Shown here piece after piece: positions 1 through 64,000 of a DNA stretch of 64,000 bases. The notes under the pieces are model-generated. The model was given only the letters and a program-made list of their open reading frames with translations. It was not told the DNA's origin and searched no databases. The translations under genes and the position numbers were made by a program. Source of the stretch: Oscillospiraceae bacterium (lineage in GTDB: Bacteria > Bacillota > Clostridia > Oscillospirales > UBA929). Every line of letters begins with the position of its first letter. The first letter of the stretch is position 1. Location of the stretch: contig WRIZ01000006.1 of assembly GCA_009782475.1 (NCBI GenBank), forward strand, positions 1 through 64,000, written 5' to 3'.

Positions 1-65
1 CCTCGTGCTCTGTAGTTTGACTGCTCTCGCAATCAAGTTTAGCACAACCTTAAAAACAACGCGAC

Positions 66-98
66 GGCACCCACGTTTCATCCCTCGTTGGTGCCTTT
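66..98 (+). terminator. Hairpin terminator at left edge
   Basis: A 10-bp stem with one mismatch (66-75 pairing with 86-95, GGCACC against GGTGCC at its base) is followed by TTT. It probably ends a gene lying left of the window. The short T run makes it a modest terminator. Confidence 0.5.
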
Positions 99-120
99 CG
101 CATGAAAGGAATGGTCATAC

Positions 121-417
121 ATGAGTAAAAAATACGAGAACTCCACCCGCGACGCTTTTCTTGCACACATTCAGAGCGTCGAAAACTACGAAAGCGACAA
201 AGACATGATCCTGAAAGCCTACCGGCTAGAGCGGCACGAAAGCACCCGCCGCCCTGTGAACCCGCTGGCCGTGGCCGGAGTGTCCGGCGTCGCCGCCGTG
301 CTGTGTACCGCCCTTGTCCTGGGCTATAACAGCGGCCACTTCATACCGGCATTGATCGGCGCGGGCGTTGTCGCCTTTGTGGGCTGTGTATTCGCGGCTA
401 TGGCGTGTTGTAAGTAG
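121..417 (+). CDS. Small two-helix membrane protein, unknown function
   Basis: 98 residues. The first 45 or so are charged and hydrophilic. Two hydrophobic segments follow (about residues 49-67 and 73-95), the second ending in a Cys-Cys-Lys terminus. A ribosome site AAAGGA lies about 10 bases before the ATG. The next small membrane gene starts three bases after the stop, so the two are probably co-transcribed up to the terminator at 737-774. I do not recognise the family. Its position just inside an apparent attachment site suggests cargo at the end of an integrated element, which is inference. Confidence 0.6.
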   Translation: MSKKYENSTRDAFLAHIQSVENYESDKDMILKAYRLERHESTRRPVNPLAVAGVSGVAAVLCTALVLGYNSGHFIPALIGAGVVAFVGCVFAAMACCK

Positions 418-419
418 CC

Positions 420-731
420 ATGAGCGAGTTTGATAAACAATGCGCCTTGATCTATGAGGCGACGCGCCGTGAAAAAATCCGCTGTATCTGTATTATGGCC
501 TGTGTCGTGATCGTGCTGGCCTCCGCGCTGGGTGCTATGTTCTACTGCATACCTCCGCCAATGATGGGCGGGACGTGTGAGCCTGTGACATACTCCCGCA
601 CGGACGCGGCGGGGACTACGACAACCACCATAACCAACGGCGGGCGCACCTTGATGATCGTGACTACCGCCGAAGGCAAGGTTATATCTACCAGCATCAC
701 GAGCGGGAGACGGCAAAGCAGGAATAAATGA
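420..731 (+). CDS. Small single-pass membrane protein, unknown function
   Basis: 103 residues: a short basic N-terminal part, one hydrophobic segment at about residues 22-43, then a Thr- and Gly-rich outer part with a TTTT tract and a basic C-terminus. It follows the preceding small membrane gene by two bases and is followed directly by a strong terminator. The topology suggests a short cytoplasmic head and an external tail. No family is recognised. Both genes probably belong to the mobile element that ends at the tRNA fragment near 910-954. Confidence 0.55.
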   Translation: MSEFDKQCALIYEATRREKIRCICIMACVVIVLASALGAMFYCIPPPMMGGTCEPVTYSRTDAAGTTTTTITNGGRTLMIVTTAEGKVISTSITSGRRQSRNK

Positions 732-736
732 GCAGG

Positions 737-774
737 GAACGAGCGGGCGGGCATTGTCCCGCTCGTTCTATTTT
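737..774 (+). terminator. Rho-independent terminator
   Basis: A perfect 11-bp stem (737-747 with 758-768, GAACGAGCGGG and its complement) with a 10-base loop, followed by TATTTT. It closes the two-gene unit 121-731. Confidence 0.85.
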
Positions 775-814
775 GGTTACTATTTGGTTACTATCGATAC
801 GAAACAGTAACCAA
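772..814. repeat. 11-bp tandem repeat plus inverted copy, possible integrase arm sites
   Basis: TTTGGTTACTA occurs twice in perfect tandem (772-782 and 783-793). A partial inverted copy CAGTAACCAA lies at 805-814. The array sits between the terminator and the tRNA fragment at 910-954. Short repeats of this kind near an attachment core are typical binding sites for tyrosine integrases or excisionases; that role is inferred from position. Between 815 and 909 I see nothing else. Confidence 0.55.
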
Positions 815-909
815 TTTTACGAGCGGATACAAAAAGCCAATCTCCAAAACTGCTTGATTATCAATGCTTACAGCAAACCACAAAACGCTACAAAAGGCGT
901 TATTCATAA

Positions 910-954
910 CTCTGACTCTAGAGGCCGTGGGTTCGAATCCCGCCGGGCGTACCA
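910..954 (+). other. 3' fragment of tRNA-Gln(CTG), candidate attachment site
   Basis: Reading from 910: anticodon loop CTCTGAC with anticodon CTG, the 3' anticodon strand TCTAG, a 5-base variable loop, a T arm (GTGGG, TTCGAAT, CCCGC region), the 7-base acceptor strand CGGGCGT, discriminator A and encoded CCA at 952-954. The five bases before the loop (CATAA) cannot pair with TCTAG, and no D arm or 5' acceptor strand precedes it, so this is not a functional tRNA. A 3' tRNA copy starting at the anticodon loop is the usual footprint of a tyrosine-integrase element. The intact tRNA-Gln would be at the far end of the element, left of the window. Confidence 0.75.
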
Positions 955-962
955 ACTGCTCC

Positions 963-991
963 ATAGGCGAACTCTTAACGGGTTCGCCTAT
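963..991 (+). terminator. Perfect 10-bp hairpin after the tRNA fragment
   Basis: ATAGGCGAAC (963-972) pairs perfectly with GTTCGCCTAT (982-991) across a 9-base loop. It lies 8 bases after the CCA end and is probably the native terminator of the tRNA-Gln gene, although the following T run is weak. The stretch 992-1087 holds nothing else that I can identify. Confidence 0.5.
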
Positions 992-1087
992 CGGTATGTT
1001 TATGGCATTTTTGCTGGCATTGCAGAAGACTTCTATGCGGGCATCGTCACCGCCGTACAGGGGCATTTGTACGCAGCCCGCTCGGCA

Positions 1088-1117
1088 TTGACAAAGCGGA
1101 AAAAGCAATGATATAAT
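1088..1117 (+). promoter_or_regulatory. Sigma-A-type promoter for the HD-GYP/flavodiiron operon
   Basis: TTGACA at 1088-1093, 18-base spacer, TATAAT at 1112-1117. Transcription would begin near 1124, which rules out the upstream in-frame ATG at 1116 and supports the start at 1155. Confidence 0.8.
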
Positions 1118-1154
1118 GCTGGTACTGACTCTTTACGGGAATAGAGGTGCTTTG

Positions 1155-2390
1155 ATGAAAATCGCTATGGACAAACTTTGCATGGTCTTTTCCCGCGCGT
1201 TTGACATGATCGAACATGAGCAGCTGGGCGCGAGCGAAAACCACAGTATGCGGGTCGCCCTTCTGTGTATCGCCATGGGGCGGCGGCTCGGGTATGACGA
1301 CGACACCATATCGGCGATCACCGTATGCGGGATGTTCCATGACAGCGCGTTAACCGAGTATCACCTCTCCCAAACAGAGGGCGAACAGCAGGAGCAGAAT
1401 ATGATCCTTCACTGCGAAAAAGGGCAGGATCATGTGTCTTGGCTTCCGTTTAAGGCGGACATTGAGAAGCTCGTATTGTATCACCATGAGCGGGGCGACG
1501 GGCAAGGCCCGTTCGGCAAAACAGAAAACGAGATACCGCTGGAGGCGGCGCTGATCGCCGCGGCGGACGCGGTTGACGCGACCTATCATTTGCAGCGTGT
1601 TCAGCCCGGCAGGCTGCCGGCTTTGCGTGAAAAGATCGCCTCCCGTGCCGAGACGTACTCCACCCGCGCGGCGATCGATGTTTTGATTGACGTGCTGGAT
1701 GAAGACCTGCTTGAAAAGATGCGTGACGAGAATGTAAAGCAAAACTTAGAGCGTGAGCTGCCTCCTTGGGAAGTGGACATTGCCGACCCCAGAATCATCC
1801 GCGTAAGCGAGTTTATCACGCGGGTCATCGACTACAAGTCGGAGTTCACCCATATGCACACCAGCCAAATCGCCAACCGGGCATGGGTCATGGCCGAGCA
1901 TTACGGTTATGGGCCGGCCGAACGCAACGCGCTCTTTCTCGCGGCGTCTCTGCACGATATTGGGAAAATAGGGACGCCTACGGCAATTTTGGAAAAACCG
2001 GGCAAGCTCGATGATGAAGAGTTTGCGGTTATAAAGGATCATGTGAAGAACACACTGGACTGGCTCGATGAAATGCCTGACTTTAAACAGGTCAAAAACT
2101 GGGCGGCCAACCATCACGAAAAACTGGACGGGCGGGGGTATTCCCGCGGGCTGAACGGGGAAGAGCTGGATTTCAATTCGCGCCTGATGACCTGTATCGA
2201 TATTTATCAGGCCGTTTGCGAGACCCGGCCGTATCACGGAGCCAGGTCGCACGAGGAAACCATGCCCATTCTGTACGATATGGCTTCCAAAGGCTATATA
2301 GACAGTAAGATCGTGGAGGATATTGACGCCGTTATGGCGAAATATTCGCTGAGGGAAGTCCCTTCCCCGAACATTCAAGGAGGAACCTGA
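1155..2390 (+). CDS. Tandem HD / HD-GYP phosphodiesterase-like protein
   Basis: 411 residues without signal peptide or membrane segment. A first HD-type domain fills about residues 25-160 (HD at 62-63, a later HHE motif). The second has HDIGK (H267, D268) and HHE with DGRGY (H320, E322, D325-Y329), the pattern of HD-GYP cyclic-di-GMP phosphodiesterases. There is no receiver or sensory domain, so the first HD half may be regulatory. The start at 1155 is chosen for GAGGTG just upstream and because it lies after the promoter at 1088-1117. The stop overlaps the ATG of the flavodiiron gene by one base, so translation is coupled. Activity on cyclic di-GMP is inferred; related HD proteins cleave other nucleotides. 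Confidence 0.85.
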   Translation: MKIAMDKLCMVFSRAFDMIEHEQLGASENHSMRVALLCIAMGRRLGYDDDTISAITVCGMFHDSALTEYHLSQTEGEQQEQNMILHCEKGQDHVSWLPFKADIEKLVLYHHERGDGQGPFGKTENEIPLEAALIAAADAVDATYHLQRVQPGRLPALREKIASRAETYSTRAAIDVLIDVLDEDLLEKMRDENVKQNLERELPPWEVDIADPRIIRVSEFITRVIDYKSEFTHMHTSQIANRAWVMAEHYGYGPAERNALFLAASLHDIGKIGTPTAILEKPGKLDDEEFAVIKDHVKNTLDWLDEMPDFKQVKNWAANHHEKLDGRGYSRGLNGEELDFNSRLMTCIDIYQAVCETRPYHGARSHEETMPILYDMASKGYIDSKIVEDIDAVMAKYSLREVPSPNIQGGT

Positions 2391-4243
2391 TGTACTGCAT
2401 ACAAAACGTTACGGATGATTGCATTTGGGTGGGCGCGAACGACAGGCGTTTGGCCATGTTTGAAGGTATCTATTCCGTCCCGAAAGGCGTTTCGTATAAC
2501 GCCTACCTCTTGCTGGATGAAAAAACGGTATTGTTTGATACGGTGGACAAAGCCGTCGCGCATCGGTTTATCGAAAACGTCGTCCACGCGCTGGACGGAA
2601 GAAAACTGGATTACCTGATCATACAGCACATGGAACCCGACCATTCCGCCGGGATTTGCGGCCTGCTCGCCCGATACCCGGAGCTGACGGTCGTGTGCAA
2701 CGAGAAAACGCTGGGATTCATCCAACAGTTCTATGCGTTGGAGATCGGTTCGCGGGTGCGGATCGTCGGCGAAGGCGGCACATTGAACACCGGCAAACAC
2801 ACCCTTCACTTTATCATGGCGCCGATGGTTCACTGGCCTGAGGTCATGGTCACCTATGACGCCGCCGATAAAATCCTGTTTTCCGCCGATGCTTTCGGCT
2901 GTTTCGGAGCCCTTAACGGCGCGCTGTTCGCCGACGAAGTCGATTTTACAAGGGACTACATGGATGAAGCGCGGCGGTATTACACCAACATCGCCGGCAA
3001 ATATGGCACACAGGTCGAAACACTGCTCAGTAAAGCAGCCTCCCTTGACATCCAAATGATTTGCCCCCTCCACGGTTTCGTTTGGCGGCGGGACATTCAA
3101 TCCATCCTCTCCAAATACCGTCTTTGGAGCGGCTACGAGCCGGAGGAGAAAGGCGTGATGATCGCCTACGCCTCTGTGTACGGGAACACGGAAAACACAG
3201 CGGAAATCCTGGCGGTCAACCTGCGCGGCAGGGGTATCAAAACAGAAATGTTCGATGTTTCCGTGACCCCCGCGTCGGAAATCGTCGCGGCGGCCTTCAA
3301 GTGGAGCCATTTGGTGTTCGCCTCCACAACCTATAACGCGGGTGTTTTCGTGGCGATGGAAGCCCTCCTCAGCGATCTGACCGCCCACAACATTCAAAAC
3401 CGCACCGCCGCCATCATCGAAAACGGCACTTGGGCACCAACCAGCGGCGGTTTGATCCGTGAAAAGCTGGAACAATGCAGCAACATGACCATTCTCAACC
3501 AAACGGTCAGCATACAATCGTCTTTGAAAAAGGAGCAGCTTGCCGAATTAAACAGTATGGCCGAAGCCATTGCCGCAACGCTGCCCGTTCAAGCGATCAA
3601 AGCGGCGCAGCCCGCCGCCGCCGCCGCGCCGGAAACGGCCGATCCGAACACCATGTTCAAGCTCTCCTACGGGTTATTCGTCCTGACCGCCAAAGACGGC
3701 GATAAGGATAACGGCTGCATCATCAACACAGCCGCTCAGATCACCCAAAACCCGCTCCGCATATCGATCGCCGTGAACAAGGTCAACTATACCCACGACA
3801 TGATCGTGAAAACAGGGGCATTCAACGTCTCCATATTGACCCAAAACGCGCCGTTTGCCGTCTTTGAGCAGTTCGGTTTTTCGAGCGGCAGGGAGGGCGA
3901 TAAGTTCGGCGGGGCAGCCGCCGGCCGGACAGCCAACGGCATACGGTATCTGCCCGAATACACCAACGGCGTCATTTCGGGTAAGGTCGCCGAATCCTTC
4001 GATTACGGCACCCATACCCTTTTTATCGCCGAGGTGGCGCAGGCGTTTGTGCTGTCCAATGAACCGAGCGCGACCTATCAATATTATTTTGACAACATCA
4101 AACCCAAGCCGCAAAAACCAAAAGAGCGGAAAGAAGGGTATGTCTGCAAAATATGCGGGTATGTTTACGAAGGCGGAACACTGCCGGAGGACTATATCTG
4201 CCCGCTTTGCAAGCACGGCGCGGCTGATTTCGAGAAACTGTAA
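2390..4243 (+). CDS. Flavodiiron protein fused to flavin reductase and rubredoxin
   Basis: 617 residues in three parts. Residues 1-250 are the metallo-beta-lactamase-like diiron domain with H80-x-E82-x-D84-H85, further ligand His in APMVHWPE, Asp in FSADAF and His in PLHGFVW. About 255-400 is a flavodoxin domain that binds FMN (SVYGNTENTAE). About 420-560 is a flavin-reductase-like FMN barrel, and 570-617 a rubredoxin with two Cys-x-x-Cys-Gly/Lys knuckles (CKICGY, CPLCKH). Such proteins reduce oxygen to water or NO to N2O in the cytoplasm. Here the electron donor modules are built in. A short Ala-Pro linker (about 402-412) joins the flavodoxin and reductase parts. It is coupled to the HD-GYP gene and followed 22 bases later by superoxide reductase, forming an oxygen-defence operon. 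Confidence 0.93.
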   Translation: MYCIQNVTDDCIWVGANDRRLAMFEGIYSVPKGVSYNAYLLLDEKTVLFDTVDKAVAHRFIENVVHALDGRKLDYLIIQHMEPDHSAGICGLLARYPELTVVCNEKTLGFIQQFYALEIGSRVRIVGEGGTLNTGKHTLHFIMAPMVHWPEVMVTYDAADKILFSADAFGCFGALNGALFADEVDFTRDYMDEARRYYTNIAGKYGTQVETLLSKAASLDIQMICPLHGFVWRRDIQSILSKYRLWSGYEPEEKGVMIAYASVYGNTENTAEILAVNLRGRGIKTEMFDVSVTPASEIVAAAFKWSHLVFASTTYNAGVFVAMEALLSDLTAHNIQNRTAAIIENGTWAPTSGGLIREKLEQCSNMTILNQTVSIQSSLKKEQLAELNSMAEAIAATLPVQAIKAAQPAAAAAPETADPNTMFKLSYGLFVLTAKDGDKDNGCIINTAAQITQNPLRISIAVNKVNYTHDMIVKTGAFNVSILTQNAPFAVFEQFGFSSGREGDKFGGAAAGRTANGIRYLPEYTNGVISGKVAESFDYGTHTLFIAEVAQAFVLSNEPSATYQYYFDNIKPKPQKPKERKEGYVCKICGYVYEGGTLPEDYICPLCKHGAADFEKL

Positions 4244-4265
4244 ATAACAGAAGGGAGAACTAGGT

Positions 4266-4649
4266 ATGAAAGGGAGCCAAACATTTTTCATCTGCAAGCA
4301 TTGCCGTAATCTGATCGGGTTTATCGACAGCAAGGGGGTGCCGCTGATGTGCTGCGGCGAGAAGATGACCGAACTGATCCCCAATACGGCGGAAGCGAGC
4401 GCGGAGAAACATTTGCCCGACATAACAATTTCGGGCGGCAGCGTCACCGTTCAAATCGGCAGCGTCCCGCACCCGATGGAGGAAGCGCATAACATATCGT
4501 TTGTCTATGTGGAAACCGAACAGGGAGGCCAGCGCAAGTGCTTAACGGCCGGCGCGGAGCCGAAGGTTGAGTTTTGCCTTGTCAGCGATAAGCCGGTCGC
4601 TGTGTATGCGTATTGCAATCAGCATGGCTTGTGGAAAAAAGAAGTATAA
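4266..4649 (+). CDS. dfx: Desulfoferrodoxin, two-iron superoxide reductase
   Basis: 127 residues. The N-terminal desulforedoxin-like site has C10, C13, C29 and C30. The catalytic iron site shows E47-K48-H49, then PHPMEEAH (two His) and the CNQHGLW motif near the C-terminus (Cys and His ligands). The protein reduces superoxide to peroxide without making oxygen, normally with electrons from rubredoxin. It follows the flavodiiron-rubredoxin fusion by 22 bases behind AGAAGGGAGAA, so superoxide and oxygen are handled by one operon and the fused rubredoxin is a plausible donor. A weak hairpin at 4660-4676 may end the operon. Confidence 0.95.
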   Translation: MKGSQTFFICKHCRNLIGFIDSKGVPLMCCGEKMTELIPNTAEASAEKHLPDITISGGSVTVQIGSVPHPMEEAHNISFVYVETEQGGQRKCLTAGAEPKVEFCLVSDKPVAVYAYCNQHGLWKKEV

Positions 4650-4688
4650 CATCGGTTCTCCGCCCAACACAGGCGGGGTTGTTGGAAC

Positions 4689-4717
4689 TTGACACGACCG
4701 GCGTTATACCGTATAAT
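4689..4717 (+). promoter_or_regulatory. Consensus sigma-A promoter of the GH11 gene
   Basis: TTGACA (4689-4694), exactly 17 bases, TATAAT (4712-4717): both hexamers match consensus fully. The start codon is at 4773, giving a leader of roughly 50 bases. Confidence 0.9.
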
Positions 4718-4772
4718 CAAAACGACGCCTGTGTTCCATAAGGTGTGAAGGATCGATAAGGAGAGGTTACCC

Positions 4773-5765
4773 ATGCGAAAAAAAACGTGCCTGTTTCTCG
4801 CCGCGCTGTTTGTCTTCCTGTTGGCGTTTCCCGCTTTGGCCAATGAAGCCCCCCTGGTTTTCACGGATAACAAGCGGGGGGAGCAAGACGATTTTGACTA
4901 CGAACTTTGGCTGGAAAACCGGGATCATACCTCTTCGATGACGCTCAACGGGAACGGCCGGTTTGACTGCGTATGGGAAGGAACGCTGCTAACCCTCTTC
5001 CGCATGGGCAAGAGGCTGGGCAGCAAACAGCATTTTTCCGAATACGGGGACATCATTTTGGAATACGGCGCCGATCATACCATCATCAAAGGGGATGTAT
5101 CCTACCTCACGGTATATGGCTGGACGCAAAACCCCCTGATCGAGTATTACATCGTGGAAAACCACGGCAGCTACAGACCCGGCAAAGTCCATGAAGGGAC
5201 TATTCAGGTGGACGGCGCAACCTATGAAGTGTATACCGCTATCCGCGACGAAAAACCCTCGATCGAGGGGACGAAAACGTTCTTGCAAATTTTCAGTATC
5301 CGCGCGGACAAAAGAACCGAAGGGACGATCAATGTGTCCGAACATTTTAAGGCGTGGGAGGAACTCGGGCTGGATATGGGCGGCACGCTGTATGAAGTGC
5401 AGCTTTGCATAGAAGCGTATGGCAGAAGCGGCAAGGGGTATGCCAGTGTATACAGCCATCGGCTCACCATCGGCGATACCGTGATCGGCGAACTGTCTGA
5501 TAAACCCGAAACGCCGTTTGAACCAGTATTTCCCGATTCCGGCTCATTTGCCCCGCCGCCGTCTCCTTCGCCGGAGGCAAGCCCCAGCCCCAGTTCTGAA
5601 GCAAGCCCCTCGCCTGACGCGACGCCGGCAGAAGCATCACCATCAACAGGGGACGATGATTCGGAGGGCGGCGGCAACAAAACCGTGATCCTCATTGCCG
5701 TCATCGCCGTTGTGCTTCTTGCGGTGGTGGTTGTCGCCATCAAGGTGAGATCGGGGAAAAAGTAA
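4773..5765 (+). CDS. Membrane-anchored GH11 endo-xylanase
   Basis: 330 residues. A signal peptide (cleavage after about residue 23, ALA-NEA) leads into a GH11 jelly roll at about 30-235. The nucleophile is E124 in PLIEYYIVE and the acid/base is E214 in CIEAYGRSGKG, both in family motifs. A Pro-Ser-rich linker (about 250-295) follows, then a C-terminal hydrophobic helix (about 303-324) and a basic tail. The layout places a xylanase outside the cell, tethered to the membrane. Most GH11 enzymes are free or carry binding modules, so a membrane anchor is unusual. It has its own consensus promoter and converges on the FGGY kinase with one base between stops. Confidence 0.9.
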   Translation: MRKKTCLFLAALFVFLLAFPALANEAPLVFTDNKRGEQDDFDYELWLENRDHTSSMTLNGNGRFDCVWEGTLLTLFRMGKRLGSKQHFSEYGDIILEYGADHTIIKGDVSYLTVYGWTQNPLIEYYIVENHGSYRPGKVHEGTIQVDGATYEVYTAIRDEKPSIEGTKTFLQIFSIRADKRTEGTINVSEHFKAWEELGLDMGGTLYEVQLCIEAYGRSGKGYASVYSHRLTIGDTVIGELSDKPETPFEPVFPDSGSFAPPPSPSPEASPSPSSEASPSPDATPAEASPSTGDDDSEGGGNKTVILIAVIAVVLLAVVVVAIKVRSGKK

Positions 5766-5766
5766 C

Positions 5767-7314
5767 CTAACCGTTCAAATGCTCAACGGCGGCTCGTTCA
5801 ATGGCCAATCCTTCCTTATATCGTTCGATATAGACCGCGAACCCTTCGGCGTCACGCTTGTCGGGGTTCGCGGTTTTCTCTGCCTTTCCCGCGAAAACCA
5901 CGTCGGACAAAAAGGCCTCCAGCGTTCCGCCCGGTCTGCCGCGTTCCATATACGCCGCGAGGAGAGCCATCCCCCACGCGCCGCCCTCGCCCGCCGTCTC
6001 TAAAACAGATACGGGGATGCCCAAAGCCGCCGCCATCAGCCGCTGTCCCGCGTTTTCGGCCTTGAAAAGGCCGCCGTGGCCTGTCAGGCGGTCGATTTGA
6101 ACCTCTTCCCGCCCGGTCAGGGTCTCCAGCCCGATTTTCATGGGGATCATCGCTGAAAACAACTGGGCGCGCATAAAGTTGGCGATGGACAAGCGGCTGT
6201 CCGGCAATCTGGTGAAGAGCGGGCGACCCTCGCTGAAGCCCGTTAGGTGTTCGCCGGAGAGATAGTTATAGGAAAGGAGGCCGCCGCAATCGGGGTCGCC
6301 TTCCAACGCTTTCTGATACAGCGCGTCGTACAGTTCCGGCTTTGCCGCCTCCGCGCCCATCAGGCCGAGGGTTTGGGAGAACAAGCTGACCCAGGCGTCC
6401 AAGTCGGGGGTTCCGTTGGCTCCGTGAACCATGGCAATAGGCCGCCCGGCGGGGGAGGACGCGATGTCGATCTCTTTATACTGTTTGGAGAGAGGTTTTT
6501 CAAGGTTGAGAACGGCAAAGACCGACGTCCCCGCCGAGATGTTCCCGGTGCGTTCGCCAATGCTGTTGGTTGCCGCCATGCCTGTTCCGGCGTCGCCCTC
6601 CGGCGGGCAAAGCGGCACGCCGGGCAACAGACGCCCCGAAGGGTCAAGCAATTCGGCTCCCTCGGCGGTCAGGTATCCGGCGTTCTCCCCGGCGTTCAGG
6701 ATTTCGGGTAAAATTTTAACGATATTGATCCCGGTCATTTCTTCAAAACGCCCTGCCATCACAGCGTCATAGGCTTTGCCGTCCAACGGCAGCATCCCCG
6801 ACGCTTCGCATATCCCGGCGGCCTTCCGCCCCGTCAGTTTCCAATGCACATAGCCCGCCAGCGTTGTGAGGAAGCTGATGTCGTTGGTATGCGGTTCTTG
6901 ATTGAGCAAGGCCTGATAGAGATGGGCGATGCTCCATCGCTGCGGGATGCGGAACCCAAACTCGTTCGAGAGCGTTTCGGCCGCTTCCCCTGTGGTGGTA
7001 TTGCGCCAAGTGCGGAAGGGGGTGAGTTGTTTTCCGATCATATCAAACGCTAGATAGCCGTGCATCATCCCTGAGATGCCGAGTCCGTCGAGTTCGACCA
7101 GCACTTTGCCCGTTTTGTTTTCATAGTCCGCCGCCATTTGTGTGTAAGCGTCCTGAATGCCCGACCAAGCGTCGTCCAGGCTGTATGTCCAAAAACCGTT
7201 TTCAAAACGGTTTTCCCATGAATGCGCGCCCGACGCAAACGGGGCGCAGGTTTCGTCGATCAGCACCGCCTTGATGCGGGTGGAACCCAACTCGATCCCT
7301 AGAATTTTCTTCAT
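5767..7314 (-). CDS. FGGY-family pentulose kinase
   Basis: 515 residues. The N-terminal ATPase-fold motif [13 protein letters not shown], the MHGY segment near residue 95, [13 protein letters not shown] and [19 protein letters not shown] place it in the FGGY kinase family (xylulokinase/ribulokinase type). It should phosphorylate a pentulose released from xylan or arabinan. The exact sugar cannot be fixed from sequence; L-ribulose or D-xylulose fit the arabinofuranosidase neighbours. Two ATGs lie at 7320 and 7314; GGAGG is only 2 bases from the first and 8 from the second, so I use 7314. It is divergent from the GH51 gene with overlapping promoters. Confidence 0.85.
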
Positions 7315-7319
7315 TTCCA

Positions 7320-7348
7320 TTGCCTCCGTCTGTCTTTTGGTATATTAT
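7320..7348 (+). promoter_or_regulatory. Promoter of the GH51-GH127-GH5 operon
   Basis: TTGCCT (7320-7325), 17 bases, TATTAT (7343-7348), about 40 bases before the GH51 start. It shares its -10 region with the divergent kinase promoter, so the two may exclude one another or share a regulator. I see no clear operator palindrome. Confidence 0.55.
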
Positions 7349-7372
7349 AGACCCAATTACGAAAAATGGCAA
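7344..7372 (-). promoter_or_regulatory. Promoter of the FGGY kinase
   Basis: On the minus strand TTGCCA (7367-7372), 17 bases, TATAAT (7344-7349). The -10 overlaps the -10 of the opposite promoter at 7320-7348. Confidence 0.75.
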
Positions 7373-7390
7373 GGCGAAAGGATGGGAAAG

Positions 7391-8899
7391 ATGAATCAAA
7401 TCGTCGTTAACCTGAAAAAGACAAAACACACCGTTTCCCGCATGATCTACGGGCATTTTTCCGAGCACCTCGGGCGGTGTATATACGAAGGACTGTTTGT
7501 CGGCAAAGACAGCCCCATCCCCCATGTCAACGGTATGAGAACCGATGTGGTCAACGCCTTGAAAGAGATCAAAATCCCCGTCCTGCGCTGGCCGGGCGGC
7601 TGTTTCGCCGACGAATACCATTGGAAAGACGGCATCGGCGACCCGGCGGCGCGCAAGCGCATGGTCAACACCCACTGGGGCGGCGTTGTCGAGGACAACT
7701 CCTTCGGCACACACGAGTTTTTAGAGCTGTGCCGCCAGCTCGGGTGCGAGCCGTATATCAACGGCAATTTGGGCAGCGGGGAAATCGCCGAGATGCAGGA
7801 ATGGGTCGAGTATATGACCTTCAAGGGCGAATCCCCGATGGCCAATCTGCGCCGCGCAAACGGCCGGGAGGAACCGTGGGCGGTCAGCTATTTCGGCATC
7901 GGCAACGAAAACTGGGGCTGCGGCGGCAACATGCGCGCCGAATACTACGCCGACCTCTACCGCCGTTACGCCACCTATGTCCGCAATTACGGAGAAAACA
8001 AGATTTTCAGGATCGCCAGCGGCCCCGGCGCCGACTACGGGCATGACAACCTCAAGCAATGCTGGACGCGCACCATGATGGAAAACGCGCGGCAACTATT
8101 CGACGGCCTTGCCCTGCACTACTACACACTGACCGGGCACTGGGGCGAATCAAAAGGGTCGGCCACCGATTTTACCGAAGCTGAGTATTATACCACCTTA
8201 CGCAGATCACTTTGGCTGGATGAGGTGATCAAACAGCACGCGGCTGTCATCCGGCGGTTTGACCCGAACAACAGGGTCAAGATCATCTTCGACGAGTGGG
8301 GGACATGGCACGACTGCGAGCCGGGCACCAACCCCGGATTTCTGTACCAGCAGAACACCATGCGCGACGCGCTGGTCGCCGCAGCCTCGCTGCATATCTT
8401 CAACAGCCATGCAGACATCGTACATATGGCCAACATCGCGCAAACGGTCAATGTGCTGCAAGCCGTCATCCTGACCGACGGAGCCAAGATGCTGCTAACG
8501 CCGACCTATCATGTGTTCAACATGCTCAAAGGGCATCAGGACGCCGCCCTGCTCGAAAGCCATCAGATATGCGGCGCGGCGGGCGAAGGCGTCCCGCAGC
8601 TTTCCCATTCGGCGACCGTGAAAGACGGTGCGGTCACGCTGACGGTGTGCAATATGTCGGCGGATCAAACAGCGGAAGTCTCCCTCTCCCTGCTGGGTCA
8701 GCATGTAAAGGTGCAAGAGGCGGCGATGCTAACGAGCGATAGCATCGCTGGCAAAAACACCTTTGAGCAACCCTCAGCCGTCCAACCCGGTGACTTTAGC
8801 GGAATCCGGCTGGAGGAATACAACAAAACCGGAACACAGATGACGCTGAAACTCCCGGCCTGTTCGGTCGTGCGCCTGACGCTGGGGGAAGGGTCATGA
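7391..8899 (+). CDS. GH51 alpha-L-arabinofuranosidase
   Basis: 502 residues, the usual length for GH51, with no signal peptide, so cytoplasmic. It opens with the family pattern [16 protein letters not shown]. The acid/base is E173 in [11 protein letters not shown] and the nucleophile E302 in [12 protein letters not shown]-terminal beta-sandwich (about 390-502) completes the family layout. It removes arabinose side chains from imported arabinoxylan or arabinan oligosaccharides. The start at 7391 is preferred over 7382 because AAAGGA lies 8 bases upstream of it. The stop overlaps the GH127 ATG by four bases, so it is the first gene of a GH51-GH127-GH5 operon. Confidence 0.95.
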
Positions 8900-10737
8900 G
8901 AAAGCAAACCAATCTGCCGCTGAGCGCGGTGGCGGTGAACGACGGCTTTTGGAGCGGGATACAGAGCATCGTGCAAAACACCGTCCTGCCTTTACAGGCG
9001 GACATTTTGGAGGATAGGGAAAAGAGCCATGCCGTTGAGAATTTCCGCATCGCGGCGGGGGAGGCGGAAGGCGAATTTCAAGGGATGATTTTTCAAGACA
9101 GCGACGTTTACAAATGGCTGGAAGCCGTCTCCTATTCGCTGGCGGCTAAGCCGGATCAGGGTCTTAACGCCCGGGCGGATGAAATGATCCGCCTGATCGG
9201 CAAAGCGCAGCAAGAGGATGGGTATATCAACACACACTTCATCCTCAAAGAGCCGGATCGAAAATGGAGCAACCTGCGAGACGACCACGAACTGTATTGC
9301 TTCGGGCATCTGATCGAAGCGGGTGTTGCGCATGTTCAGGCAACAGGGAAGCGAAACCTGCTCAACATCGCCGTCCGCGCCGCCGATTTGATTTGTAAAC
9401 GCTTCGGTTCGGAAAAGACGCAGGGCGTCCCCGGGCATGAGGAGATCGAGCTGGCTCTGCTCCGCCTGTACCGGGTCAACGGGAAGAAAGAATACCTCGA
9501 AACGGCACGGTATTTTATAGACGAGCGGGGGCAGACGCCCGGCGATGAATACCGCCAAAGCCATTTGCCGGTGCGGGAGCAAACGGAAGCGGTGGGGCAC
9601 AGCGTCCGCGCCATGTACCTATACACGGCGATGGCCGACCTGGCGGCGGAAACGAATGACGTTTCCTTGGTTGACGCTTGCCGGACACTGCTGGACAACA
9701 TCCTGCAAAAGAAGATGTACATCACAGGCGGCGTTGGTTCGACCTTCCACGGCGAAGCGTTCTCGCCCGCCTATGACTTGCCGAACGACACCGTATACGC
9801 CGAAACCTGCGCGTCTATCGGGTGTTGCTTCTTCGCCCGGCGGATGCTGGAAATCAAGCCGGATGGGCAAATGGCCGACCTGATCGAACGACAGATATAC
9901 AACACCGTTTTGGCGAGTATGCGGCTGGACGGCAAACGGTTCTTTTATACCAATCCGCTGGAAGTCGTTCCCGGTCTTTCCGGCGTCGCGCCCGCCCACC
10001 AACACATCCTGCCGGAGCGTCCAGAATGGCACAACTGCGCCTGCTGCCCGCCCAATTTATCCCGCCTCATCCTCTCGTTGGGGCGGTATGCTTGGGGAGA
10101 GGGGGACGGAACCGTCTATGCCCATCTTTGGCTGGGCGGTTCGGCGCGATTTTCCGTTGGAGGCGGCGTTTCTGTGACGTGCGAGAGCGGGTATCCGTGG
10201 AAAGGGGATGTACTTTACACGCTATCCCCAACCTTTGCAAATGCAGAGTTTTGCTTCGCCGTTCACATCCCGGCTTGGTGCCGGGACGTTCAAATCTCGC
10301 TCAACGGCTCGCCGATCAACCCCGGGGAGAAAGACGGTTACATCACCATCAAGCGCGTTTGGGAGCAAGGGGATACCGTCAGGATCAGCGCGGCATTGCC
10401 CGTTCTCAGAACCTATTCGCACCCGGCGGTGAAAGGCAATGCCGGACAAACCGCCCTGCAAAGAGGGCCGATCGTCTATTGCTTTGAGCAGGAAGACAAC
10501 GGCGCGCCCCTCTCCGCCCTGCGTCTGCCGCCGGACGCCGATATAAACGAAGTTGAGGGTAAAATGCTGACCGGCATGGTGGTTTTAACAGCAAACGGGC
10601 TGCAAGAAGAGGGAAACACATCGGCTCTCTATACCGAGACCCGCCCCGCCGTAAAATCCGCCAAACTAACGGCCATCCCTTATTTCGCTTGGGGCAACCG
10701 AAGCCCGGGTGAAATGCGGGTTTGGATACGGGAATAG
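8896..10737 (+). CDS. GH127 beta-L-arabinofuranosidase
   Basis: 613 residues, no signal peptide, family DUF1680/GH127. Family opening NDGFWSG is followed by the alpha/alpha barrel and a C-terminal beta-rich part (about 420-613). The zinc and catalytic residues of the characterised Bifidobacterium enzyme have counterparts: E303 and C305 in AETCAS, and C383-C384 in NCACCPPN, of which C383 would be the nucleophile. It removes beta-linked arabinofuranose, as in plant hydroxyproline-rich glycoproteins. Pairing with GH51 lets the cell take both alpha- and beta-linked arabinose. It overlaps GH51 by four bases. Confidence 0.92.
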
Positions 10738-10751
10738 AAAGGAAAAAGACC

Positions 10752-11975
10752 ATGAACAGACGAAAAATCATCCTCCTCGCGGCTTTGGCGTTATCGGCGT
10801 TTGGCTTGATACTCTACGGCTGCGCGCGCGAGAGCGCGGAACCGTCCGGTGAAGGAGTCCCTCCCCCGCCCCCCGCCGACCCTTCTGAAAACACGGAAAC
10901 ACCGACGCCGGAGAAACCATCGCCTTTAAGTCAAACCGAGCGGGAACAACGGCGCATCTCGATCACAGACGGAAAATTTACGGTGGACGGCGGAAGCAAG
11001 CCCATTTGGATCAACGGAGCCAACACGCCTTGGAATAAGTGGAACGATTTCGGCGGCGGTTACAACGACGGGTGGTGGGACAACCACCTCGCGGCTCTGC
11101 GTGAAAACGGCGTCAACGCCATCCGGGTTTGGATCAACTGCAACAACGACCAAAACGCCGTCCTCATCGGCGAAGACGGCGTTGTGAGCGGCGTTTCCGA
11201 AAAGCATTGGGCCGATCTCGATCTATTTTTCGCCACAGCCGAGCGGAACGGCGTCTATGTCATGGCGACCTTGCTCTCGTTCGACCATTTCAAAAGCAAG
11301 CAAGCCGGCCGGTGGCGTTTGATGGTGCAGTCGGACAAAGCGGTGGATTCCTACATCGAACACTACACCCTCCCGTTCATCGAACGGTATCAAGACAACC
11401 CGTATCTGTGGAGCATCGACCTGATGAACGAGCCGGACTGGGTGCATGAGGATGAGAAATGCGGCAAGCTGGCTTGGGAAGACATCTCCCGCTTCTTCGC
11501 GCGGAACGCCGCCGCCATCCGCAAAAACAGCCCCGTCCTTGTCACCGTCGGCATGGCCTTCCCCAAATACAACGCCGACGGTTCGGGATATGAGGGCAAC
11601 AAGGTCTCTGACGCATTTCTGCAAACCCTCTTTGCCGACCAAGACGCCAAACTGGATTTTTGGTCGCCGCATTATTACGATTGGGTCGGCCAGTGGTACG
11701 GCGTCCCGTTCACCTCCAAACCGCACGGGGTGCGTTCGGACGGCGGCTGGGGGCTGGATAGTTCCAAACCCGCCGTTTTGGCCGAGCATTCGGCCAACGG
11801 TTCGGCCGGGTCAACGCTGATTGAGGATTACACCAGCCTGCTGGAAAACGGCTGGCAGGGAGCCATGCCGTGGACGTCCAACGGCGTGGACGGCAACGGC
11901 GGGTTTGAAGAGCTGATCCCGGCAACCCGGCACATCGCCGGGCTGTATCCTGATTTGGTTTTCCCGCTGGGGTGA
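10752..11975 (+). CDS. GH5-type glycoside hydrolase lipoprotein
   Basis: 407 residues. The N-terminus has a lipoprotein signal with lipobox LILYGC, then a Pro-rich spacer (about 25-60) and a clan-A TIM barrel. The acid/base is E227 in SIDLMNEPDW and the likely nucleophile E345 in PAVLAEHSANG. It resembles GH5 mannanase/glucanase-like enzymes; the nucleophile motif is not the standard GEF/GEY, so the substrate is uncertain. It would act outside the cell, anchored by lipid. The start at 10752 follows GAAAGGAAAAA, 14 bases after the GH127 stop. It meets the GH11-LRR-SLH gene tail to tail with one base between and no visible terminator. Confidence 0.85.
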   Translation: MNRRKIILLAALALSAFGLILYGCARESAEPSGEGVPPPPPADPSENTETPTPEKPSPLSQTEREQRRISITDGKFTVDGGSKPIWINGANTPWNKWNDFGGGYNDGWWDNHLAALRENGVNAIRVWINCNNDQNAVLIGEDGVVSGVSEKHWADLDLFFATAERNGVYVMATLLSFDHFKSKQAGRWRLMVQSDKAVDSYIEHYTLPFIERYQDNPYLWSIDLMNEPDWVHEDEKCGKLAWEDISRFFARNAAAIRKNSPVLVTVGMAFPKYNADGSGYEGNKVSDAFLQTLFADQDAKLDFWSPHYYDWVGQWYGVPFTSKPHGVRSDGGWGLDSSKPAVLAEHSANGSAGSTLIEDYTSLLENGWQGAMPWTSNGVDGNGGFEELIPATRHIAGLYPDLVFPLG

Positions 11976-11976
11976 G

Positions 11977-14025
11977 TTACGGTTGAAACCGTTCGTACAA
12001 TTTCACCATGGTTTGTATGCTCTGTTCAAGGGTAAAGGAACCGCTTGGGTCAAAGCTGGTGGCACTGATGCCGGTCATGATGCCGGGGCGGACGCCGCGC
12101 AAACGCTTGATGGCGTTGATCATATCGTCCGGTACCCCGGCTAAGTCTGTGAAAGTGATTTGCCCCTCCGGCAGCGTTTCGCTAAATGCTTTCCGCGCAA
12201 TGCGGTCAAGGATCATAGCGGCTTCCTGCCGCTTGATGCCTTCGCCGGGTTCAAACTTGTCCGCGCTGACGCCGTAGACGATCTCCATCCCGCCGATTTT
12301 TTGAACATTGACGTCTCCTTTGTCATCGGAAAACTCCCTGCGCGCGGTGATCTCTTCGCCCGTGAGGGTTTCGATCAGCGCAACGGCAAGGGCGCAAAAC
12401 TCGGCGCGTGTGGCGGGTTGGTCGTATCCGGTTTGCAGGGGAACGGGGACGATGCCGTAGCCGATGGCGGCATTGATGACAGGTTTTGCCCAAGGACTGG
12501 CGGTTTCGATGGTGTCTTTTTGCGGCTCAAACGTGAGAGAGTTTAATTTGCTTTCATCAAGCCCTATGATTGCATCTTTGGAAGGAAAATAATTTTCAGC
12601 ACAGGTAAGGGTATCTAAAGCAATTATATTACTTACATCCAGCTCGGTTAGATAATTGCCACCGCAGGCAATGATTGTCAGTGCGGTGTTATTACTTACA
12701 TCCAATTTGGTTAGTTTATTACCGTAGCAGAAAAAAGATTCTAGTGCGGTATTGTTGCTTATATCCAGTGTGGTCAGTTGGTTATAGCTAACAGTAAGCC
12801 ATTCTAACGCAGTGTTATGGCTCAAATCCAATTTGGTTAGTTTGTTATCGTAGCAGTAAAGATGTTCCAGCGCGGTGTTGTTGCTTATATCCAGCGTGGT
12901 CAGTTGGTTGCTTTTGCATTGGAGCCATTCCAGCATGGTGTTTTTGCTTATATCCAACTCTGTTAGTTGATTTTCATCGCAGGAAAAATATTTTAATGCG
13001 GTAAAATGTTCGATGCCCACAAGGCTTTTTATATCCTTTTTACTCACATTTAAGGATGTGATCCAATCAACGTCTTCGGCGGTGATCACATATCCTGTCG
13101 GTTTATCAAGCACTTCCAAGACAGCCGCGTAGAAGTTCGGGTCGGGGATGTCGATTCCTTCCGGTATGTACTCAGGCTCCCCGATGGTGAGGATATTCTT
13201 GGTGATCGACGCCGTGCCTTTGCTGTTTTTATTGGCGGTATAGGACTCGGCTTTCATCGTCACTTCATAGATCGGCCCGTCCATGATCATGCCGGCTTTT
13301 TCCCATTCCTCAAAGTGTTTGGAAACGGAAATGATCCCGTTCAGGCTGTGGTCGGACGTGTTTTTGGGAATGCTCCAATATTGCTTGAAGTTGGTGCTGC
13401 TCCCTTGAATGGAGTGCTCGCCGATTCTGTCCGACTCATAGAATTCAAAGACAATGCCGTCAATGGACGCTTCGCCTTTCTTTGTGCCCGCCGCCCTGCC
13501 GGGGTTATAGCTTTTCCGATCCTTGATGATGTAGAATTCGATTTGGTTGGTGAATTTGATTTCAGTTTTGCCGTCGTGAGACAGCTTCGGGATGCTCGCG
13601 TCTTCGTAAAAACCCCAGCCGTACATAGAGATGTAAGACGCGCCGTCGTTGGTGCTCCACGAGGCCTCGAAGTCTATCGAAATATTTCCGTGCTCTTTAT
13701 ATGTTTTCCCCTTTTGCGAAGGATTGGCTAAATCCATCCCGCGCGTCGTCGTGAACCTCTTGCCGGCACGGAAGAGGATATTGAGGGTTTTATCCCATTC
13801 GGCGTCAAAGGTTCCGCCTTTTTCGGCGTCGCCCGTCACTGTCATCTTGGCAACCCCGATGCCATCCTGGCTCCACAGTTCGTAATCATAGCCCGCAGTC
13901 GTGAAGGTACGCCTGCTTGTCCCGTTGGAAGCCTCCAAAACGACGCTTTCCGCGGCGGACGCGGGAATGGCCGCCGCCAGCAGGATCAACGCCAGCCCGA
14001 TTGTGAGTACACGTTTTTTCATCAT
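11977..14025 (-). CDS. S-layer-anchored protein with GH11-like, LRR and SLH domains
   Basis: 682 residues. Signal peptide (cleavage near residue 24), GH11-like jelly roll (about 35-280), leucine-rich repeats of 21 residues (about 330-490), then about three S-layer homology motifs (about 505-680). The GH11-like part keeps a Glu at both catalytic sites: E163 in NQIEFYIIKD and E259 in MKAESYTANK, but the surrounding motifs are divergent, so activity is uncertain. SLH motifs bind pyruvylated wall polymer, so the protein should sit on the surface. The LRR part is AT-richer than its flanks, as if inserted. A paralogous GH11 lies at 4773-5765. Start 14025 follows AAGGA. Confidence 0.82.
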   Translation of the reverse strand: MMKKRVLTIGLALILLAAAIPASAAESVVLEASNGTSRRTFTTAGYDYELWSQDGIGVAKMTVTGDAEKGGTFDAEWDKTLNILFRAGKRFTTTRGMDLANPSQKGKTYKEHGNISIDFEASWSTNDGASYISMYGWGFYEDASIPKLSHDGKTEIKFTNQIEFYIIKDRKSYNPGRAAGTKKGEASIDGIVFEFYESDRIGEHSIQGSSTNFKQYWSIPKNTSDHSLNGIISVSKHFEEWEKAGMIMDGPIYEVTMKAESYTANKNSKGTASITKNILTIGEPEYIPEGIDIPDPNFYAAVLEVLDKPTGYVITAEDVDWITSLNVSKKDIKSLVGIEHFTALKYFSCDENQLTELDISKNTMLEWLQCKSNQLTTLDISNNTALEHLYCYDNKLTKLDLSHNTALEWLTVSYNQLTTLDISNNTALESFFCYGNKLTKLDVSNNTALTIIACGGNYLTELDVSNIIALDTLTCAENYFPSKDAIIGLDESKLNSLTFEPQKDTIETASPWAKPVINAAIGYGIVPVPLQTGYDQPATRAEFCALAVALIETLTGEEITARREFSDDKGDVNVQKIGGMEIVYGVSADKFEPGEGIKRQEAAMILDRIARKAFSETLPEGQITFTDLAGVPDDMINAIKRLRGVRPGIMTGISATSFDPSGSFTLEQSIQTMVKLYERFQP
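12560..13040 (-). repeat. 63-bp in-frame leucine-rich repeats
   Basis: Six or seven tandem units with a 21-codon period, each built on LTxLDxSxNTALxxLxCxxN. The DNA copies are similar enough for slippage or unequal crossing-over. Local base composition is AT-richer than the GH11 and SLH parts of the same gene. Confidence 0.85.
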
Positions 14026-14055
14026 CTATACCGTCCTTAAACTGTATTTTTATCC

Positions 14056-14084
14056 AGTATACCACAGTTGTCGGACATAATCAA
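14056..14084 (-). promoter_or_regulatory. Promoter of the GH11-LRR-SLH gene
   Basis: Minus strand TTGATT (14079-14084), 17 bases, TATACT (14056-14061). The -35 touches the foot of the terminator hairpin at 14083-14111. Confidence 0.6.
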
Positions 14085-14111
14085 GCCGCGTTACGGTCTG
14101 TAACGCGGCTT
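14083..14111 (-). terminator. Terminator hairpin after the M23 gene
   Basis: AAGCCGCGTTAC (14083-14094) pairs perfectly over 12 bp with 14100-14111, with a 5-base loop. It lies 20 bases past the stop of the M23 gene. The T run on the minus strand is short. Confidence 0.75.
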
Positions 14112-14130
14112 ATCGCTGTCAATAAATGGG

Positions 14131-14979
14131 TTAGGGCAGGTAATCCATCGGGTCTACCGGTTCGCCGTCTTTGAGAATCTCAAAATGCAGATGGGGCGGC
14201 AGAGCCTGCTCGGAAATCGACGAATGTCCGATCGAGGCGATGGTGTCTCCCGCTTTGACCGATTTTCCCACGGTGGCCGTGATGGTGGATGACAGGTTGG
14301 AATATACGGAGACAAAACCGCCGGAATGCTCAATGATCACGGTCGCGCCCATGCTGCGCGGAGCGTTTTCGATCACGTCAATGATGATGCCGTCGGCGGC
14401 GGCCTGCACCAGCGCGCCCGCGTTGGTTTCAATGTCGACGCCTGGATGATAACGCCATTCACGCAGGGCTTCATAGAAGACGTCGGCACTTTCACTGTAA
14501 CCGACGATCATGTCGCCGTTCACCGGGGGATAAAAGCTGGGTACAGCGTCGGAAGCCGGTTTCGGGTCGGGCGTTGGAGAAGGGTTGTCGGGCGGGACGG
14601 CCGGCATTCCCGGAAGTTCCCCGGCAACGGCAAGCCCGTCGCCGTCAAGATTGCCTACGTCGGTTGCGTTAGAACCGTCGCCGGCATTTGTGCCGATGTC
14701 CGGCGGAGACGGCAATGCAGGCGGGGAAGAGGCTGAAACAGGGGGTGGGGATGGGACGGCCGGAGACGGTGAAACTCTAGGCGGCGAAGGGCTGGGCTGA
14801 GGGGACGCCGCCGCCAGCAGGGGCGAATCGGGGGTTTGGGGCGTTTCACCCGAGCCGCCGAAGAACAGCATGTACCCGGACGCGCCGATGGCGGCCACAC
14901 AAAGGATCAAAACAACATAAAATCCTTTGCCCGCGAAGAAGTCCAGCAGTTTGTGCGCTTTTCCTTGTTTATGATTCAT
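14131..14979 (-). CDS. Membrane-anchored M23 peptidase-like protein, SpoIIQ type
   Basis: 282 residues. One membrane helix (about 19-41), a long Pro-Ser-Ala linker (about 45-140) and a C-terminal LytM/M23 domain with HPGVDIE and HLHFE, so the zinc ligands appear intact. M23 enzymes cut peptidoglycan cross-bridges; membrane-anchored forms with this layout include SpoIIQ of spore formers, which fits the CotH and TepA genes here but is not proven. Start ATG 14979 has GGAGG 8 bases upstream; the in-frame GTG at 14988 overlaps that ribosome site. The GGAGG is itself in a hairpin (14988-14993 with 15007-15012). Confidence 0.75.
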   Translation of the reverse strand: MNHKQGKAHKLLDFFAGKGFYVVLILCVAAIGASGYMLFFGGSGETPQTPDSPLLAAASPQPSPSPPRVSPSPAVPSPPPVSASSPPALPSPPDIGTNAGDGSNATDVGNLDGDGLAVAGELPGMPAVPPDNPSPTPDPKPASDAVPSFYPPVNGDMIVGYSESADVFYEALREWRYHPGVDIETNAGALVQAAADGIIIDVIENAPRSMGATVIIEHSGGFVSVYSNLSSTITATVGKSVKAGDTIASIGHSSISEQALPPHLHFEILKDGEPVDPMDYLP

Positions 14980-15020
14980 AAAGAACACCTCCGCCGCTAG
15001 TATCGACGGAGGCGCGAAAC

Positions 15021-15048
15021 AATATACATAAATTTACGGAAATGTTAA
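15021..15048 (-). promoter_or_regulatory. Possible promoter of the M23 gene
   Basis: Minus strand TTAACA (15043-15048), 16 bases, TATATT (15021-15026). Confidence 0.4.
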
Positions 15049-15059
15049 AAAATAGAGCT

Positions 15060-15159
15060 GTCCCGCAACCCGGCAGGAAGCGGAACACCCCGCAGGTATA
15101 GCGAGCTTGCGAGCGTAACCGCAGAGGTTTCCGCGCCCGTCCGCCGGGTGCGGCGGGAC
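15060..15159. ncRNA. Nested inverted-repeat element, possible structured RNA
   Basis: Two outer stems (15060-15066 with 15153-15159; 15068-15074 with 15143-15149) enclose an inner stem (15080-15085 with 15129-15134) and a central GC-rich region containing GCGAGC twice. The pairing is perfect within each stem, with a small internal bulge. No open reading frame of note crosses it. It could be a structured RNA, a folded leader or trailer between yaaR and the M23 gene, or a member of a REP-like intergenic family. It lacks a U tract, so a simple terminator is unlikely. Confidence 0.45.
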
Positions 15160-15176
15160 GTGACACCAGTTTGTTT

Positions 15177-15629
15177 CTACGCCAATAAATCTACCAGCAT
15201 CCCGTTGATGTCGCTGATGTCGGCGATCAGCTGAATCTGTTCCACCTGCTGGCTGAGGATGTCCTGTGTAATCTTCTCCAGCTTTTCATTGACGCGCTTG
15301 ACAATGGCGTAAACGTGATGCCGCCCGCGCCCGTCGCGGGTGGGGCGTTTGCTGAACTCATACGACCAGCGCACCGCTTCCAACATGAATTTGGCCAGCA
15401 TCTGTTTATACCGTTTGAGTTCGGCGATGTCATAACGCTGAGCCAAGACCTCGCCCTGTTTGACGATGTCCTGGCTCATTTTTGTCAGTATTTCCGTGGC
15501 GTTGGAACGGTCTACGCCGTGCATGACCTCGCGGAACGCGCCTTGCTGCGGAGCCTTGATGTGAGGGTCACCGGTCGGTATGGCGGGAGCCGGTCTTTGA
15601 ACGCCGCGGTTTAGTTCGGATATTTTCAT
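15177..15629 (-). CDS. yaaR: YaaR/DUF327 family protein, flagellar cluster
   Basis: 150 residues, mostly helical. It has the DUF327 features of a central helix rich in Arg/Lys around RYKQMLAKFMLEAV, followed by a conserved RHHVYAIVKRVNEKLEKI segment. The family is common beside flagellar genes in Firmicutes; its biochemical role is not established. The ATG shares one base with the stop of the FlgN-like gene, so it is translated as part of the fliD-fliS-flgN unit. Confidence 0.8.
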   Translation of the reverse strand: MKISELNRGVQRPAPAIPTGDPHIKAPQQGAFREVMHGVDRSNATEILTKMSQDIVKQGEVLAQRYDIAELKRYKQMLAKFMLEAVRWSYEFSKRPTRDGRGRHHVYAIVKRVNEKLEKITQDILSQQVEQIQLIADISDINGMLVDLLA

Positions 15630-15973
15630 CAGTGTTTTTTGTCAATGTAGGTGGCACCGACGCTCGCGCTGAAAGCATCATAACCGCGCACGGTCGTCAT
15701 CCCTTCCTGTGTCTTTTTCATTAAAGCGCGCAAACGCTCCATCTCATCCTTCGCTGTTTGGATGTTCGCCTCTTCGGCGCGGGCGATCCTCTCCAAAAGG
15801 GAGAGGGCTTCCTCGTCAGGGGAGCGATCCGGCATGGCCTTGAGGATTTCGATCAAACGCTCTTTCTGCTCAAGGTTTTGTTCCAAAGCGTCTTTATCTT
15901 CCAGCAAAATCAAGCCGCGCTGTTCCTCTGTCAATTTGCAAATCTCCCGGAGGAGTGAACCTACCGTTTCCAC
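15629..15973 (-). CDS. FlgN/FliT-like flagellar chaperone
   Basis: About 114 residues, almost wholly helical with charged coiled-coil character (EEQRGLILLEDKDALEQN and later). Size, composition and the slot after fliS fit FlgN, the export chaperone for hook-filament junction proteins; FliT is the alternative. The reading frame stays open far upstream into fliS, but conserved content begins near GTG 15973, which I take as the start, 9 bases after the fliS stop. No good ribosome site is visible, so expression probably depends on reinitiation after fliS. Confidence 0.6.
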   Translation of the reverse strand: METVGSLLREICKLTEEQRGLILLEDKDALEQNLEQKERLIEILKAMPDRSPDEEALSLLERIARAEEANIQTAKDEMERLRALMKKTQEGMTTVRGYDAFSASVGATYIDKKH

Positions 15974-15981
15974 AGGGGGGA

Positions 15982-16389
15982 TCAAACCAAACTGCCCGAA
16001 ACCAGCGGCTGCTGCTTGCGGTTGAGGCGGATGACCTGTTTCCAGGTATCGCGCAGCTCGGTGATCAGCTCGATGGATTCGTCGATCTTGGCTATATCCT
16101 TGCGCACATTGGCCCAAACGATGGTGTTGATGATATAATCATACAGCTGCATAAGCTGCTTGGAAACGGCATACTGCATATCCAGCGAACGGATCAGTTC
16201 GTTGACAATGGCCTGCGCTTTTTGCAAAACGTCGTTGGTTTTGGCGTAATCTTTTGCGTCTATATGAATTTTCGCCAATTTTAAGTCTTTGATGCAGCCG
16301 TCATACAGCATCAGGGTCAGCTCGCCGGGACTGGCTGTCATCGCGCTCTGCTGCCTGTATTGGTCTCCGGCATTTGAATATGCAACCAT
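15982..16389 (-). CDS. fliS: Flagellin export chaperone FliS
   Basis: 135 residues, a usual FliS length. Family features are the YRQQSAMTASPGELTLMLYDG opening region and helices with LYDYIINT. FliS binds the C-terminus of flagellin in the cytoplasm and delivers it to the flagellar export gate. AAGGAG lies before the ATG. It follows fliD by 33 bases and probably shares the sigma-D promoter at 17936-17962. Confidence 0.92.
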   Translation of the reverse strand: MVAYSNAGDQYRQQSAMTASPGELTLMLYDGCIKDLKLAKIHIDAKDYAKTNDVLQKAQAIVNELIRSLDMQYAVSKQLMQLYDYIINTIVWANVRKDIAKIDESIELITELRDTWKQVIRLNRKQQPLVSGSLV

Positions 16390-16422
16390 AATGATCTCCT
16401 TTATCTTAACTCCGCGTTCTTT

Positions 16423-17904
16423 TTATTGATTGCCGCCCCAGCCGAACATCATCGACATGGATTCCTGATGTGATTGCATTTGGCTGAGTTTTGTTTCGAG
16501 CTTGGCATACTGGAGATAGTATTTTTCACTCATGGCGATCAATTTATCCTCTTGTTCCTTGATGCGTTTGGAATAATTGTTGATGTCGTTGTTGAGGTTT
16601 TGAAGCTCCCTGCTTTTGATGGTGCCGACGTAGTCGTCCATCATTTTGTTCAGCTGGGGTATCAGGGCGTTGCTGCCTTCGGCAAACATTCCGTAAACGC
16701 GGTCGGGGTTGGTTTGCAGTGCGGCTGTCAGTTTGCTCTCGTCTAACTCCAGTTTTGACGGTTCGCCAGGTACATATCTGCTGGTGGTGATCCCGATCGA
16801 AGCGAGGTTGCCGAAATCTCCGAAGGTCTTGGTGAGGACGCCGCGCATATTTTCGATCAGTCTGCCCAGCGTATTGTCGCGGTATAAAAGCCCTGCTTTG
16901 GCTTTTTCCTCCCACAGTTCGATCTCTTTATCGCTCAGCTGCTCGCGCTGCTCGTCGAGCAGCGGTTTATAATTGCGGTTGGGTTTTTGGGTATGGGCGT
17001 CAAACAGTTCTTTCATCAACTCGTTATAGGAGTCAACGAATTGTTTGATCCGATTGACCGCCGGAGATATATCCGTTTCCAGCGAAAAATCTATGCCGCC
17101 CGGGCCGGTCGTGCGCATGAACGACATGGTCACGCCGTCCAGCGTGACGGTATTGGAGTCAAAACGGCGGGCTTGCGTTTCGCCGTTGAGATAGACCACG
17201 GCGTCCTGCCCGGCGGTGACCTCGGTCATGCCCAGCATGGATAAAAAGCCGGTGTCGTCGGAGAAGGCGAGGGTGCTCTTTTCGCCCGCCGCGTTGTTGG
17301 TGATGGAGATGCTGTCGGTCATCTGCGAATAAGACATGGTCACGCCGATGTCCGCTTTGTTGACGGCGTCCATGATCGATTTTAAGGAAGCATTGGCTGA
17401 ATTGAAATTGAACTCTTTGTCGTTGATGGTAAAGCGGATGTCGCTCGAACCATACGCCCCGCCGAGGAAGGTGATCTGGCTGATGCTGGTTTGGCTGAGG
17501 ACGGCGTCGCTCAAACCGTTTTGGCGGTTGGAGAGTTTGCTGCCCTTGATCGAGGCGGCTGTTGCCAGCTGATCGACCCGGACATTGTAATTGCCCGATT
17601 TCGCCGTGGCTTGAGCGGTTACCTGTATGCCGGAATTCTCCGCCATTTTGACCGAGAAAGCGGAAAACGCCCCTTTGGTCATCAGGTTGTTCTCGCCCAA
17701 TATGCTGCCGTATGTATCCCGGAAAACACGGATTTTATTGTTGAAGTCGGTCAGCTGGTCTTTTTTCCATTCCGCCTGCTTCATTTTTACGTCAAGCGCG
17801 TCGACCCTGCTCTGCTGCTGCATGGTCAAAGCCCTGACCAGCCCGTCGGTATCGAGGCCGGAAAACATCCCTACAAGGCGGTTGGTGTTAATAGCGTTTG
17901 GCAT
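16423..17904 (-). CDS. fliD: Flagellar filament cap protein FliD (HAP2)
   Basis: 493 residues. The N-terminal FliD domain opens with GMFSGLDTDGLVRALTMQQQ and the C-terminal domain ends in a coiled-coil (about 430-485) typical of cap proteins. FliD forms the cap at the filament tip and guides flagellin folding; it is exported without a signal peptide, and none is present. GGGAGGG lies 8 bases before the ATG. It heads fliD-fliS-flgN-yaaR. Flagellin, hook and motor genes are not in the window. Confidence 0.95.
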   Translation of the reverse strand: MPNAINTNRLVGMFSGLDTDGLVRALTMQQQSRVDALDVKMKQAEWKKDQLTDFNNKIRVFRDTYGSILGENNLMTKGAFSAFSVKMAENSGIQVTAQATAKSGNYNVRVDQLATAASIKGSKLSNRQNGLSDAVLSQTSISQITFLGGAYGSSDIRFTINDKEFNFNSANASLKSIMDAVNKADIGVTMSYSQMTDSISITNNAAGEKSTLAFSDDTGFLSMLGMTEVTAGQDAVVYLNGETQARRFDSNTVTLDGVTMSFMRTTGPGGIDFSLETDISPAVNRIKQFVDSYNELMKELFDAHTQKPNRNYKPLLDEQREQLSDKEIELWEEKAKAGLLYRDNTLGRLIENMRGVLTKTFGDFGNLASIGITTSRYVPGEPSKLELDESKLTAALQTNPDRVYGMFAEGSNALIPQLNKMMDDYVGTIKSRELQNLNNDINNYSKRIKEQEDKLIAMSEKYYLQYAKLETKLSQMQSHQESMSMMFGWGGNQ

Positions 17905-17935
17905 GGGTAGCCCTCCCTTTCAGCGTCTATTGTTA

Positions 17936-17962
17936 ATATCGTAAAATATTCCCTTACCTTTA
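17936..17962 (-). promoter_or_regulatory. Sigma-D (FliA-type) promoter of the fliD operon
   Basis: Minus strand TAAA (17959-17962), 15 bases, TACGATAT (17936-17943), against the Bacillus sigma-D consensus TAAA-N14-16-GCCGATAT (6 of 8 in the -10). It lies about 30 bases before fliD and ties this operon to the late flagellar regulon. Confidence 0.8.
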
Positions 17963-17975
17963 GCTTGATTTCGCC

Positions 17976-20780
17976 TCATGAAGGGTAGACCGGCAAGGGG
18001 AATTGATAAAAGTAATCAATATCGTTGGCGTAGATTCTGACTTCCAAATAATAGTAATGGTAGGAAGACGTCGGCGTAAAGCTCGCGCTGTTGGCGCCCG
18101 CGATGACCTGCCTCGTTCCGTTCTGCGTCGTGCGGTAATACCATTGATAGGCGGTGGCGGTCAGTTCATTGGTGAAAAGGTCTCTGAGTGACGTGACGGT
18201 GACCGCGCTGCCGGCGCGGGGATTGGTGTTGGAGGGGATATTGGTGCTGATCCAGCGTATGCCGAAATCTTCGGGCGTAAATTCCAAGTTAATGGCAGCC
18301 GGCAAACTGTCCGACGTCTTGCCGGTGCCTTCCATAACGGCGCGGACTTGGTATTTTCCGGCTCCGGCCGCCGCGATCTCTTTTTTCCAGTCGAGGGTCA
18401 CGGTTTTGTTGGTGTCATTGAACAGTTCGTCAACCATGCCGTTTACGGTGACGGTTTCGGTATGGATGATTTTCCCGTCGGATTGGCGGATGTAATCCAC
18501 CCGCAGTTTCCGTGACTGCCCGAAAGGGACGTTCTTTTTAAGCGTCACGGTAATGTTGCCGGCATAGCCGTTCACGCCGGTTTGAACCTTTTCGGGGGAG
18601 GTTTCGGGCGGCGGGACGACGGTCAGGGTCGCTTTTGTTCTGCCGTATGTATTCAAATCCTTCGGCGTGATGGTCAGCACGATCTCGTCCCCGACTTTTA
18701 AGTCCTTGAACGAATACGACCCGGCAGGACTGAGGATTTGATCTTTGAATGAAACGGAAACGGAAGCGGCAAGTGCCGCGTCCGCCGGGGCAAGTGTCGG
18801 CGATATGGTAAAGGAGACGGAGGCGTCGGGGGAATTGGCCGTTATAACGGCCTTGCCCGTCCCGCCTGAGGGGGTGCTGAATGTGCCGCCGGTCACCGTT
18901 GACGATACCCCCCAGCTCTGCAGCGGGATGGCGTCTTTCTCTTCCATTTCAATGGAAACCACGTTTTTACCGTTTTCACTGTACGTGATTTCGCAGGAGA
19001 CTTTATTGCTGGCCGCAAAGCCGGTGTTCTGCCCGGTCTTGGTGTTGTATTTCGCCGTTGCTTTGAGGCGTATCCACCCTTTGATGTCGCCTTTGGTGAA
19101 CGAACCCCATTTCTCCTTGCTGCCGAAGTATTCATATCCTTTTTGAAGGCTGGCGGAATTTTTGCCTAAAACAAGCCCTTCCCCTTCGCCGGGGGTCTCG
19201 CCGCGTTCGGCAAGGGTGATCCGCTGAACGGCCGAGCGGGATTTTTTCCCGCTTTCGGGGGTATATACATAAACCGTCTGATTGTTGGTGATGGCGTCTT
19301 CAATCGAGACCTGATCGCCCGCCGCCTGGCTGTATTGCAGCTTTGCGGGGTCGGCGTCCGGCCCGGCGAAGCAATACCTGAGCCCGGCTTTGAGTTTGAT
19401 GGTCTCTTTTTTATAGTCGGGCTTGATTTTCGGCTCTTTGACCTGTTTGGGCTGGGTGTATTTCTTGGAGGTGGAAGCGGGGATGCCGTCCTCTTCCACA
19501 GGTGCCAAACGAATGAAATAGGAAGCGGCCTTCACTTTCATCGCTTGCTGCCCGGTGGTGAGCAGCGGAAGCCCGACGGCGGGGTTCAGCTCTATCCAGT
19601 TGATCCCGTCCAGCGATGTTTCCAAAGCCCCTTCCGCGCCGGTCAGCACCCAGTTGGCGGGATATTGCTCGCTCACAAAAGCCGATACGGCAATTCCTTT
19701 GGTGAGGGTTGGGCGCGGTTTGAGCGTCCCTTGCAGCACCATGGGGTGCTCGTCAAGCGATTTGTCTTTTTCATCCGCCGGAACGGCGGCGGGGTCATGC
19801 TTTTTCAGCTGATAATTGACTTCTTTCTTGCCCAAAACCTTGGCTATGTCAATGAAAAACTCTTCGCCCGGTTTGAGGGTGATGGTCTCCCATTTTTTGC
19901 TCTTGGCGTCGTCATTTTTGGTAAAATACCATACCGAGCCGGTGCTGCCGCCGGTGAGCGGCCCGATTTTTTCCTGTGTATACAGCACTTTCGGGGCGGT
20001 GATCGGTACACCGCTCACACTGACCGACAAAAAGCCCTGTTTGTTATCCCCCGCAATGCGGACGATGACCGTATACGGCGAACCGGACGGCATGAAATTG
20101 ACCGTCTTGGTGCCGCCGATCCATTCCTGGCCGGAGCCGAGCGGCATCCACTTTTGGGCATAACCCGCCGGGGGCGAAGTTGGAACGAGAGAGTATTCAT
20201 ACTTAGTAAAAACACTGTTCGTGGGCTTCAAGGTAACGGTCATGCTGCTTTCGGTCACCTTCAGGGAGGGCAGGTCTTTATCGCTCTCGGCCGACGAAGG
20301 GGCGAACATAGAGGCTTCGAGTATGATCACTTTCCATTCGGAAGCGCGCTCATTGGCGGTGAACCGCTCGCTTGTGCGGATGAGCAAAACATCGCCGAAA
20401 CTGAGTTTGACGGTTTCCCTATCGTACTTCATAGAGTAAACGGTGGAGCCTTCAAGAAGGTCTCCCGGCCCCGGGACGCCGTTCGTCACTTCCCCTGTGC
20501 CGGGAAGAATATGCTTTACTGTGGACGGAACGAGGGCGATGTCTTCCACATCGAGGCGGGCGAGGAGGTTGGAGGAGTAATCGTTCGCTTTGACCATAAG
20601 GCATTCAAAACGGAATAAAAATTGTTCTATGTAAATACGGCTGCCGCCGAGGAAAACCTTATTGTCCCGGATCGAAATGTCGGGCGCGGCTTCGCGGACA
20701 GACGCGGCGGACGCATCCGCCGGGAAAAAGCCCAAAAGCATGGTAATGCTGATCAGCAGTACGGCGGCTCGTTTGAACAT
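17976..20780 (-). CDS. Large secreted protein of unknown function
   Basis: 934 residues with a signal peptide (cleavage after about residue 26, ASA-ASV). No sorting signal, SLH or membrane helix is seen at the C-terminus. The N-terminal 170 residues resemble the surface-protein region that opens with an EAAPDISIRDNKVFLGGSRIY-like beta segment; the rest is a chain of beta-rich segments, several ending in proline pairs such as VPPPETSPEK, consistent with Ig-like or Big-type repeats. No catalytic motif is recognised. It may be an adhesin or surface scaffold. The fliD promoter follows its stop directly, so it is a separate unit with its own promoter at 20823-20851. Confidence 0.7.
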   Translation of the reverse strand: MFKRAAVLLISITMLLGFFPADASAASVREAAPDISIRDNKVFLGGSRIYIEQFLFRFECLMVKANDYSSNLLARLDVEDIALVPSTVKHILPGTGEVTNGVPGPGDLLEGSTVYSMKYDRETVKLSFGDVLLIRTSERFTANERASEWKVIILEASMFAPSSAESDKDLPSLKVTESSMTVTLKPTNSVFTKYEYSLVPTSPPAGYAQKWMPLGSGQEWIGGTKTVNFMPSGSPYTVIVRIAGDNKQGFLSVSVSGVPITAPKVLYTQEKIGPLTGGSTGSVWYFTKNDDAKSKKWETITLKPGEEFFIDIAKVLGKKEVNYQLKKHDPAAVPADEKDKSLDEHPMVLQGTLKPRPTLTKGIAVSAFVSEQYPANWVLTGAEGALETSLDGINWIELNPAVGLPLLTTGQQAMKVKAASYFIRLAPVEEDGIPASTSKKYTQPKQVKEPKIKPDYKKETIKLKAGLRYCFAGPDADPAKLQYSQAAGDQVSIEDAITNNQTVYVYTPESGKKSRSAVQRITLAERGETPGEGEGLVLGKNSASLQKGYEYFGSKEKWGSFTKGDIKGWIRLKATAKYNTKTGQNTGFAASNKVSCEITYSENGKNVVSIEMEEKDAIPLQSWGVSSTVTGGTFSTPSGGTGKAVITANSPDASVSFTISPTLAPADAALAASVSVSFKDQILSPAGSYSFKDLKVGDEIVLTITPKDLNTYGRTKATLTVVPPPETSPEKVQTGVNGYAGNITVTLKKNVPFGQSRKLRVDYIRQSDGKIIHTETVTVNGMVDELFNDTNKTVTLDWKKEIAAAGAGKYQVRAVMEGTGKTSDSLPAAINLEFTPEDFGIRWISTNIPSNTNPRAGSAVTVTSLRDLFTNELTATAYQWYYRTTQNGTRQVIAGANSASFTPTSSYHYYYLEVRIYANDIDYFYQFPLPVYPS

Positions 20781-20822
20781 ACCGCGCTCCCCCTTATCAC
20801 AAAGATATAACTACCCTATTTC

Positions 20823-20851
20823 ATTATATAGTATCGTATGATCTTCCGCAA
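20823..20851 (-). promoter_or_regulatory. Promoter of the large secreted protein
   Basis: Minus strand TTGCGG (20846-20851), 17 bases, TATAAT (20823-20828). It lies within the last codons of rsmI. Confidence 0.7.
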
Positions 20852-21663
20852 GACTTAACAAGCAGAGAATAAATCTCCCGCTTGGCCTGCCCCGTTTCGG
20901 CGGCGGCTATCCGCGCGGCGTCGCTGACCGTCATCCCTTCTGCTCGGTATCGTATAGCCAAAGCCAATGCGTCGTCCAATAAAGCGGGTGCGGGTGCGGC
21001 CGCCCCTTCAATGACCAGGGTAAACTCACCCCGGGGCGGCGTTTGTTCAAAATGCCGGAGGATTTCGGATAACGATCCCCGCCGCGTCTCCTCATGCAGC
21101 TTGGTCATCTCGCGTGAAACCGAAACACGGCGGTCGCCCCACGCTTCCAGCATATCCCGCAGGGTGCGCAGCAGTTTGTGCGGTGCTTCGTAAAACACCA
21201 TGGCGCGGCGTTCGTCTTTCAGTTGGGTCAAATGCTCGCGGCGGCTTTTCGCCGACGTTGAGAGGAACCCCTCAAAGCAAAAGCGTCCGGCGGCAAGCCC
21301 GCTGAGGGCGACGGCCGCCGAAACGGCGCAGGGGCCAGGTATGGCCAGCACCTCGATCCCGCGCCCGGCGCAGCCCGCCACCAGCTCCATCCCCGGGTCG
21401 CTGACGGTTGGCATCCCGGCGTCGGTCAGCAGCGCGCCGTTTTCACCGTTTTCCAGCCGGTCGAGCAGTTTCGGTTCTTCGGAAGCCCGGTTGTGCTCGT
21501 GGTAAGGGTATAAAGGTTTGCGTATGCCGAACCGCGACAGCAGTTTCATGCTGACGCGGGTATCCTCCGCCGCGATGAAATCGCAGCTTTGCAGTGTTTC
21601 GACCGCCCGAGGGGAAAAATCGCCCAAGTTGCCCAGCGGCGTCCCGATGATATACAGCGGCAT
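20824..21663 (-). CDS. rsmI: 16S rRNA 2'-O-ribose C1402 methyltransferase RsmI
   Basis: 279 residues, normal length. It opens with LYIIGTPLGNLGD and contains EDTRVSMKLLSRFGI and the ALLTDAGMPTVSDPG loop that binds S-adenosylmethionine in this tetrapyrrole-methylase-fold family. It methylates the ribose of C1402 in 16S rRNA. The frame runs open to 21870, but GGAGG lies 7 bases before ATG 21663 and the longer form would run over the ferredoxin gene. It follows the ferredoxin after a hairpin. Confidence 0.95.
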   Translation of the reverse strand: MPLYIIGTPLGNLGDFSPRAVETLQSCDFIAAEDTRVSMKLLSRFGIRKPLYPYHEHNRASEEPKLLDRLENGENGALLTDAGMPTVSDPGMELVAGCAGRGIEVLAIPGPCAVSAAVALSGLAAGRFCFEGFLSTSAKSRREHLTQLKDERRAMVFYEAPHKLLRTLRDMLEAWGDRRVSVSREMTKLHEETRRGSLSEILRHFEQTPPRGEFTLVIEGAAAPAPALLDDALALAIRYRAEGMTVSDAARIAAAETGQAKREIYSLLVKSCGRSYDTI

Positions 21664-21680
21664 AGACCACCCTCCAGAAC

Positions 21681-21718
21681 GGCAAAGGGACGCCCTTGAC
21701 AGACGTCCCCGGTTTGCC
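21681..21718 (-). terminator. Hairpin between ferredoxin and rsmI
   Basis: GGCAAAGGGACG (21681-21692) pairs with CGTCCC (21704-21709) and TTTGCC (21713-21718), with a 3-base bulge. No T run follows, so it may attenuate rather than end transcription. Confidence 0.4.
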
Positions 21719-21725
21719 GATTTAT

Positions 21726-21893
21726 TTACTGTTCGATAGCCGAGACCGGGCACACTTCGGCGCAAGCTCCGCAATCCACGCAAGCGTCGGCGTCGATGAT
21801 GTAGACGTCTCCTCCGGCCGAAATCGCGCTGACGGGGCACTCGCCCTCGCACGCGCCGCAGCTGATACATTTTTCATTGATCTTATAAGCCAT
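21726..21893 (-). CDS. 2[4Fe-4S] ferredoxin
   Basis: 55 residues. Two classic cluster motifs, CISCGACEGECP and CVDCGACAEVCP, each with the fourth Cys in CPVSAI of the other half, make this a clostridial-type low-potential ferredoxin. It carries electrons between enzymes such as pyruvate-ferredoxin oxidoreductase and hydrogenase in the cytoplasm. AGGAGG precedes the ATG by about 9 bases. The gene is preceded by its own promoter and followed by rsmI. Confidence 0.97.
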   Translation of the reverse strand: MAYKINEKCISCGACEGECPVSAISAGGDVYIIDADACVDCGACAEVCPVSAIEQ

Positions 21894-21938
21894 AACCCGT
21901 TCCTCCTTCTATTCGCGGGTCTGCCCCGCGCAAAAACC

Positions 21939-21966
21939 ATTGTACCACACTTCGGGCAAAAAGCAA
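21939..21966 (-). promoter_or_regulatory. Promoter of the ferredoxin gene
   Basis: Minus strand TTGCTT (21961-21966), 16 bases, TACAAT (21939-21944). Confidence 0.55.
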
Positions 21967-22028
21967 GCCTTTGTTGTATGAACGGGCGGTTTTCTTGGGA
22001 TACTGACTTTACAAGGGAGTGAGGCTTT

Positions 22029-22214
22029 ATGAACAGGCAGCGTTTTCAATCAGATATGGAAGCGGCGTGGGAACTCCGCCCCGGCACCGACGTAACGCCG
22101 GGCAGCGGCGCGCATAGCAATCGGTTTTCCAACCCTGCGGCAAGCAAACCCCAACAGGTCAAAGCGTCTCAAAAAACGTCTCCGGCGGCGAAAAACAGAG
22201 AAAACGGGAGCTAA
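22029..22214 (+). CDS. Small hydrophilic protein, unknown
   Basis: 61 residues, rich in Ser, Ala, Asn, Gln and Lys, with no hydrophobic segment and probably disordered. A GGGAGTGAGG stretch lies shortly before the ATG. It precedes the ctsR promoter. The composition recalls small spore or stress proteins, but no family motif supports that. It may also not be a real gene. Confidence 0.4.
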   Translation: MNRQRFQSDMEAAWELRPGTDVTPGSGAHSNRFSNPAASKPQQVKASQKTSPAAKNRENGS

Positions 22215-22236
22215 CCCCCTTTTCTCTTGCCATAAT

Positions 22237-22253
22237 GGTCAGATATGGTCAAA
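22237..22253 (+). promoter_or_regulatory. CtsR operator box 1
   Basis: GGTCAGA-TAT-GGTCAAA, the direct heptad repeat with 3-base spacing recognised by CtsR. It lies just upstream of the -35. Confidence 0.85.
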
Positions 22254-22261
22254 TACGATGT

Positions 22262-22290
22262 TTGCCGTCTGACCAATTCTGACATATAGT
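22262..22290 (+). promoter_or_regulatory. Promoter of ctsR-mcsA-mcsB-clpC
   Basis: TTGCCG (22262-22267), 17 bases, TATAGT (22285-22290). The spacer is exactly filled by CtsR box 2. Confidence 0.75.
22268..22284 (-). promoter_or_regulatory. CtsR operator box 2, fills the promoter spacer
   Basis: On the minus strand TGTCAGA-ATT-GGTCAGA, same 7-3-7 layout in reverse orientation. Bound CtsR would cover the promoter. Confidence 0.75.
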
Positions 22291-22292
22291 AA

Positions 22293-22309
22293 GGTCAGAG
22301 AATGTCAAA
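22293..22309 (+). promoter_or_regulatory. CtsR operator box 3
   Basis: GGTCAGA-GAA-TGTCAAA, directly downstream of the -10, over the expected transcription start. Confidence 0.8.
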
Positions 22310-22396
22310 GGAGAGCTGCTCCATCGGCTCGCAGGAAAGACAAACGCTTTGTCTTCCGTCCGCGAGACGTGCATGGAGCGCGACAGGAGGCAGTTT

Positions 22397-22840
22397 ATGG
22401 GTCTTTCTGACCTGATCGCACAATTCATCCATGCCGGGCTGGAGCAATCGGGCGGAGCCTTTGAGCTGTCGCGCGGAACGCTGGCCGAACGGTTCGGGTG
22501 CGTGCCGAGCCAAATCAACTATGTGCTGATGACCCGTTTTTCGCCCGAGCACGGATACATCATCGAAACCAAGCGGGGCGGCGGGGGGTATGTCCGCGTT
22601 ATCCGCGTCCGCCTCTCCCCGCGCGACCTCATCATGCACACCGTCAACGCCGTTGGGGAGAGCATTGACGCGGCGAGTGCCGCCGCCTTTCTGCAAAACC
22701 TGCGCGATGTGCTGGACGGCGGGGTGATCGCCGTCATCGGAGCCGCCTGTTCCGAACGGGCTCTTCGCGGCCTCAGCCCGGACAAGCGCGGCGAGGTGAG
22801 GGCGTCGATCCTGAAACAATGCTTGCTGCACGTTTTATAA
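22397..22840 (+). CDS. ctsR: Transcriptional repressor CtsR
   Basis: 147 residues, near the usual 150. The N-terminal winged helix opens with LSDLIAQFIHAGLE and has the glycine-rich wing KRGGGGYVRVIRV. CtsR represses clp heat-shock genes at low temperature, is inactivated by heat, and is phosphorylated or degraded with the help of McsB and ClpC. All three are in this operon. The start at 22397 has AGGAGG 7 bases upstream; the longer frame from 22349 lacks a site. Three CtsR boxes precede it, so it represses its own operon. Confidence 0.93.
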   Translation: MGLSDLIAQFIHAGLEQSGGAFELSRGTLAERFGCVPSQINYVLMTRFSPEHGYIIETKRGGGGYVRVIRVRLSPRDLIMHTVNAVGESIDAASAAAFLQNLRDVLDGGVIAVIGAACSERALRGLSPDKRGEVRASILKQCLLHVL

Positions 22841-22852
22841 GGAGGGAGAACC

Positions 22853-23188
22853 ATGTATTTCATCCATTCCGTGCCGGTGTCCGAGCCTTTGCCATGCCCA
22901 TCTTGCGGAATGCGGCTGGGCGAACTGTCGCAGACGGGGAGGGTGGGCTGCCCGGAGTGCTACCGCCACTTTTCCGAACGGCTCAATCCATACATCCGGC
23001 GGGTTCACGGCCCGGCCGCGCACACAGGGCGCATCCCCAAAAGCGCGGGTGAGCAGCTATACCGCAAACGGCAGCTGGCCGAGCTGCAAAACGCCTTGCA
23101 AGACGCCATCTCGCGTCAGGAATTTGAACAATGCGCCGAGCTGAGGGATCAAATCGCCGCGCTGAACGGGGGAGGGGAAACGCCGTGA
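22853..23188 (+). CDS. mcsA: McsA, activator of the McsB arginine kinase
   Basis: 111 residues. The N-terminus has only two Cys-x-x-Cys pairs (CPSCG at about 17-20 and CPECY at about 34-37), enough for one zinc site, where Bacillus subtilis McsA has two zinc-finger halves. The C-terminal UVR motif (about 70-105) covers LQDAISRQEFEQCAELRDQI. McsA activates McsB and links it to ClpC. GGAGGG precedes the ATG by 7 bases. Its stop overlaps the mcsB GTG by four bases. Confidence 0.9.
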   Translation: MYFIHSVPVSEPLPCPSCGMRLGELSQTGRVGCPECYRHFSERLNPYIRRVHGPAAHTGRIPKSAGEQLYRKRQLAELQNALQDAISRQEFEQCAELRDQIAALNGGGETP

Positions 23189-24192
23189 TCAACAACAGCA
23201 TCGTGTCCTACCGTGTGCGGCTTGCGCGGAACATCAAAGGACACCCCTTTCCGGGCAGAATGAACGCGCAGGAGAGGGAAGAAATGAGCCGGAGCGTGGC
23301 GCAAACGCTCACCCAGGCGGCTTCCGGCGCGGCGTTCACCTATCTTCCGCCGGAGAAGCTGGAAGGGGTCAAAGCGCAAGCTCTGAAAGAGCGCAGGCTG
23401 GTCAGCCCGGAGTTTGCCGAAACGCCGCGCGGCCTCATCCTTTCCGCCGACGAATCGGTGTCGGTCATGCTGTGCGAGGAAGACCATCTGCGGATTCAAA
23501 CCTTTAGCAATGGCGGCAATCTCTCCGAATGCCTTCAAAAGGCGCAGGATGTGGAGACGCTGATCGACGAAAAGCACCCATTCGCCTTTGATGAAACGCT
23601 GGGGTTCCTGACCGCTTGCCCCACCAATCTCGGCACCGGGCTGCGCGCTTCGGCTTTGATGCACTTGCCCGCGCTGACCGATACAACGTCGATGCGGCGG
23701 CTCATCCAGCAAGCCGGGGCGTCCGGGTTGGCGGTGCGCGGATTTTACGGCGAGGGGACGCAGGCCGCGTGGGGGTATTACCAAATCTCCAACGCCGTGA
23801 CGCTGGGATTGGGCGAACAGGAGATCATCACGGCATTGGCCGAAGTGACAAGCCAAATCGCCGAGTTTGAGCTGAAAGCGCGTCAGACCTTATACCAAAA
23901 TGACCCCGTCGGTCTGACCGACCGCGTTTGGCGGGCTTCCGGCATTCTGCAAAACGCCCGCCGCATCTCAACACAGGAGGCGATGGAGTGTTTGGCCGCC
24001 GTCCGGCTGGGTGTTTCGCTTGATTTGCTGCCCGGGATCGACACGGAACTGGCCGACCGTTTGTCGCAGGAGAGCTGGCCGGGGCTGCTGCACCAAGCCA
24101 AAGGCCCGTTTTCGAGCCAAATGGAAAGAGATGAAATCCGAGCCACAATGTTACGGCAGGCACTGACGAAAGGGGAGGAAAAAGTTGAATAA
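23185..24192 (+). CDS. mcsB: Protein arginine kinase McsB
   Basis: 335 residues. The guanidino-kinase core shows SYRVRLARNIKGHPFP, the EDHLRIQ segment and CPTNLGTGLRAS, all typical of McsB. The enzyme phosphorylates arginine on CtsR and on damaged proteins, marking them for ClpCP. The start is GTG 23185, with GGAGGGG upstream and a four-base overlap with mcsA; the upstream frame from 23131 lies inside mcsA. The stop overlaps the TTG start of clpC. Confidence 0.94.
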   Translation: MINNSIVSYRVRLARNIKGHPFPGRMNAQEREEMSRSVAQTLTQAASGAAFTYLPPEKLEGVKAQALKERRLVSPEFAETPRGLILSADESVSVMLCEEDHLRIQTFSNGGNLSECLQKAQDVETLIDEKHPFAFDETLGFLTACPTNLGTGLRASALMHLPALTDTTSMRRLIQQAGASGLAVRGFYGEGTQAAWGYYQISNAVTLGLGEQEIITALAEVTSQIAEFELKARQTLYQNDPVGLTDRVWRASGILQNARRISTQEAMECLAAVRLGVSLDLLPGIDTELADRLSQESWPGLLHQAKGPFSSQMERDEIRATMLRQALTKGEEKVE

Positions 24193-26608
24193 CAAATTCA
24201 CACAGCGAGCCAACGCTGTTATAAAACTGGCGCATGAAGCCGCCGCCGGGCTGGGACACGGCTATGTGGGGACAGAGCATATCCTGCTCGGGCTTGTCCG
24301 GGAGACGGGCGGCGTGGCGGCGCACGAATTGAAGCGCGCGGGCGTCGAGGATGCCGCGCTGACCGGGAAAGCCGTTGAGATCGTGGGGCGCGGGGAGCCG
24401 GGGGAGCAGCCTTTGCAAGGACTGACGCCGCGCGCCAAACGCGTCATCGACCTCGCGGGGGAAGAGGCTTCCCGTTTGGGGCATAACTTCATCGGCACCG
24501 AGCATCTGTTGATGGGCGTCCTGCACGAAGGAGACTCCATCGCTTCCCATATGTTATCGGCTTTGGGCGTCGATGCGCGCAAACTGTATAACGACATCGT
24601 GCGCGCCGTCACGGCCGGGTTCCACGCCGGAAAAGGGGCCGAACCCGCCGCCCGCCGGGGCGGGGCGGAGCTGCGTATTTTGTCGCAATTCTCCAACAAC
24701 CTGACCGACGCCGCCGGGGAAGGCAAACTCGACCCGGTCATCGGCCGGGAAGAGGAGATCACAAGGGTCATCCAAATCCTCTCCCGCCGCACCAAAAACA
24801 ACCCGGTGCTGATCGGCGAACCGGGCGTGGGCAAGACGGCGGTCGCCGAAGGGCTGGCGCAGCGGATCGCCGACGGCGACATCCCGGAAAACCTAGATGG
24901 CAAATTCATTGTTTCGCTCGATCTCTCGGCCATGGTGGCCGGGACGAAATACCGCGGCGAATTTGAGGAACGCCTCAAAGCGGCGATGGAAGAGGTCAAA
25001 CAGTCCGGCAACGTCATCCTTTTCATCGACGAAATGCACACCCTTGTGGGCGCGGGAGCCGCCGAGGGAGCCATCGACGCGGCCAATATCCTCAAACCCG
25101 CCCTCTCGCGCGGGGATATTCAGGTCATCGGCGCGACGACGGTGGAGGAATACCGCAAATATGTGGAAAAAGACAAAGCCCTCGAACGCCGCTTTGAGCC
25201 GGTGACGGTCGGCGAACCCACGCCGGAAGAGACATTGGAAATCCTCAAAGGGCTGCGTGATAAATACGAAGCGCACCACAAAGTCAAGCTGACCGACCAA
25301 GCCCTGCAAGCCGCCGTGACACTCTCCATCCGCTATATCGCCGACCGTTTCCTGCCCGACAAGGCCATTGATCTGATCGACGAAGCGGCGTCCAGGCTGC
25401 GCATGAACGCCCAAACAGCCCCGCCCGACCTTCGCGGGCTGGAAGAGAAACTCGCCTCCGTGCGGACGGAAAAAGACGCCGCCGTGACCGGGCAGCGGTT
25501 TGAGGAAGCGGCAAAACTGCGCGACGAAGAAAGGATATTGGAGGGCGAGCTGGAAGAACGCAAAACAGAGTGGCGCAAAAACGCCGGGGGCGGAACGGGG
25601 GAAGTGACCGAAGACGGCGTCGCGGCCATCGTTTCCCTTTGGACGGGCGTGCCTGTCACACGATTGACCGAGGACGAAGGCGGCAGACTCTTACAAATGG
25701 AAGAGACCCTGCATCAGCGCGTCGTGGGTCAGGACGAAGCGGTCACCGCCGTAGCCCGGGCCGTCCGGCGCGGGCGGGTGGGGCTGAAAGACCCTAAACG
25801 ACCCGGCGGCAGCTTCATCTTCCTCGGCCCCACCGGCGTCGGCAAGACAGAGCTGTGCAAGGCGTTGGCCGAGGCGTTGTTCAGCGACGAAAACTCTATG
25901 ATCCGGGTGGATATGTCCGAATTTATGGAAAAACACGCCGTCTCCAAATTGATCGGTTCCCCGCCGGGGTATATCGGCTACGACGAAGCGGGCGGGCTGA
26001 CCGAGAAGGTGCGCCGCAAGCCTTATTCCGTTGTGCTGTTCGACGAGATCGAAAAAGCCCACCCCGATGTCTTCAATCTGCTGCTGCAAATCTTAGAAGA
26101 CGGCGTCTTAACCGACAGCCACGGGCGGCGGGTCAGCTTCCGCGACTCGATCGTGGTGATGACCTCCAACGTAGGCGCGAAAAACATCACCGATCAGAGC
26201 AAAAAGCTGGGGTTTTCGCAGGGCGAACGGTCGCCGACCGACGAATCGATCAAGACAGACGTATTGAAAGAACTGAAAAACACCTTCCGCCCCGAATTTC
26301 TCAACCGGGTGGACGAGGTGATCGTCTTCAAAAAACTCAGCCGCGAACAAATCAGGGAGATCGCCGAAATGATGCTCAAGCCGCTGGTCGAGCGGGTGGA
26401 AAAGAAGGGCGTTATGTTGACCGTGCAACCCGAAGCCCTCGACCTGCTGGCCGAGCGCGGGTTCGACCCGGTGATGGGCGCGCGGCCGCTGAGACGAGCC
26501 ATACAGTCTGAAGTGGAGGACATCCTAGCCGAAAAACTGCTCTCGGGCGAGTTGAGCGGAACGGCCACGGTGGGGGTGAACGATGGCCATATCGTTATCG
26601 GCAGCTAA
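24185..26608 (+). CDS. clpC: ATP-dependent Clp protease ATPase ClpC
   Basis: 807 residues. Two N-terminal repeats (about 1-145), first AAA+ module with [13 protein letters not shown], a middle domain carrying a UVR-type [14 protein letters not shown] segment, and second AAA+ module with [12 protein letters not shown]. It unfolds arginine-phosphorylated and other substrates for ClpP. The start is TTG 24185, with GGGGAGG upstream and an 8-base overlap with mcsB. clpP itself is not in the window; the tepA-like fragment at 62701 is a different ClpP-class protein. Confidence 0.96.
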
Positions 26609-27194
26609 GGTTGCCCCGGTTTCTGTCAACCGGCTGCTGCCCTTTATGACCGGGCGGATGAAAGAGCGGTTGACCGCATTGCCGTTTGTGCCGTCGCACG
26701 CCGTCATAGTCCTCTTTGAGGGCAGACCCGTCATCGGGGCAAACGGCGGCGACTACAGCGGGAACAAAGCGGTGTTACAACAGGATTGCGAGAGATTGCG
26801 GGCGGAGCACCCCGATTGTCACTTTCACCCGAGCGGAAACGCCTGGCCGCTGCCCGCCGTGCAGGCCGCGCGGCTGGCGGGGCTGGGGATGATCGGGCTG
26901 AACGGATTGCTCTTCGCCCCCGGGCTGGGCTTCGCGCTCACCATCGGAGCCGTGCTGACCGATATGCCGCTGCCGGACGGCGTCCCGCTGGGGGAAAACG
27001 ACGGTTACTGTTCTCTCTGCGGCGAATGCGTCCGGCAATGCCCCAACGGGGCGATTACATACCAAGACGGCGAAAGGGGGTTTGAACGGGCAAAATGTTT
27101 GGCGCACCTCCGCCAAAAGGAAGGCGCGCCGCTTGAAAGGCCGGGATATTATGGGTGTGATCTATGTCAAAATATTTGCCCTATGAACTCATAA
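26583..27194 (+). CDS. Ferredoxin-like protein related to epoxyqueuosine reductase QueG
   Basis: 203 residues. The N-terminal part has QueG-like patterns (LPAVQAARLAGLGMIG). The C-terminus carries two cluster motifs, CSLCGECVRQCP and CDLCQNICP. QueG proper is about 350 residues with a cobalamin domain; this is shorter and the cobalamin part is reduced or missing, so it may not make queuosine. The ATG lies 26 bases inside clpC, so it is translationally coupled to the CtsR operon. It overlaps the opposing GntR gene by 14 bases at the 3' ends. Confidence 0.65.
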   Translation: MAISLSAAKVAPVSVNRLLPFMTGRMKERLTALPFVPSHAVIVLFEGRPVIGANGGDYSGNKAVLQQDCERLRAEHPDCHFHPSGNAWPLPAVQAARLAGLGMIGLNGLLFAPGLGFALTIGAVLTDMPLPDGVPLGENDGYCSLCGECVRQCPNGAITYQDGERGFERAKCLAHLRQKEGAPLERPGYYGCDLCQNICPMNS

Positions 27195-27576
27195 TCATCG
27201 CCAGCAAGTCCCGCTTAGAGATGCCGAGCACATGCGCTTCTTCCAATACCGCTTTCAAAGGCCCGGTGCGGAAGGCTTCGCGGCGTTCCTCCATCAGGCG
27301 GTCGCGCGCCCCCTCGGCCACAAACAGCCCGATCCCGCGCTTTTTGATCAAAATGCCCCGCGCCGTGAGCTGAGAAACACCCCGCGCCGCCGTTGCCGGG
27401 TTGATCTCATACTGTTCGGCGACCTGATGGGTGCTGGGGACAATGCCGCCTTCGCGCAGATTCCCTGAAAGGATGGCGTTTTCCAAATCCCGCGCCACGC
27501 CTAAATAAATCTTCCCGTCTATCAGAAGCACCTCCGTCATGTAGTTTATGGGTTTGTTAAGAATATGATACACCAT
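27181..27576 (-). CDS. GntR-family regulator, YtrA type
   Basis: 131 residues. An N-terminal winged helix with PSTHQVAEQYEINPATAARGVSQL and a short C-terminal helical part (about 90-131), no effector domain, which is the YtrA layout. Such regulators usually control ABC exporter operons. The start at 27576 has GGAGAG 6 bases upstream; ATG 27540 has none. It is divergent from hrcA, with only about 20 bases between its start and the hrcA -35. Its target is not clear, since no transporter is adjacent. Confidence 0.8.
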   Translation of the reverse strand: MVYHILNKPINYMTEVLLIDGKIYLGVARDLENAILSGNLREGGIVPSTHQVAEQYEINPATAARGVSQLTARGILIKKRGIGLFVAEGARDRLMEERREAFRTGPLKAVLEEAHVLGISKRDLLAMIMSS

Positions 27577-27597
27577 CAACTTCTCTCCTGTCAACCC

Positions 27598-27626
27598 TTG
27601 ACAAACATCCCTGCATGCGGTAAAGT
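27598..27626 (+). promoter_or_regulatory. Promoter of hrcA-grpE-dnaK-dnaJ
   Basis: TTGACA (27598-27603), 17 bases, TAAAGT (27621-27626), six bases before the CIRCE element. Confidence 0.85.
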
Positions 27627-27631
27627 GTTCT

Positions 27632-27658
27632 TTGGCACTCATCAACAGAGAGTGCTAA
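27632..27658 (+). promoter_or_regulatory. CIRCE operator
   Basis: TTGGCACTC, 9-base spacer, GAGTGCTAA: one mismatch to the consensus TTAGCACTC-N9-GAGTGCTAA. It is the HrcA binding site, placed over the transcription start. Confidence 0.97.
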
Positions 27659-27672
27659 GGGGGTCTATACGG

Positions 27673-28431
27673 GTGGATGAGCGTAAGAAAACCATCCTGA
27701 AAGCCATCGTCGATAATTATATCCAAAGTGCCGAGCCTGTCGGCTCCAAAACCCTCGCCGGGCAGCCGGGGCTGGACTTTTCATCGGCCACCCTGCGCAA
27801 CGAAATGGCGTCGCTGGAGGCGATGGGGCTGCTCGAACAGCCGCATACGTCGGCGGGGCGCGTCCCCACTCCGAACGGCTACCGCATCTATGTGGATGAA
27901 TTGATGCAGAAACACGACCTCACCATGAGTGATCAGGATACGATGGATCAGATCAAAAAGCTCCGCATGGCCGAACTCGACAACCTGCTCAACCGTGCCG
28001 GGCGCATCATCGCCGATTTAACACGCACCGTGACGGTGGCGGCGGCAGGGCCGGCGGACGGACGCCATCCGTCTGTCCGGGAAGAACAGGTTTTCATCTC
28101 GGGCGAGGCCAACCTCTTCGATTACCCCGAATACCAAGACCTTCTGCGCGCCCGCCGGACGCTGGAATACATCACCGAACAGCGGGCCGCGCTCATCCGG
28201 CAGACGCCGGTGTGGGAACAGGAAGGCATCCGCGTTGTCATCGGGCCGGAGAATGTCGCGTCGGAACTGAGCGACGCCTCTGTTTTAATGGCGACCTACC
28301 CGATGGGCGGCGGGCTTCGCGGGATGATCGGCGTTGTCGGCCCCACGAGGATGGACTACAGCCGCATGGTGTCGCGTTTGGGATACTTTGCGGAGAAATT
28401 AAAAGAATTGACCAATGAGGAGACAGATTGA
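27673..28431 (+). CDS. hrcA: Heat-inducible repressor HrcA, shortened
   Basis: 252 residues against about 340 for the family. The N-terminal winged helix (DNYIQSAEPVGSKTLAG, FSSATLRNEMASLE, HTSAGRVPT) and the C-terminal MIGVVGPTRMDYSRMVS motif are intact. About 90 residues are missing from the middle, after the conserved segment near TVTVAAAGP, where the GAF-like domain lies. The frame is continuous, so this is an in-frame loss rather than a frameshift. The start is GTG 27673. HrcA represses this operon through CIRCE and is normally kept active by GroEL. Stop and grpE ATG share one base. Confidence 0.9.
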   Translation: MDERKKTILKAIVDNYIQSAEPVGSKTLAGQPGLDFSSATLRNEMASLEAMGLLEQPHTSAGRVPTPNGYRIYVDELMQKHDLTMSDQDTMDQIKKLRMAELDNLLNRAGRIIADLTRTVTVAAAGPADGRHPSVREEQVFISGEANLFDYPEYQDLLRARRTLEYITEQRAALIRQTPVWEQEGIRVVIGPENVASELSDASVLMATYPMGGGLRGMIGVVGPTRMDYSRMVSRLGYFAEKLKELTNEETD

Positions 28432-28922
28432 TGGCAAATAAAAAGAGTAAACCGCCGGAAGCCCCGGAGGATATACCGGAGCAGGCCGCCGTGCCGGAAC
28501 CCAGCCCGGAAATCGAAGAGTGGAAAGACAAGTTTTTGCGGGTTCAGGCCGAGCTGGTCAACTACCGCAACCGCACCCAGCGCGAGATGGAACAACGATG
28601 GAGCGAGTCCCGCGCCGATACCGTCAAGGAATTGCTGCCGGTGCTGGATAACCTCGAGCGGGCTCTGGAAACCCCCTGTTCCGACCAAGCGTATAAACAG
28701 GGCGTGGAACTGACGCTCAGGCAGTTTACAGAACTGCTCGCCAAACTCGGCGTGGAAGAGATCGCAGCGTTGGAGCAACCCTTCGACCCGCAATGGATGG
28801 ACGCCGTCCTGCATGAGGAAAGCGATACATTGGGCGAAAACACGGTGGCGCAGGTGTTTACCAAAGGCTATAAATTAGGCGATCGCGTGCTGAGGCACGC
28901 CGTCGTGAAAGTTGTCAATTAA
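28431..28922 (+). CDS. grpE: Nucleotide exchange factor GrpE
   Basis: 163 residues. An N-terminal acidic and Pro-rich stretch, a long helix with [20 protein letters not shown], and a C-terminal beta domain ending in [17 protein letters not shown], all family features. It releases ADP from DnaK. Start ATG 28431 overlaps the hrcA stop by one base. Confidence 0.96.
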
Positions 28923-28945
28923 CAACAGAAAGGAAGAAAGAAGAA

Positions 28946-30790
28946 ATGCCGAAAGTCATAGGAATCGATCTTGGCACAACCAATTCGTGCGTGGCGGTCA
29001 TGGAGGGCGGCGAAGCCGTCGTCATCGCCAACGCGGAAGGGGCGCGCACCACACCGTCGGTCGTCGCCTTCTCCAAAACAGGGGAGCGCATGACCGGGCA
29101 GGTCGCCAAGCGTCAGGCCATCACCAACCCCGACCGCACCATCGCCTCCATCAAGAGGGAGATGGGAACCAGCCACAAAACCACCGTTGACGGTAAGGGA
29201 TATACCCCGCAGGAAATCTCGGCCATGACGCTGCAAAAGCTCAAAACCGACGCCGAAGCCTATTTGGGCGGCAAGGTGACGCAGGCCGTCATCACCGTCC
29301 CGGCCTATTTCTCCCAATCCCAGCGCGAAGCCACCAAAGACGCCGGAACCATCGCCGGGCTGGAAGTCCTGCGCATCATCAACGAGCCGACGGCGGCGGC
29401 CATGTCCTATGGCCTCGATAAAGAGGAAAACCAAAAAATCCTCGTCTTCGACCTCGGCGGCGGTACCTTCGACGTCTCCATCCTCGAAATCGGCGACCGC
29501 GTCATTGAGGTGCTGGCGACGGCGGGCAACAACCGCCTCGGCGGCGACGATTTCGACGATTGCGTGATGGAGTGGATGGCGGCCGAGTTCAAACGCGACC
29601 AAGGCGTCGACCTGCTGCAAGACCGGGTTGCCAAACAGCGGCTGAAAGAGGCCGCCGAGAAAGCGAAAATCGAGCTGTCCGGCGTCACCTCCACCAATGT
29701 CAATCTGCCCTATATCACCGCCGACGCCTCCGGCCCCAAACATTTGGACATCACCCTGACCCGGGCGAAATTCAACGAGCTGACGGCGCATCTCGTCAAA
29801 GCGACGATGGGGCCGACCCAGCAGGCCATGAAGGACTCCGGCCTGAAAACCTCCGACATCGGCAAAGTGCTCCTTGTCGGCGGCTCGACGCGCATCCCGG
29901 CCATTCAGGATTCGGTGACGCAGTTTATCGGCCGCGAGCCGTTTAAGGGCATCAACCCCGACGAGTGCGTCGCCATGGGCGCGGCCATTCAGGGCGGCAT
30001 TTTGGCCGGCGACGTCAAGGACATCGTGCTGGTCGACGTTACCCCGCTCTCTCTCGGCATCGAGACGATGGGCGGCGTGATGACCAAGATCATCGAACGC
30101 AACACCGCCATCCCTACCGAACGCTCGCAGGTCTTCACCACCGCCGCCGACGGGCAGTCTTCGGTGGAAGTGCATGTCCTGCAAGGCGAACGTGAATTTG
30201 TCAAAGACAATAAGACGCTGGGGCGTTTCCATCTCGACGGTATCCCCCCGGCTCCGCGCGGTGTGCCGCAGATCGAAGTCACCTTCGACATCAATGCCAA
30301 CGGCATTGTCAACGTCACCGCCACCGATAAAGGTACCGGGAAGAAACAGCACATCACCATCACCGCCTCGACCAGCATGTCCAAAGGCGACATCGACCGC
30401 GCCGTCAAGGAGGCCGAACAGCACGCCGAGGAAGACCGCAAACGCCGCGAGGACGTGGATGTGCGCAACCAAGCCGACCAAATGATCTATCAAAGCAAGA
30501 AAGCGTTGGACGATTTGGGCGATAAGGTGACCGAAGACGAGAAGAAGCCCGTTTTGGAAGCCTCGGCCGCGCTGGAAGAGGCTTTGAAAGGCGACGATAT
30601 GGAAGCCATCCGCCAAAAGACCGAAGCGTTGGCGAAGTCGTTCTACTCCATCAGCGAAAAACTGTATCAGCAGGGCAACCCCGAAGGCGAACCGGGAACG
30701 CCCGACGGCGAAACGGCTGCTCCGGGCGGCCCCGAAGTCGTGGACGCCGACTTTGAAGTGGTTGAGGAAGACAAAGATAAGGAAGAATAA
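28946..30790 (+). CDS. dnaK: Chaperone DnaK (Hsp70)
   Basis: 614 residues, normal for Firmicutes. The ATPase domain opens with [20 protein letters not shown] and includes [14 protein letters not shown]; the substrate domain holds [14 protein letters not shown], and a Gly-Pro-Glu-rich tail (about 580-614) closes the protein. It uses ATP to bind and release unfolded chains, with GrpE and DnaJ from the same operon. GAAAGGAAGAAAG precedes the ATG. Confidence 0.99.
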
Positions 30791-30792
30791 GT

Positions 30793-31923
30793 ATGCCTGA
30801 TAACAAACGCGACTTTTATGACGTATTGGGCGTCTCCAAAGGCGCGTCCGACGATGAGATCAAAAAAGCATACCGCAAGGTTGCCCGAGAATGCCATCCC
30901 GACCTCAATCCCAACAACAAGGAGAAGGAACGGCAATTCAAGGAAGCCAACGAAGCCTATGAAATCCTCAGCAACAATGAGAAAAAACAACTCTACGATC
31001 AATACGGGCACGCGGGCGTCGATCCCAATTACGGCGCGGGGCGCGGCAGCGGTTTTGGCGACTTCGGGTTCGGGGACATCGACCTCGGTTCGATTTTCGA
31101 GAGCTTCTTCGGCGGCTTCGGCTCTACCGGGCGTGCCAACGCTCCCCGGAAAGGCGAGAGCATCCGCGCCTCGCTGATCGTCAGTTTTGAGGAAGCCGCC
31201 TTCGGCTGTGAGAAGGAGATCGAGATCAACCGCATCGAGGCTTGCGGCGATTGCGGCGGTTCGGGTGCCTCCAAAGGCACGGAAGCCGAAACCTGCACCC
31301 AATGCAACGGCAGCGGGCAGGTGCGCACCGCCACCCGCACGCCGATGGGCGTCATTTCCTCCACCGGGGCCTGCCCGTCCTGCAACGGGCGCGGGCGGGT
31401 CATCAAGAGCCCCTGCCCGTCCTGTAAAGGGAGCGGCGCGGCTAAAAGACGGGTGACCATCGAGGTCAAAGCCCCGGCCGGGATCGACGACGGGCAGACC
31501 TTTACGCTGCGGGGTCAGGGCAGTGCCGGAGCCAACGGCGGCCCCCCCGGCGACGTGCTGGTCACCGTTTCGGTACGCCCCCATCCCATCTTTATCCGCG
31601 AAGGGCAGACCGTTCACAGTGAAATGAAAGTGACCTTCACCCAAGCCGCATTGGGTTGTGAGCTCGAAGTCCCGACGCTGGACGGCAAGGTTAAGTACAC
31701 AGTGCCGGAAGGCACACAGCCCGGCACCATCTTCCGCCTGCGCGGCAAAGGGATCCCGGGGCTGAACGGCCGGTCGCGCGGCGATCAGCTTGTGCATATG
31801 GTGGTCGATGTGCCGAAGAGTTTGAACAAGAAGCAAAAAGAAGCCCTGCGCGCCTTTGCCGAAGCCTGCGGCGAAGGCGAAGGCGGCAAAAAGGGCAAGG
31901 GCTGGTTTGACAAAGGGAAATAG
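30793..31923 (+). CDS. dnaJ: Co-chaperone DnaJ (Hsp40)
   Basis: 376 residues. J domain (about 1-75) with the HPD triad in ARECHPDL, a Gly-Phe region, four zinc-finger repeats of CxxCxGxG type (about 150-215: CGDCGGSG, CTQCNGSG, CPSCNGRG, CPSCKGSG), and the C-terminal substrate domains. It stimulates DnaK ATP hydrolysis. It begins two bases after the dnaK stop and ends the heat-shock operon. Confidence 0.98.
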   Translation: MPDNKRDFYDVLGVSKGASDDEIKKAYRKVARECHPDLNPNNKEKERQFKEANEAYEILSNNEKKQLYDQYGHAGVDPNYGAGRGSGFGDFGFGDIDLGSIFESFFGGFGSTGRANAPRKGESIRASLIVSFEEAAFGCEKEIEINRIEACGDCGGSGASKGTEAETCTQCNGSGQVRTATRTPMGVISSTGACPSCNGRGRVIKSPCPSCKGSGAAKRRVTIEVKAPAGIDDGQTFTLRGQGSAGANGGPPGDVLVTVSVRPHPIFIREGQTVHSEMKVTFTQAALGCELEVPTLDGKVKYTVPEGTQPGTIFRLRGKGIPGLNGRSRGDQLVHMVVDVPKSLNKKQKEALRAFAEACGEGEGGKKGKGWFDKGK

Positions 31924-31937
31924 GGAGGGCTGATAAA

Positions 31938-32216
31938 ATGATGTACCCATATACCGAATTGCCGGATGAAACCCTTATAACACACTCGCACCTCAAAGAA
32001 GAGAACGGCGTTAAAATAGTTGACGTTCATTTTGAGCGGCCTTCCGATAACTGTTTCGATTCTGCAAGATGCCGCTTACCGTCATACGAATGGATTATAA
32101 GAGACGGTTACTCTGATGACGAGATTGCTATGTTTGAACATCTTCTGCGGGATGGTGCTCATATCTTTTACAAGTATGCTGCAATAGGAGGTGCATCTGT
32201 TGCCAAAGTTGTTTAA
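31938..32216 (+). CDS. Hypothetical protein paired with DUF4160
   Basis: 92 residues, no signal or membrane segment. Much of it is acidic, with Trp-Tyr-rich ends such as RLPSYEWIIRDGY. GGGAGG lies about 10 bases before the ATG. It overlaps the DUF4160 gene by 17 bases. DUF4160 genes commonly pair with a DUF2442-type partner; this one is a possible divergent partner, but the family is not recognised. Composition is AT-richer than in dnaJ, marking the start of an island. Confidence 0.55.
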   Translation: MMYPYTELPDETLITHSHLKEENGVKIVDVHFERPSDNCFDSARCRLPSYEWIIRDGYSDDEIAMFEHLLRDGAHIFYKYAAIGGASVAKVV

Positions 32217-32478
32217 GTTTGGAAACTACTATATATTCTTTTGGTCAAACGAAAATGATGAGCCTATTCACGTTCATATATCGCTAGGCAGGCCAACCGC
32301 AAACGCAACAAAAGTTTGGATTACAAAAGGCGGGGGATATGTGGTTGAACACAATAAAAGTGACATACCGCAGAAAGACTTGAATCAGATATTAGACGCT
32401 ATAAAGGTGCATTTTTTCTTTATCTGCAGCGAATGGAAAAGAGTTTTTGATGTAGATACAATCACATTTTACTGTTAA
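32200..32478 (+). CDS. DUF4160 family protein
   Basis: 92 residues. The family signature is the N-terminal F-G-N-Y-Y segment and EPIHVHISLG. DUF4160 proteins are found beside DUF2442 partners and are suspected toxin-antitoxin components; function is not established. The start is TTG 32200, with AGGAGG 8 bases upstream; GTG 32191 overlaps that site. It is one of the AT-rich island genes. Confidence 0.75.
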   Translation: MPKLFKFGNYYIFFWSNENDEPIHVHISLGRPTANATKVWITKGGGYVVEHNKSDIPQKDLNQILDAIKVHFFFICSEWKRVFDVDTITFYC

Positions 32479-32514
32479 CTGGATAACAATAATAATAAAA
32501 AGCGGAGGAACCTT

Positions 32515-32986
32515 ATGAAAAAAACGTGTATTTAGCTTGTTAATAGCGGCAATTCTGGTTTTATCAGCCGGATGCAGCGGCGATAATCCTGTGAGCGATT
32601 TTGAATACAAGTACGACGCTACAGCAGGGGGCATAGTAATTACAAAGTACATAGGAACCTCAATAAAAGTAAAAATACCAAAAAAAATCGAAGGCGAATT
32701 TGTGGTTTGGATAGGGGATAATGCTTTTATACACAGCGGTATCATGGAGGTGTATATCCCTAATAGCATAACAAATATCGGTGATTATGCTTTTTGGAAT
32801 TGCACAGGGTTGAAAAATGTAGCAATACCTGACAGTGTGACAAAGATAAGGTATACATCATTTGCTTGCTATAAACTGACTGCAACATATAAAGGAAAAA
32901 CTTACCACGCAGAAAAACGAGAAGGTGATCCTAATGTGCCGTATAATATGCCGTCTGAATTTTACGATACCATAAACGGGCGGTAA
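32515..32986 (+). pseudogene. BspA-type leucine-rich lipoprotein, frameshifted in the signal peptide
   Basis: GGAGG precedes ATG 32515, but the frame stops after six codons at TAG 32533. An A7 run sits at 32518-32524. With six A's the reading is MKKRVFSLLIAAILVLSAGC, a normal lipoprotein signal with lipobox SAGC, followed by the BspA-like LRR_5 repeats that are actually present downstream in the other frame to 32986. As it stands, the remaining frame can start only at TTG 32537, inside the signal. The change is a single base in a homopolymer: mutation, slippage-based phase variation, transcriptional slippage or a sequencing error would all fit. Confidence 0.85.
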
Positions 32987-33004
32987 TCCCATGAACAGGA
33001 ATAA

Positions 33005-33035
33005 CGAGAGTGTCGGCAGTCTGCCGGCACTCTCG
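33005..33035 (+). terminator. Strong hairpin after the broken lipoprotein gene
   Basis: A 14-bp stem with one G-T pair (33005-33018 with 33022-33035) and a 3-base loop. The T run after it is weak. It separates the AT-rich island from the next gene. Confidence 0.6.
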
Positions 33036-33123
33036 CTGTGTTACAGCCGCCGGAATAACCCTCTTGATTCCAACGTCTGTATACGGTATAATGGCTTTAT
33101 TGAGTATAAAAGGAGGCGGCAGC

Positions 33124-33570
33124 ATGGATAGAAACAAGAGCCGCGAACGGCTCCTGATCTTGTTTGTTTGCGTACTCGTTTTAGGCGCCGGATATGTTGT
33201 GCTCCTGTCCACCGGCATCGTTGAGTTCGATTCTTCAGGGCTCGGCATTGATCCGATCGAAGCCGATACCGTCGAGCTGAGATACGAATACGGCGTCAGC
33301 GATAACAGGGCGACGGTTGAAGGCACGGTTTTCATTACCAATCAGTCAACGGTCAACCGAATCCTTTCCATGTATAACACCGCGAGGATCAAAAGCACGG
33401 TCAAACGCATTGATAACGAACGGTACGCCCTGTATTTTTATAAGGACAATACCCTGGTTGAACGGTGGCAAATCGATATGAACGGTGTTTCAGCTTTTAG
33501 GACACGGAACGGAACATATACCATTGCAAACGGCAGCTTTGACTTTGACTATATCGCCGGATTACTGTAG
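33124..33570 (+). CDS. Membrane-anchored hypothetical protein
   Basis: 148 residues. A basic start and one membrane helix (about 9-29) are followed by an extracellular part of about 115 residues with beta-type segments. No lipobox. AAAGGAGG lies 9 bases before ATG 33124; the longer frame upstream from 33010 crosses the hairpin and is rejected. No family recognised. It overlaps the opposing kinase gene by 22 bases at the 3' end. Confidence 0.65.
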   Translation: MDRNKSRERLLILFVCVLVLGAGYVVLLSTGIVEFDSSGLGIDPIEADTVELRYEYGVSDNRATVEGTVFITNQSTVNRILSMYNTARIKSTVKRIDNERYALYFYKDNTLVERWQIDMNGVSAFRTRNGTYTIANGSFDFDYIAGLL

Positions 33571-34121
33571 AGGAATGCCTTTGCCGTATCAAAAAGCGCG
33601 CTGTAGTCTATTTTACTGAAATCCGTCGCGTCGATATAAACGGTTTGGCCAACGGAGGCTTTGGCCAAACCGGAAGCGATCTGCCCGGCTTTGAAAGAAT
33701 CCAAAGCATCTTTGCTCACCGCCAAATGAACCCAATGCCGTTCGCCCGAGCGTTCCCGTTCAATATACCGTTTGAAAAGGACGTCAAGATTGCCCTTGAA
33801 CAGGAAGGTCAGGCACTCGCAATCGTATCCTTCCAGCATGGCTGCAATCTGTTTGCTTTCCGCCAGCTTGAAGTTGCTTTCCAGAATACAGGGCGTCCCG
33901 GCTTTCAAAAAGCATTCGGCTATGTGCAGCATCAGCATAAAGGTAACGTCGCTGTTCTTTTGATGGACAGCGGCGTTTTTGCGTCCAAACCCTTCGCCGA
34001 CGATCTCTTTGATGGTGTCCTTGTTAAAGACAGGGATGTTCAGTGTTCGCGCCAGTTCACGCGAGAAAACGGTCTTCCCCGCCGCGCAATAGCCGCCGAC
34101 CAAAATGAGTTTACCGGGCAT
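33549..34121 (-). CDS. Small P-loop kinase, zeta-toxin/AAA_33 type
   Basis: 190 residues. The Walker A is GGYCAAGKT, followed by a lid region with several Arg (KRYIERERSGERH). The layout fits the zeta-toxin-like or AAA_33 small kinases, which phosphorylate small metabolites or nucleotide sugars. No epsilon-type antitoxin is next to it, so a toxin role is doubtful. It begins 6 bases after the stop of the P-type-ATPase-like gene and is probably co-transcribed with it. There is no clear ribosome site beyond CGGG. Confidence 0.7.
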   Translation of the reverse strand: MPGKLILVGGYCAAGKTVFSRELARTLNIPVFNKDTIKEIVGEGFGRKNAAVHQKNSDVTFMLMLHIAECFLKAGTPCILESNFKLAESKQIAAMLEGYDCECLTFLFKGNLDVLFKRYIERERSGERHWVHLAVSKDALDSFKAGQIASGLAKASVGQTVYIDATDFSKIDYSALFDTAKAFLYSNPAI

Positions 34122-34127
34122 CCCGCG

Positions 34128-36239
34128 TCAGTACCGGTGTGAGAAGCACGAGAGCAGCCACTGCAATGCCCACCAAACGAACATAAACGCCAGCAGGTTG
34201 CCCGGGGAGATGGACATGGCCGCCACGGGCTGGGTTTGGCTTGCGAAATAGAAGACCGCCAGCATCCCCAAAATCAACGAAATAAAGTGGATGCACATAT
34301 TGATGATGGTGAAGCGGTGGAGCCGCTGCCCGCCGATCACCGACTCGGCATAGGGGCATAGGCCGTCGCGGTTGAGGACGGCGGTGATCTTTCCGTGATA
34401 GGGGCGGCTGGGGTTGGAAAGCTGCACCCTTTCTTCGATCACGGGAAATTCCGGCAGGTCGGGGTTGATGCTGAATTTATCGCGCAGCAAGGTCGGCGTG
34501 ATGTTGATGTCGCGCACGGCAAGGACGTTGGTCATCTTTTGGTCTTCCAGCAGCAATAAAGAGCTTTTGACCTGGGTTGAAGGGGTGTAGGAAATGGCCA
34601 AAACGCCCGCCAAGTCGTGGTTAACCGAGGTGAAAACAGCCGATTTGGAGCTGAGTTCGGGCGGGACTTGAATGCCCATGCTGTGCATGAAGTTCAGCGT
34701 CCCCACCATGACCCGTTCGCCGCCGATGCTGCCCGATATACCGCCTTCAAACATTTCCAGCATGGTAACGGCACGTAAAAAGCCCGACTGGTCTTTGACC
34801 GCCGACTCCAATGCCTTATAGAGACCGCTGCCCGAGGCGCGGAGAAGGGAGGCCGAATAGGAGATGATGGCTTCAAACGAGTGGTCGCCCAGGATTTTCA
34901 AACCGTTGAGAGCCAGCGTCCCGGACGGGAAGAGATCATTGTCCTCGATCACCATCACTTCGCCGCGTGACGCTTCGATGGCTCCGTTCCAGCCGGTGAT
35001 GGCCGCGCCCATATGAGCCAGGCGGGCGGCAATGCGGGAAAAAACAAAGGGATAGGAACAAAAGGTTGTCAACGGGACGCAGGCGGAGCAAAAGGCTGAA
35101 AACGCCCAAAAAAAGTATTGACCTTCCTCGTGATAGGACGCGCTCAAAATGGCCAAAACAATGGACGCGATGATCAAAAACGGGGTGAAGAACCGCATGA
35201 CGCGGCTGACAACATCAGGCGTTTCCGTCTGTTCCACAAATTCTTCGGGAACAGCCGCGTGGCGGGAGAAGCCGGACAGACCGCCCCACAGCTTTTCCTC
35301 GCTGACAACGCAATCGCACATTCCCTCTCCCGAAGACGCCGCCGTTTTATAGGTTCGGGCGTATCCGCTGTATCGGTGAGCCGTCCCCCAAAGGGCGAAA
35401 ACGACCGCCGCCGCGGAGACGGCGCAATACGGCAAAAAGCCGACCGCTCCGTAAAAGATCGAGCTTTCGGAATCGACGCTCCGCCAAACAATGGAGCCGA
35501 CATGCAAAAAGGAGGAAAAACAGGACAGCGCGACCAGCGTTTCCGCGCCGGGTTTGAGTTTGATCAAGTCACCGATCCCGCGCCCTATGATGTCGATGCC
35601 GCACAGCATCACCAATAGTTGCAGGACGATCATGCAAAACAAGGCGATGTAGGGTTTGTCCCCCTCGCCGCCGCCATAAGTCAGAAACCCGGGTAAAATG
35701 TCCCAAGATTGGCAGCAGGAGATGACGACAAGCGGGCAAGTTAAGATAAATGCCAAAAATGTGCGCAGTTTCAGGTTGACCGCGTAGGCATGGGTGCGCG
35801 TCTGCGCCTGCTCGGGGGTGAGGGTGGGGGTTTCATCGTGCCTGCGGAGTTTTTCCAATAGATTGGCGAAGAAGCTGCCCTTTTGAATGTCGGAAAAATG
35901 GCTTTCCTCATCGTTATCCATGATAAATTCGTCGGAAGGAGCCAAATGCTCCTTAAAATCCGCTCCGAGGTTGAATTCCGCCGTCTCGATTTCAACGGGG
36001 GGCGGAGGCGGGGCGGGCTCCGCCGCTCTGCCGCCCGGGCGCATGGTCTCCGCTTTCTCGGCAAACTCCCGCATTTTACGCGAACGCTTCTCTATATCCT
36101 CCATCGTCTCGCCGGCGATGATGTCTTCGTATGTAACATCAAACTCATCGGTCGCCGATTCGGCGATGAGCCCTTTGATTTCATCCAGTTCTTCGTCAGG
36201 AAGCCTGTCCGGCAGTTTATCCGGCAATCCCTTCACCAC
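34128..36239 (-). CDS. Degenerate P-type-ATPase-like membrane protein
   Basis: About 703 residues. The N-terminal 180 are hydrophilic with acidic and Pro-rich stretches. Then come membrane segments in pairs, as in P1B transporters, with a C-terminal pair. The core has the general order of a P-type ATPase but the key motifs are changed: where DKTGTLT is expected there is EDNDLFPSGTLALNG, and where the GDGxND hinge is expected there is LNRDGLCPYAESV. The metal-binding CPC-like site is replaced by a CVPLTTFC stretch. It therefore probably does not form the phosphoenzyme. Possible roles are regulatory or non-catalytic. Start is one of two GTGs at 36239 and 36236, overlapping the rlmB-like stop; no clear ribosome site. 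Confidence 0.6.
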   Translation of the reverse strand: MVKGLPDKLPDRLPDEELDEIKGLIAESATDEFDVTYEDIIAGETMEDIEKRSRKMREFAEKAETMRPGGRAAEPAPPPPPVEIETAEFNLGADFKEHLAPSDEFIMDNDEESHFSDIQKGSFFANLLEKLRRHDETPTLTPEQAQTRTHAYAVNLKLRTFLAFILTCPLVVISCCQSWDILPGFLTYGGGEGDKPYIALFCMIVLQLLVMLCGIDIIGRGIGDLIKLKPGAETLVALSCFSSFLHVGSIVWRSVDSESSIFYGAVGFLPYCAVSAAAVVFALWGTAHRYSGYARTYKTAASSGEGMCDCVVSEEKLWGGLSGFSRHAAVPEEFVEQTETPDVVSRVMRFFTPFLIIASIVLAILSASYHEEGQYFFWAFSAFCSACVPLTTFCSYPFVFSRIAARLAHMGAAITGWNGAIEASRGEVMVIEDNDLFPSGTLALNGLKILGDHSFEAIISYSASLLRASGSGLYKALESAVKDQSGFLRAVTMLEMFEGGISGSIGGERVMVGTLNFMHSMGIQVPPELSSKSAVFTSVNHDLAGVLAISYTPSTQVKSSLLLLEDQKMTNVLAVRDINITPTLLRDKFSINPDLPEFPVIEERVQLSNPSRPYHGKITAVLNRDGLCPYAESVIGGQRLHRFTIINMCIHFISLILGMLAVFYFASQTQPVAAMSISPGNLLAFMFVWWALQWLLSCFSHRY

Positions 36240-36949
36240 CCGTATCTGATTCTGTATATCAATACCGCCGCCGCGCAGGATACATTGAGCGAGGCGGTTT
36301 TTCCGCTCATCGGCAAGGCGATCAGCCGATCGCACAGTTCCCTTGTCAGACGGTGCAGCCCGTCTTCCTCGCCGCCTAAAACCAACGCCGCCGGAAGGGG
36401 CAGCTCTGTTTCAAACGCGTTATCGGCCGCTTCGCCCGCCGCGCCGTAAATCCAAACGCCCATTTCCTTGATCGAGCGCAGGAAGGACGGGATGCCGGGG
36501 ACGCGCAAAACCGGGATGTGCTCGGCCGCTCCGGCAGAAGCGCGCGCCGTGACGGCGGAAAGACCAGCACTGCGGCGTTTGGGGATGACCACGCCGTGCG
36601 CCCCGGCGACTTCGGCTGTGCGGATGACGGCGCCGAGGTTGTGCTCATCCTGTATGCCGTCGCAGACGATCAAAAAGAGTTTTTCCTCTCCGGCTCGCCG
36701 CAATATGTCGTCCAGTTCGGCATAGGCGAACGCCGCGGCGGTTGCGATGACGCCCTGATGCGTCCCGGTTTCGCTCAGCCTGTCCAGCCTTGCTTTATCG
36801 CACTCTATCACGACAGTTCCGGCGTCCCGCGCCGTTCCGATCAGCTCTCCCAGCCCTTTGGCTCCCGACAGGACATAGAGCTTGTCCATCGGGCGGCCGG
36901 AACGGAGGGCTTCATGAACGGCGCGCCGGCCTTCAATCTGGTTTGACAT
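36233..36949 (-). CDS. rlmB: 23S rRNA 2'-O-ribose methyltransferase, RlmB/TrmH family
   Basis: 238 residues. The SPOUT-fold C-terminal domain has the motif-2 [16 protein letters not shown] and motif-3 [21 protein letters not shown]; the N-terminal domain opens with [13 protein letters not shown], which is the substrate-binding part of RlmB. It methylates a ribose in 23S rRNA (G2251 in E. coli). ATG 36949 lies within the mgsA 3' end and its stop overlaps the P-type-like gene's GTG start. Substrate is inferred from family. Confidence 0.88.
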
Positions 36950-37352
36950 TGTTTCTCGTGGGGTTGACGATGTTCCGCCAGTCAAGGTCGCCGCGCAGCA
37001 AACCCTGAATCAAGACTTCGGCCGTGGCGACGTTGGTGGCGATCGGGATATTGTGCAGGTCGCACAGCCGCAGCAAGGCGAGATCTTGCTCATGCGGGAC
37101 GGACGCCAGCGGATCCCGGAAGAAGAGGACAAGGTCGATCTCGTTATAAGCCACCCGCGCGCCGATCTGCTGGTCGCCGCCGTGCGCGCCGGAAAAGAAG
37201 CGTTGGATGGTGAGGCCGGTCGCTTCGCTGACCAGCTTGCCCGTTGTGGCGGTGGCGCAAAGATTGTGTTGGGAAAAGATGCCGCAGTAGGCGATGCAGA
37301 ACTGTACCATCAGCTCTTTTTTCATGTCATGGGCGATCAAGGCGATGTTCAA
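36933..37352 (-). CDS. mgsA: Methylglyoxal synthase
   Basis: 139 residues, the family length. It opens with [17 protein letters not shown] and contains [32 protein letters not shown] and the C-terminal [15 protein letters not shown] pattern. It converts dihydroxyacetone phosphate to methylglyoxal and phosphate. The start is TTG 37352, overlapping the minD stop by four bases, with GGAGG 8 bases upstream. In many Clostridia mgsA follows the min/rod genes, as here. Confidence 0.93.
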
Positions 37353-38116
37353 CCTTCCACCCTCCACTCTTTGAGTTTTCTCGGCAGCGGGCAGGGATTG
37401 CCCAGCAGACGATCGGCGATATTGCAGTAAGCCACGGCGGCACCTGTGCCGGTGGCCAGCACGATGGGAATATTGTGATTCTGCGCGGCCAGCACCATTT
37501 CGTCTTCGGGCACAAGACCTAAAAGCGGCAGCCCGACGGTATCCATGATCTCGTCGATGGAATGAGCGTGCTGCAATTTGATCAGCCGGGGCTGGACGCG
37601 GTTGACGATCAGTTTGGCGGGGTCGCGGTTGTATAAGGTCTCGGCGCACCGCGCCGCGCCGCGCATGGCCGATTGATTGGGGGTGGTGACCACAATGGCG
37701 CCCGCGCAGGCCTCCGATACCATCTGAAACCCGGTGCCCAGTCCGGCCGGGCTGTCCACCAGCACAAAATCGACCCGTTCTGTCAAGGTTTCGATCAAAG
37801 CGCGGAAGGCGGCGGCCTCTATTTGCGCCGGGGACGTGAAACCCGGTGCCGCGAGTAGGGAAAGCCCTTCAATGTCAGGATGCCGGACGAGGGCGTCGTC
37901 CAGCGAAGCCCTGTTGGCTAAGACGTCGGTAAAGTCAAAGACGGCCTGCTCCTGCAAGCCCATCACAAGATCGAGGTTGCGCAGGCCGGCGTCGCCGTCG
38001 ACGCATATGACCGTCTTGCCGAGCTTGGCCAAACAGGCCGAAACGCCCGCTACGACCGAGGTTTTGCCGACGCCGCCCTTGCCGGACGCCACGACAATGG
38101 ATTGACCCACGCTCAC
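37349..38116 (-). CDS. minD: Septum-site ATPase MinD
   Basis: 255 residues. The deviant Walker A is [35 protein letters not shown] and the later ATPase motifs are typical of MinD. The C-terminal amphipathic membrane helix seen in MinD is not obvious; the end ([15 protein letters not shown]) is basic but short. MinD positions the division septum with MinC. Neither minC nor minE is in the window. The start is GTG 38116. It has its own promoter at 38150-38178. Confidence 0.88.
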
Positions 38117-38149
38117 TCACCCCGCTCCGCTTTGAATTGGCATACGGAT

Positions 38150-38178
38150 ATTTTATAGAATAACTGCTGCAATGTCAA
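38150..38178 (-). promoter_or_regulatory. Promoter of minD-mgsA-rlmB unit
   Basis: Minus strand TTGACA (38173-38178), 17 bases, TAAAAT (38150-38155). Confidence 0.75.
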
Positions 38179-38225
38179 GTAGGGAAAGGTGATGAATCCC
38201 TTGAAAATACTGTGCTTAACCCAAC

Positions 38226-38435
38226 TTATTGCTGATTGTTCATATTATCCTGATACTTTTGCGCGTCATGCAAAAATTGCTCCAATGAAACGCCTTCAAA
38301 AAGATGCTGCCTCCATTCTGTGTAATCAAAGGGTTCGCGGCGCATTAAAGCAATAAAGCGTTCAGCCTCCACGAGCCCCAACTGCTCCGAGAGGATTCGC
38401 AGGCCTTTATCTTTCAGCACGGTGTTATTTTGCAT
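38226..38435 (-). CDS. Putative antitoxin partner of the PIN toxin
   Basis: 69 residues, acidic and helical, with a pattern near EAERFIALMRREPFDYTEWR. It overlaps the PIN gene by 11 bases and lies downstream of it, behind GAGGAGG. The arrangement fits a toxin-antitoxin pair in which the PIN gene comes first. No DNA-binding domain is evident. The pair is AT-richer than its flanks. Confidence 0.65.
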   Translation of the reverse strand: MQNNTVLKDKGLRILSEQLGLVEAERFIALMRREPFDYTEWRQHLFEGVSLEQFLHDAQKYQDNMNNQQ

Positions 38436-38859
38436 GTAAATACCTCCTCACAAAATCAATCGGATTTAAGCATTCGATTCCCGCTATCGGCTTATTGAGT
38501 ATCTTTTTGTCTGTTGTTAGAAAGCAATCTGCGCCAAGAGCGATCGCGCATGCAATATGAGAAGCATCCATTTGCGTTAGCCCAAGTTTCGTTAGTTCAC
38601 TCGCTTTGATGGTTATACCATCTGACAGAGTGCAGCCGGCTACGGCTAGGCTTTTCCATTCAGCTATTCTGTTGCGGATTTCTTCAAATGGATTCCTTCC
38701 GTTCTCATAGTCAAGGACAAACGACCACAGAAGCTCATATTTACCTTGCCGGATTTGTTCCTGTACATACAGCTTCGCTTCGGTTTCCAAGCAAATGATG
38801 AGCGACGTTTGGTCATCAAAAGGGCGGTTGAAGCAACAGTTGTCGAGATAAACTTTCAT
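38425..38859 (-). CDS. PIN-domain ribonuclease toxin
   Basis: 144 residues. PIN active-site acids are visible: Asp in KVYLDNCCFNRPFDD, a Glu in LICLETEAKL, and two Asp in DASHIACAIALGADCFLTTD. PIN toxins cut RNA; the partner antitoxin overlaps its 3' end. Start ATG 38859 is preferred over 38865 because GGAGG is 8 bases from it and only 2 from the other. The pair sits between the wall-elongation operon and minD, where minC would be expected. Confidence 0.82.
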   Translation of the reverse strand: MKVYLDNCCFNRPFDDQTSLIICLETEAKLYVQEQIRQGKYELLWSFVLDYENGRNPFEEIRNRIAEWKSLAVAGCTLSDGITIKASELTKLGLTQMDASHIACAIALGADCFLTTDKKILNKPIAGIECLNPIDFVRRYLHAK

Positions 38860-38934
38860 CGGCATGCCTCCGTCTGTATTATACTACCTGATGAAGCGAA
38901 TAGCAAATTCAATATCTTCCGTGTGAATTGCTTC

Positions 38935-41076
38935 CTACCTTGTCAAGGAGAACTCCTTTGCCTCATTGGCCATATCCTCCTGCAAACAGAACCATATGTC
39001 CAGTATATCTTTGGCGATGGGAGCGACGGTCGAGCCCGCGCCGCCTTTTTCCACCGCCAGCGCGACGGCGATTTGCGGATCGTCGTACGGCGCGTAGCAG
39101 ACGAATACGCCGTTGTTGGGCTTTTCACCCACCTGCACCGACCCTGTTTTCCCCGCCACGGCAACGGGGTAATCCCGGAACACCGAATAGGCCGTGCCAC
39201 CTTGGCGCGTTACCGCCAGCATGCCCTCTTGCAGCGCTTTGACGGTGGAAGGGGTCAAACCGAGGTTGTGCAGCGGCGAGGGCTGCGCGATGTAATATTC
39301 ATAGGTGTGGTCGAAACTGAGCACCTCTTTGAGCAGGTGCGCTTTATTCAGTGTCCCGCCGTTGGCGATGGCGGCTGTGTAGTTGGCAAGCTGCATGGGG
39401 GTGACCATGTGGTTGTCCTGCCCGATGGCGGCGTTGAGCGTATTGCCGGGATACCATGGAATGTTCAACGCTTCGGAGGTCTCGGGGCTGGCCACCCAAC
39501 CCAGCCTTGTCCGATTCGGGTCTTCCAGTTCAAACCCGGTCGGCAGCCCGAACCCGAAGCGGTTGGCCCAGCTGACCAAATTATCGATACCCATGCGGCG
39601 GCTCACATCATAGTAATAATAGTTGCAGGAAACCTTCAGTGCCGTCACGGCGTCGACATGGCCGTGCGAACCGGGGTAGATATGGCAGCGGGGCTGCGGG
39701 GAGAGGTAATGGGTATACATCCCCTCGTCATAAATGGTAGAATTGACCGAAACTGTCCCCGTCTCGATGGCGGCGGCGGCCGTGACCATCTTAAAGGTCG
39801 AGCCGGGGGCGTAGGTTCCGTTGACGGCGCGGTTATTGAGCGGGCGGAGCGGGTCGGCGGAGAGTTCGGCGTACTCGCGCAGATAGGTCTGCGGGCTATA
39901 TGTCGGGTAATTGGCGGCCGCCAGCACTTCACCGGTCTTTACGTCTATGATAACGGCGGCGGCGGCTTCAGCTTCCAGCCCGCGCAGCGCTTCCCCTTCA
40001 ATGCTGAGCCGGGTCACCCCTTCGGCCAGTGTGCGCTCCAGTTCTTCCTGCAAGCGGATGTCTATCGTTAGATATACATTCTGTCCGGCTTGCGGCGCGC
40101 GTATGTCGGAAACGCCGGTGACGATCCCCTGACGGTTGGATTCGCGCCGCTGTTCCCCGGCAACGCCGTGCAGCCACTCTTCAAACGCCTTTTCAACACC
40201 CTCCACGCCGACAAGCTCATCGTCTTTATACCCCAGCGCGCGGTACCGTTCCAAATCCTGTATCGGCCCGATGCGCCCGAGGATATGCCCGGCCGCTTCG
40301 GTGTTGTATTGGCGCGCCGTTACCGGAGCCACTTCGATCCCGGGCCATTTGTTTTCTTTGACGATGGAGATCAGCTCCATCGTCACATCTTCGGCGAAAA
40401 TATAGTCCGGCACATAGAGATAGGGTTTGATCACATCCCTTGTGACTTCATCCCTCTCCACGATGCCCGCCTGACGGCGCAAGTCGAGCTCATACAAAAC
40501 GCCCGCGACCAGCCGGGCTTCATAAAGCGGCATGAGAAGCCCTTCGATCCCGCCCACGCTGCCGGACATGCCGTATTCGTCAAACAGCCTGCCCATCAGT
40601 TCGGCGGCGGTCAGGGAAGACGGCCAGTTTTTCATCATCAGATAATGATCCAAATAACGTTTCTGTATCGCCGTGCTGTCGGTATAGGCTTCATTATAGG
40701 CGAAAGGCGGCATGGTCACCGGCAGCAGAAAATCGGTATGCGGGATGCCGCATCCTTCGGATGCGCGGATGAGCGCGAGCGCGTTGGCCACATCCCGCTC
40801 ACCGATCTCCCTGCTCCGCGTGAAAAATTTGCCGGGGTCGATGGTCAGGTTGTAAGAGAATTTATTGGTCACCAAGGGGCGGCCATAGCGGTCAAATATC
40901 TCGCCGCGCGCCGCGTGAAGGGTAACGGTTCTGGCGGTAGTGCGTTCATTTGCCTGGGTATACAGTTCGGGCTGGATGAACTGCATCCCCAACAAACGCC
41001 CCCCCATAACAAAAACGAGCGCGATGACCAAAAGCCCCATGGCGATCAGCCTTAGTATGGTTTTCGTTCCATCCAT
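38935..41076 (-). CDS. mrdA: Penicillin-binding protein 2 (transpeptidase of elongation)
   Basis: 713 residues. One N-terminal membrane helix (about 7-27), dimerisation domain, then a transpeptidase with the SxxK motif GSTFKMV, the SxN motif VSCNYYYYDVSRRMG, and the KTG motif AGKTGSVQ. It cross-links peptidoglycan in the elongasome. It follows mreD by three bases, as in the common mreB-mreC-mreD-mrdA order. The length exceeds typical PBP2 by some 60 residues, from a longer N-terminal half. Confidence 0.95.
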   Translation of the reverse strand: MDGTKTILRLIAMGLLVIALVFVMGGRLLGMQFIQPELYTQANERTTARTVTLHAARGEIFDRYGRPLVTNKFSYNLTIDPGKFFTRSREIGERDVANALALIRASEGCGIPHTDFLLPVTMPPFAYNEAYTDSTAIQKRYLDHYLMMKNWPSSLTAAELMGRLFDEYGMSGSVGGIEGLLMPLYEARLVAGVLYELDLRRQAGIVERDEVTRDVIKPYLYVPDYIFAEDVTMELISIVKENKWPGIEVAPVTARQYNTEAAGHILGRIGPIQDLERYRALGYKDDELVGVEGVEKAFEEWLHGVAGEQRRESNRQGIVTGVSDIRAPQAGQNVYLTIDIRLQEELERTLAEGVTRLSIEGEALRGLEAEAAAAVIIDVKTGEVLAAANYPTYSPQTYLREYAELSADPLRPLNNRAVNGTYAPGSTFKMVTAAAAIETGTVSVNSTIYDEGMYTHYLSPQPRCHIYPGSHGHVDAVTALKVSCNYYYYDVSRRMGIDNLVSWANRFGFGLPTGFELEDPNRTRLGWVASPETSEALNIPWYPGNTLNAAIGQDNHMVTPMQLANYTAAIANGGTLNKAHLLKEVLSFDHTYEYYIAQPSPLHNLGLTPSTVKALQEGMLAVTRQGGTAYSVFRDYPVAVAGKTGSVQVGEKPNNGVFVCYAPYDDPQIAVALAVEKGGAGSTVAPIAKDILDIWFCLQEDMANEAKEFSLTR

Positions 41077-41079
41077 CCC

Positions 41080-41586
41080 TTACTCCTCCGCAAAAACCCG
41101 GGAAACGCCCCGGAAGGCGGGGTATGCCAGCGGCAAACAGCAAACGCTTGCCAGAACCTCCGGCAAACCGACCGATATGACCGCGCTGAACGGCACACCC
41201 CTGGCCGCGATTTGAAAAAACAGGATATAGAAAAACTCGATCAGCGTAACCGAAGCGGCACACAGCGCAAGTGCCGGCCAAAAACTCCGTTGTAAGACTT
41301 TGCCGCATAAGAGCCCTGTCAAGGCTCCGGCCGCCATCATGGTGAAGGTGAAATACGCTTCCACCCCCGGCAGCAGCGCGTCGCACAGCAATCCGCAGAC
41401 AAAACCCGCCGCCGCGCCTCCCCTGACGCCGGTAAACACCGCCAGCGAACCCACCGCCGCAACGGAAACCAACGGGTTGGGCAAAGCGTAGATGCGCGGA
41501 AAAACCATGATTTGAAGGATCACCGCGAGGAGGAGCAGAACCGAGAAGCCGATCCAACGCGCAATGGCCATACGGGCTTGCATCAT
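41080..41586 (-). CDS. mreD: Rod-shape determining protein MreD
   Basis: 168 residues and five or six membrane segments with few loops. Family features are a short N-terminus, the first helix (about 12-30) with a PxP-like region, and a Gly-rich second helix. MreD is a membrane partner of MreC and PBP2. ATG 41586 has GGAG 8 bases upstream; ATG 41592 is too close to it. It follows mreC after a palindromic element at 41605-41671. Confidence 0.85.
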   Translation of the reverse strand: MMQARMAIARWIGFSVLLLLAVILQIMVFPRIYALPNPLVSVAAVGSLAVFTGVRGGAAAGFVCGLLCDALLPGVEAYFTFTMMAAGALTGLLCGKVLQRSFWPALALCAASVTLIEFFYILFFQIAARGVPFSAVISVGLPEVLASVCCLPLAYPAFRGVSRVFAEE

Positions 41587-41604
41587 TGTCATCTCTCCAT
41601 GTCA

Positions 41605-41671
41605 AGCTCCATGCCCGCCCCGCGGGCAGGAGGACAAAGTGAATTTGTCCTCCTTGCGGTGCGATGGAGCT
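41605..41671. repeat. Nested palindrome between mreC and mreD
   Basis: An outer 8-bp arm (41605-41612 with 41664-41671, AGCTCCAT) encloses an inner perfect 11-bp hairpin (41628-41638 with 41644-41654, AGGAGGACAAA) with a 5-base loop. It lies inside an operon. It may be a processing or attenuation hairpin, or a small mobile palindrome. The inner arm contains AGGAGG. Confidence 0.65.
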
Positions 41672-41679
41672 CTTCTTGT

Positions 41680-42525
41680 TTACTCCTTGTTGATATATTC
41701 CAGGATTACGAAAACCTGTGTCAGCATGTCGATCCGCGCCGACGGGATAAGCTCGGCATATTCGGTTTGCCCGGATAAGTCAAGCTGCACCCCCGCGACC
41801 GTGCCGATGGGCAGCCCCGGCGGATAGACGCCGCCCAGCCCGGACGTCAGGATGAGGTCGCCGTGCAGGATGTCGGAGCCCAGCGGCAGATAGTTCAGCC
41901 GCAGACGCCCGTCACGCATAGAGTGCCATTCGCCTTCGGCCACGGCGGTCAGCCCGGTGCGGTCTACCCTGCCTCCCGCCGACATGGACATGTCGGTGAC
42001 GGTGTGGACGGTCGCCGAGCCGGAGCCTGCGCTGGTAATGATGCCGACCAGATACCCCTCCGAGGAAATGACGCACTGACCCACTTCAAACCCGGCTTCG
42101 CTGCCTTTGCTCAGCGTCAGCGTTCGTTCCCATGCCGATGTGTCTCTCGCCAGTATGGCGGCGATCTCCACCTTGAAGCCGCGCTCCCTCGGCTGCAACT
42201 CCAGCAGCTCCCGCAGCAATTCGTTTTCGCGCTGGATCTCGTCGATCGAGCGGCGTTCCTCGTCCATATTGGCCATATAGACCCGCAGGCTCTCGTATTC
42301 GGCTTTGAGCTGGTCATACCGTTTCACCGCGTCCGCTCTTCCGGTGAAATAGCCGTCGATCGAGCCGATCAGCGCGTGCAGCGGGCGGAAGACGGTGTTG
42401 ATGGCATTGGAAACGGGCGATACCCGCCCTTTTGTGAAAAAAGAGCTGACAGCCAGCGACAGCACCAACAGGCAAGCCGCCGCCGCAATCGCCCCGCCTT
42501 TATGCTTCCCGATAAACCTCAGCAC
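41680..42525 (-). CDS. mreC: Rod-shape determining protein MreC
   Basis: 281 residues. One N-terminal membrane helix (about 10-30), a coiled-coil (about 65-105) and an extracellular beta domain with LILTSGLGGVYPPGLPIGTV, the family signature. MreC scaffolds the elongation complex. Start GTG 42525 overlaps the maf stop by seven bases. Confidence 0.93.
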   Translation of the reverse strand: MLRFIGKHKGGAIAAAACLLVLSLAVSSFFTKGRVSPVSNAINTVFRPLHALIGSIDGYFTGRADAVKRYDQLKAEYESLRVYMANMDEERRSIDEIQRENELLRELLELQPRERGFKVEIAAILARDTSAWERTLTLSKGSEAGFEVGQCVISSEGYLVGIITSAGSGSATVHTVTDMSMSAGGRVDRTGLTAVAEGEWHSMRDGRLRLNYLPLGSDILHGDLILTSGLGGVYPPGLPIGTVAGVQLDLSGQTEYAELIPSARIDMLTQVFVILEYINKE

Positions 42526-43127
42526 AGCAGATCAATCCCGAAATGCGCAAGCATTTTGGCCAAAAGGCAGACAGGCAGCCCCATCACGTTGTAAAAATCC
42601 CCTTCCACCCGTTCGACAAGCAAAGCACCCCGCTCCTGTATCCCGTATGCACCCGCTTTGTCCATCGGTTCGCCGGTTGCGATATAGGCTAATATCTCCG
42701 CGTCGGTCAACTCCCGCATCGTCACTTGGGTGCTCTCCGTTTTGACGAGCGTTTGACCGTCTCTCATGACGGTAACGCCGGTTTTGACGGTGTGCGTCCG
42801 CCCCGCCAGCGACCGAAGCATCGAAAAGGCTTCCTTCTCATTGTTGGGTTTGCCCAAAAGTTCCTCATTACAGACAACCAATGTGTCGGCGGCAATGATG
42901 ATTGTCCCCGCCGGATGACGTTCGGCAACGGCGGCGGCTTTGCGGAGAGACAGCACGGCGGCGGCGTCTTCGGCCGGTTCGTTAACGCTTTCGTCAATAT
43001 CGGCCGGGTCGATAACGCAATCCAGCCCGATACGCCGGGTTAGCTCGATTCTGCGCGGGGAGGCGGACGCCAGAACCACCCCGGCACTTCGCGCCACCCC
43101 TCCACAGGAGGGGAATATCTGATTCAT
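42519..43127 (-). CDS. maf: Maf-family nucleotide pyrophosphatase
   Basis: 202 residues. The signature is VVLASASPRRIEL, then a conserved AADTLVVCNEELLGKP segment and GAYGIQ. Maf hydrolyses canonical or modified nucleotides and affects septation. GGCAGGAGAA precedes the ATG. It overlaps the U32 peptidase stop by four bases and mreC at its other end. Confidence 0.92.
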   Translation of the reverse strand: MNQIFPSCGGVARSAGVVLASASPRRIELTRRIGLDCVIDPADIDESVNEPAEDAAAVLSLRKAAAVAERHPAGTIIIAADTLVVCNEELLGKPNNEKEAFSMLRSLAGRTHTVKTGVTVMRDGQTLVKTESTQVTMRELTDAEILAYIATGEPMDKAGAYGIQERGALLVERVEGDFYNVMGLPVCLLAKMLAHFGIDLLC

Positions 43128-45154
43128 CCCGTTCTCCTGCCCCTGCGTTTTTTCGTTTCTTCGGTCAAATAAAACCCTGTGGTATGACTTTGGGGTTCAT
43201 ATTCCTCGCGTCCGGCATACGCCGAGGCGATCTGCACGCATTCCCGCGCGTTCTCGGTGGTGAAATCCAGCCGCGCCGCCCACAGCCCGATGTGCTTCCA
43301 TTGCGCTTTGGCGGGCAGCATCCACAGTTTATGGGAGTGATAGATCAAAGTGCTGTGCCCTCCCTCCCGCATGAGGGGCAGCAACCCCCCCTGCCCGTCG
43401 GAAAGATCGCTTTTGTTATCGCAGGAGCATAGATCGCCTTTGCGCAGCAGGCATTGCCGCGCCAAAAGGAGCGGCAGCCGCCCGTATACGATCAGTTCGG
43501 TGTCGGCGGGATGATTCATCTGCCGGATGTCGGCCAGCGACAGCCACGGCGCGAGGGTGGAAGAGACAACCCCCATCAACTTTGCCATCTTGACGGTTTG
43601 CGCGGACGCCGCGCTCCAATCGGCTCGGGGGGTGAATCCCTGCCTCAGTGCCAAAACGGCTTGCCCGGGGCTCCATGTGAGGGCTTCGCGGAACCCGGCG
43701 TCATGCAGCCGTTTCAACCGCGCGTTGACTTCGGCGCGGTCTTCCTCCCCCATGACGCGCGGCAGGACGGCAACCGGGACGGTATCGCTCCGCACCAGCC
43801 ATTCGGCTTTGGCCGGGTCGTCCGAGGCTTCGTTGAGCGGGATGTACAGCCGTTCGGGCGGCAGACGGAGCAATTCGGGCGTGACCTGTGACATTTTGGC
43901 GACCTTGACTGTTAACAGCGGTTTGTCCGCCCGGGGAAGCAATCTCGGCCCAGGATCAAAGCGTCCAGGCGTCCTTCCGGGTAAATAGAGCCGCTCGGCT
44001 TCGAGTTTTTCGATCACCGCTTTGCGCAGCGCGGCGGCGTCTTCTTTGGATAGATGCAGACCATCGTCGATCTTTGTACGCGCATCTTTGCAAGCATAGA
44101 TTCCCTCTACATCATGCCATACGGCGTTGAGTTCCTCTTCCTCATTGCCGGTTCCTCCGCTTTTCGGCACGGCGCCTTCCGCGTAAAGGGTGTTGCCTTT
44201 ATAGTCGTCAATGGCCAGCCGCGCCGGTTCGTGTTCGGAGATCATGGCGAAAAAACGGACGGGGACGCAAGCCCGTTCCCCGCGATCGGCGGCGGCTTTC
44301 CGTTCGGCATCCCAAAATGGATTGTTTCTTGCCTTGTTATAAACCGAATAGACGTCGCCGATGCCTGTGTACAATCCGTCGGTTGGCTTGTCCCTTCCCA
44401 AAGCGGCGAAGGCGTCGCCCAACTCTTTGTCGTTCAGGTAATGTTCATCCGCGGCCAAACGCGCCAGCCGGGCAAACAACCCCGCCGCTTCGGGCGACGG
44501 GTCGGGCGGGGCAACCAATGCCGCCAGTCCCGACAGCTCGCGCATATATTTCAAAAGGCTCAGGTCTTTTGTTTTCAGGAGCTGGCTGACGGCGTCGCCG
44601 GGATGGGCAAGCATGAAGCTCCGGCAGCTCTGCCCGCACTGAACCGAGCCGCGCTCTTTATCGAGAAGGCAGGGGTTGGCGTCGCCGCCCGGGCAGAGCG
44701 GCGTCAATGCCCAAAAAAGAAGAGGCAGCTTGGACGCCGAAACAAGCGTCCGTACCGCCGAGGCTTGCAGAAAAGGAGACAGCACCGCTTTGACGCATCC
44801 GTTGGCGGCGGCGTAGTCAATATCGTCTGTTGTATGGCAGGGCGCGCCCCATATCCGTTTGCAGTCGGGAGCGGTAAAGGCTGCCATCCGCATCAGTCCC
44901 GGTTCGCCCGCCATGACCGCGTCTAAGCCGAATTCGTAAAGGCGGCGCAGCGTTTCGCCCCGCAAGGTGAGTTCGGAATCTTTACAGCTCCTTGTAAGGT
45001 CTAGAATGGTGGTGATCCCCCGGACGCGGGCGTACGGAAAAAAACCGCTCAGCTGCTCCGGCGGTATGGAAGGGCTGAGAAGGACGCCGTCGGCACCGTT
45101 TTGAATGGCGGCAACCGCGCAGTCGGCGGACGCCGCGGTTACGATCAGTTCCAT
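43124..45154 (-). CDS. U32-family peptidase
   Basis: 676 residues. Collagenase-like U32 domain split by a DUF3656-like insert, with NGADGVLL near the N-terminus and the C-terminal signature GGHSTLIYHSHKLWMLP. The end is rich in Arg and Lys. U32 proteins include hydroxylases and peptidases of unclear substrate; rRNA or wall-related roles have been reported for relatives. It lies between zapA and maf and overlaps maf. Start at 45154, one base after zapA. Confidence 0.88.
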   Translation of the reverse strand: MELIVTAASADCAVAAIQNGADGVLLSPSIPPEQLSGFFPYARVRGITTILDLTRSCKDSELTLRGETLRRLYEFGLDAVMAGEPGLMRMAAFTAPDCKRIWGAPCHTTDDIDYAAANGCVKAVLSPFLQASAVRTLVSASKLPLLFWALTPLCPGGDANPCLLDKERGSVQCGQSCRSFMLAHPGDAVSQLLKTKDLSLLKYMRELSGLAALVAPPDPSPEAAGLFARLARLAADEHYLNDKELGDAFAALGRDKPTDGLYTGIGDVYSVYNKARNNPFWDAERKAAADRGERACVPVRFFAMISEHEPARLAIDDYKGNTLYAEGAVPKSGGTGNEEEELNAVWHDVEGIYACKDARTKIDDGLHLSKEDAAALRKAVIEKLEAERLYLPGRTPGRFDPGPRLLPRADKPLLTVKVAKMSQVTPELLRLPPERLYIPLNEASDDPAKAEWLVRSDTVPVAVLPRVMGEEDRAEVNARLKRLHDAGFREALTWSPGQAVLALRQGFTPRADWSAASAQTVKMAKLMGVVSSTLAPWLSLADIRQMNHPADTELIVYGRLPLLLARQCLLRKGDLCSCDNKSDLSDGQGGLLPLMREGGHSTLIYHSHKLWMLPAKAQWKHIGLWAARLDFTTENARECVQIASAYAGREEYEPQSHTTGFYLTEETKKRRGRRTG

Positions 45155-45155
45155 C

Positions 45156-45470
45156 TTACACCTGTTTTTTCACGCGGCTCAATTCACGGCGGGATTCAGC
45201 CAATTCCGCTTTCAATTTCTGCGTTTCGTCGAGGTATGTTTTGACTTGAAGCCGCAAATGGTCGGCCGAGTCGATGGCTTTCCTCGCACGGTCGGCGGAA
45301 TTTAAGGCCGCGAGAACGGCCGCGTCGGAGAGAGACAGGTGCGCTTCCGTCATAACGGCTTGAATATCCCTGTCCACCTCGGCTCCGATTCCGCGTACGT
45401 ATACTTCGGATTCCTCGGAAACGATTGTGAAATCATGCCCTGCCACCGTAACTGTGATCCTGTTTTTCAT
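45156..45470 (-). CDS. zapA: Cell-division protein ZapA
   Basis: 104 residues. The N-terminal VTVAGHDFTIVSEE domain and a C-terminal coiled coil (about 60-104) match ZapA, which bundles FtsZ at the division ring. It is the first gene of the operon that runs zapA-U32-maf-mreC-mreD-mrdA, with its own promoter at 45526-45554. Confidence 0.93.
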   Translation of the reverse strand: MKNRITVTVAGHDFTIVSEESEVYVRGIGAEVDRDIQAVMTEAHLSLSDAAVLAALNSADRARKAIDSADHLRLQVKTYLDETQKLKAELAESRRELSRVKKQV

Positions 45471-45525
45471 TCGTTCACACCCCGCTTATGTCTCGCTCTT
45501 GACCATAAAGGTTTTATCCTGTAAA

Positions 45526-45554
45526 ATTATATCATACCTCTCTGTCAAGTGCAA
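45526..45554 (-). promoter_or_regulatory. Promoter of the zapA-to-mrdA operon
   Basis: Minus strand TTGCAC (45549-45554), 17 bases, TATAAT (45526-45531). A TTGACA inside the spacer is 11 bases from the -10 and cannot serve. Confidence 0.65.
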
Positions 45555-45598
45555 CGCCAATTATCAATAAAGCATACCCGTTAAAGGAGGTCAAACCA

Positions 45599-46453
45599 AT
45601 GAACAGCGGATTCCCGCGCACCGAGGTTGGCGGCGTGACGCTGCCCCGGATGCTGATCGGCACCAACTGGCTGGCCGGGTGGAGCCACCGCTCCCCCGCC
45701 GCCGACGAGCGCATCAAACGCCACCATCAAGCGGCGGACAGCATCGTCCCGCTGCTGGAAACCTTTGTGCAAAACGGCGTGGACGCCGTTATGGCTCCGT
45801 TCGGGCGGGTCAAACCGATTGCCGACGCCGTGCGCGAAACCGAGCAGAAACTGGGCAAACGAATCATCCGCATCGACACGCCCATCCTCAATGTGGACGA
45901 CACCGCCGAAGGCCGGCGCGAAGCCGCCGCCGTCATCCGCGAGAGCAGGGAACTGGGCGCAACTTTCTGTTTGATCCATCATTCCAGTGCCGAGCAGCTT
46001 GTCAACAAGAACAAGGGGATCATCGACCGCCTGGACGACTATACCGCCATGATCCGTGAGCAGGGGCTGCTGCCCGGCGTGACGGCGCACATGCCCGAAC
46101 TGATCGTCTACTGCGACGACAACGGCTACGACGTCGAGACCTATGTGCAGATTTACAACAGTATGGGCTTTCTGATGCAGGTCGAGGTCGAGACGGTGGC
46201 CGCCATCATCCACGGCGCGAAAAAGCCGGTGATGACCATCAAACCGATGGCCGCCGGACGGCTGACGCCGTATGTGGGGCTCAATTTCTCCTGGGCGACG
46301 CTGCGGGACTGCGACATGGTAACGGTCGGGTGTTTTGACCAGCACGAAGCGGCCGAAGTCATCGAAATCTCCCGCGCCGCGCTGGAACGCCGCTACCCCG
46401 ACCTCGAACGGCGGCAAAGCCCCAACCAAAATCAGGCGGCGTTCGGGAAGTAA
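45599..46453 (+). CDS. TIM-barrel-like protein, unknown function
   Basis: 284 residues, cytoplasmic. Segments such as RMLIGTNWLAGW, the run around RIIRIDTPILNVDD, and VMTIKPMAAGRLTPYVGL read like strands of a beta/alpha barrel of aldo-keto-reductase or sugar-isomerase type, but no catalytic tetrad is clear. It is well translated: AAAGGAGG lies 7-8 bases before the ATG. It is divergent from zapA. Function unknown. Confidence 0.7.
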   Translation: MNSGFPRTEVGGVTLPRMLIGTNWLAGWSHRSPAADERIKRHHQAADSIVPLLETFVQNGVDAVMAPFGRVKPIADAVRETEQKLGKRIIRIDTPILNVDDTAEGRREAAAVIRESRELGATFCLIHHSSAEQLVNKNKGIIDRLDDYTAMIREQGLLPGVTAHMPELIVYCDDNGYDVETYVQIYNSMGFLMQVEVETVAAIIHGAKKPVMTIKPMAAGRLTPYVGLNFSWATLRDCDMVTVGCFDQHEAAEVIEISRAALERRYPDLERRQSPNQNQAAFGK

Positions 46454-46549
46454 GATATATCAATATGATTAAAGCAAACAGGACATACTGTTGTCGTGTC
46501 CGATATGATATAGTGTAGACAATATACTTATACTTGGAGGGATTGGAAC

Positions 46550-46915
46550 ATGACAATCATACCCACATTCCATTGCGGCGGGCGATGCGCGGAGGCCATT
46601 GCCTTGTATCAGGAAGCCTTCGGTTTGGAAATCGACTGGCAAGGCAAAAACCCGGAAACCGGGTTGATCTATCACACCGAAGCGCATATCGGCAGCCAGC
46701 GGCTGCGGTTGTCGGACGGCGGCGTAAACACCGTTCAAGCCGATTCGTTGTTCCTTGCCGTTACATACGACACCGTTGATGAAGTCATCAAGGCATTTGA
46801 CATCGTAAAAGAAGGCGGCATCGTTGTTCAATCACCGCATAAACCCGATTTTGCAACCTGCATGAGCGAGGTCAAAGACAAATTCGGCTTCAAATGGTTT
46901 TTGATGGTAGATTGA
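46550..46915 (+). CDS. VOC/PhnB-like protein
   Basis: 121 residues in two beta-alpha-beta-beta-beta halves. PTFHCGGRCAEAIALYQEAFG is the PhnB-like opening, and the C-terminus holds FKWFLMVD. VOC proteins include glyoxalases and antibiotic-resistance proteins; catalytic metal ligands cannot be assigned with confidence. GGAGGG precedes the ATG. It converges on the biotin carrier gene across the terminator at 46938-46966. Confidence 0.85.
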   Translation: MTIIPTFHCGGRCAEAIALYQEAFGLEIDWQGKNPETGLIYHTEAHIGSQRLRLSDGGVNTVQADSLFLAVTYDTVDEVIKAFDIVKEGGIVVQSPHKPDFATCMSEVKDKFGFKWFLMVD

Positions 46916-46937
46916 GTTTAATCGTACTAAAGCGCGT

Positions 46938-46966
46938 CAAAAGAGCCGCTTCGCGCGGCTCTTTTG
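46938..46966. terminator. Bidirectional terminator
   Basis: CAAAAGAGCCGC (46938-46949) pairs perfectly over 12 bp with 46955-46966 across a 5-base loop, with A runs on one side and T runs on the other. It serves both the VOC gene and the biotin carrier gene. Confidence 0.92.
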
Positions 46967-46985
46967 CTGTCTTTCCCTTTGGATT

Positions 46986-47381
46986 TTACTGCAAGGTGAG
47001 CAGCGGAGCCCCTGTCGGCACGGTGGATCCTTTTACGGCGATGATCTGCCCGACAATACCGTCCCGGGGGCTTTTGATGTCGTTTTCCATCTTCATAGCC
47101 TCAACGATGGCCAGCGACTGGCCGGTTTTCACGCTGTCGCCGGGCGCGACTTTGATGACGACAACGGTGCCGGGCAGCGGCGAGGGGATGATCTCCCCGC
47201 TCACGGCAACAGCCGGAGCGGCAGGAGCGGGTGCGGGTGCCGCGGCAACAGGAACCGGGGCGGCTGGAATGACGGCAGCCGGGGCGGCAGCAACGGCGTC
47301 GCTGACATTCACCATGACGGCTTCGCCCTGTTCCACCGCGACTTCATAAACCTTGTCATTGAGTGTGACTTTATACTTCAT
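46986..47381 (-). CDS. Biotin carrier subunit of a decarboxylase
   Basis: 131 residues. Ala-Pro-rich linker (about 32-60), then a biotinyl domain with the AMKME site (K in VEAMKMEND). It carries CO2 on biotin between the carboxyltransferase and the membrane decarboxylase, as in glutaconyl-CoA, methylmalonyl-CoA or oxaloacetate decarboxylases. GGGAGG precedes the ATG. It begins two bases after oadG. Confidence 0.93.
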   Translation of the reverse strand: MKYKVTLNDKVYEVAVEQGEAVMVNVSDAVAAAPAAVIPAAPVPVAAAPAPAPAAPAVAVSGEIIPSPLPGTVVVIKVAPGDSVKTGQSLAIVEAMKMENDIKSPRDGIVGQIIAVKGSTVPTGAPLLTLQ

Positions 47382-47383
47382 AC

Positions 47384-47743
47384 CTATTGAACCTCCCGAA
47401 TCGAGATAAAGCGCAATGTATTGAGCTCGGCTTTGAGATCGTCGGCCACAATGGCCATCAGCAGAGCCGCCGTCCGATCGTCTACGTTGTATAAATCAAT
47501 GTCGCCCTGCGAACCTTTGGCCGGGACTCTCGCCGTGATCGGTGACGGCGTTTGCGGAACGGCCGGGGCTGCGGCAATTGGCGCGGCGGCTGGCTCTCCG
47601 GGCGTTTTTGATTTTTCCTTGGCGGATTTTATGAAAGCGAACAAGACGAACAAGGCAACAACGCCGGCGACGCAGCAGAGGACGATGAAATTGGTTTTAT
47701 CGCTGAAGATGACCGGCTCGTTATAATCGGTGAGAAACATCAT
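47384..47743 (-). CDS. oadG: Decarboxylase gamma subunit, OadG type
   Basis: 119 residues. One membrane helix (about 17-37), a Pro-Ala-rich linker and a C-terminal part ending in LRFISIREVQ. OadG holds the carboxyltransferase to the membrane decarboxylase. It starts four bases after oadA and stops two bases before the biotin carrier gene. Confidence 0.85.
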   Translation of the reverse strand: MMFLTDYNEPVIFSDKTNFIVLCCVAGVVALFVLFAFIKSAKEKSKTPGEPAAAPIAAAPAVPQTPSPITARVPAKGSQGDIDLYNVDDRTAALLMAIVADDLKAELNTLRFISIREVQ

Positions 47744-47747
47744 CCAC

Positions 47748-49127
47748 CTACTCTTTCACGATGGAGTAGCGGACACGGTTGCGGCCGCGCTCCTCACGTT
47801 CGTCGGCGAATTTTTCATAGACTTGCGGGAAGACGATGTAGGAAAGCACATCCTCGTCGCTGGCGGCTTTGGCACCGATTTCGGCTTTGCCCGCCTCGAA
47901 GCCGGGGGCGAGGGTTTCGGCAAAACGCCCGGTATAGGGTTTCACATCGCCCAAAACCTGCTTGATTAAATCTTTGCTGACGTCTCCGGGCGGTTGGCCG
48001 TATTCGCCTTTGAGGTAGGACGTGACTTCCTTCGAGACGTTTTTATACCGTTCGCCGACCAAAACGTTGGTGGCGGCCTGAACGCCGACGATTTGGCTGG
48101 TGGGGGTGACGAGGGGCGGATAGCCCATATCCTTGCGGACGCGGGGCACTTCTTCCAGCACTTGAATGAATTTATCCATCGCGTTGGCGTTTTTGAGCTG
48201 GCTGATCAGGTTGCTGAGCATCCCGCCGGGGACTTGATAGGTCAGGGCGTCGGAATCGGTCATCATGACTTTGGGGTCGAGCAGACCGTCTTTGACATAC
48301 CCTTCCTGCACCGGGCGGAAGAAATCGTTGATCTCTTTCAGCAGCGTGCGGTTGAGGCCGGTTTCATACCCCAGCTGTTCAAGGGCGTGAACCATGGTTT
48401 CGGTGGCCGGCTGGCTGGTGCCGCCGGAGAAACAGGAGATGGCGGTGTCGATGCAGTCAACGCCCGCTTCCACCCCTTTGAGATAGGTCATGAAAGCAAG
48501 GCCGGTGGTGCAGTGGGTATGGAGGTGGAGGGGCAGTTTGCTGTTTTCTTTAATCAGCTTCACAAAATCATAGCATTCTTGGGGGCCGAGGATGCCCGCC
48601 ATGTCTTTGATGGCGATGCTGGTGGCACCCATCGCCTCGATCTGCCGGATGATTTTCGCCCAAGTCTCGTCGGTATGCACCGGGCTTTGGGTATAGGAAA
48701 TGGTCACTTGGGCGTCGCCGCCGTGTTTGACCGTTTCGCTGACCGACACTTCGAGATTGCGCAAGTCGTTGAGGGCGTCGAAGATGCGGATGATGTCAAC
48801 GCCGTTTTTGATGGAGAGCTCGACGAATTTGCGCACCACGTCGTCCGGGTAATGCTTATAGCCCAAAAGATTCTGCCCGCGCAGAAGCATTTGGAGCTTT
48901 GTTTTGGTGACGCGTTTTTTAATATCGCGCAAGCGTTTCCACGGGTCTTCGCCCAAAAAACGCAGGCAGGTATCGAAGGTGGCACCCCCCCAGCATTCAA
49001 GCGAATAATATCCCGCCTTATCCAGCGTTTCGAGGCAGCCCTCGAACTTGGAATACGGCAAGCGGGTGGCAATCAGCGACTGCCCCGCGTCACGGAGAAC
49101 CGTTTCGGTAATACGGACTTTCGGCAT
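47748..49127 (-). CDS. oadA: Carboxyltransferase subunit of oxaloacetate decarboxylase type
   Basis: 459 residues. The HMGL-like barrel opens with VRITETVLRDAGQSL and has the GYYSLECWGGATFD motif; the metal-binding HLHTHC segment is present. There is no fused biotin domain, which is instead a separate subunit here. It moves CO2 from oxaloacetate or a similar substrate to biotin. ATG 49127 is used instead of the TTG at 49130. The beta (membrane decarboxylase) subunit is not in this window, so the sodium pump is incomplete locally. Confidence 0.9.
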   Translation of the reverse strand: MPKVRITETVLRDAGQSLIATRLPYSKFEGCLETLDKAGYYSLECWGGATFDTCLRFLGEDPWKRLRDIKKRVTKTKLQMLLRGQNLLGYKHYPDDVVRKFVELSIKNGVDIIRIFDALNDLRNLEVSVSETVKHGGDAQVTISYTQSPVHTDETWAKIIRQIEAMGATSIAIKDMAGILGPQECYDFVKLIKENSKLPLHLHTHCTTGLAFMTYLKGVEAGVDCIDTAISCFSGGTSQPATETMVHALEQLGYETGLNRTLLKEINDFFRPVQEGYVKDGLLDPKVMMTDSDALTYQVPGGMLSNLISQLKNANAMDKFIQVLEEVPRVRKDMGYPPLVTPTSQIVGVQAATNVLVGERYKNVSKEVTSYLKGEYGQPPGDVSKDLIKQVLGDVKPYTGRFAETLAPGFEAGKAEIGAKAASDEDVLSYIVFPQVYEKFADEREERGRNRVRYSIVKE

Positions 49128-49271
49128 CAAAAAGAACCAGCCTTTCCTTGTATTTACACATTCAAAACGCAGTATATCACAGCGGGGTCAAAAAGGGAAG
49201 TGTTTTTTCCGCGCCCTGCACGCGAAGCCGCCCGGAACCATTTTATGGTATTCGGGCACTTAAACATTCCC

Positions 49272-49300
49272 TTGCCCTTTATGTCGAACCGTGATATAAT
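49272..49300 (+). promoter_or_regulatory. Promoter of the first chemoreceptor gene
   Basis: TTGCCC (49272-49277), 17 bases, TATAAT (49295-49300). A sigma-A rather than sigma-D pattern. Confidence 0.75.
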
Positions 49301-49332
49301 GGTTTTAAGAATTTTTTGGAGGGCTCAGGTTT

Positions 49333-51192
49333 ATGAACAATACTGTCAAAACCGGCTTGAAACGAAAAACACTGATACCAATCATAAGCATCATGGTGGC
49401 GATCATCCTCTCCCTGACAATCGTGTCCATGATAAACCTCTACAACGCTTTCAATGATGATGAACGCCATGTAAAAGAAGGATTTGACATAAATCTGACC
49501 ATCGCGGTGGAGACCATGATCAGCCTGCTGGATCAAAACCATAAACTTCATATGTCTTACGCGCAGCAAGGGTTGATGACCCAGGAGGAAGCCTACAACG
49601 CCGGCTATGAGGCCGCCAGGGACATGATACGCTGGGCGCGGTTCAGCACGTCACCCAACCACAAAGACGACGGCTACTTTTGGGCGGATATGAAGGACGG
49701 AACCTGCATCGCCCATTACCAGCACCATTTGGACGGAACAGAGCCGAGAAACCGCTGGGAAACGCTCGACCGCAACCCTGTTGAGAGCGAAAAGAAATAT
49801 TACGTCAGGGAGATCATACAAAACGCCGGAAAATTCACCGAGTTCTACACCAACCATCCCGACGACCTTGACGGCAACTATAAGAAAATAGCCTATACTC
49901 TTTATTTCGAGCCGTATCAATGGTTTGTCAGCACAGGAAACTACTACATAGACATAGACGCGATCATGGACGACATCGAATCGCAGAAAATGATGACGCT
50001 GATCCTGCTGATCGCCATAAGCGTCACGTTTGGCACCCTCGGCGTTGTGATCGTTTTGAAGATCCTCAGCGGGATCGTGAGACCGCTGACCCTGCTGTCC
50101 GGCTTTATGCACAAAGCAGGTACGACAGGCGATATTACCATGACCCCCCAAGACGCGGCAAATGTCGGCAGGATTTCTCAGCGCAATGACGAAATAGGAG
50201 CCATCGTCGCAAACACCGCCAGCTTTGTCGGTCATGTGGTCAAGATTGCCGACGAGCTTGAACGTGTGGCAAAGGGCGACCTGACCACCGAGCTGGACAT
50301 CCTTTCCAGTGACGACATTATGGGGAACGCCCTCCAGCACATGGTCGATAACTTGAATAAGCTGTTCGGCGAGATCAACCAGTCAACCTCGCAAGTCGCA
50401 AGCGGTTCCAGGCAGATCGCCGACGGCTCGCAGCTTTTGGCGCAGGGTTCGACACAGCAGGCCTCCGCCGTGGAAGAACTCTCCTCGGAAGTCAAGCAGA
50501 TCGCCGAACAGACACAGCAAAACTCCGAAATGGCCAACAAAGCTGCCGGTTTGGGCAACACCATCAAAGCCAAAGCCGAAACAGGCAGCCGCCAAATGGA
50601 TGAAATGATGGAAGCCGTCCGAGACATCAATCAGGCCAGCCAAAGCATCGGCAAGGTCATCAAAACCATCGACGACATCGCCTTCCAAACCAACATCCTC
50701 GCCCTCAATGCCGCCGTGGAAGCCGCTAGAGCCGGACAGCACGGCAAAGGCTTTGCCGTTGTGGCCGAAGAGGTGCGCAACCTGGCGACCAAGAGTGCCG
50801 ACGCGGCCAAAGAAACAGGCAACATGATCGCCAACTCGATTGAAAAGGCCGAGCTGGGAAGCCGCATCGCGGGCAGCACCGCCGAAAGCCTGACCGAGAT
50901 CGTGGCCGGTATCAACGAGAGCAGCCAAATTGTCAATCAGATCGCCTCCTCCTCCGAATCGCAGTCGGCCGGCATCGCGCAGATCAACAGCGGCATCGAC
51001 CAGGTGGCCAAAGTCGTTCAGCAGAACAGCGCGACAGCCGAGCAGAGCGCGGCCGCGGCGGAAGAAATGAGCGGCCAGTCGGCAACGCTGGAGGATTTGG
51101 TCGCCCAGTTTAAGCTGAAGGGCAGCGAGGGAACACGTCAGATCAATATGTCCGGTAAAACTCCCGGAAACAACAGTTACGGGAAGTATTAA
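49333..51192 (+). CDS. Methyl-accepting chemotaxis protein with single Cache domain
   Basis: 619 residues. Membrane helix (about 14-36), an extracellular Cache_2-type sensor (about 45-210) with [18 protein letters not shown] and [11 protein letters not shown] motifs, second helix (about 220-243), HAMP domain, and a long cytoplasmic signalling domain with the conserved hairpin tip ([20 protein letters not shown]). Cache_2 sensors often bind small organic acids. It is followed 19 bases later by a paralogue, so the two are probably co-transcribed. No CheW-binding pentapeptide tail is seen. Confidence 0.95.
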
Positions 51193-51211
51193 GCATACGG
51201 GGGGCAAAATA

Positions 51212-53221
51212 ATGAAAATCAACAGTCTCGGATTGAAAATCTCTTTGATCGTATCGCTGATGATCGCCTTAATCATCACGCTTATGGTTCTCATTGTGGA
51301 TTCAAGAACGAGTGAGCTTGTGCACGATTTGAATGATATACAGGCGGAAACCGCCAACAACGCGCTCGTAAAGACTTTGGAGAACTATGAAAAAGAGGCC
51401 TATTCCCTAGCCAACGCGATCGCGGAGTCTCCCGCCGTGCTGGAAGCCATTCAAGCCGGGAACGAGGACAGGATCAGGCAGGTGCTCGTTTCCTATAGTG
51501 AAAGCGTTGACATGATCACGGTGGTTGATAAAGACGGCAATGTGCTCGTACGGGCGCACAATGCCACTACGGGCGATAACCTCTTTAACCAAAAAGCCCT
51601 TTCCGCCGCCTTGACAACAGGAAACGGTCTCGCCCTGATCGAAAGGGGCGCCACCGTTAAACTTTCCACAGCGGGCACCGCCGCCGTTAAAGACGCCGAA
51701 GGGAACATCATCGGAGCCATCAAATGCGGCCACAACTTGTCTCTGCCCCGGTATGTTGACGAAATCAAAGAAGCCAGCAACTGCGACGCGACCATTTTCG
51801 ACGGCGACACCCGCCTTTCCACCACCCTCATCAATGAAAAAGGGGAGCGGAACATCGGAACAAAAGCCAATGATGACGTGATCAAGCATGTTTTGGAAGG
51901 CAAGCAGGATTACCAGTCCCGGATCGAACTGGACGGGAAGCAATATGCCGTTTACTACTCGCCGCTGATGATCGACAATGAAGCGATCGGTATGTTGTTT
52001 GCCGGAGTGAACATTGAAGAGACACTGGCCGATATGAAAGCCATGAAAACAGTGATTTTATTAACGGGAATCTCTGCCGGGGCAGGGTGCGCGGTGCTGG
52101 TGTTTGTCCTGTGCCTGCTGATGATCAGCAGACCGCTCAAGAAGATCGGACTGTTCGCGGATAAGATACGGAAAGGCCAGCTCGGGCTTTCAACCGCTTC
52201 TGAAGAAACCATCAGCGTGCGTTCCTCCGATGAGGTCGGCGTGTTGGCGCGGACGCTGGAACAGGCATACACGCAGCTAAAGGGGTATATCGGCGAAATC
52301 AAAAGCAGCATGGAACTGCTGGCCGAAGGAGACTTAACCCACGAGAGCGTGTATGTGTATCACGGGGATTTTAAGATGATAGGAGCCTCCATCAATCTGA
52401 TCATCAGCAACCTGAGCAAAACGATGACCGATATACACAATTCCTCTTCGCAAGTCTCCAGCGGCTCCAAGCAAATTGCCGACGGCGCGCAGTTTCTCGC
52501 GCAAGGAGCCACCCAGCAGGCTTCCGCCATTGAGGAACTGTCCTCTTCCATCACCGAAATCGCGCAGAAAACAAGAGACAACGCCGATATGGCAAACAGA
52601 GCCGCGGCACTCGCCAACGATATTAAGAGCAAAGCCGAAACAGGCAGCCGCCAAATGGATGAAATGATGGACGCCGTCAGAGACATCAATCAGGCCAGCC
52701 AAGGGATCGGCAAGGTGATGAAAGCCATCGACGATATTGCCTTCCAAACCAACATCCTCGCCTTAAACGCCGCCGTGGAAGCGGCGCGCGCCGGGCAGCA
52801 CGGCAAAGGATTTGCCGTTGTGGCCGAGGAAGTGCGCAATCTCGCCGGAAAAAGCTCCGAAGCCGCGAAGGAAACAGGCGCGATGATCGCCGATTCGATT
52901 GAAAAAGCGGAGCTGGGGACACGGATCGCCGAAGAGACCGCCGGAAGCCTGACCGAGATCGTGGCCGGTATCAATGAGAGTTCGCAGATCGTCGGCAATA
53001 TTGCCGTTTCCTCCGAAGAACAATCGGCCGGCATCGCGCAGATCAACAGCGGTATCGATCAGGTGGCGAAGGTTGTCCAGCAGAACAGCGCGACAGCCGA
53101 GCAGAGCGCGGCCGCCAGCGAAGAGATGAGCGGCGAATCGGCCGTTTTGGAAGATTTGGTATCGCAGTTCCGGCTGAAAGGAAGCAATATGAAGGGATTG
53201 CCGGGCTCGTCCAAATATTAA
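51212..53221 (+). CDS. Methyl-accepting chemotaxis protein with double-Cache-like sensor
   Basis: 669 residues. Membrane helix (about 9-30), a larger extracellular sensor (about 35-275) with the [14 protein letters not shown] pattern and [14 protein letters not shown], second helix (about 285-308), HAMP and the same signalling domain as its neighbour. The sensor is of a different class from the first receptor. A 40-base segment of the signalling domain is identical to the neighbour (see findings). Its TAA overlaps the opposing lipoprotein's TAA by three bases at a TTAA. Confidence 0.95.
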
Positions 53222-54060
53222 GGCAACGTAAACATTTCCGCGATCGCGCCCCACGGGACGTCTACCCGTACCACCCCTAAAGTGTGCGGCCCGATGTTGT
53301 TTTCAGGGAAAAAGAGCGAGACGCCGTCTTTTGTGATGCAGAAAGTGTCATACGGAAAGAAGTTCCGGGCGTTGTCTTTGGCGTCTGTCCAGTAATCACC
53401 GGGGTTTTCATCAATAAAGGCAACTACAAATTCCAACAGACGGGGGGTGTATACCTCCCGTTCCGCGTTGAAAAAGTCGTCGATGGTGAGCAGCCTGCCG
53501 TCCGCGGCGGAGAAGGTTTCGCAGAAAATATAGGTTTCTCCGCGCGCCCCGCCCATATATTCGTGCCGGGTGCGCGAGACGCTGAACAAACCGCCCGCGT
53601 TGCATTCAACGGTATAGTTCGCGTCAAATTCATAGGCTCTTGTGTCAAGAGCGGCTTCCTCCGCCATAAATTCGCACTTGCGGGTGAAGTCGTCGCGGCA
53701 GCTCGCAAAATACGTGTCAATGGCGGCGACGCCTGTCTGCGGGAAACTCCCGTTTGCGGAAAGGGTCGTCGTTCCGCCTTTTTTGAAGGTGTTTTTGTAG
53801 GTGATGCTCTCCGCCGTAATGGCGTTGTCACGCCATTCAACCGCCAGCTCAACGCTGGGGTATTCGGGCGGCGGAACAGGGGAACCGGACGGTTCCGAAT
53901 CCGTGACAAAAGGCGGGCTGGGGTCGATGGGGAGAGTTGGTTCTTCGCCCGAAACAGGCGGCGGAGACTCCTCGGGATCGGGGGATGGGGGTTCCTTACT
54001 GCAAGCGGCAAGAAGAGTAAACGATACTATGAATATTAAAGATAGACTAAATCTTCTCAA
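53218..54060 (-). CDS. DUF3298-type lipoprotein, RsiV-like outer part
   Basis: 280 residues. Lipobox LLAAC, a Pro-Ser-rich linker (about 20-70) and a C-terminal domain with the [20 protein letters not shown] and [11 protein letters not shown] patterns of DUF3298, known from the extracellular part of RsiV. No anti-sigma domain or sigma gene is present. The start is TTG 54060, 6 bases after AAAGGAGGG; ATG 54081 lies upstream of that site. It overlaps the PHP phosphatase by 14 bases. Confidence 0.75.
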
Positions 54061-54826
54061 AACGAACCCTCCTTTGTTCAAACGCCGCGACGTGGGTAAA
54101 CCCTGCCCTGCGGCACATGTCTGTGCCTTCCGCGATGTATTTTCCCAAATCAGAACTCCTGTGGGCGTCGGAACCGATTGTTACGATTTTGCCACCGCAC
54201 TCTAAGAAGAGCGAGAGGATTTTAACCGGCGGCTCGGTAAATGTCATGTTCAATTCAATCCCCAGCCCCTTGGACGCCAGCAGTGTAAAGAGCTTGCGCA
54301 GCTCCGCCTCATAACGCGGCAGCAGTTCGATCCTGTGCCCGTTATACCGCAGCATATAACGCAAAGGATAATCAATGTGTCCTAAAACGTCAAAACACCC
54401 CCACTCCGCCATCTCGCACAGTTCGGCGAAATACCGCGTGAGCAGCCCGTGGCAAACCTCTTCCGAGGGATAGCGCAATAGGTAAAAGTCTTTCTCCGCT
54501 TTCAGCGCGTGATAAGAGCCGATGATATAATCGTAGGGATAGGCCGCAACGGCGGCTTCGGCACACCCTTTGTCACGGATGCCCTCGCCCAGCTCGATCC
54601 CTAAGAGGAATTTCACACCCGTTTGGTTCTCCGCTTGGGCTTTGCGATAGGCTAAAAACCGCTCTTCCGCCGGAAGCGGTTGGTAAGAGCTGTTCCCTAT
54701 ATCGCAATGATCGGTGACGCAAAACTCTCGCAAGCCCCTTTTTTGCGCCGCGGCCAGCATTTCTTGGAAGCTGTCGAATCCGTCGGGGGAATATTCGCTG
54801 TGGGTATGGTAATCGGCGAGAAACAT
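54047..54826 (-). CDS. hisK: PHP-family histidinol-phosphatase
   Basis: 259 residues. PHP metal motifs are DYHTHSEYS, VTDHCDIGN, GHIDYPLRY and GSDAHRSSDLG. The protein matches HisK-type phosphatases, which remove phosphate from L-histidinol phosphate. AGGAGG lies 7 bases before the ATG. There are no other his genes nearby, so another substrate is possible. Confidence 0.85.
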   Translation of the reverse strand: MFLADYHTHSEYSPDGFDSFQEMLAAAQKRGLREFCVTDHCDIGNSSYQPLPAEERFLAYRKAQAENQTGVKFLLGIELGEGIRDKGCAEAAVAAYPYDYIIGSYHALKAEKDFYLLRYPSEEVCHGLLTRYFAELCEMAEWGCFDVLGHIDYPLRYMLRYNGHRIELLPRYEAELRKLFTLLASKGLGIELNMTFTEPPVKILSLFLECGGKIVTIGSDAHRSSDLGKYIAEGTDMCRRAGFTHVAAFEQRRVRFEKI

Positions 54827-54844
54827 AAACGCCTCCTAATAAGG

Positions 54845-56833
54845 TTAAAAGTTCCAATTATAAGGCAGCCAGCGAAGCAGGTAGTCGGGGTACCATGCCG
54901 GCACCTGCGTTCCGCTCAGCGCGGGATAGAAGAGGGCAAACAGAAAGACAGAAACGGCGGTGAAAGCGATGGTGTGCCGCGCCCCCCTCTTGGGGCTGCG
55001 TTCGATCATGCGGTTGAAGAGATAGGCGATGGCGACGCAGATAAAGAGCATCGAGGGGAAATAATGATAGGGGAAGGTGATGCGGGAAATGGGAATCCAC
55101 GGGACGAGCTGCGAGAGATAGGCGATCAGAATGAACAAAGCCCTGTGGCTCCGCCGCAGGAAGAGACCGAACCCGCAGGCAACGATGGCTCCCAACCCTG
55201 CCCATGTGGTCACAGGATTGGTGAAAGCCCAAAGGGTGCCGCGCGTCCCGTCGGCTCCGACCGAGTTCCAGTAATACAGGATGGGCTTGGCGTCAACCAG
55301 CCACTGATACCAGCGGGCGGCATAATTGTGGGTGGCCTCCAGCTTCGAGTGGTAATTGTACATTTTGATTTGATTCTCTTTGCAGGCTTCCCATAAGGCT
55401 TTGATGAACTCTTTCATGCTTTCAAAGCCGCCTTCGGGCGCGTTGGGCATGACATAAGGGATATAACAGGTGATATACACAACGCCGGGGATGAGGATGA
55501 AGGACGCCAACGCCACCCCCGCTGTCCCGAGGAAAAACGGGATAAAGCCGCGTTCGTTACGTCGGCAATAATCGGCGCGGCGCACCTGATAGATGCAAAA
55601 CAGCAGGAAAAGCCCCGCTCCGGCGTAAGCGCATTGCCACTTGGCCGCCACGCCGACGCCGAACGACAACCCGCAAAGGATCAGGGGCAGGTTTGTTTTC
55701 CAAAAAGAGGCGTTGAAATCGGTGGTGATATAGCGGTACATAAAGAGATACATGCAGAGGATGAAGAAGACGCAATAGACGTCGATGGTGGAGATGCGGG
55801 TTTGAACAAAGTGCATGAACTCAAAGGCAAAGAGCAGGCTCCCGCAAACGGAAACGATGGTTTTGCCGAACATCCACTTGAGCAGGATGTAGAGCAGCGG
55901 GATCATAAAAACGCCGAACAGGGCGGGCATGAACCGCCAGCCGAACGGCGTCATGCCGAATAGTTTAATACCGGCCGCCGTGATCAGTTTCCCCAGCGGC
56001 GGGTGGGTCGTTTCGTAAGGATAGATACCTTCGATAAATTCATAGGCCGTGTAGGCGTGATAAATCTCGTCAAAATGGGTCGAGTTGAGGACATCATACC
56101 GTTCCGGCACGAGGTGCTGTTCGTCAAAGAGCTTTACCGCTTCGGCGTCGAAGATGATTTCGTCGGCCGTCAGGGTGCGCAGGCCGCTTTGGCGGTTATC
56201 GGGGTCGTTCCAAACGGTGATGGAGAGTTCGCCCATTTCCAGCGGGGTGTAAAGCGGCGTGAGACGGAGATATTGGGTTGGCTCCATTAAATGCGTGAGA
56301 TACTTCACGCTTCTCCAGCGGAAGGTCTCTGAATAATCCTGCGGCAAACCCTCCTGCGCGATTTCAAGATACTTTTGCTGTTCTTTGCTCCATTCCTGCA
56401 CCATTCCGCTCCGCCATGTTTTGCCGTCGGCGGAAAATTCCAGTTTATACGCCCGTTTGTTATACCCCTTAAACAATCCCGTGAAATATTGTACTTCCTC
56501 GATCATTTCCGGCCGGCGCAGCTCCAAAACGACCGGGGTGTTTTTTTCAAAGCGGTGGAAAGACTGCGGGGAAAAGGTGTTGCCCAGATTGAAAAAGGTT
56601 ACGGCGGCATATATGGCTGTGACCAACAGGATGGGAAGGGCGTCTTTTCTCGTCATTCCTCCCGATCGCTTTAACGAGAAGAGCGGTTTGTTCCGGCGTT
56701 CGATCCACTCCAAAGAGAGGCTCCGCAGTTTTTCATGTCTGTAATATATATAAAGAAAAAACAGCACATAGATGATGGCCGCAACCGCGAACAGCTTCGG
56801 TACAACCATCTTTGCCGTTAAATTTTGGATCAA
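54845..56833 (-). CDS. Protein O-mannosyltransferase-like membrane protein
   Basis: 662 residues with about 11 membrane helices. The DE motif HFDEIYHAYTAYEF and ETTHPPLGK match the PMT/GT39 family, which moves mannose from a polyprenyl phosphate to Ser or Thr of secreted proteins. An insert of about 150 residues in the N-terminal third (about 105-250) looks like a discoidin-type beta domain. The many Pro-Ser-Thr linkers in neighbouring surface proteins are plausible substrates. The start is TTG 56833, preceded by GAAAGG; ATG 56809 is an alternative. Confidence 0.85.
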   Translation of the reverse strand: MIQNLTAKMVVPKLFAVAAIIYVLFFLYIYYRHEKLRSLSLEWIERRNKPLFSLKRSGGMTRKDALPILLVTAIYAAVTFFNLGNTFSPQSFHRFEKNTPVVLELRRPEMIEEVQYFTGLFKGYNKRAYKLEFSADGKTWRSGMVQEWSKEQQKYLEIAQEGLPQDYSETFRWRSVKYLTHLMEPTQYLRLTPLYTPLEMGELSITVWNDPDNRQSGLRTLTADEIIFDAEAVKLFDEQHLVPERYDVLNSTHFDEIYHAYTAYEFIEGIYPYETTHPPLGKLITAAGIKLFGMTPFGWRFMPALFGVFMIPLLYILLKWMFGKTIVSVCGSLLFAFEFMHFVQTRISTIDVYCVFFILCMYLFMYRYITTDFNASFWKTNLPLILCGLSFGVGVAAKWQCAYAGAGLFLLFCIYQVRRADYCRRNERGFIPFFLGTAGVALASFILIPGVVYITCYIPYVMPNAPEGGFESMKEFIKALWEACKENQIKMYNYHSKLEATHNYAARWYQWLVDAKPILYYWNSVGADGTRGTLWAFTNPVTTWAGLGAIVACGFGLFLRRSHRALFILIAYLSQLVPWIPISRITFPYHYFPSMLFICVAIAYLFNRMIERSPKRGARHTIAFTAVSVFLFALFYPALSGTQVPAWYPDYLLRWLPYNWNF

Positions 56834-56867
56834 TGCCTTTCACGTCCCTTTGTGCTCAACTTTTTCC

Positions 56868-56896
56868 ATTATACCATAAAAAACACGGACGCGCAA
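56868..56896 (-). promoter_or_regulatory. Promoter of the mannosyltransferase gene
   Basis: Minus strand TTGCGC (56891-56896), 17 bases, TATAAT (56868-56873). Confidence 0.65.
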
Positions 56897-56899
56897 CGC

Positions 56900-56928
56900 T
56901 TGTTATTCCCTAGAACCTGTGCTATTGT
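56900..56928 (+). promoter_or_regulatory. Promoter of the CotH gene
   Basis: TTGTTA (56900-56905), 17 bases, TATTGT (56923-56928). It is divergent from the mannosyltransferase promoter. Confidence 0.5.
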
Positions 56929-56961
56929 AGAACCTGATGGATAATGAAAGGCTGATGATCA

Positions 56962-58407
56962 ATGAAATGCAAGAGAATCATCGCGTTTATTTTGCTTTCG
57001 GTCATGCTGACAGCATGTACGGCGCAGGAAACGCAGGAGCCGCCGGAACCTGACCTCGCGCCAACCCTTTCCCCGTCTCCCGCAACGTCCCCGTCCGAAA
57101 GCCCTTCGCCGTCTCCAAACCCTTCGCCCAGCCCATCCCCGGAGCCGGAACCCTCTCCCGAGCCGTCTCCCGAACCCTCCCCGGAGCCAACTCCGAAGAC
57201 GTCCCCTCTGATCCGTGATGAATACGGCCGGCTTCCGGCGTTGTATTTAACCACCGACAGCGGCAAAGCCGTCACATCCAAAACGCAATACGTGACGGGG
57301 ACATTCGCCGTTGAGGTTGGCGGCAATACCTTGTACGACCCTTCCTTTTCGGTGGGCGAGCAAACGATGCAGATCAGGGGGCGGGGGACGTCCTCTTGGA
57401 ACTGGCCGAAGAAACCCTACCGCGTCAAGCTGGACGCCAAAACGTCCCTCTTCGGGCTTCCCAAAGCGAAGGACTGGATCCTCCGCCCCAATTACTCGGA
57501 TAAATCGCTGATCAGGGATCACATCGCGTTTGTCATGGGCAATACCTTGGAAAACATGGAATTTGTGCCCCATTCCGTTCTTGTGGACGTATATTTCAAC
57601 GGTTCTTATCAGGGCGTATACGTCTTGTGTGAGCGGATCGAGATCGACAAAGGCCGTTTGGAGCTCGACGTCTCCGCGGAGGAGGATACCGGCTACCTGA
57701 TCGAGGTCGGCGGGATGGAAGACGGCGACGTCTTGGGGGTCGATTATTTCAACGCGGGGACGATTACCTTAGCAACGGTGAAAAACCCCAAGCCGGAGGA
57801 GCGGACGGCGGCTCAAATGCGGTTTATCACCGACTACGTCAAAGCGGCGGACGCCGCCGTGGCAAGCCTGACGGGGTATGAAGACTACATCGACGTCCCG
57901 TCGCTGATCGATTGGTTTATCCTGCATGAGCTGACCTTTAATTTAGACAGTTCCTTCCGCAGGAGCTGCTTTATGACGAAAAACACCGGCGGCAAACTGC
58001 GAATGGGGCCGCCTTGGGATTTTGACCTGGCCTTCGGCAACCACTTCCGTTACAACAACACGCCCAATGTGTGGGCGTGCGTTTCCCGGGCGGACGGCTA
58101 CGTGGACGTCACGTGGATGGATCATCTGCTCAAAGACCCCAGCTTCACTTCCCAGCTAAAAAAGAGGTGGGAGGAAGTCGGGGACGGGCTTTTGGAAACC
58201 GCCTTGAACGAAATCGACCTGTGCGAAAAGGTGATCCATCTCTCGCAGGAGGAGAATTTCAAGGTGTGGGCGATCATGGACAGGCAGGTCGCCTTTGAAC
58301 CGGCCAATGTCGCCAAACTAACAACATATGCCGGAAAACTCCAGCATATGCGTGATTTTTTGAAGACGCGGAAAACATGGATGGACAACGCTATTTCAGC
58401 TTTTTAA
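56962..58407 (+). CDS. CotH-family kinase-like lipoprotein
   Basis: 481 residues. Lipobox MLTAC, a Pro-Ser-Glu-rich linker (about 28-85), then a CotH domain with RGRGTSSWNWPKKPYRVKL, NYSDKSLIRDHIAF, GVYVLCERIEID and the active-site GPPWDFDLAFGN. CotH kinases phosphorylate spore-coat proteins in Bacillus, but this one is a lipid-anchored surface protein with no spore-coat neighbours, so the partner is unknown. It is divergent from the mannosyltransferase and overlaps the next gene by 17 bases tail to tail. Confidence 0.9.
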   Translation: MKCKRIIAFILLSVMLTACTAQETQEPPEPDLAPTLSPSPATSPSESPSPSPNPSPSPSPEPEPSPEPSPEPSPEPTPKTSPLIRDEYGRLPALYLTTDSGKAVTSKTQYVTGTFAVEVGGNTLYDPSFSVGEQTMQIRGRGTSSWNWPKKPYRVKLDAKTSLFGLPKAKDWILRPNYSDKSLIRDHIAFVMGNTLENMEFVPHSVLVDVYFNGSYQGVYVLCERIEIDKGRLELDVSAEEDTGYLIEVGGMEDGDVLGVDYFNAGTITLATVKNPKPEERTAAQMRFITDYVKAADAAVASLTGYEDYIDVPSLIDWFILHELTFNLDSSFRRSCFMTKNTGGKLRMGPPWDFDLAFGNHFRYNNTPNVWACVSRADGYVDVTWMDHLLKDPSFTSQLKKRWEEVGDGLLETALNEIDLCEKVIHLSQEENFKVWAIMDRQVAFEPANVAKLTTYAGKLQHMRDFLKTRKTWMDNAISAF

Positions 58408-59077
58408 TCTTTTCAAACGCCCGGACGACCATAAAGACCGCCATGCCGAAAATGGAGATACACAGCAGCCCGCCGAAAACGCTGTTCATGACAAACGCAA
58501 GGTGTTCATCCTCGCCGAAGGCGGTAAACAGGGCGATTTGCAGTGAATAAATGGCTACCAACGCCTGCGTGAATGTGATGATTTTCACGGCGGATAATAC
58601 CGGGCTGTTCAACTTTCTGTATTTAACGATGTCAACAATGGCATTGATCAGGAAAATAAAGGTAAATGTAGCAACGATATAGATCAGCAAACCGGGGTAT
58701 TCGCTCCCCCCGCCTTGATGGATCATCTGATAGACGATCCCGGTCAGGGAGGCGTTCAGCGCGAACAGCAGGAAGCCGCAGAAACGGTAGACTTGATATT
58801 CCTGCCGCAGCCCGCCTTTGATCTTCTTCATGTTGCGCAGCAGCAAAAACCGCGTCGTGCCGATGATCAAAAAGAAAACCGCCTCGGCTCCGAACCAGTA
58901 GGAGGCGTAGTAAATCCCTGTAAACATCTTAAACCCGGCGTAGAGCAGATTGAGCGAAAGGGCGATTCTGATTTGCAGGGGGATGCTTGAAAGATAACGG
59001 CCTGTAATTTTATTCTCATAGATAAAGGTTCGTATTTTACCGTACCGTGTGTGAAGGGCTGCTATAAACCGCTTCAA
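58391..59077 (-). CDS. Integral membrane protein, unknown
   Basis: 228 residues and about six membrane helices, with no catalytic motif. It is the last gene of a minus-strand unit that includes the two-component system and exporter upstream. The start is TTG 59077, overlapping the kinase stop by four bases, so it is translationally coupled to the kinase. Its job may be sensing or membrane assembly, but this is not shown. Confidence 0.7.
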   Translation of the reverse strand: MKRFIAALHTRYGKIRTFIYENKITGRYLSSIPLQIRIALSLNLLYAGFKMFTGIYYASYWFGAEAVFFLIIGTTRFLLLRNMKKIKGGLRQEYQVYRFCGFLLFALNASLTGIVYQMIHQGGGSEYPGLLIYIVATFTFIFLINAIVDIVKYRKLNSPVLSAVKIITFTQALVAIYSLQIALFTAFGEDEHLAFVMNSVFGGLLCISIFGMAVFMVVRAFEKIKKLK

Positions 59078-60129
59078 TGCAAATCCCCCCGCAGTTTGAC
59101 TGTAAAGGTGCTGCCTTGCCCGGGAACGCTGTCTACCGAAATCTCCCCACCGGCAATGTCCACCACCCGTTTGACCAACGCCAGCCCCAAACCGTTGCCT
59201 TGCGTCGCGTGGGATTTATCCCCCTGATAAAACTTCTCAAAGATGCGCCGCGCAACGTCCGGCGGCATCCCGCACCCGGTGTCGCTCACCCGGACGACCG
59301 CCGAGCCGTTGACCAAATCTAAGCTGACCGTGATCCTTCCGCCCGGCTCGGTGAACTTGACGGCGTTGGAGAAGAGGTTGTTCCACACAAGGGTGAGCAG
59401 TTCCTCGTCGGCTCTGACCGTCACATCGTTGATCTCGGCGCGGATGGCGATCCCTTTCGCCTCCCAAGCATCCTCAAACGCAAGGAGGCATTCCCGCAGC
59501 TGTTCGCCCAAGTTGTATTTCCGCGCTTCCGGGTAGATTTGCTGGTTTTCCAGCTTATTCAATTTCAAGATGTTGGTAATCAGTTCGGATAACCTGACGG
59601 CGGCGGCGGTGACCGTCTTGGCGCAGCCGATCCGCTTCTCTTCCTCCAGCCCGGGGTCTTGCAGCATGGCCGAATAGTTTTGGATGACCGAGAGCGGCGT
59701 TTTCAGTTCGTGCGAGACATTGGCGATAAAGTCGGCGCGCAGGGTTTCGATCCCGCCCAGTTCCTCGGCCATGGTGTTGAAATGCCCGATGATGGCGTCG
59801 AACTCATTCGTCCGATTTAATCCGTGCAGGGGTTCGATCCGCGCCGAAAAGTCTCCGCGCGTCAGCCGTTCGGCCGCGCTCAATATCCGTTTCACCGGGC
59901 GTTCAACGGTGTATTTCCGCCGGAACCCGTCGATGACGGTGCAAATCAGGCTCAATATCAGCACATTCATAAAGGTGAGCCGCGCGCTTCTCGTGATCTC
60001 CTCGCCCAGCTCCAAGTCCATCGTCAGGATAAACATCAAAAAGGAGCAGGAGACGAGAAAGGAAACGGTTACAAAGAAGATGAGATAGCTCCATATGGAA
60101 AAGATGCTCCGGCTATACGGCTGTTTCAT
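59074..60129 (-). CDS. Sensor histidine kinase
   Basis: 351 residues. Two membrane helices (about 11-33 and 42-62) with a very short outer loop, a HAMP domain, dimerisation helix with the phospho-acceptor His in SHELKTPLSVIQNYSAM, and ATPase motifs NLFSNAVKF, DTGCGMPP and GNGLGLALVKR. The short sensor loop fits kinases that sense through the membrane or an exporter. ATG overlaps the regulator's stop by four bases. Confidence 0.93.
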   Translation of the reverse strand: MKQPYSRSIFSIWSYLIFFVTVSFLVSCSFLMFILTMDLELGEEITRSARLTFMNVLILSLICTVIDGFRRKYTVERPVKRILSAAERLTRGDFSARIEPLHGLNRTNEFDAIIGHFNTMAEELGGIETLRADFIANVSHELKTPLSVIQNYSAMLQDPGLEEEKRIGCAKTVTAAAVRLSELITNILKLNKLENQQIYPEARKYNLGEQLRECLLAFEDAWEAKGIAIRAEINDVTVRADEELLTLVWNNLFSNAVKFTEPGGRITVSLDLVNGSAVVRVSDTGCGMPPDVARRIFEKFYQGDKSHATQGNGLGLALVKRVVDIAGGEISVDSVPGQGSTFTVKLRGDLH

Positions 60130-60797
60130 TTGACGACCGCCTTATACCCGAGGCCGTGGACTGTCACGATCTCAAAATCTTCGCAGCCGGAGAATTTATC
60201 CCGCAGTTTGGTGATGTAAACGTCCACGGCGCGGGGGCCGGACGAGGTTTCCAGCTCCCAAAACTCATCCATCAACTGCGAGCGGGTGAAGGCCTTTTTC
60301 GGGTAGGATAACAGTTTATAGAGCAGGTTGAACTCCCGCGGCGTGAGGGGAACCTCCTCCTCACCGACCGACGCCGTATTCCCCTCCGCGTCCAACACAA
60401 GGTTCCCGACCGTCAGTTTCTTGCTGTGCGCGATTTTGGCGCGGCGCAGCAGGGCGTTGATGCGCAGGATCAGCTCGTCGAGGATGATGGGTTTGACCAT
60501 ATAGTCGTCGATCCCGGCGCGGAACCCATGCTCCTTGGACGCCAAATCGTCCCGCGCCGACATGAAGAGGATGGGGATGTCTGTGTTCAGCCCCCGCACC
60601 GTTTTGGCAAACTCAAACCCGTCGATGCCGGGCATCATGATGTCGGAGACGATCAAGTCAAAGAGGGTTCCGTAGAGCGCATCATAAGCCTCGTTGGCTC
60701 CGGGGCAGCCCACCGCTTCAAACCCGTTCCGCGAAAGGGTTGAGCAAACGGCCTGATTGAGTTCGCGGTCATCTTCCACAACGAGGATTTTGAACAT
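60126..60797 (-). CDS. OmpR-family response regulator
   Basis: 223 residues. Receiver domain with EDDRELNQ, the phospho-Asp in LIVSDIMMPG and Lys in YMVKPIIL, then a winged-helix DNA-binding domain ending in VDVYITKLRDKF and VHGLGYKAV. Start ATG 60797 has GGGAGGGG upstream; the longer frame from 60833 lacks a site. With the kinase it probably controls the ABC exporter genes transcribed upstream of it on the same strand. Confidence 0.94.
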   Translation of the reverse strand: MFKILVVEDDRELNQAVCSTLSRNGFEAVGCPGANEAYDALYGTLFDLIVSDIMMPGIDGFEFAKTVRGLNTDIPILFMSARDDLASKEHGFRAGIDDYMVKPIILDELILRINALLRRAKIAHSKKLTVGNLVLDAEGNTASVGEEEVPLTPREFNLLYKLLSYPKKAFTRSQLMDEFWELETSSGPRAVDVYITKLRDKFSGCEDFEIVTVHGLGYKAVVK

Positions 60798-60836
60798 AGG
60801 GTAACCCCTCCCTTTGCGGGTATCATAACACAAACG

Positions 60837-61655
60837 TCACGCTAAGTCGCGCTTTTTGAGGAATAGATTGGAAACCGTCCCGAAAGCGAGGGCTCCGGCT
60901 CCTCCCGCGACGAGCGCGGCAAGAGGCGCGATGACCGTTGAGTCAAGGGTGGTGCCGAAACTAGCGACCGGATAAAACATCATGCCAAGCAGGAAGGTGA
61001 AAACAATCGTCAGCCACAGCTTGCTGCGGAAAAAGACGGCGATGCTCAGGAAGAGGGGGCAGAAGACGCCCATCAGGAGCATTTTGGAAACCAAACAGAA
61101 GACCAAACCGCCAAAGCCGCTGACGCCCAATTCAAACGATTTGCCTGTGAACGCTCCCGCAAGCACCGTCCCGCACACATACATGACAATCATACCCGCG
61201 CCGGAAAAGATACCGATCGCGCTTTTGGAGAGTACATAGTCGATCTTTTTGGAATGAACGGTGAAAATGTTTTTGACAAAGCCCGAACTGTAATCATGGG
61301 CGACGAAGATGGCCATCAGCAGCCCGGCGAAAATATACAGCATATTGATGTTGGCGAACCCGGCCAGATCAAACCCGCCGCTTTCTTCGCCGGTAAAGTT
61401 TTCCGATGTTTCGATCAGCTGCCATGTATAGTCGAAAGCCGGCATTTCGATTTGCGGCGTATTGGCGGCATACTGGGAAGTTGACTGCGGCGCGCCCGTT
61501 GTTTCAACAACCGACAGGCCGAGCACCATAGCGGGGATGATGGCGGCAATGGCCAGCATGATGTAGAACAATGGGGTGTTGAACAGGCGGTAAAAATCGA
61601 GTTTCAGCATGGATTTCACCCGGCTGCCGAAAGACGGGGATTCAAAAGCGGTCAT
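60837..61655 (-). CDS. ABC transporter permease
   Basis: 272 residues, about six membrane helices with a large outer loop (about 45-95) after the first. It is of the ABC-2 type (LKLDFYRLFNTPLFYIML opening). It forms an exporter with the ATPase gene one base upstream. Start ATG 61655 is chosen; the longer frame runs inside the ATPase gene. Substrate unknown; antimicrobial peptide export or resistance is common for such sets. Confidence 0.85.
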   Translation of the reverse strand: MTAFESPSFGSRVKSMLKLDFYRLFNTPLFYIMLAIAAIIPAMVLGLSVVETTGAPQSTSQYAANTPQIEMPAFDYTWQLIETSENFTGEESGGFDLAGFANINMLYIFAGLLMAIFVAHDYSSGFVKNIFTVHSKKIDYVLSKSAIGIFSGAGMIVMYVCGTVLAGAFTGKSFELGVSGFGGLVFCLVSKMLLMGVFCPLFLSIAVFFRSKLWLTIVFTFLLGMMFYPVASFGTTLDSTVIAPLAALVAGGAGALAFGTVSNLFLKKRDLA

Positions 61656-61656
61656 G

Positions 61657-62562
61657 TTAAGCCGCCCCCTTTCTGTTGGACATAATGCGCAGATAATATT
61701 CCTCCAGACCGATTTTGCGGAAGCTGATCTCGTTGACGGCGATCCCGTTGGCATACAGCAAGCCGCCCACGTTGGAGCTTTCGCTCTCGTCATAGATACG
61801 GATACCTTCGTCCTTCTGCTCGATCTCTTTGTACTTCTGTGACAGGACGCCGATGGCCTGCGCGTTGTTGCCCGTTTTGGCGAAGACGAAGTCGCGGCAT
61901 TCGCCGCTCATCTCGTCCTCGCGCATCTCCTTGATCAATGTGCCGTTGCGGATGATGCCGTAATGGGTGGCGATCTTGGCCAGCTCGCCGAGGATATGGG
62001 AGCTGATCAGGATGGTCACGCCTTCCTCGCGGTTGAGCTCGATCAGGGTTTCCCGCACGATCCGCATCCCGTCGGCGTCCAGCCCGTTGATCGGTTCGTC
62101 CAGAACCAGCATCCGGGGACGGCCGAGCAGCGATTGAGCCACACCGAGCCGCTGTTTCATGCCGAGGGAGCATTTGCTGAATTTGCGGTTGGCCGCCCCG
62201 GCCATGCTCACCAGCTTCAAAACGCGCTCGACTTCGGCTTTGGGGTTTTTGATGTTGAGGTTGAGAGCCTGCATCATCAGGTTTTGATAGACGGTGCTGT
62301 TGCCGAAGCAGCCGGGGTTTTCGATCAGGACGCCCATCCGGGCGCGGACGCCGGGGTCGGTGTAGTGCTTGCCGTATAGCCTGATGCCGCCGCCGCTGGG
62401 AACCAAAAGACCGCAGATGAGTTTCTCGGTGGTGGATTTACCCGAGCCGTTTTCCCCGATGAACCCGTAGATCGACCCTTCAGGGACTTTCAGGTTGAGG
62501 TTTTGCACGGCGGCGATGTTGTGAAAGGTTTTTGACAGGGCTTCGGTTTCGATTGCGTACAT
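61657..62562 (-). CDS. ABC transporter ATPase
   Basis: 301 residues. Walker A GENGSGKSTTEK, signature LGMKQRLGVAQSLLG, Walker B MLVLDEPINGLDAD, and a C-terminal extra domain (about 215-301) that is usual in exporters of the antibiotic or lantibiotic resistance type. GGAGGG precedes the ATG. It is the first gene of the exporter-two-component unit. Confidence 0.93.
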   Translation of the reverse strand: MYAIETEALSKTFHNIAAVQNLNLKVPEGSIYGFIGENGSGKSTTEKLICGLLVPSGGGIRLYGKHYTDPGVRARMGVLIENPGCFGNSTVYQNLMMQALNLNIKNPKAEVERVLKLVSMAGAANRKFSKCSLGMKQRLGVAQSLLGRPRMLVLDEPINGLDADGMRIVRETLIELNREEGVTILISSHILGELAKIATHYGIIRNGTLIKEMREDEMSGECRDFVFAKTGNNAQAIGVLSQKYKEIEQKDEGIRIYDESESSNVGGLLYANGIAVNEISFRKIGLEEYYLRIMSNRKGAA

Positions 62563-62700
62563 AGGGTTGTTCCCTCCTTGTGAATGGGTTTTTCTGTATG
62601 ATACACCCCGGTTGTTTCCAAAATGATTGCGATTTGTTAGAGATTTATTAAAATAACTTTTATTTTCGCGGACAATCTATTCAAAAGAAGGTGTCCGTGA

Positions 62701-62835
62701 TGAACGAGGAATTTGACTTCCCGGAGGAATCCGGTTTATCGGAGCAAGATCAATCGTCGATCCAAAATTTAGGCGCGGTGACGGCGCAGGGGGAGAAGTC
62801 GGCCATCCATTGCCTGACCATCGTCGGGCAGATAG
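62701..62835 (+). pseudogene. tepA: 5' fragment of a tepA-like (ClpP-class) gene, cut by an inserted element
   Basis: ATG 62701 follows GAAGGTG. The 45 codons end in the conserved TepA segment AIHCLTIVGQI, which in Bacillus TepA is followed by EGH and about 190 more residues. Here the match stops at 62835 and the frame runs into unrelated sequence to a stop at 62895-62897. The 3' part should lie beyond the far end of the element right of the window. TepA-like ClpP-fold proteins are linked to translocation and envelope quality control. If the element excises precisely, the gene would be restored. Confidence 0.75.
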
Positions 62836-62855
62836 TAATTGTAGACAATTATTAT
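62828..62855. other. Candidate attachment junction of the serine-recombinase element
   Basis: The tepA reading GGGCAGAT (62828-62835) passes into AGTAATTGTAGACAATTATT, which contains the inverted pair TAATTG/CAATTA (62837-62842 and 62847-62852). The stop of the recombinase gene (62852-62854) touches it. The crossover core should lie within 62828-62840. Confidence 0.6.
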
Positions 62856-64000
62856 AGCCGCCAGTGGATTTCAAGGTCAAAGTCTTTGGTCTGCTGATCC
62901 CGCTCGCCGATGTAGATGACATCCACGAAGGCATTTACGATTTCCCTGTTCAGCTCGGTAAAATTCTGATATTGGGCAATCATCTGGTTCACTTTGGATT
63001 CCGCGTCCTGTAAAGAAAAGAGCTTGTCCAGTTGCGCCTGTATATAGGAATATTCTTTGACAAGCTCTTCCTTCTTGACTTTCAGCCGCGCCGATATGAC
63101 GCTAAACTCCTCGCCGGTGATGACTCCGCTGGATTTATCGACGTAGGAATCGCTCAGAGCATCATCAATCTTTTTCTGCTCGAACAGGTTTTTGTCTTTG
63201 GATTTTTTGAGAGCGGCAGCCTCGCTGTTAAAGTCTCTGCTCTTTCTGGTATGTTTTTCAAGACGCCCGAAGTCACAGTAACGCTGGATAATCTCTTGAA
63301 TCTTTTCCGTGACCTCTCCGGCCAGCAAATCGTATTTCACCATAGCGCATTTGCACGACGAAATGCCGGATTTCCTTCCGGCACACCGTAAATACCTTGT
63401 GCCTTTATTGATCTTGCCGGAGCCGGACAATACCAATGATCTGCCACAGATTTTGCATTTGACAGTCCCGGCAAATATGTTGGCTACGGCGCGGTTCACA
63501 CTGGCATTTCTATTATTCAGTCCCCGGCTGGCTTTCGTGGCCTGAACGCGGTCATAATCCGCCTTGCTTACGATGGCTTCATGGACGCCATCAACGACGA
63601 TCCATTCGCCGGGAGTCTTTTCTTTGATAGATTTTGATTTATAGGTGGGCTTCCCATACCGGCCCTGCACTAGATCACCGGTATAATTGGGATTCCGTAG
63701 GATATGCCAAACCGAGTGGTCGCTCCACCGCAGTTCCTCAACGGCCACATTGTTTCGGTTTGACTTGAACCCCTTTGTCTTGCGGTATTTGCTGGGACAG
63801 GGAACACCGTCGTTGTTTAAGGCATTGGCAATGGCCTTGTTCCCGTAACCGGCCAGATACAACTGAAATATTCTTTTCACAACGGCGGCGGCGTCAGGGT
63901 CGGCGATGAGCCTGTGATTATCTTGAGGGTCTTTTATGTATCCATAAGGGGCAAAAGCGCCTGTGAATTGCCCCTGTTTCTTCTTATGCGTCATGACTGA
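62852..64000 (-). CDS. Large serine recombinase, 5' end beyond the window
   Basis: At least 382 residues; the frame is open to the right edge, so ATG 63994 is probably internal. The visible part has the Recombinase domain (GAFAPYGYIKDPQDNHRLI onwards), a zinc-ribbon with CKICGRS and CAGRKSGISSCKC, and a coiled-coil tail. The catalytic N-terminal resolvase domain with the active Ser is missing from view. Such enzymes integrate and excise phages and conjugative elements. Its 3' end abuts the cut tepA-like gene, which is the usual layout at one element end. Confidence 0.92.
   Translation of the reverse strand, partial: SVMTHKKKQGQFTGAFAPYGYIKDPQDNHRLIADPDAAAVVKRIFQLYLAGYGNKAIANALNNDGVPCPSKYRKTKGFKSNRNNVAVEELRWSDHSVWHILRNPNYTGDLVQGRYGKPTYKSKSIKEKTPGEWIVVDGVHEAIVSKADYDRVQATKASRGLNNRNASVNRAVANIFAGTVKCKICGRSLVLSGSGKINKGTRYLRCAGRKSGISSCKCAMVKYDLLAGEVTEKIQEIIQRYCDFGRLEKHTRKSRDFNSEAAALKKSKDKNLFEQKKIDDALSDSYVDKSSGVITGEEFSVISARLKVKKEELVKEYSYIQAQLDKLFSLQDAESKVNQMIAQYQNFTELNREIVNAFVDVIYIGERDQQTKDFDLEIHWRL

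Follow-up and report, generated by a model that had tools for sequence, protein, structure and literature searches.

The described systems closest to the locus reported here are genomic islands of the Islander type, for which the available text of the 2014 Islander paper (PMC4383910) gives the same anatomy, namely an anticodon (A) subsite with a 3' tRNA fragment, and in which tyrosine recombinases alone are stated to be known to target tRNA and tmRNA genes. On the serine recombinase side, the available sections on the DsiB islands at ssrA present these as a proposed serine-recombinase case for tmRNA (PMC3146451), and serine integrases that target rumA have been described in streptococcal ICEs (PMC4701971, as far as its available sections go).

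The window (the whole stretch of 64,000 nucleotides that was analysed) forms the beginning of contig C6, which has 94,741 bases and belongs to a draft assembly of 2,096,515 bases in 49 contigs that is 91.85% complete. We find that its first kilobase holds one end of a decayed small tRNA-borne integrative element of the Islander type at the anticodon subsite, and that positions 909-954 are very probably the attR junction formed when a small element with a tyrosine integrase split tRNA-Arg(CCG) at the anticodon loop/stem. As in islands of that type, there is a displaced tRNA fragment in the same orientation with the 3' fragment downstream (its 5' side faces the element, which sets the direction of the fragment), the intact cognate tRNA is restored by element sequence and has a 3' half that differs from those of relatives, and a tyrosine-integrase sequence, a 70-aa remnant scoring above the PF00589 cut-off, is present in the element. 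Compared with the type in the available Islander text (PMC4383910), the integrase here is only this remnant and the element only ~3.2 kb, the imported half differs at 11/32 bases, and the two ends are on separate contigs. The features of the window, in order, are:

1..120, no strand: end of a multicopy repeat at the contig break (2-124 occurs at 100% identity on other contig ends)
121..417, + strand: small ORF, 98 aa, candidate membrane protein, from sequence
420..731, + strand: small ORF, 103 aa, candidate membrane protein, from sequence
737..768, + strand: inverted repeat with T-rich tail, 11-nt arms that are 100% complementary
772..814, no strand: a pair of TTTGGTTACTA direct repeats at 772-793, plus one inverted copy at 806-814
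909..924, + strand: putative attachment-site core (attR), 15/16 bases in common with the intact tRNA-Arg(CCG)
925..954, + strand: displaced native 3' part of tRNA-Arg(CCG), comprising variable loop, T arm, acceptor 3' strand and CCA
947..1066, - strand: relic of a large serine recombinase (its last 40 residues) that lies flush with the 3' end of the tRNA
1155..2390, + strand: gene for an HD-domain (HD-GYP-like) protein (PF13487, 3.8e-42)

The orphan tRNA half and its isotype

The original prediction of a tRNA 3' half at 910-954, starting at the anticodon loop and lacking its 5' half, was borne out, as 909-954 is a tRNA 3' half that runs from the anticodon loop through CCA. Across the 64-kb window ARAGORN reported no tRNA. 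Of the genome's own tRNA-Arg, the 3' half scored 19.0 when aligned at 900-960, against a shuffle mean of 6.6, a score that no shuffle out of 500 equalled; the 5' half is absent, its alignment to 760-913 scoring 5.0, below a mean of 6.6 for shuffles. When 57 genomes were searched at the DNA level with window positions 900-2500 as query, matches were returned in 20, the genome's own included, and in three same-genus genomes 909-954 matched tRNA-Arg(CCG), at 91% in G001 (E 3.6e-11), 89% in G004 (E 9.4e-10) and 87% in G002 (E 2.0e-8). When the last 28 bases of the orphan were searched with up to three mismatches, no other place was found in the assembly. The orphan is the 3' half of tRNA-Arg(CCG).

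The isotype first assigned to it, tRNA-Gln(CTG), did not hold: the best matches are to Arg(CCG) and, among the 30 anticodons read in this genome (of 33 tRNA matches, the remaining three being 82-86 nt long), the one Gln is TTG and there is one Arg(CCG). The element boundary that had been proposed together with this isotype does stand as a distal attachment site with entry at the anticodon loop, the tRNA concerned being Arg(CCG). The apparent CTG is due to base 913, a position on the element side of the exchange (CTCCGAC in the intact tRNA, CTCTGAC in the window). That the anticodon position of the orphan reads CTG would also fit a tRNA-Gln(CTG), or some other tRNA, that decayed in place and lost its 5' half with no integration; however, there is no trace of the 5' half, the intact tRNA on contig C21 has the same core, the arm repeats pair the two places, and the best matches are to another isotype. 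In-place decay was already contradicted by these results, and we consider its probability negligible. We also considered tRNA-Arg(TCT) as the source gene, since window 923-1038 matches the DNA that follows tRNA-Arg(TCT) in G007. It was rejected because part of this match comes from the serine-recombinase tail, found behind tRNA-Leu in G002 too, and because Arg(CCG) genes fit the orphan half better.

A hybrid working gene for tRNA-Arg(CCG)

The genome yielded a single tRNA-Arg(CCG) (63.5 bits), which lies on the minus strand near the edge of contig C21, at C21:2491-2567. Aligned from the CCA end, the core that it has in common with the orphan is ACTC-GACTCTAGAGG (window 909-924), within which 914-924 are identical and beyond which the sequences diverge, and we place the exchange in the identical part, GACTCTAGAGG. 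Over the last 32 bases the orphan agrees with the C21 gene at 21 (11/32 differ) and is identical at 31 of 32 to a same-genus tRNA-Arg(CCG), L037. Against nine tRNA-Arg(CCG) genes from relatives, the orphan matches at 26-31 of 32 bases and the C21 3' half at 20-25, the orphan being closer in all nine, although nearly all of these genes were obtained by searching with window sequence, which biases the comparison in favour of the orphan, and the set leaves out Arg(CCG) of the same-genus genomes G003 and G005 and a later tenth from G011. For one of the nine, in G002, gene order provides an anchor that does not depend on this search: the genes upstream of its tRNA-Arg(CCG) are orthologous to those upstream on C21 and in the same order, the adjacent one at 82%. 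A scripted attB join of the C21 5' side with the right side of the window gave an intact tRNA-Arg(CCG), and the C21 5' half folded with the orphan as tRNA-Arg(CCG); the reciprocal attP join, also scripted, gave no tRNA.

From the comparison with relatives and the attB join it follows that the orphan is the displaced native half and that the working gene on C21 is a hybrid carrying the half brought by the element. The original prediction had called for an intact tRNA with exactly 910-954, and none was found, only the core being common to both, because integration swapped the 3' half of the working gene for the diverged version of the element. Integration altered the T arm, the 1-72 pair and the discriminator base of the working tRNA-Arg; the discriminator is A73 in the orphan and in all three same-genus genes read, and G73 in the hybrid. 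One point against this reading is the difference of 11/32 between the attP half, borne by the element, and the native half, which exceeds that of textbook cases.

The sequence of events that we propose begins with a tyrosine integrase that would have bound arm sites at both ends of the element. Strand exchange in GACTCTAGAGG, on the 3' side of the anticodon loop and stem, would then have split the gene, joining the native 5' half to the element-borne 3' half as the working tRNA-Arg(CCG) at C21:2491-2567 and pushing the native 3' half to the far end of the element, where it would have become the orphan in the window.

A probable single small element on two contigs

The 11-bp repeats noted in the original prediction are present at 772-793 with the inverted copy at 806-814, and 772..814 are probable arm-type sites for the integrase at the distal end of the element. 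At up to three mismatches, TGGTTACTNTTTGGTTACTA occurs at exactly two sites in the genome, here and at C21:2399-2418 (the reversed control gave 0), and at both it has the same orientation relative to the tRNA, as expected for opposite ends. The distance from arm repeat to core is 121 bp in the window and 102 bp at C21. At zero mismatches the arm repeat was found in one of 394 genomes of the order, its own, and in none of the 393 others. As a separate observation, a tandem pair of TTTGTCCCTTA lies downstream of the genome's own tRNA-Gln(TTG) (L020, C4:96285-96358), like the arm sites of another element.

Beside the intact tRNA gene, C21 also encodes the integrase remnant (70 aa, L053 2132-2344), which matches PF00589 Phage_integrase with E 2.4e-9 and 37.6 bits (cut-off 27.1) and ends 54 bp from the C21 arm site. 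A tyrosine integrase had been predicted next to the intact tRNA, and it is there, but only as its C-terminal 70 residues: no frame upstream of L053 2132 carries the protein on, which makes it a C-terminal remnant, although the unassembled repeat could hide such a frame, and no complete integrase gene of the element was found in the assembled sequence. With its integrase reduced in this way, the element would be unable to excise by itself; the N-terminal part would have been lost after integration, leaving the element probably fixed. Searches for a fuller copy with the remnant gave only three distant matches in genome contigs and, in plasmids, distant matches of <60% identity, and no second copy of the element was found by arm pattern or integrase remnant. 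In the same-genus genome G004, a complete, unrelated tyrosine integrase lies beside tRNA-Arg(CCG), which indicates that this gene serves as a site for more than one element.

The two small ORFs that had been called membrane genes, spanning 121-731, do exist on the + strand, and they are probably membrane-protein cargo of the element, a character read from their sequence alone. Neither has a Pfam or NCBIfam family above cut-off, and neither had a match in the plasmid collection (by tblastn for 121-417). The inverted repeat at 737..768 is a probable terminator of these cargo genes. The C21 side carries a type III toxin gene of the CptIN type (NCBIfam NF047359, 116.3 bits; cut-off 90), together with a small ORF of ribbon-helix-helix-like character that is under every family cut-off. 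Two GC-rich repeats and a terminator-like hairpin precede the toxin gene (CptIN region, L053 1301-1931) and may represent the antitoxin RNA; a search of this region for type III antitoxins gave no match. Just upstream of the region, and within the element, is a 10-bp tandem repeat of GATACCAACG in 4.8 copies (L053 1188-1235).

In the draft assembly, C21 is a contig apart from C6; both end in a multicopy repeat, and neither a contig nor a read links them. There is no reading to the left of base 1, as the window begins at a contig end within such a repeat. Copies of window positions 2-124 with 100% identity also lie at the ends of C39, C38, C11 and C16 (at least five copies in total), from which we conclude that the break of C6 is a multicopy repeat, one that was probably inserted into the tRNA-borne element, and all five copies of this type part after CATACATGA. 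At the other contig, C21:1-123 is a repeat common to the ends of C1, C27 and C8. Its copies (4/4) lie a few bases downstream of GAGGC, which is similar to a Shine-Dalgarno sequence; those of the C6 type (5/5) break at ATGA with an RBS-like AAAGGA just within the repeat. By their sequence, the two types look like the two ends of one insertion, which appears to enter between a Shine-Dalgarno-like GAGGC and the start codon. A further pair of ends is suggested by C27, which holds pnp, and C16, a gene of which matches the YfmF and YfmH peptidase-like families below cut-off, since in Firmicutes pnp frequently lies next to a gene for an M16 peptidase.

Joining C21 and C6 without the repeat yields an element of 3,161 bp, in which a 50-aa ORF overlaps at its end with the beginning of ORF 121-417. 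We infer that the two contigs carry the two ends of one ~3.2 kb element into which the repeat inserted. It is feasible that they are instead the ends of two related elements at tRNA-Arg(CCG), for instance in a tandem array lacking its middle, as both contigs break in multicopy repeats and the middle is unassembled. We judge this improbable, however, because each side has one arm site only, there is only one orphan half, and the ORFs overlap neatly once the contigs are joined. The interior of the repeat is absent from the assembly; searches for it found nothing in plasmids or viral contigs and, in G005 and G010, partial matches only, and when five loci were scanned against Rfam no family reached its gathering score. 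A point against the integration reading is that no relative was found to combine an empty site with the same genes downstream, G001 and G002 carrying other DNA after the tRNA. Past the right end of the element, the HD-domain gene at 1155..2390 is the first intact chromosomal gene. Its best DNA match (71%) is in G044, from another family of the order, and none as strong was found in the five same-genus genomes searched; horizontal transfer of this gene is possible on such sequence matches.

A serine recombinase relic at the same tRNA end

The relic at 947-1066 resembles the tail of a recombinase ORF in G002 (58% over 40 aa, E 3.2e-10; by BLASTP, the relic gave 22/37 identical residues, E 8e-17), and a hairpin at 963-991 lies inside it. 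An intact relative, G007:C18, has Resolvase (PF00239), Recombinase (PF07508) and zinc-ribbon (PF13408) domains. Tails of this kind follow tRNA-Leu(GAG) in G002, tRNA-Met(CAT), tRNA-Arg(TCT) and an intact tmRNA (142 bits) in G007, and the orphan here, and in all five flush cases (the window orphan and four others) a TAG(G/A)(C/T)GAA block starts nine bases after CCA. Among 29 loci from the serine-recombinase search that were scanned for tRNAs, the window's own left out, three had a tRNA and one a tmRNA; all four were among the five closest homologues, and three were flush. At the G011 recombinase locus the tRNA is several hundred bases away, and the fifth of the closest homologues, G007:C5, has no tRNA or tmRNA. 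In the stretches covered at the G007:C18 and G007:C1 recombinase loci, no tmRNA or tRNA fragment was found on the far side, and a scan of viral contigs with the tail found no relative.

As the relic adjoins the CCA of the orphan, and as such recombinases sit at tRNA and tmRNA ends in relatives, the orphan could have been made by the serine-recombinase element whose tail directly follows it. We regard this as very unlikely, given that the tRNA or tmRNA adjoining the four other flush tails is intact and never a half, and that a break at the anticodon core, arm repeats in a pair and an integrase remnant are marks of a tyrosine integrase and not of a serine recombinase. With the tyrosine integrase as the agent that displaced the native half, the succession of this half and a serine recombinase tail means that a second kind of integrase probably made use of this tRNA gene end as well. 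We lean, by a modest degree, towards a serine recombinase subfamily that integrates at the 3' ends of many tRNA genes and of tmRNA, perhaps via the conserved T arm.

In the available sections on the DsiB islands of Dehalococcoides (PMC3146451), the 3' end of the recombinase gene runs into the end of the tmRNA, as at G007:C18. Unlike in that account, the tails here are also found at tRNA-Leu, tRNA-Met and two tRNA-Arg genes; the likeness is positional, and the window holds 40 residues. The rumA-targeting serine integrases of streptococcal ICEs likewise have the 3' end of the recombinase gene at the attachment site, but their target, in the available text (PMC4701971), is a protein gene, unlike here. 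In the literature on serine recombinases or integrases with tRNA or tmRNA, in the portions available, we found no paper on many tRNA targets, and the word 'tRNA' is absent from the main text, as available, of a 2022 recombinase survey (PMC10083194).

Our main finding is of textbook anatomy and provides a worked case in which the stray half is native and the working arginine tRNA is the hybrid. The association of the serine recombinases with tRNA and tmRNA ends matters more, if it holds. Were the multi-target reading true, the window would record two unrelated integrase families on one tRNA gene, and a serine recombinase that accepts many tRNA genes as targets would, to our knowledge, be new and could aid predictable DNA insertion.

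Follow-up and report, generated by a model that had tools for sequence, protein, structure and literature searches.

Does the mobile element that splits the tepA gene of an Oscillospiraceae bacterium simply disrupt that gene, or does it work as a switch that restores the gene during sporulation? The question arises near the right-hand edge of the window, the 64,000-nucleotide stretch of DNA analysed here (bases 1-64000 of contig C6, which is 94,741 bp long in a genome of 49 contigs), where the beginning of a TepA-type gene runs into the 3' end of a large serine recombinase. An earlier note on this DNA had suggested that the element might excise precisely, as skin and SPbeta do in Bacillus. TepA is a ClpP-like protease with a part in spore outgrowth. 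It has been described as a germination protease whose expression is almost confined to sporulation (PMC5404308). In C. difficile tepA is a member of the sigma-F (forespore) regulon (PMC3789822), and SpoVT represses it in both B. subtilis and B. cereus (PMC5061766). SPbeta (PMC4191935) and the skin element of C. difficile (PMC5025042) excise in the mother cell, and other intervening elements also lie in mother-cell genes (PMC5595907, PMC10747680). Since tepA is a forespore gene, the skin model carried over unchanged would leave TepA missing from the compartment that needs it. By the accepted rule, these elements occupy genes of the mother cell, a terminal line in which excision is free of cost to the element.

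The 5' half of tepA, codons 1-44 (MNEEFDF...AIHCLTIVGQ), lies at 62700..62831 on the plus strand, with the ATG at 62700. The earlier note had counted 45 codons before the junction; 44 of these derive from tepA, whereas the 45th, ATA (Ile), already belongs to the element as its first codon and is replaced by GTG (Val) in the restored gene. A Pfam CLP_protease search of the window's genome gave two matches, one to a full-length clpP-type gene on contig C25 and the other to a partial gene at the extreme start of contig C38, which is the tepA 3' half (C38 ~184 to 747; PF00574, above cut-off). The first 123 bases of C38 are identical to the last 123 of C6, and the two contigs are therefore adjacent. 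About 60 bases past this overlap GGGCAG is followed by GTGGAAGGTCATCAG, which encodes Val-Glu-Gly-His; the Glu-Gly-His continuation predicted for the far end is thus present after a single Val codon, and the second copy of the junction expected beside the remaining tepA codons is found as GGGCAG. Joining the flanks at the common GGGCAG yields an unbroken TepA reading frame of 231 aa that shares 83% identity, along its whole length, with the intact gene of a species of the same genus (G009), so the split is not a matter of chance. The gene has the CLP_protease fold and the conserved IHCLTIxGQxEGH...TIHPVR, and is presumably the counterpart of B. subtilis TepA. Three species of the genus (G009, G010 and G011) carry tepA in one piece, as the proposal of a split gene had led one to look for, and with these whole-length homologues the 45-codon reading frame is a fragment of tepA rather than a gene of another family; a standing as an independent small gene is ruled out by them. 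The coding sequence is interrupted with both halves present, an identical short core stands at both junctions, joining restores the frame, and a large serine recombinase is encoded near one end. We regard this structure, a tepA gene split by an element whose geometry would allow excision, as secure. As judged from its sequence the element belongs with skin and gin among the intervening elements of sporulation genes, but its host gene is new for the group.

Measured core to core the element spans 31,970 bp, of which the window holds the left end (62832..64000); from there it runs on to position 94741 of C6 and through about 60 bp of C38. Its GC content is 0.445, against 0.54 and 0.52 in the flanks. 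The attL core GGGCAG occupies 62826..62831, and its second copy, at attR, lies at joined coordinate 94796. Recombinases of the large serine class require a two-base overlap and, typically, a dyad attP. We place the presumed crossover at the GG that forms bases 1-2 of the Gly codon (62826-62827), because only (A)GG is common to both junctions at one related locus (L074) and the Gly codon differs at its third base at another (L073). The element-side attP arm ATAGTAATTGTAGACA (62832..62847) is the dyad partner of TGTCTACGCTTACTAT at the element's other end, and the rebuilt circle junction, TGTCTACgcTTACTAT-ATGGGGGCAG-ATAGTAAttGTAGACA, is a dyad with GG at its centre. Its arms are complementary at 19 of 28 positions (binomial p ~2e-6), and across the four complete elements, the window's included, the attP dyads match at 18-21 of 28 positions (p 1e-5 to 4e-8). 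The GG core and dyad attP, as reconstructed, match what a large serine recombinase requires. The contig break near attR was considered as a trace of the excised form and rejected, as the contig overlap ends about 60 bp before the crossover.

The recombinase is encoded on the minus strand, and its stop codon lies at 62852, 20 bp past the junction. Its C-terminal part fills 62852..64000; the gene reaches to about contig position 64435, past the window, and the mechanically defined reading frame, which the window cuts at 64000, ends at contig position 64606. The protein has the Pfam domains Resolvase, Recombinase, Zn_ribbon_recom and DUF4368, and a YIRLS motif with its serine that is conserved with G008, a genome of the same genus. 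Its best sequence matches in the PDB are structures of SPbeta SprA (YokA), both by itself and as a fusion with another SPbeta protein (SprA-SprB), followed by TP901-1 integrase and TnpX, and its best PHROG match is an integrase family; no relative was found among IMG/VR viral contigs.

A search with this recombinase against 84,980 genomes returned 13 loci. All those of at least 58% identity (L072-L077, of which L072 is that of G008) sit in tepA at the same Gly-Gln codons, and those of at most 44% identity gave no tepA match. tepA is thus interrupted at one site in at least seven genomes, the window's own and six others. The records that hold the tepA-inserted recombinases are Oscillospiraceae MAGs, and the isolate names Th196, Lab288 and Emb289, as we read them, point to termite guts. 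The whole split gene lies on a single contig in G008, L073 and L074; for L075 and L076 the 3' half turned up on a different contig of the respective genome, with arms that match, and for L077 it was not found. The recombinase adjoins the 5' half of tepA in five genomes and the 3' half in two. In a tree built from in-frame recombinase sequences (L082 and L083 omitted), all seven tepA-site members group together at 100/100, with L078 as an additional, long-branched member of their clade. Homologues of tepA were found in 229 of 295 sampled genomes of the order, most of them uninterrupted among the matches listed. Partial tepA genes in G205, G093 and G261 were considered as further insertions and set aside, appearing instead to be cut by contig ends.

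The complete elements at this site measure 31,970, 7,250, 6,973 and 3,926 bp, and their cargo is wholly different from one to the next, with restriction-modification recurring in two. The cargo of the window's element comprises a type III restriction-modification pair, an SNF2 helicase partnered by a DUF4391 protein, a PemK/MazF-like toxin, regulators of the WYL and other types, a pair of small resolvases and an ATPase-like reading frame. By our reading, the element of G008 encodes a hybrid histidine kinase and a GGDEF response regulator, that of L074 one large secreted protein, and that of L073 appears to hold a type II restriction-modification set. Among the scanned reading frames of the window's element we found no capsid, portal, terminase or tail family (Pfam, PHROGs) and no relaxase or type IV secretion genes (Pfam), and a prophage or integrative conjugative element was rejected on that ground. 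Past the window, positions 74476-87862 of C6 hold type III restriction-modification genes, an SNF2 helicase (PADLOC HKD+Snf2 model), DUF4391, an HEC-07-like gene and a WYL regulator, possibly a composite defence island within the element.

Other genes are also split beside recombinases in the same bacterial family. spoIVA is interrupted by a recombinase-bearing element in G012 (L067:2893-4227 and 7358-9283, core GAGACCGAGGTATCNCC), G007 (L068:3590-4888 with L069:4444-6330) and G017 (L070:1-1020 with L071:3891-5846), and the last 85 codons of SpoIVA are fused in frame to a serine recombinase reading frame of ~550 aa. sigG is in pieces in G008 and G007. Three pieces on contig C1 of G008 tile the whole protein (105120-105440 and 122538-122980 on the plus strand, 36928-36728 on the minus strand), and the first of its breaks recurs in G007. 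The third piece, which forms one reading frame with a serine recombinase, lies ~86 kb off on the other strand, so that joining it would need an inversion. spoVT of G008 lies in two halves on contig C2 (151938-152036, plus strand, and 128281-127796, minus strand) with a common core, GGCGACCC, and a 3' half fused to a recombinase. The layout of the two G008 genes suggests inversion, and the spoVT arrangement may stem from an assembly error. Short cores are common to both sides of the spoIVA, sigG and spoVT breaks. Fragments of dpaA (L131:5325-5708, G017), sigK (L143:5296-5646, G012) and a manganese-catalase gene, probably cotJC (L119:1425-1760, G007), abut serine recombinases, as does a gene that by eye resembles a D-Ala-D-Ala carboxypeptidase (L078, after 2052).

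Several further breaks were noticed in the course of this survey. In G002:C72, G004:C19 and G006:C51 sigG runs to ...SEIGIS and then into unrelated residues, at the position of the second break of G008. A DUF255 thioredoxin-like gene is also cut in G017, and insertions are thus not confined to sporulation genes. An unnamed conserved gene (KEAVCVHTQKIYDACR, then DKDCLEDLRVYFT), with no Pfam or NCBIfam match, is apparently cut repeatedly after KIYDACR, beside a 488-aa recombinase class, in G008 (L117:8941-9162), G007 (L120), G017 (L132:8915-9055) and G011 (L152:10995-11228), and is apparently whole in G000 (L147:4709-5353).

What all tepA elements with readable sequence have in common is the recombinase and a reading frame of 43-49 aa. 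In the window's element this conserved frame (43 aa, contig 64500-64631, minus strand) is a candidate directionality factor, and it recurs directly upstream of the recombinase. Synonymous change per site exceeds non-synonymous change in 10 of 10 pairs, and the protein matches no NCBIfam family. In the skin element of C. difficile integration needs no more than a constitutive recombinase, and excision is governed by a directionality factor confined to one compartment (PMC5025042). Promoter consensus sequences were scored against dinucleotide shuffles in 15 set-by-model tests (Fisher p). In these tests, which count consensus matches in five or six sequences that are in part related, the regions upstream of the recombinases fit sigma-A (p 5.5e-7, 6/6) and gave no significant signal for the other sigma models tested, and those upstream of the small reading frame (five elements) fit sigma-G (p 1.2e-5) and sigma-F (0.003), with sigma-E (0.09), sigma-K (0.62) and sigma-A (0.17) not significant. 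The two main promoter results survive correction for the 15 tests. Upstream of tepA itself the sigma-F signal is weak (0.013), with a perfect match in G017. The recombinases of the spoIVA, dpaA and sigK elements gave no sigma-E or sigma-K signal, and two recombinases tested alongside them have sigma-A promoters.

A developmental role of the element is likely from its sequence and setting, and we consider it fairly probable that tepA is split by a 32-kb non-phage element that works as a sporulation switch and excises in the forespore, along the following steps. The recombinase would insert the element at the GG of the conserved Gly-Gln codons of tepA; made in growing cells from a sigma-A-type promoter, it would by itself favour integration. 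The 43-49-aa protein, encoded just upstream behind a forespore-type promoter sequence, would act as its directionality factor and drive excision in the forespore during sporulation, so that TepA is made where it is used. The host would meanwhile carry the cargo, including the restriction-modification genes of two elements, at little vegetative cost. The recurrence of the insertion in seven genomes, the forespore-type promoter sequence of the candidate directionality factor and the other split sporulation genes strengthen the case for a switch. An element that left the chromosome in the forespore would be lost to later generations unless it inserted itself again, and the excised circle could do so after germination. 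A bolder form of this scheme, which we offer tentatively as possible rather than probable, is a germ-line switch: excision by the forespore-controlled factor, retention of the circle in the spore and re-integration into tepA after germination through the vegetative recombinase, with several forespore and mother-cell genes of the family taken apart and rejoined once in every life cycle.

A mobile genomic island might instead exploit the conserved tepA codon as a harmless place to insert, simply knocking out a gene whose loss only delays outgrowth and excising, if at all, independently of sporulation. In favour of this, the elements move between species: the recombinases of L075 and L076 differ by a dS of 0.73, whereas the tepA 3' halves of the same genomes are saturated at synonymous sites. 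G007, at 99% complete, yielded no tepA match although other sporulation genes are present, which also speaks for this reading. Yet six of the seven genomes have two tepA halves that are each open and complete, and in genus pairs the dN/dS of the 3' half is 0.05-0.10, interrupted and intact genes alike. The selection tests leave the insertions undated, so that intact halves could reflect recent insertion, and selection as proof of tepA function is weakened both by this and by the recent horizontal movement in L075/L076. The tiling of complete proteins by the spoIVA, sigG and spoVT pieces and the forespore-type promoter sequence of the conserved small reading frame also argue against disruption. 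We judge simple disruption of tepA unlikely. The host of the window, with complete spoIVA and sigG, is probably a spore former.

Less probable still, and to our minds rather improbable, is a switch of the skin type in which excision is an exclusively mother-cell event and the element stays in the chromosome of the spore. It would explain how the element persists, and the studied cases behave in this way (PMC4191935, PMC5025042) or occupy mother-cell genes (PMC5595907, PMC10747680); however, tepA being a forespore gene, excision in the mother cell would not supply the spore with TepA, and the regions upstream of the small reading frame fit sigma-G and sigma-F rather than sigma-E and sigma-K. 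That the arrangement is an artefact, either a chimeric contig or a 45-codon gene in its own right, is scarcely credible, for although the right junction in the window's genome depends on the 123-bp overlap of two contigs, the same break recurs in seven genomes, related genomes have the gene in one piece, and the split gene on one contig in G008, L073 and L074 already refutes it.

Excision of the tepA element in the forespore, the reading we prefer, may be set beside the systems in which excision has been studied. Like gin in gerE of Bacillus cereus ATCC10987 (PMC5595907), a ~30-kb element without phage genes that splits a sporulation gene and encodes serine recombinases, the tepA element has a GC content below that of its host, a short core repeat and precise frame restoration. 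gerE is a mother-cell gene, gin has three recombinases whereas the tepA element has one large recombinase and two small resolvases, and the cargo of the tepA element consists of restriction-modification and other defence-like genes. Excision of gin is proven, that of the tepA element predicted. In the skin element of Clostridioides difficile (CD1231, CD1234; PMC5025042) a constitutive large serine recombinase and a separate small directionality factor that sets the compartment are proven, and the small protein of the tepA element is a candidate counterpart. That element is prophage-like, interrupts sigK and leaves the chromosome in the mother cell, a terminal line, in contrast to the forespore-type promoter sequence of the candidate factor and the forespore target gene found here. 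SPbeta in spsM of Bacillus subtilis (SprA, SprB; PMC4191935) has the closest solved recombinase by sequence, and its precise excision in sporulation restores the gene, as joining restores the frame of tepA. The likeness to skin and SPbeta drawn in the earlier note holds for precise restoration of the frame and probably not for the compartment, tepA being a forespore gene. yin in yabG of Clostridium botulinum and vfbin in spoVFB (PMC10747680) also occupy conserved sporulation genes, and in yin the recombinase lies beside the 5' half, as in the window's element; both are prophage-like and in mother-cell genes, and yin comes from a single strain, whereas the tepA site has been used repeatedly across species.

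An element that recurs at one specific site of a forespore gene departs from the mother-cell rule and raises the question of how it is inherited. The seven recombinases of known target site, together with the candidate directionality factor, form a natural set. Where several essential sporulation genes of one genome are fragmented, an annotation pipeline may mislabel the bacterium as non-sporulating.
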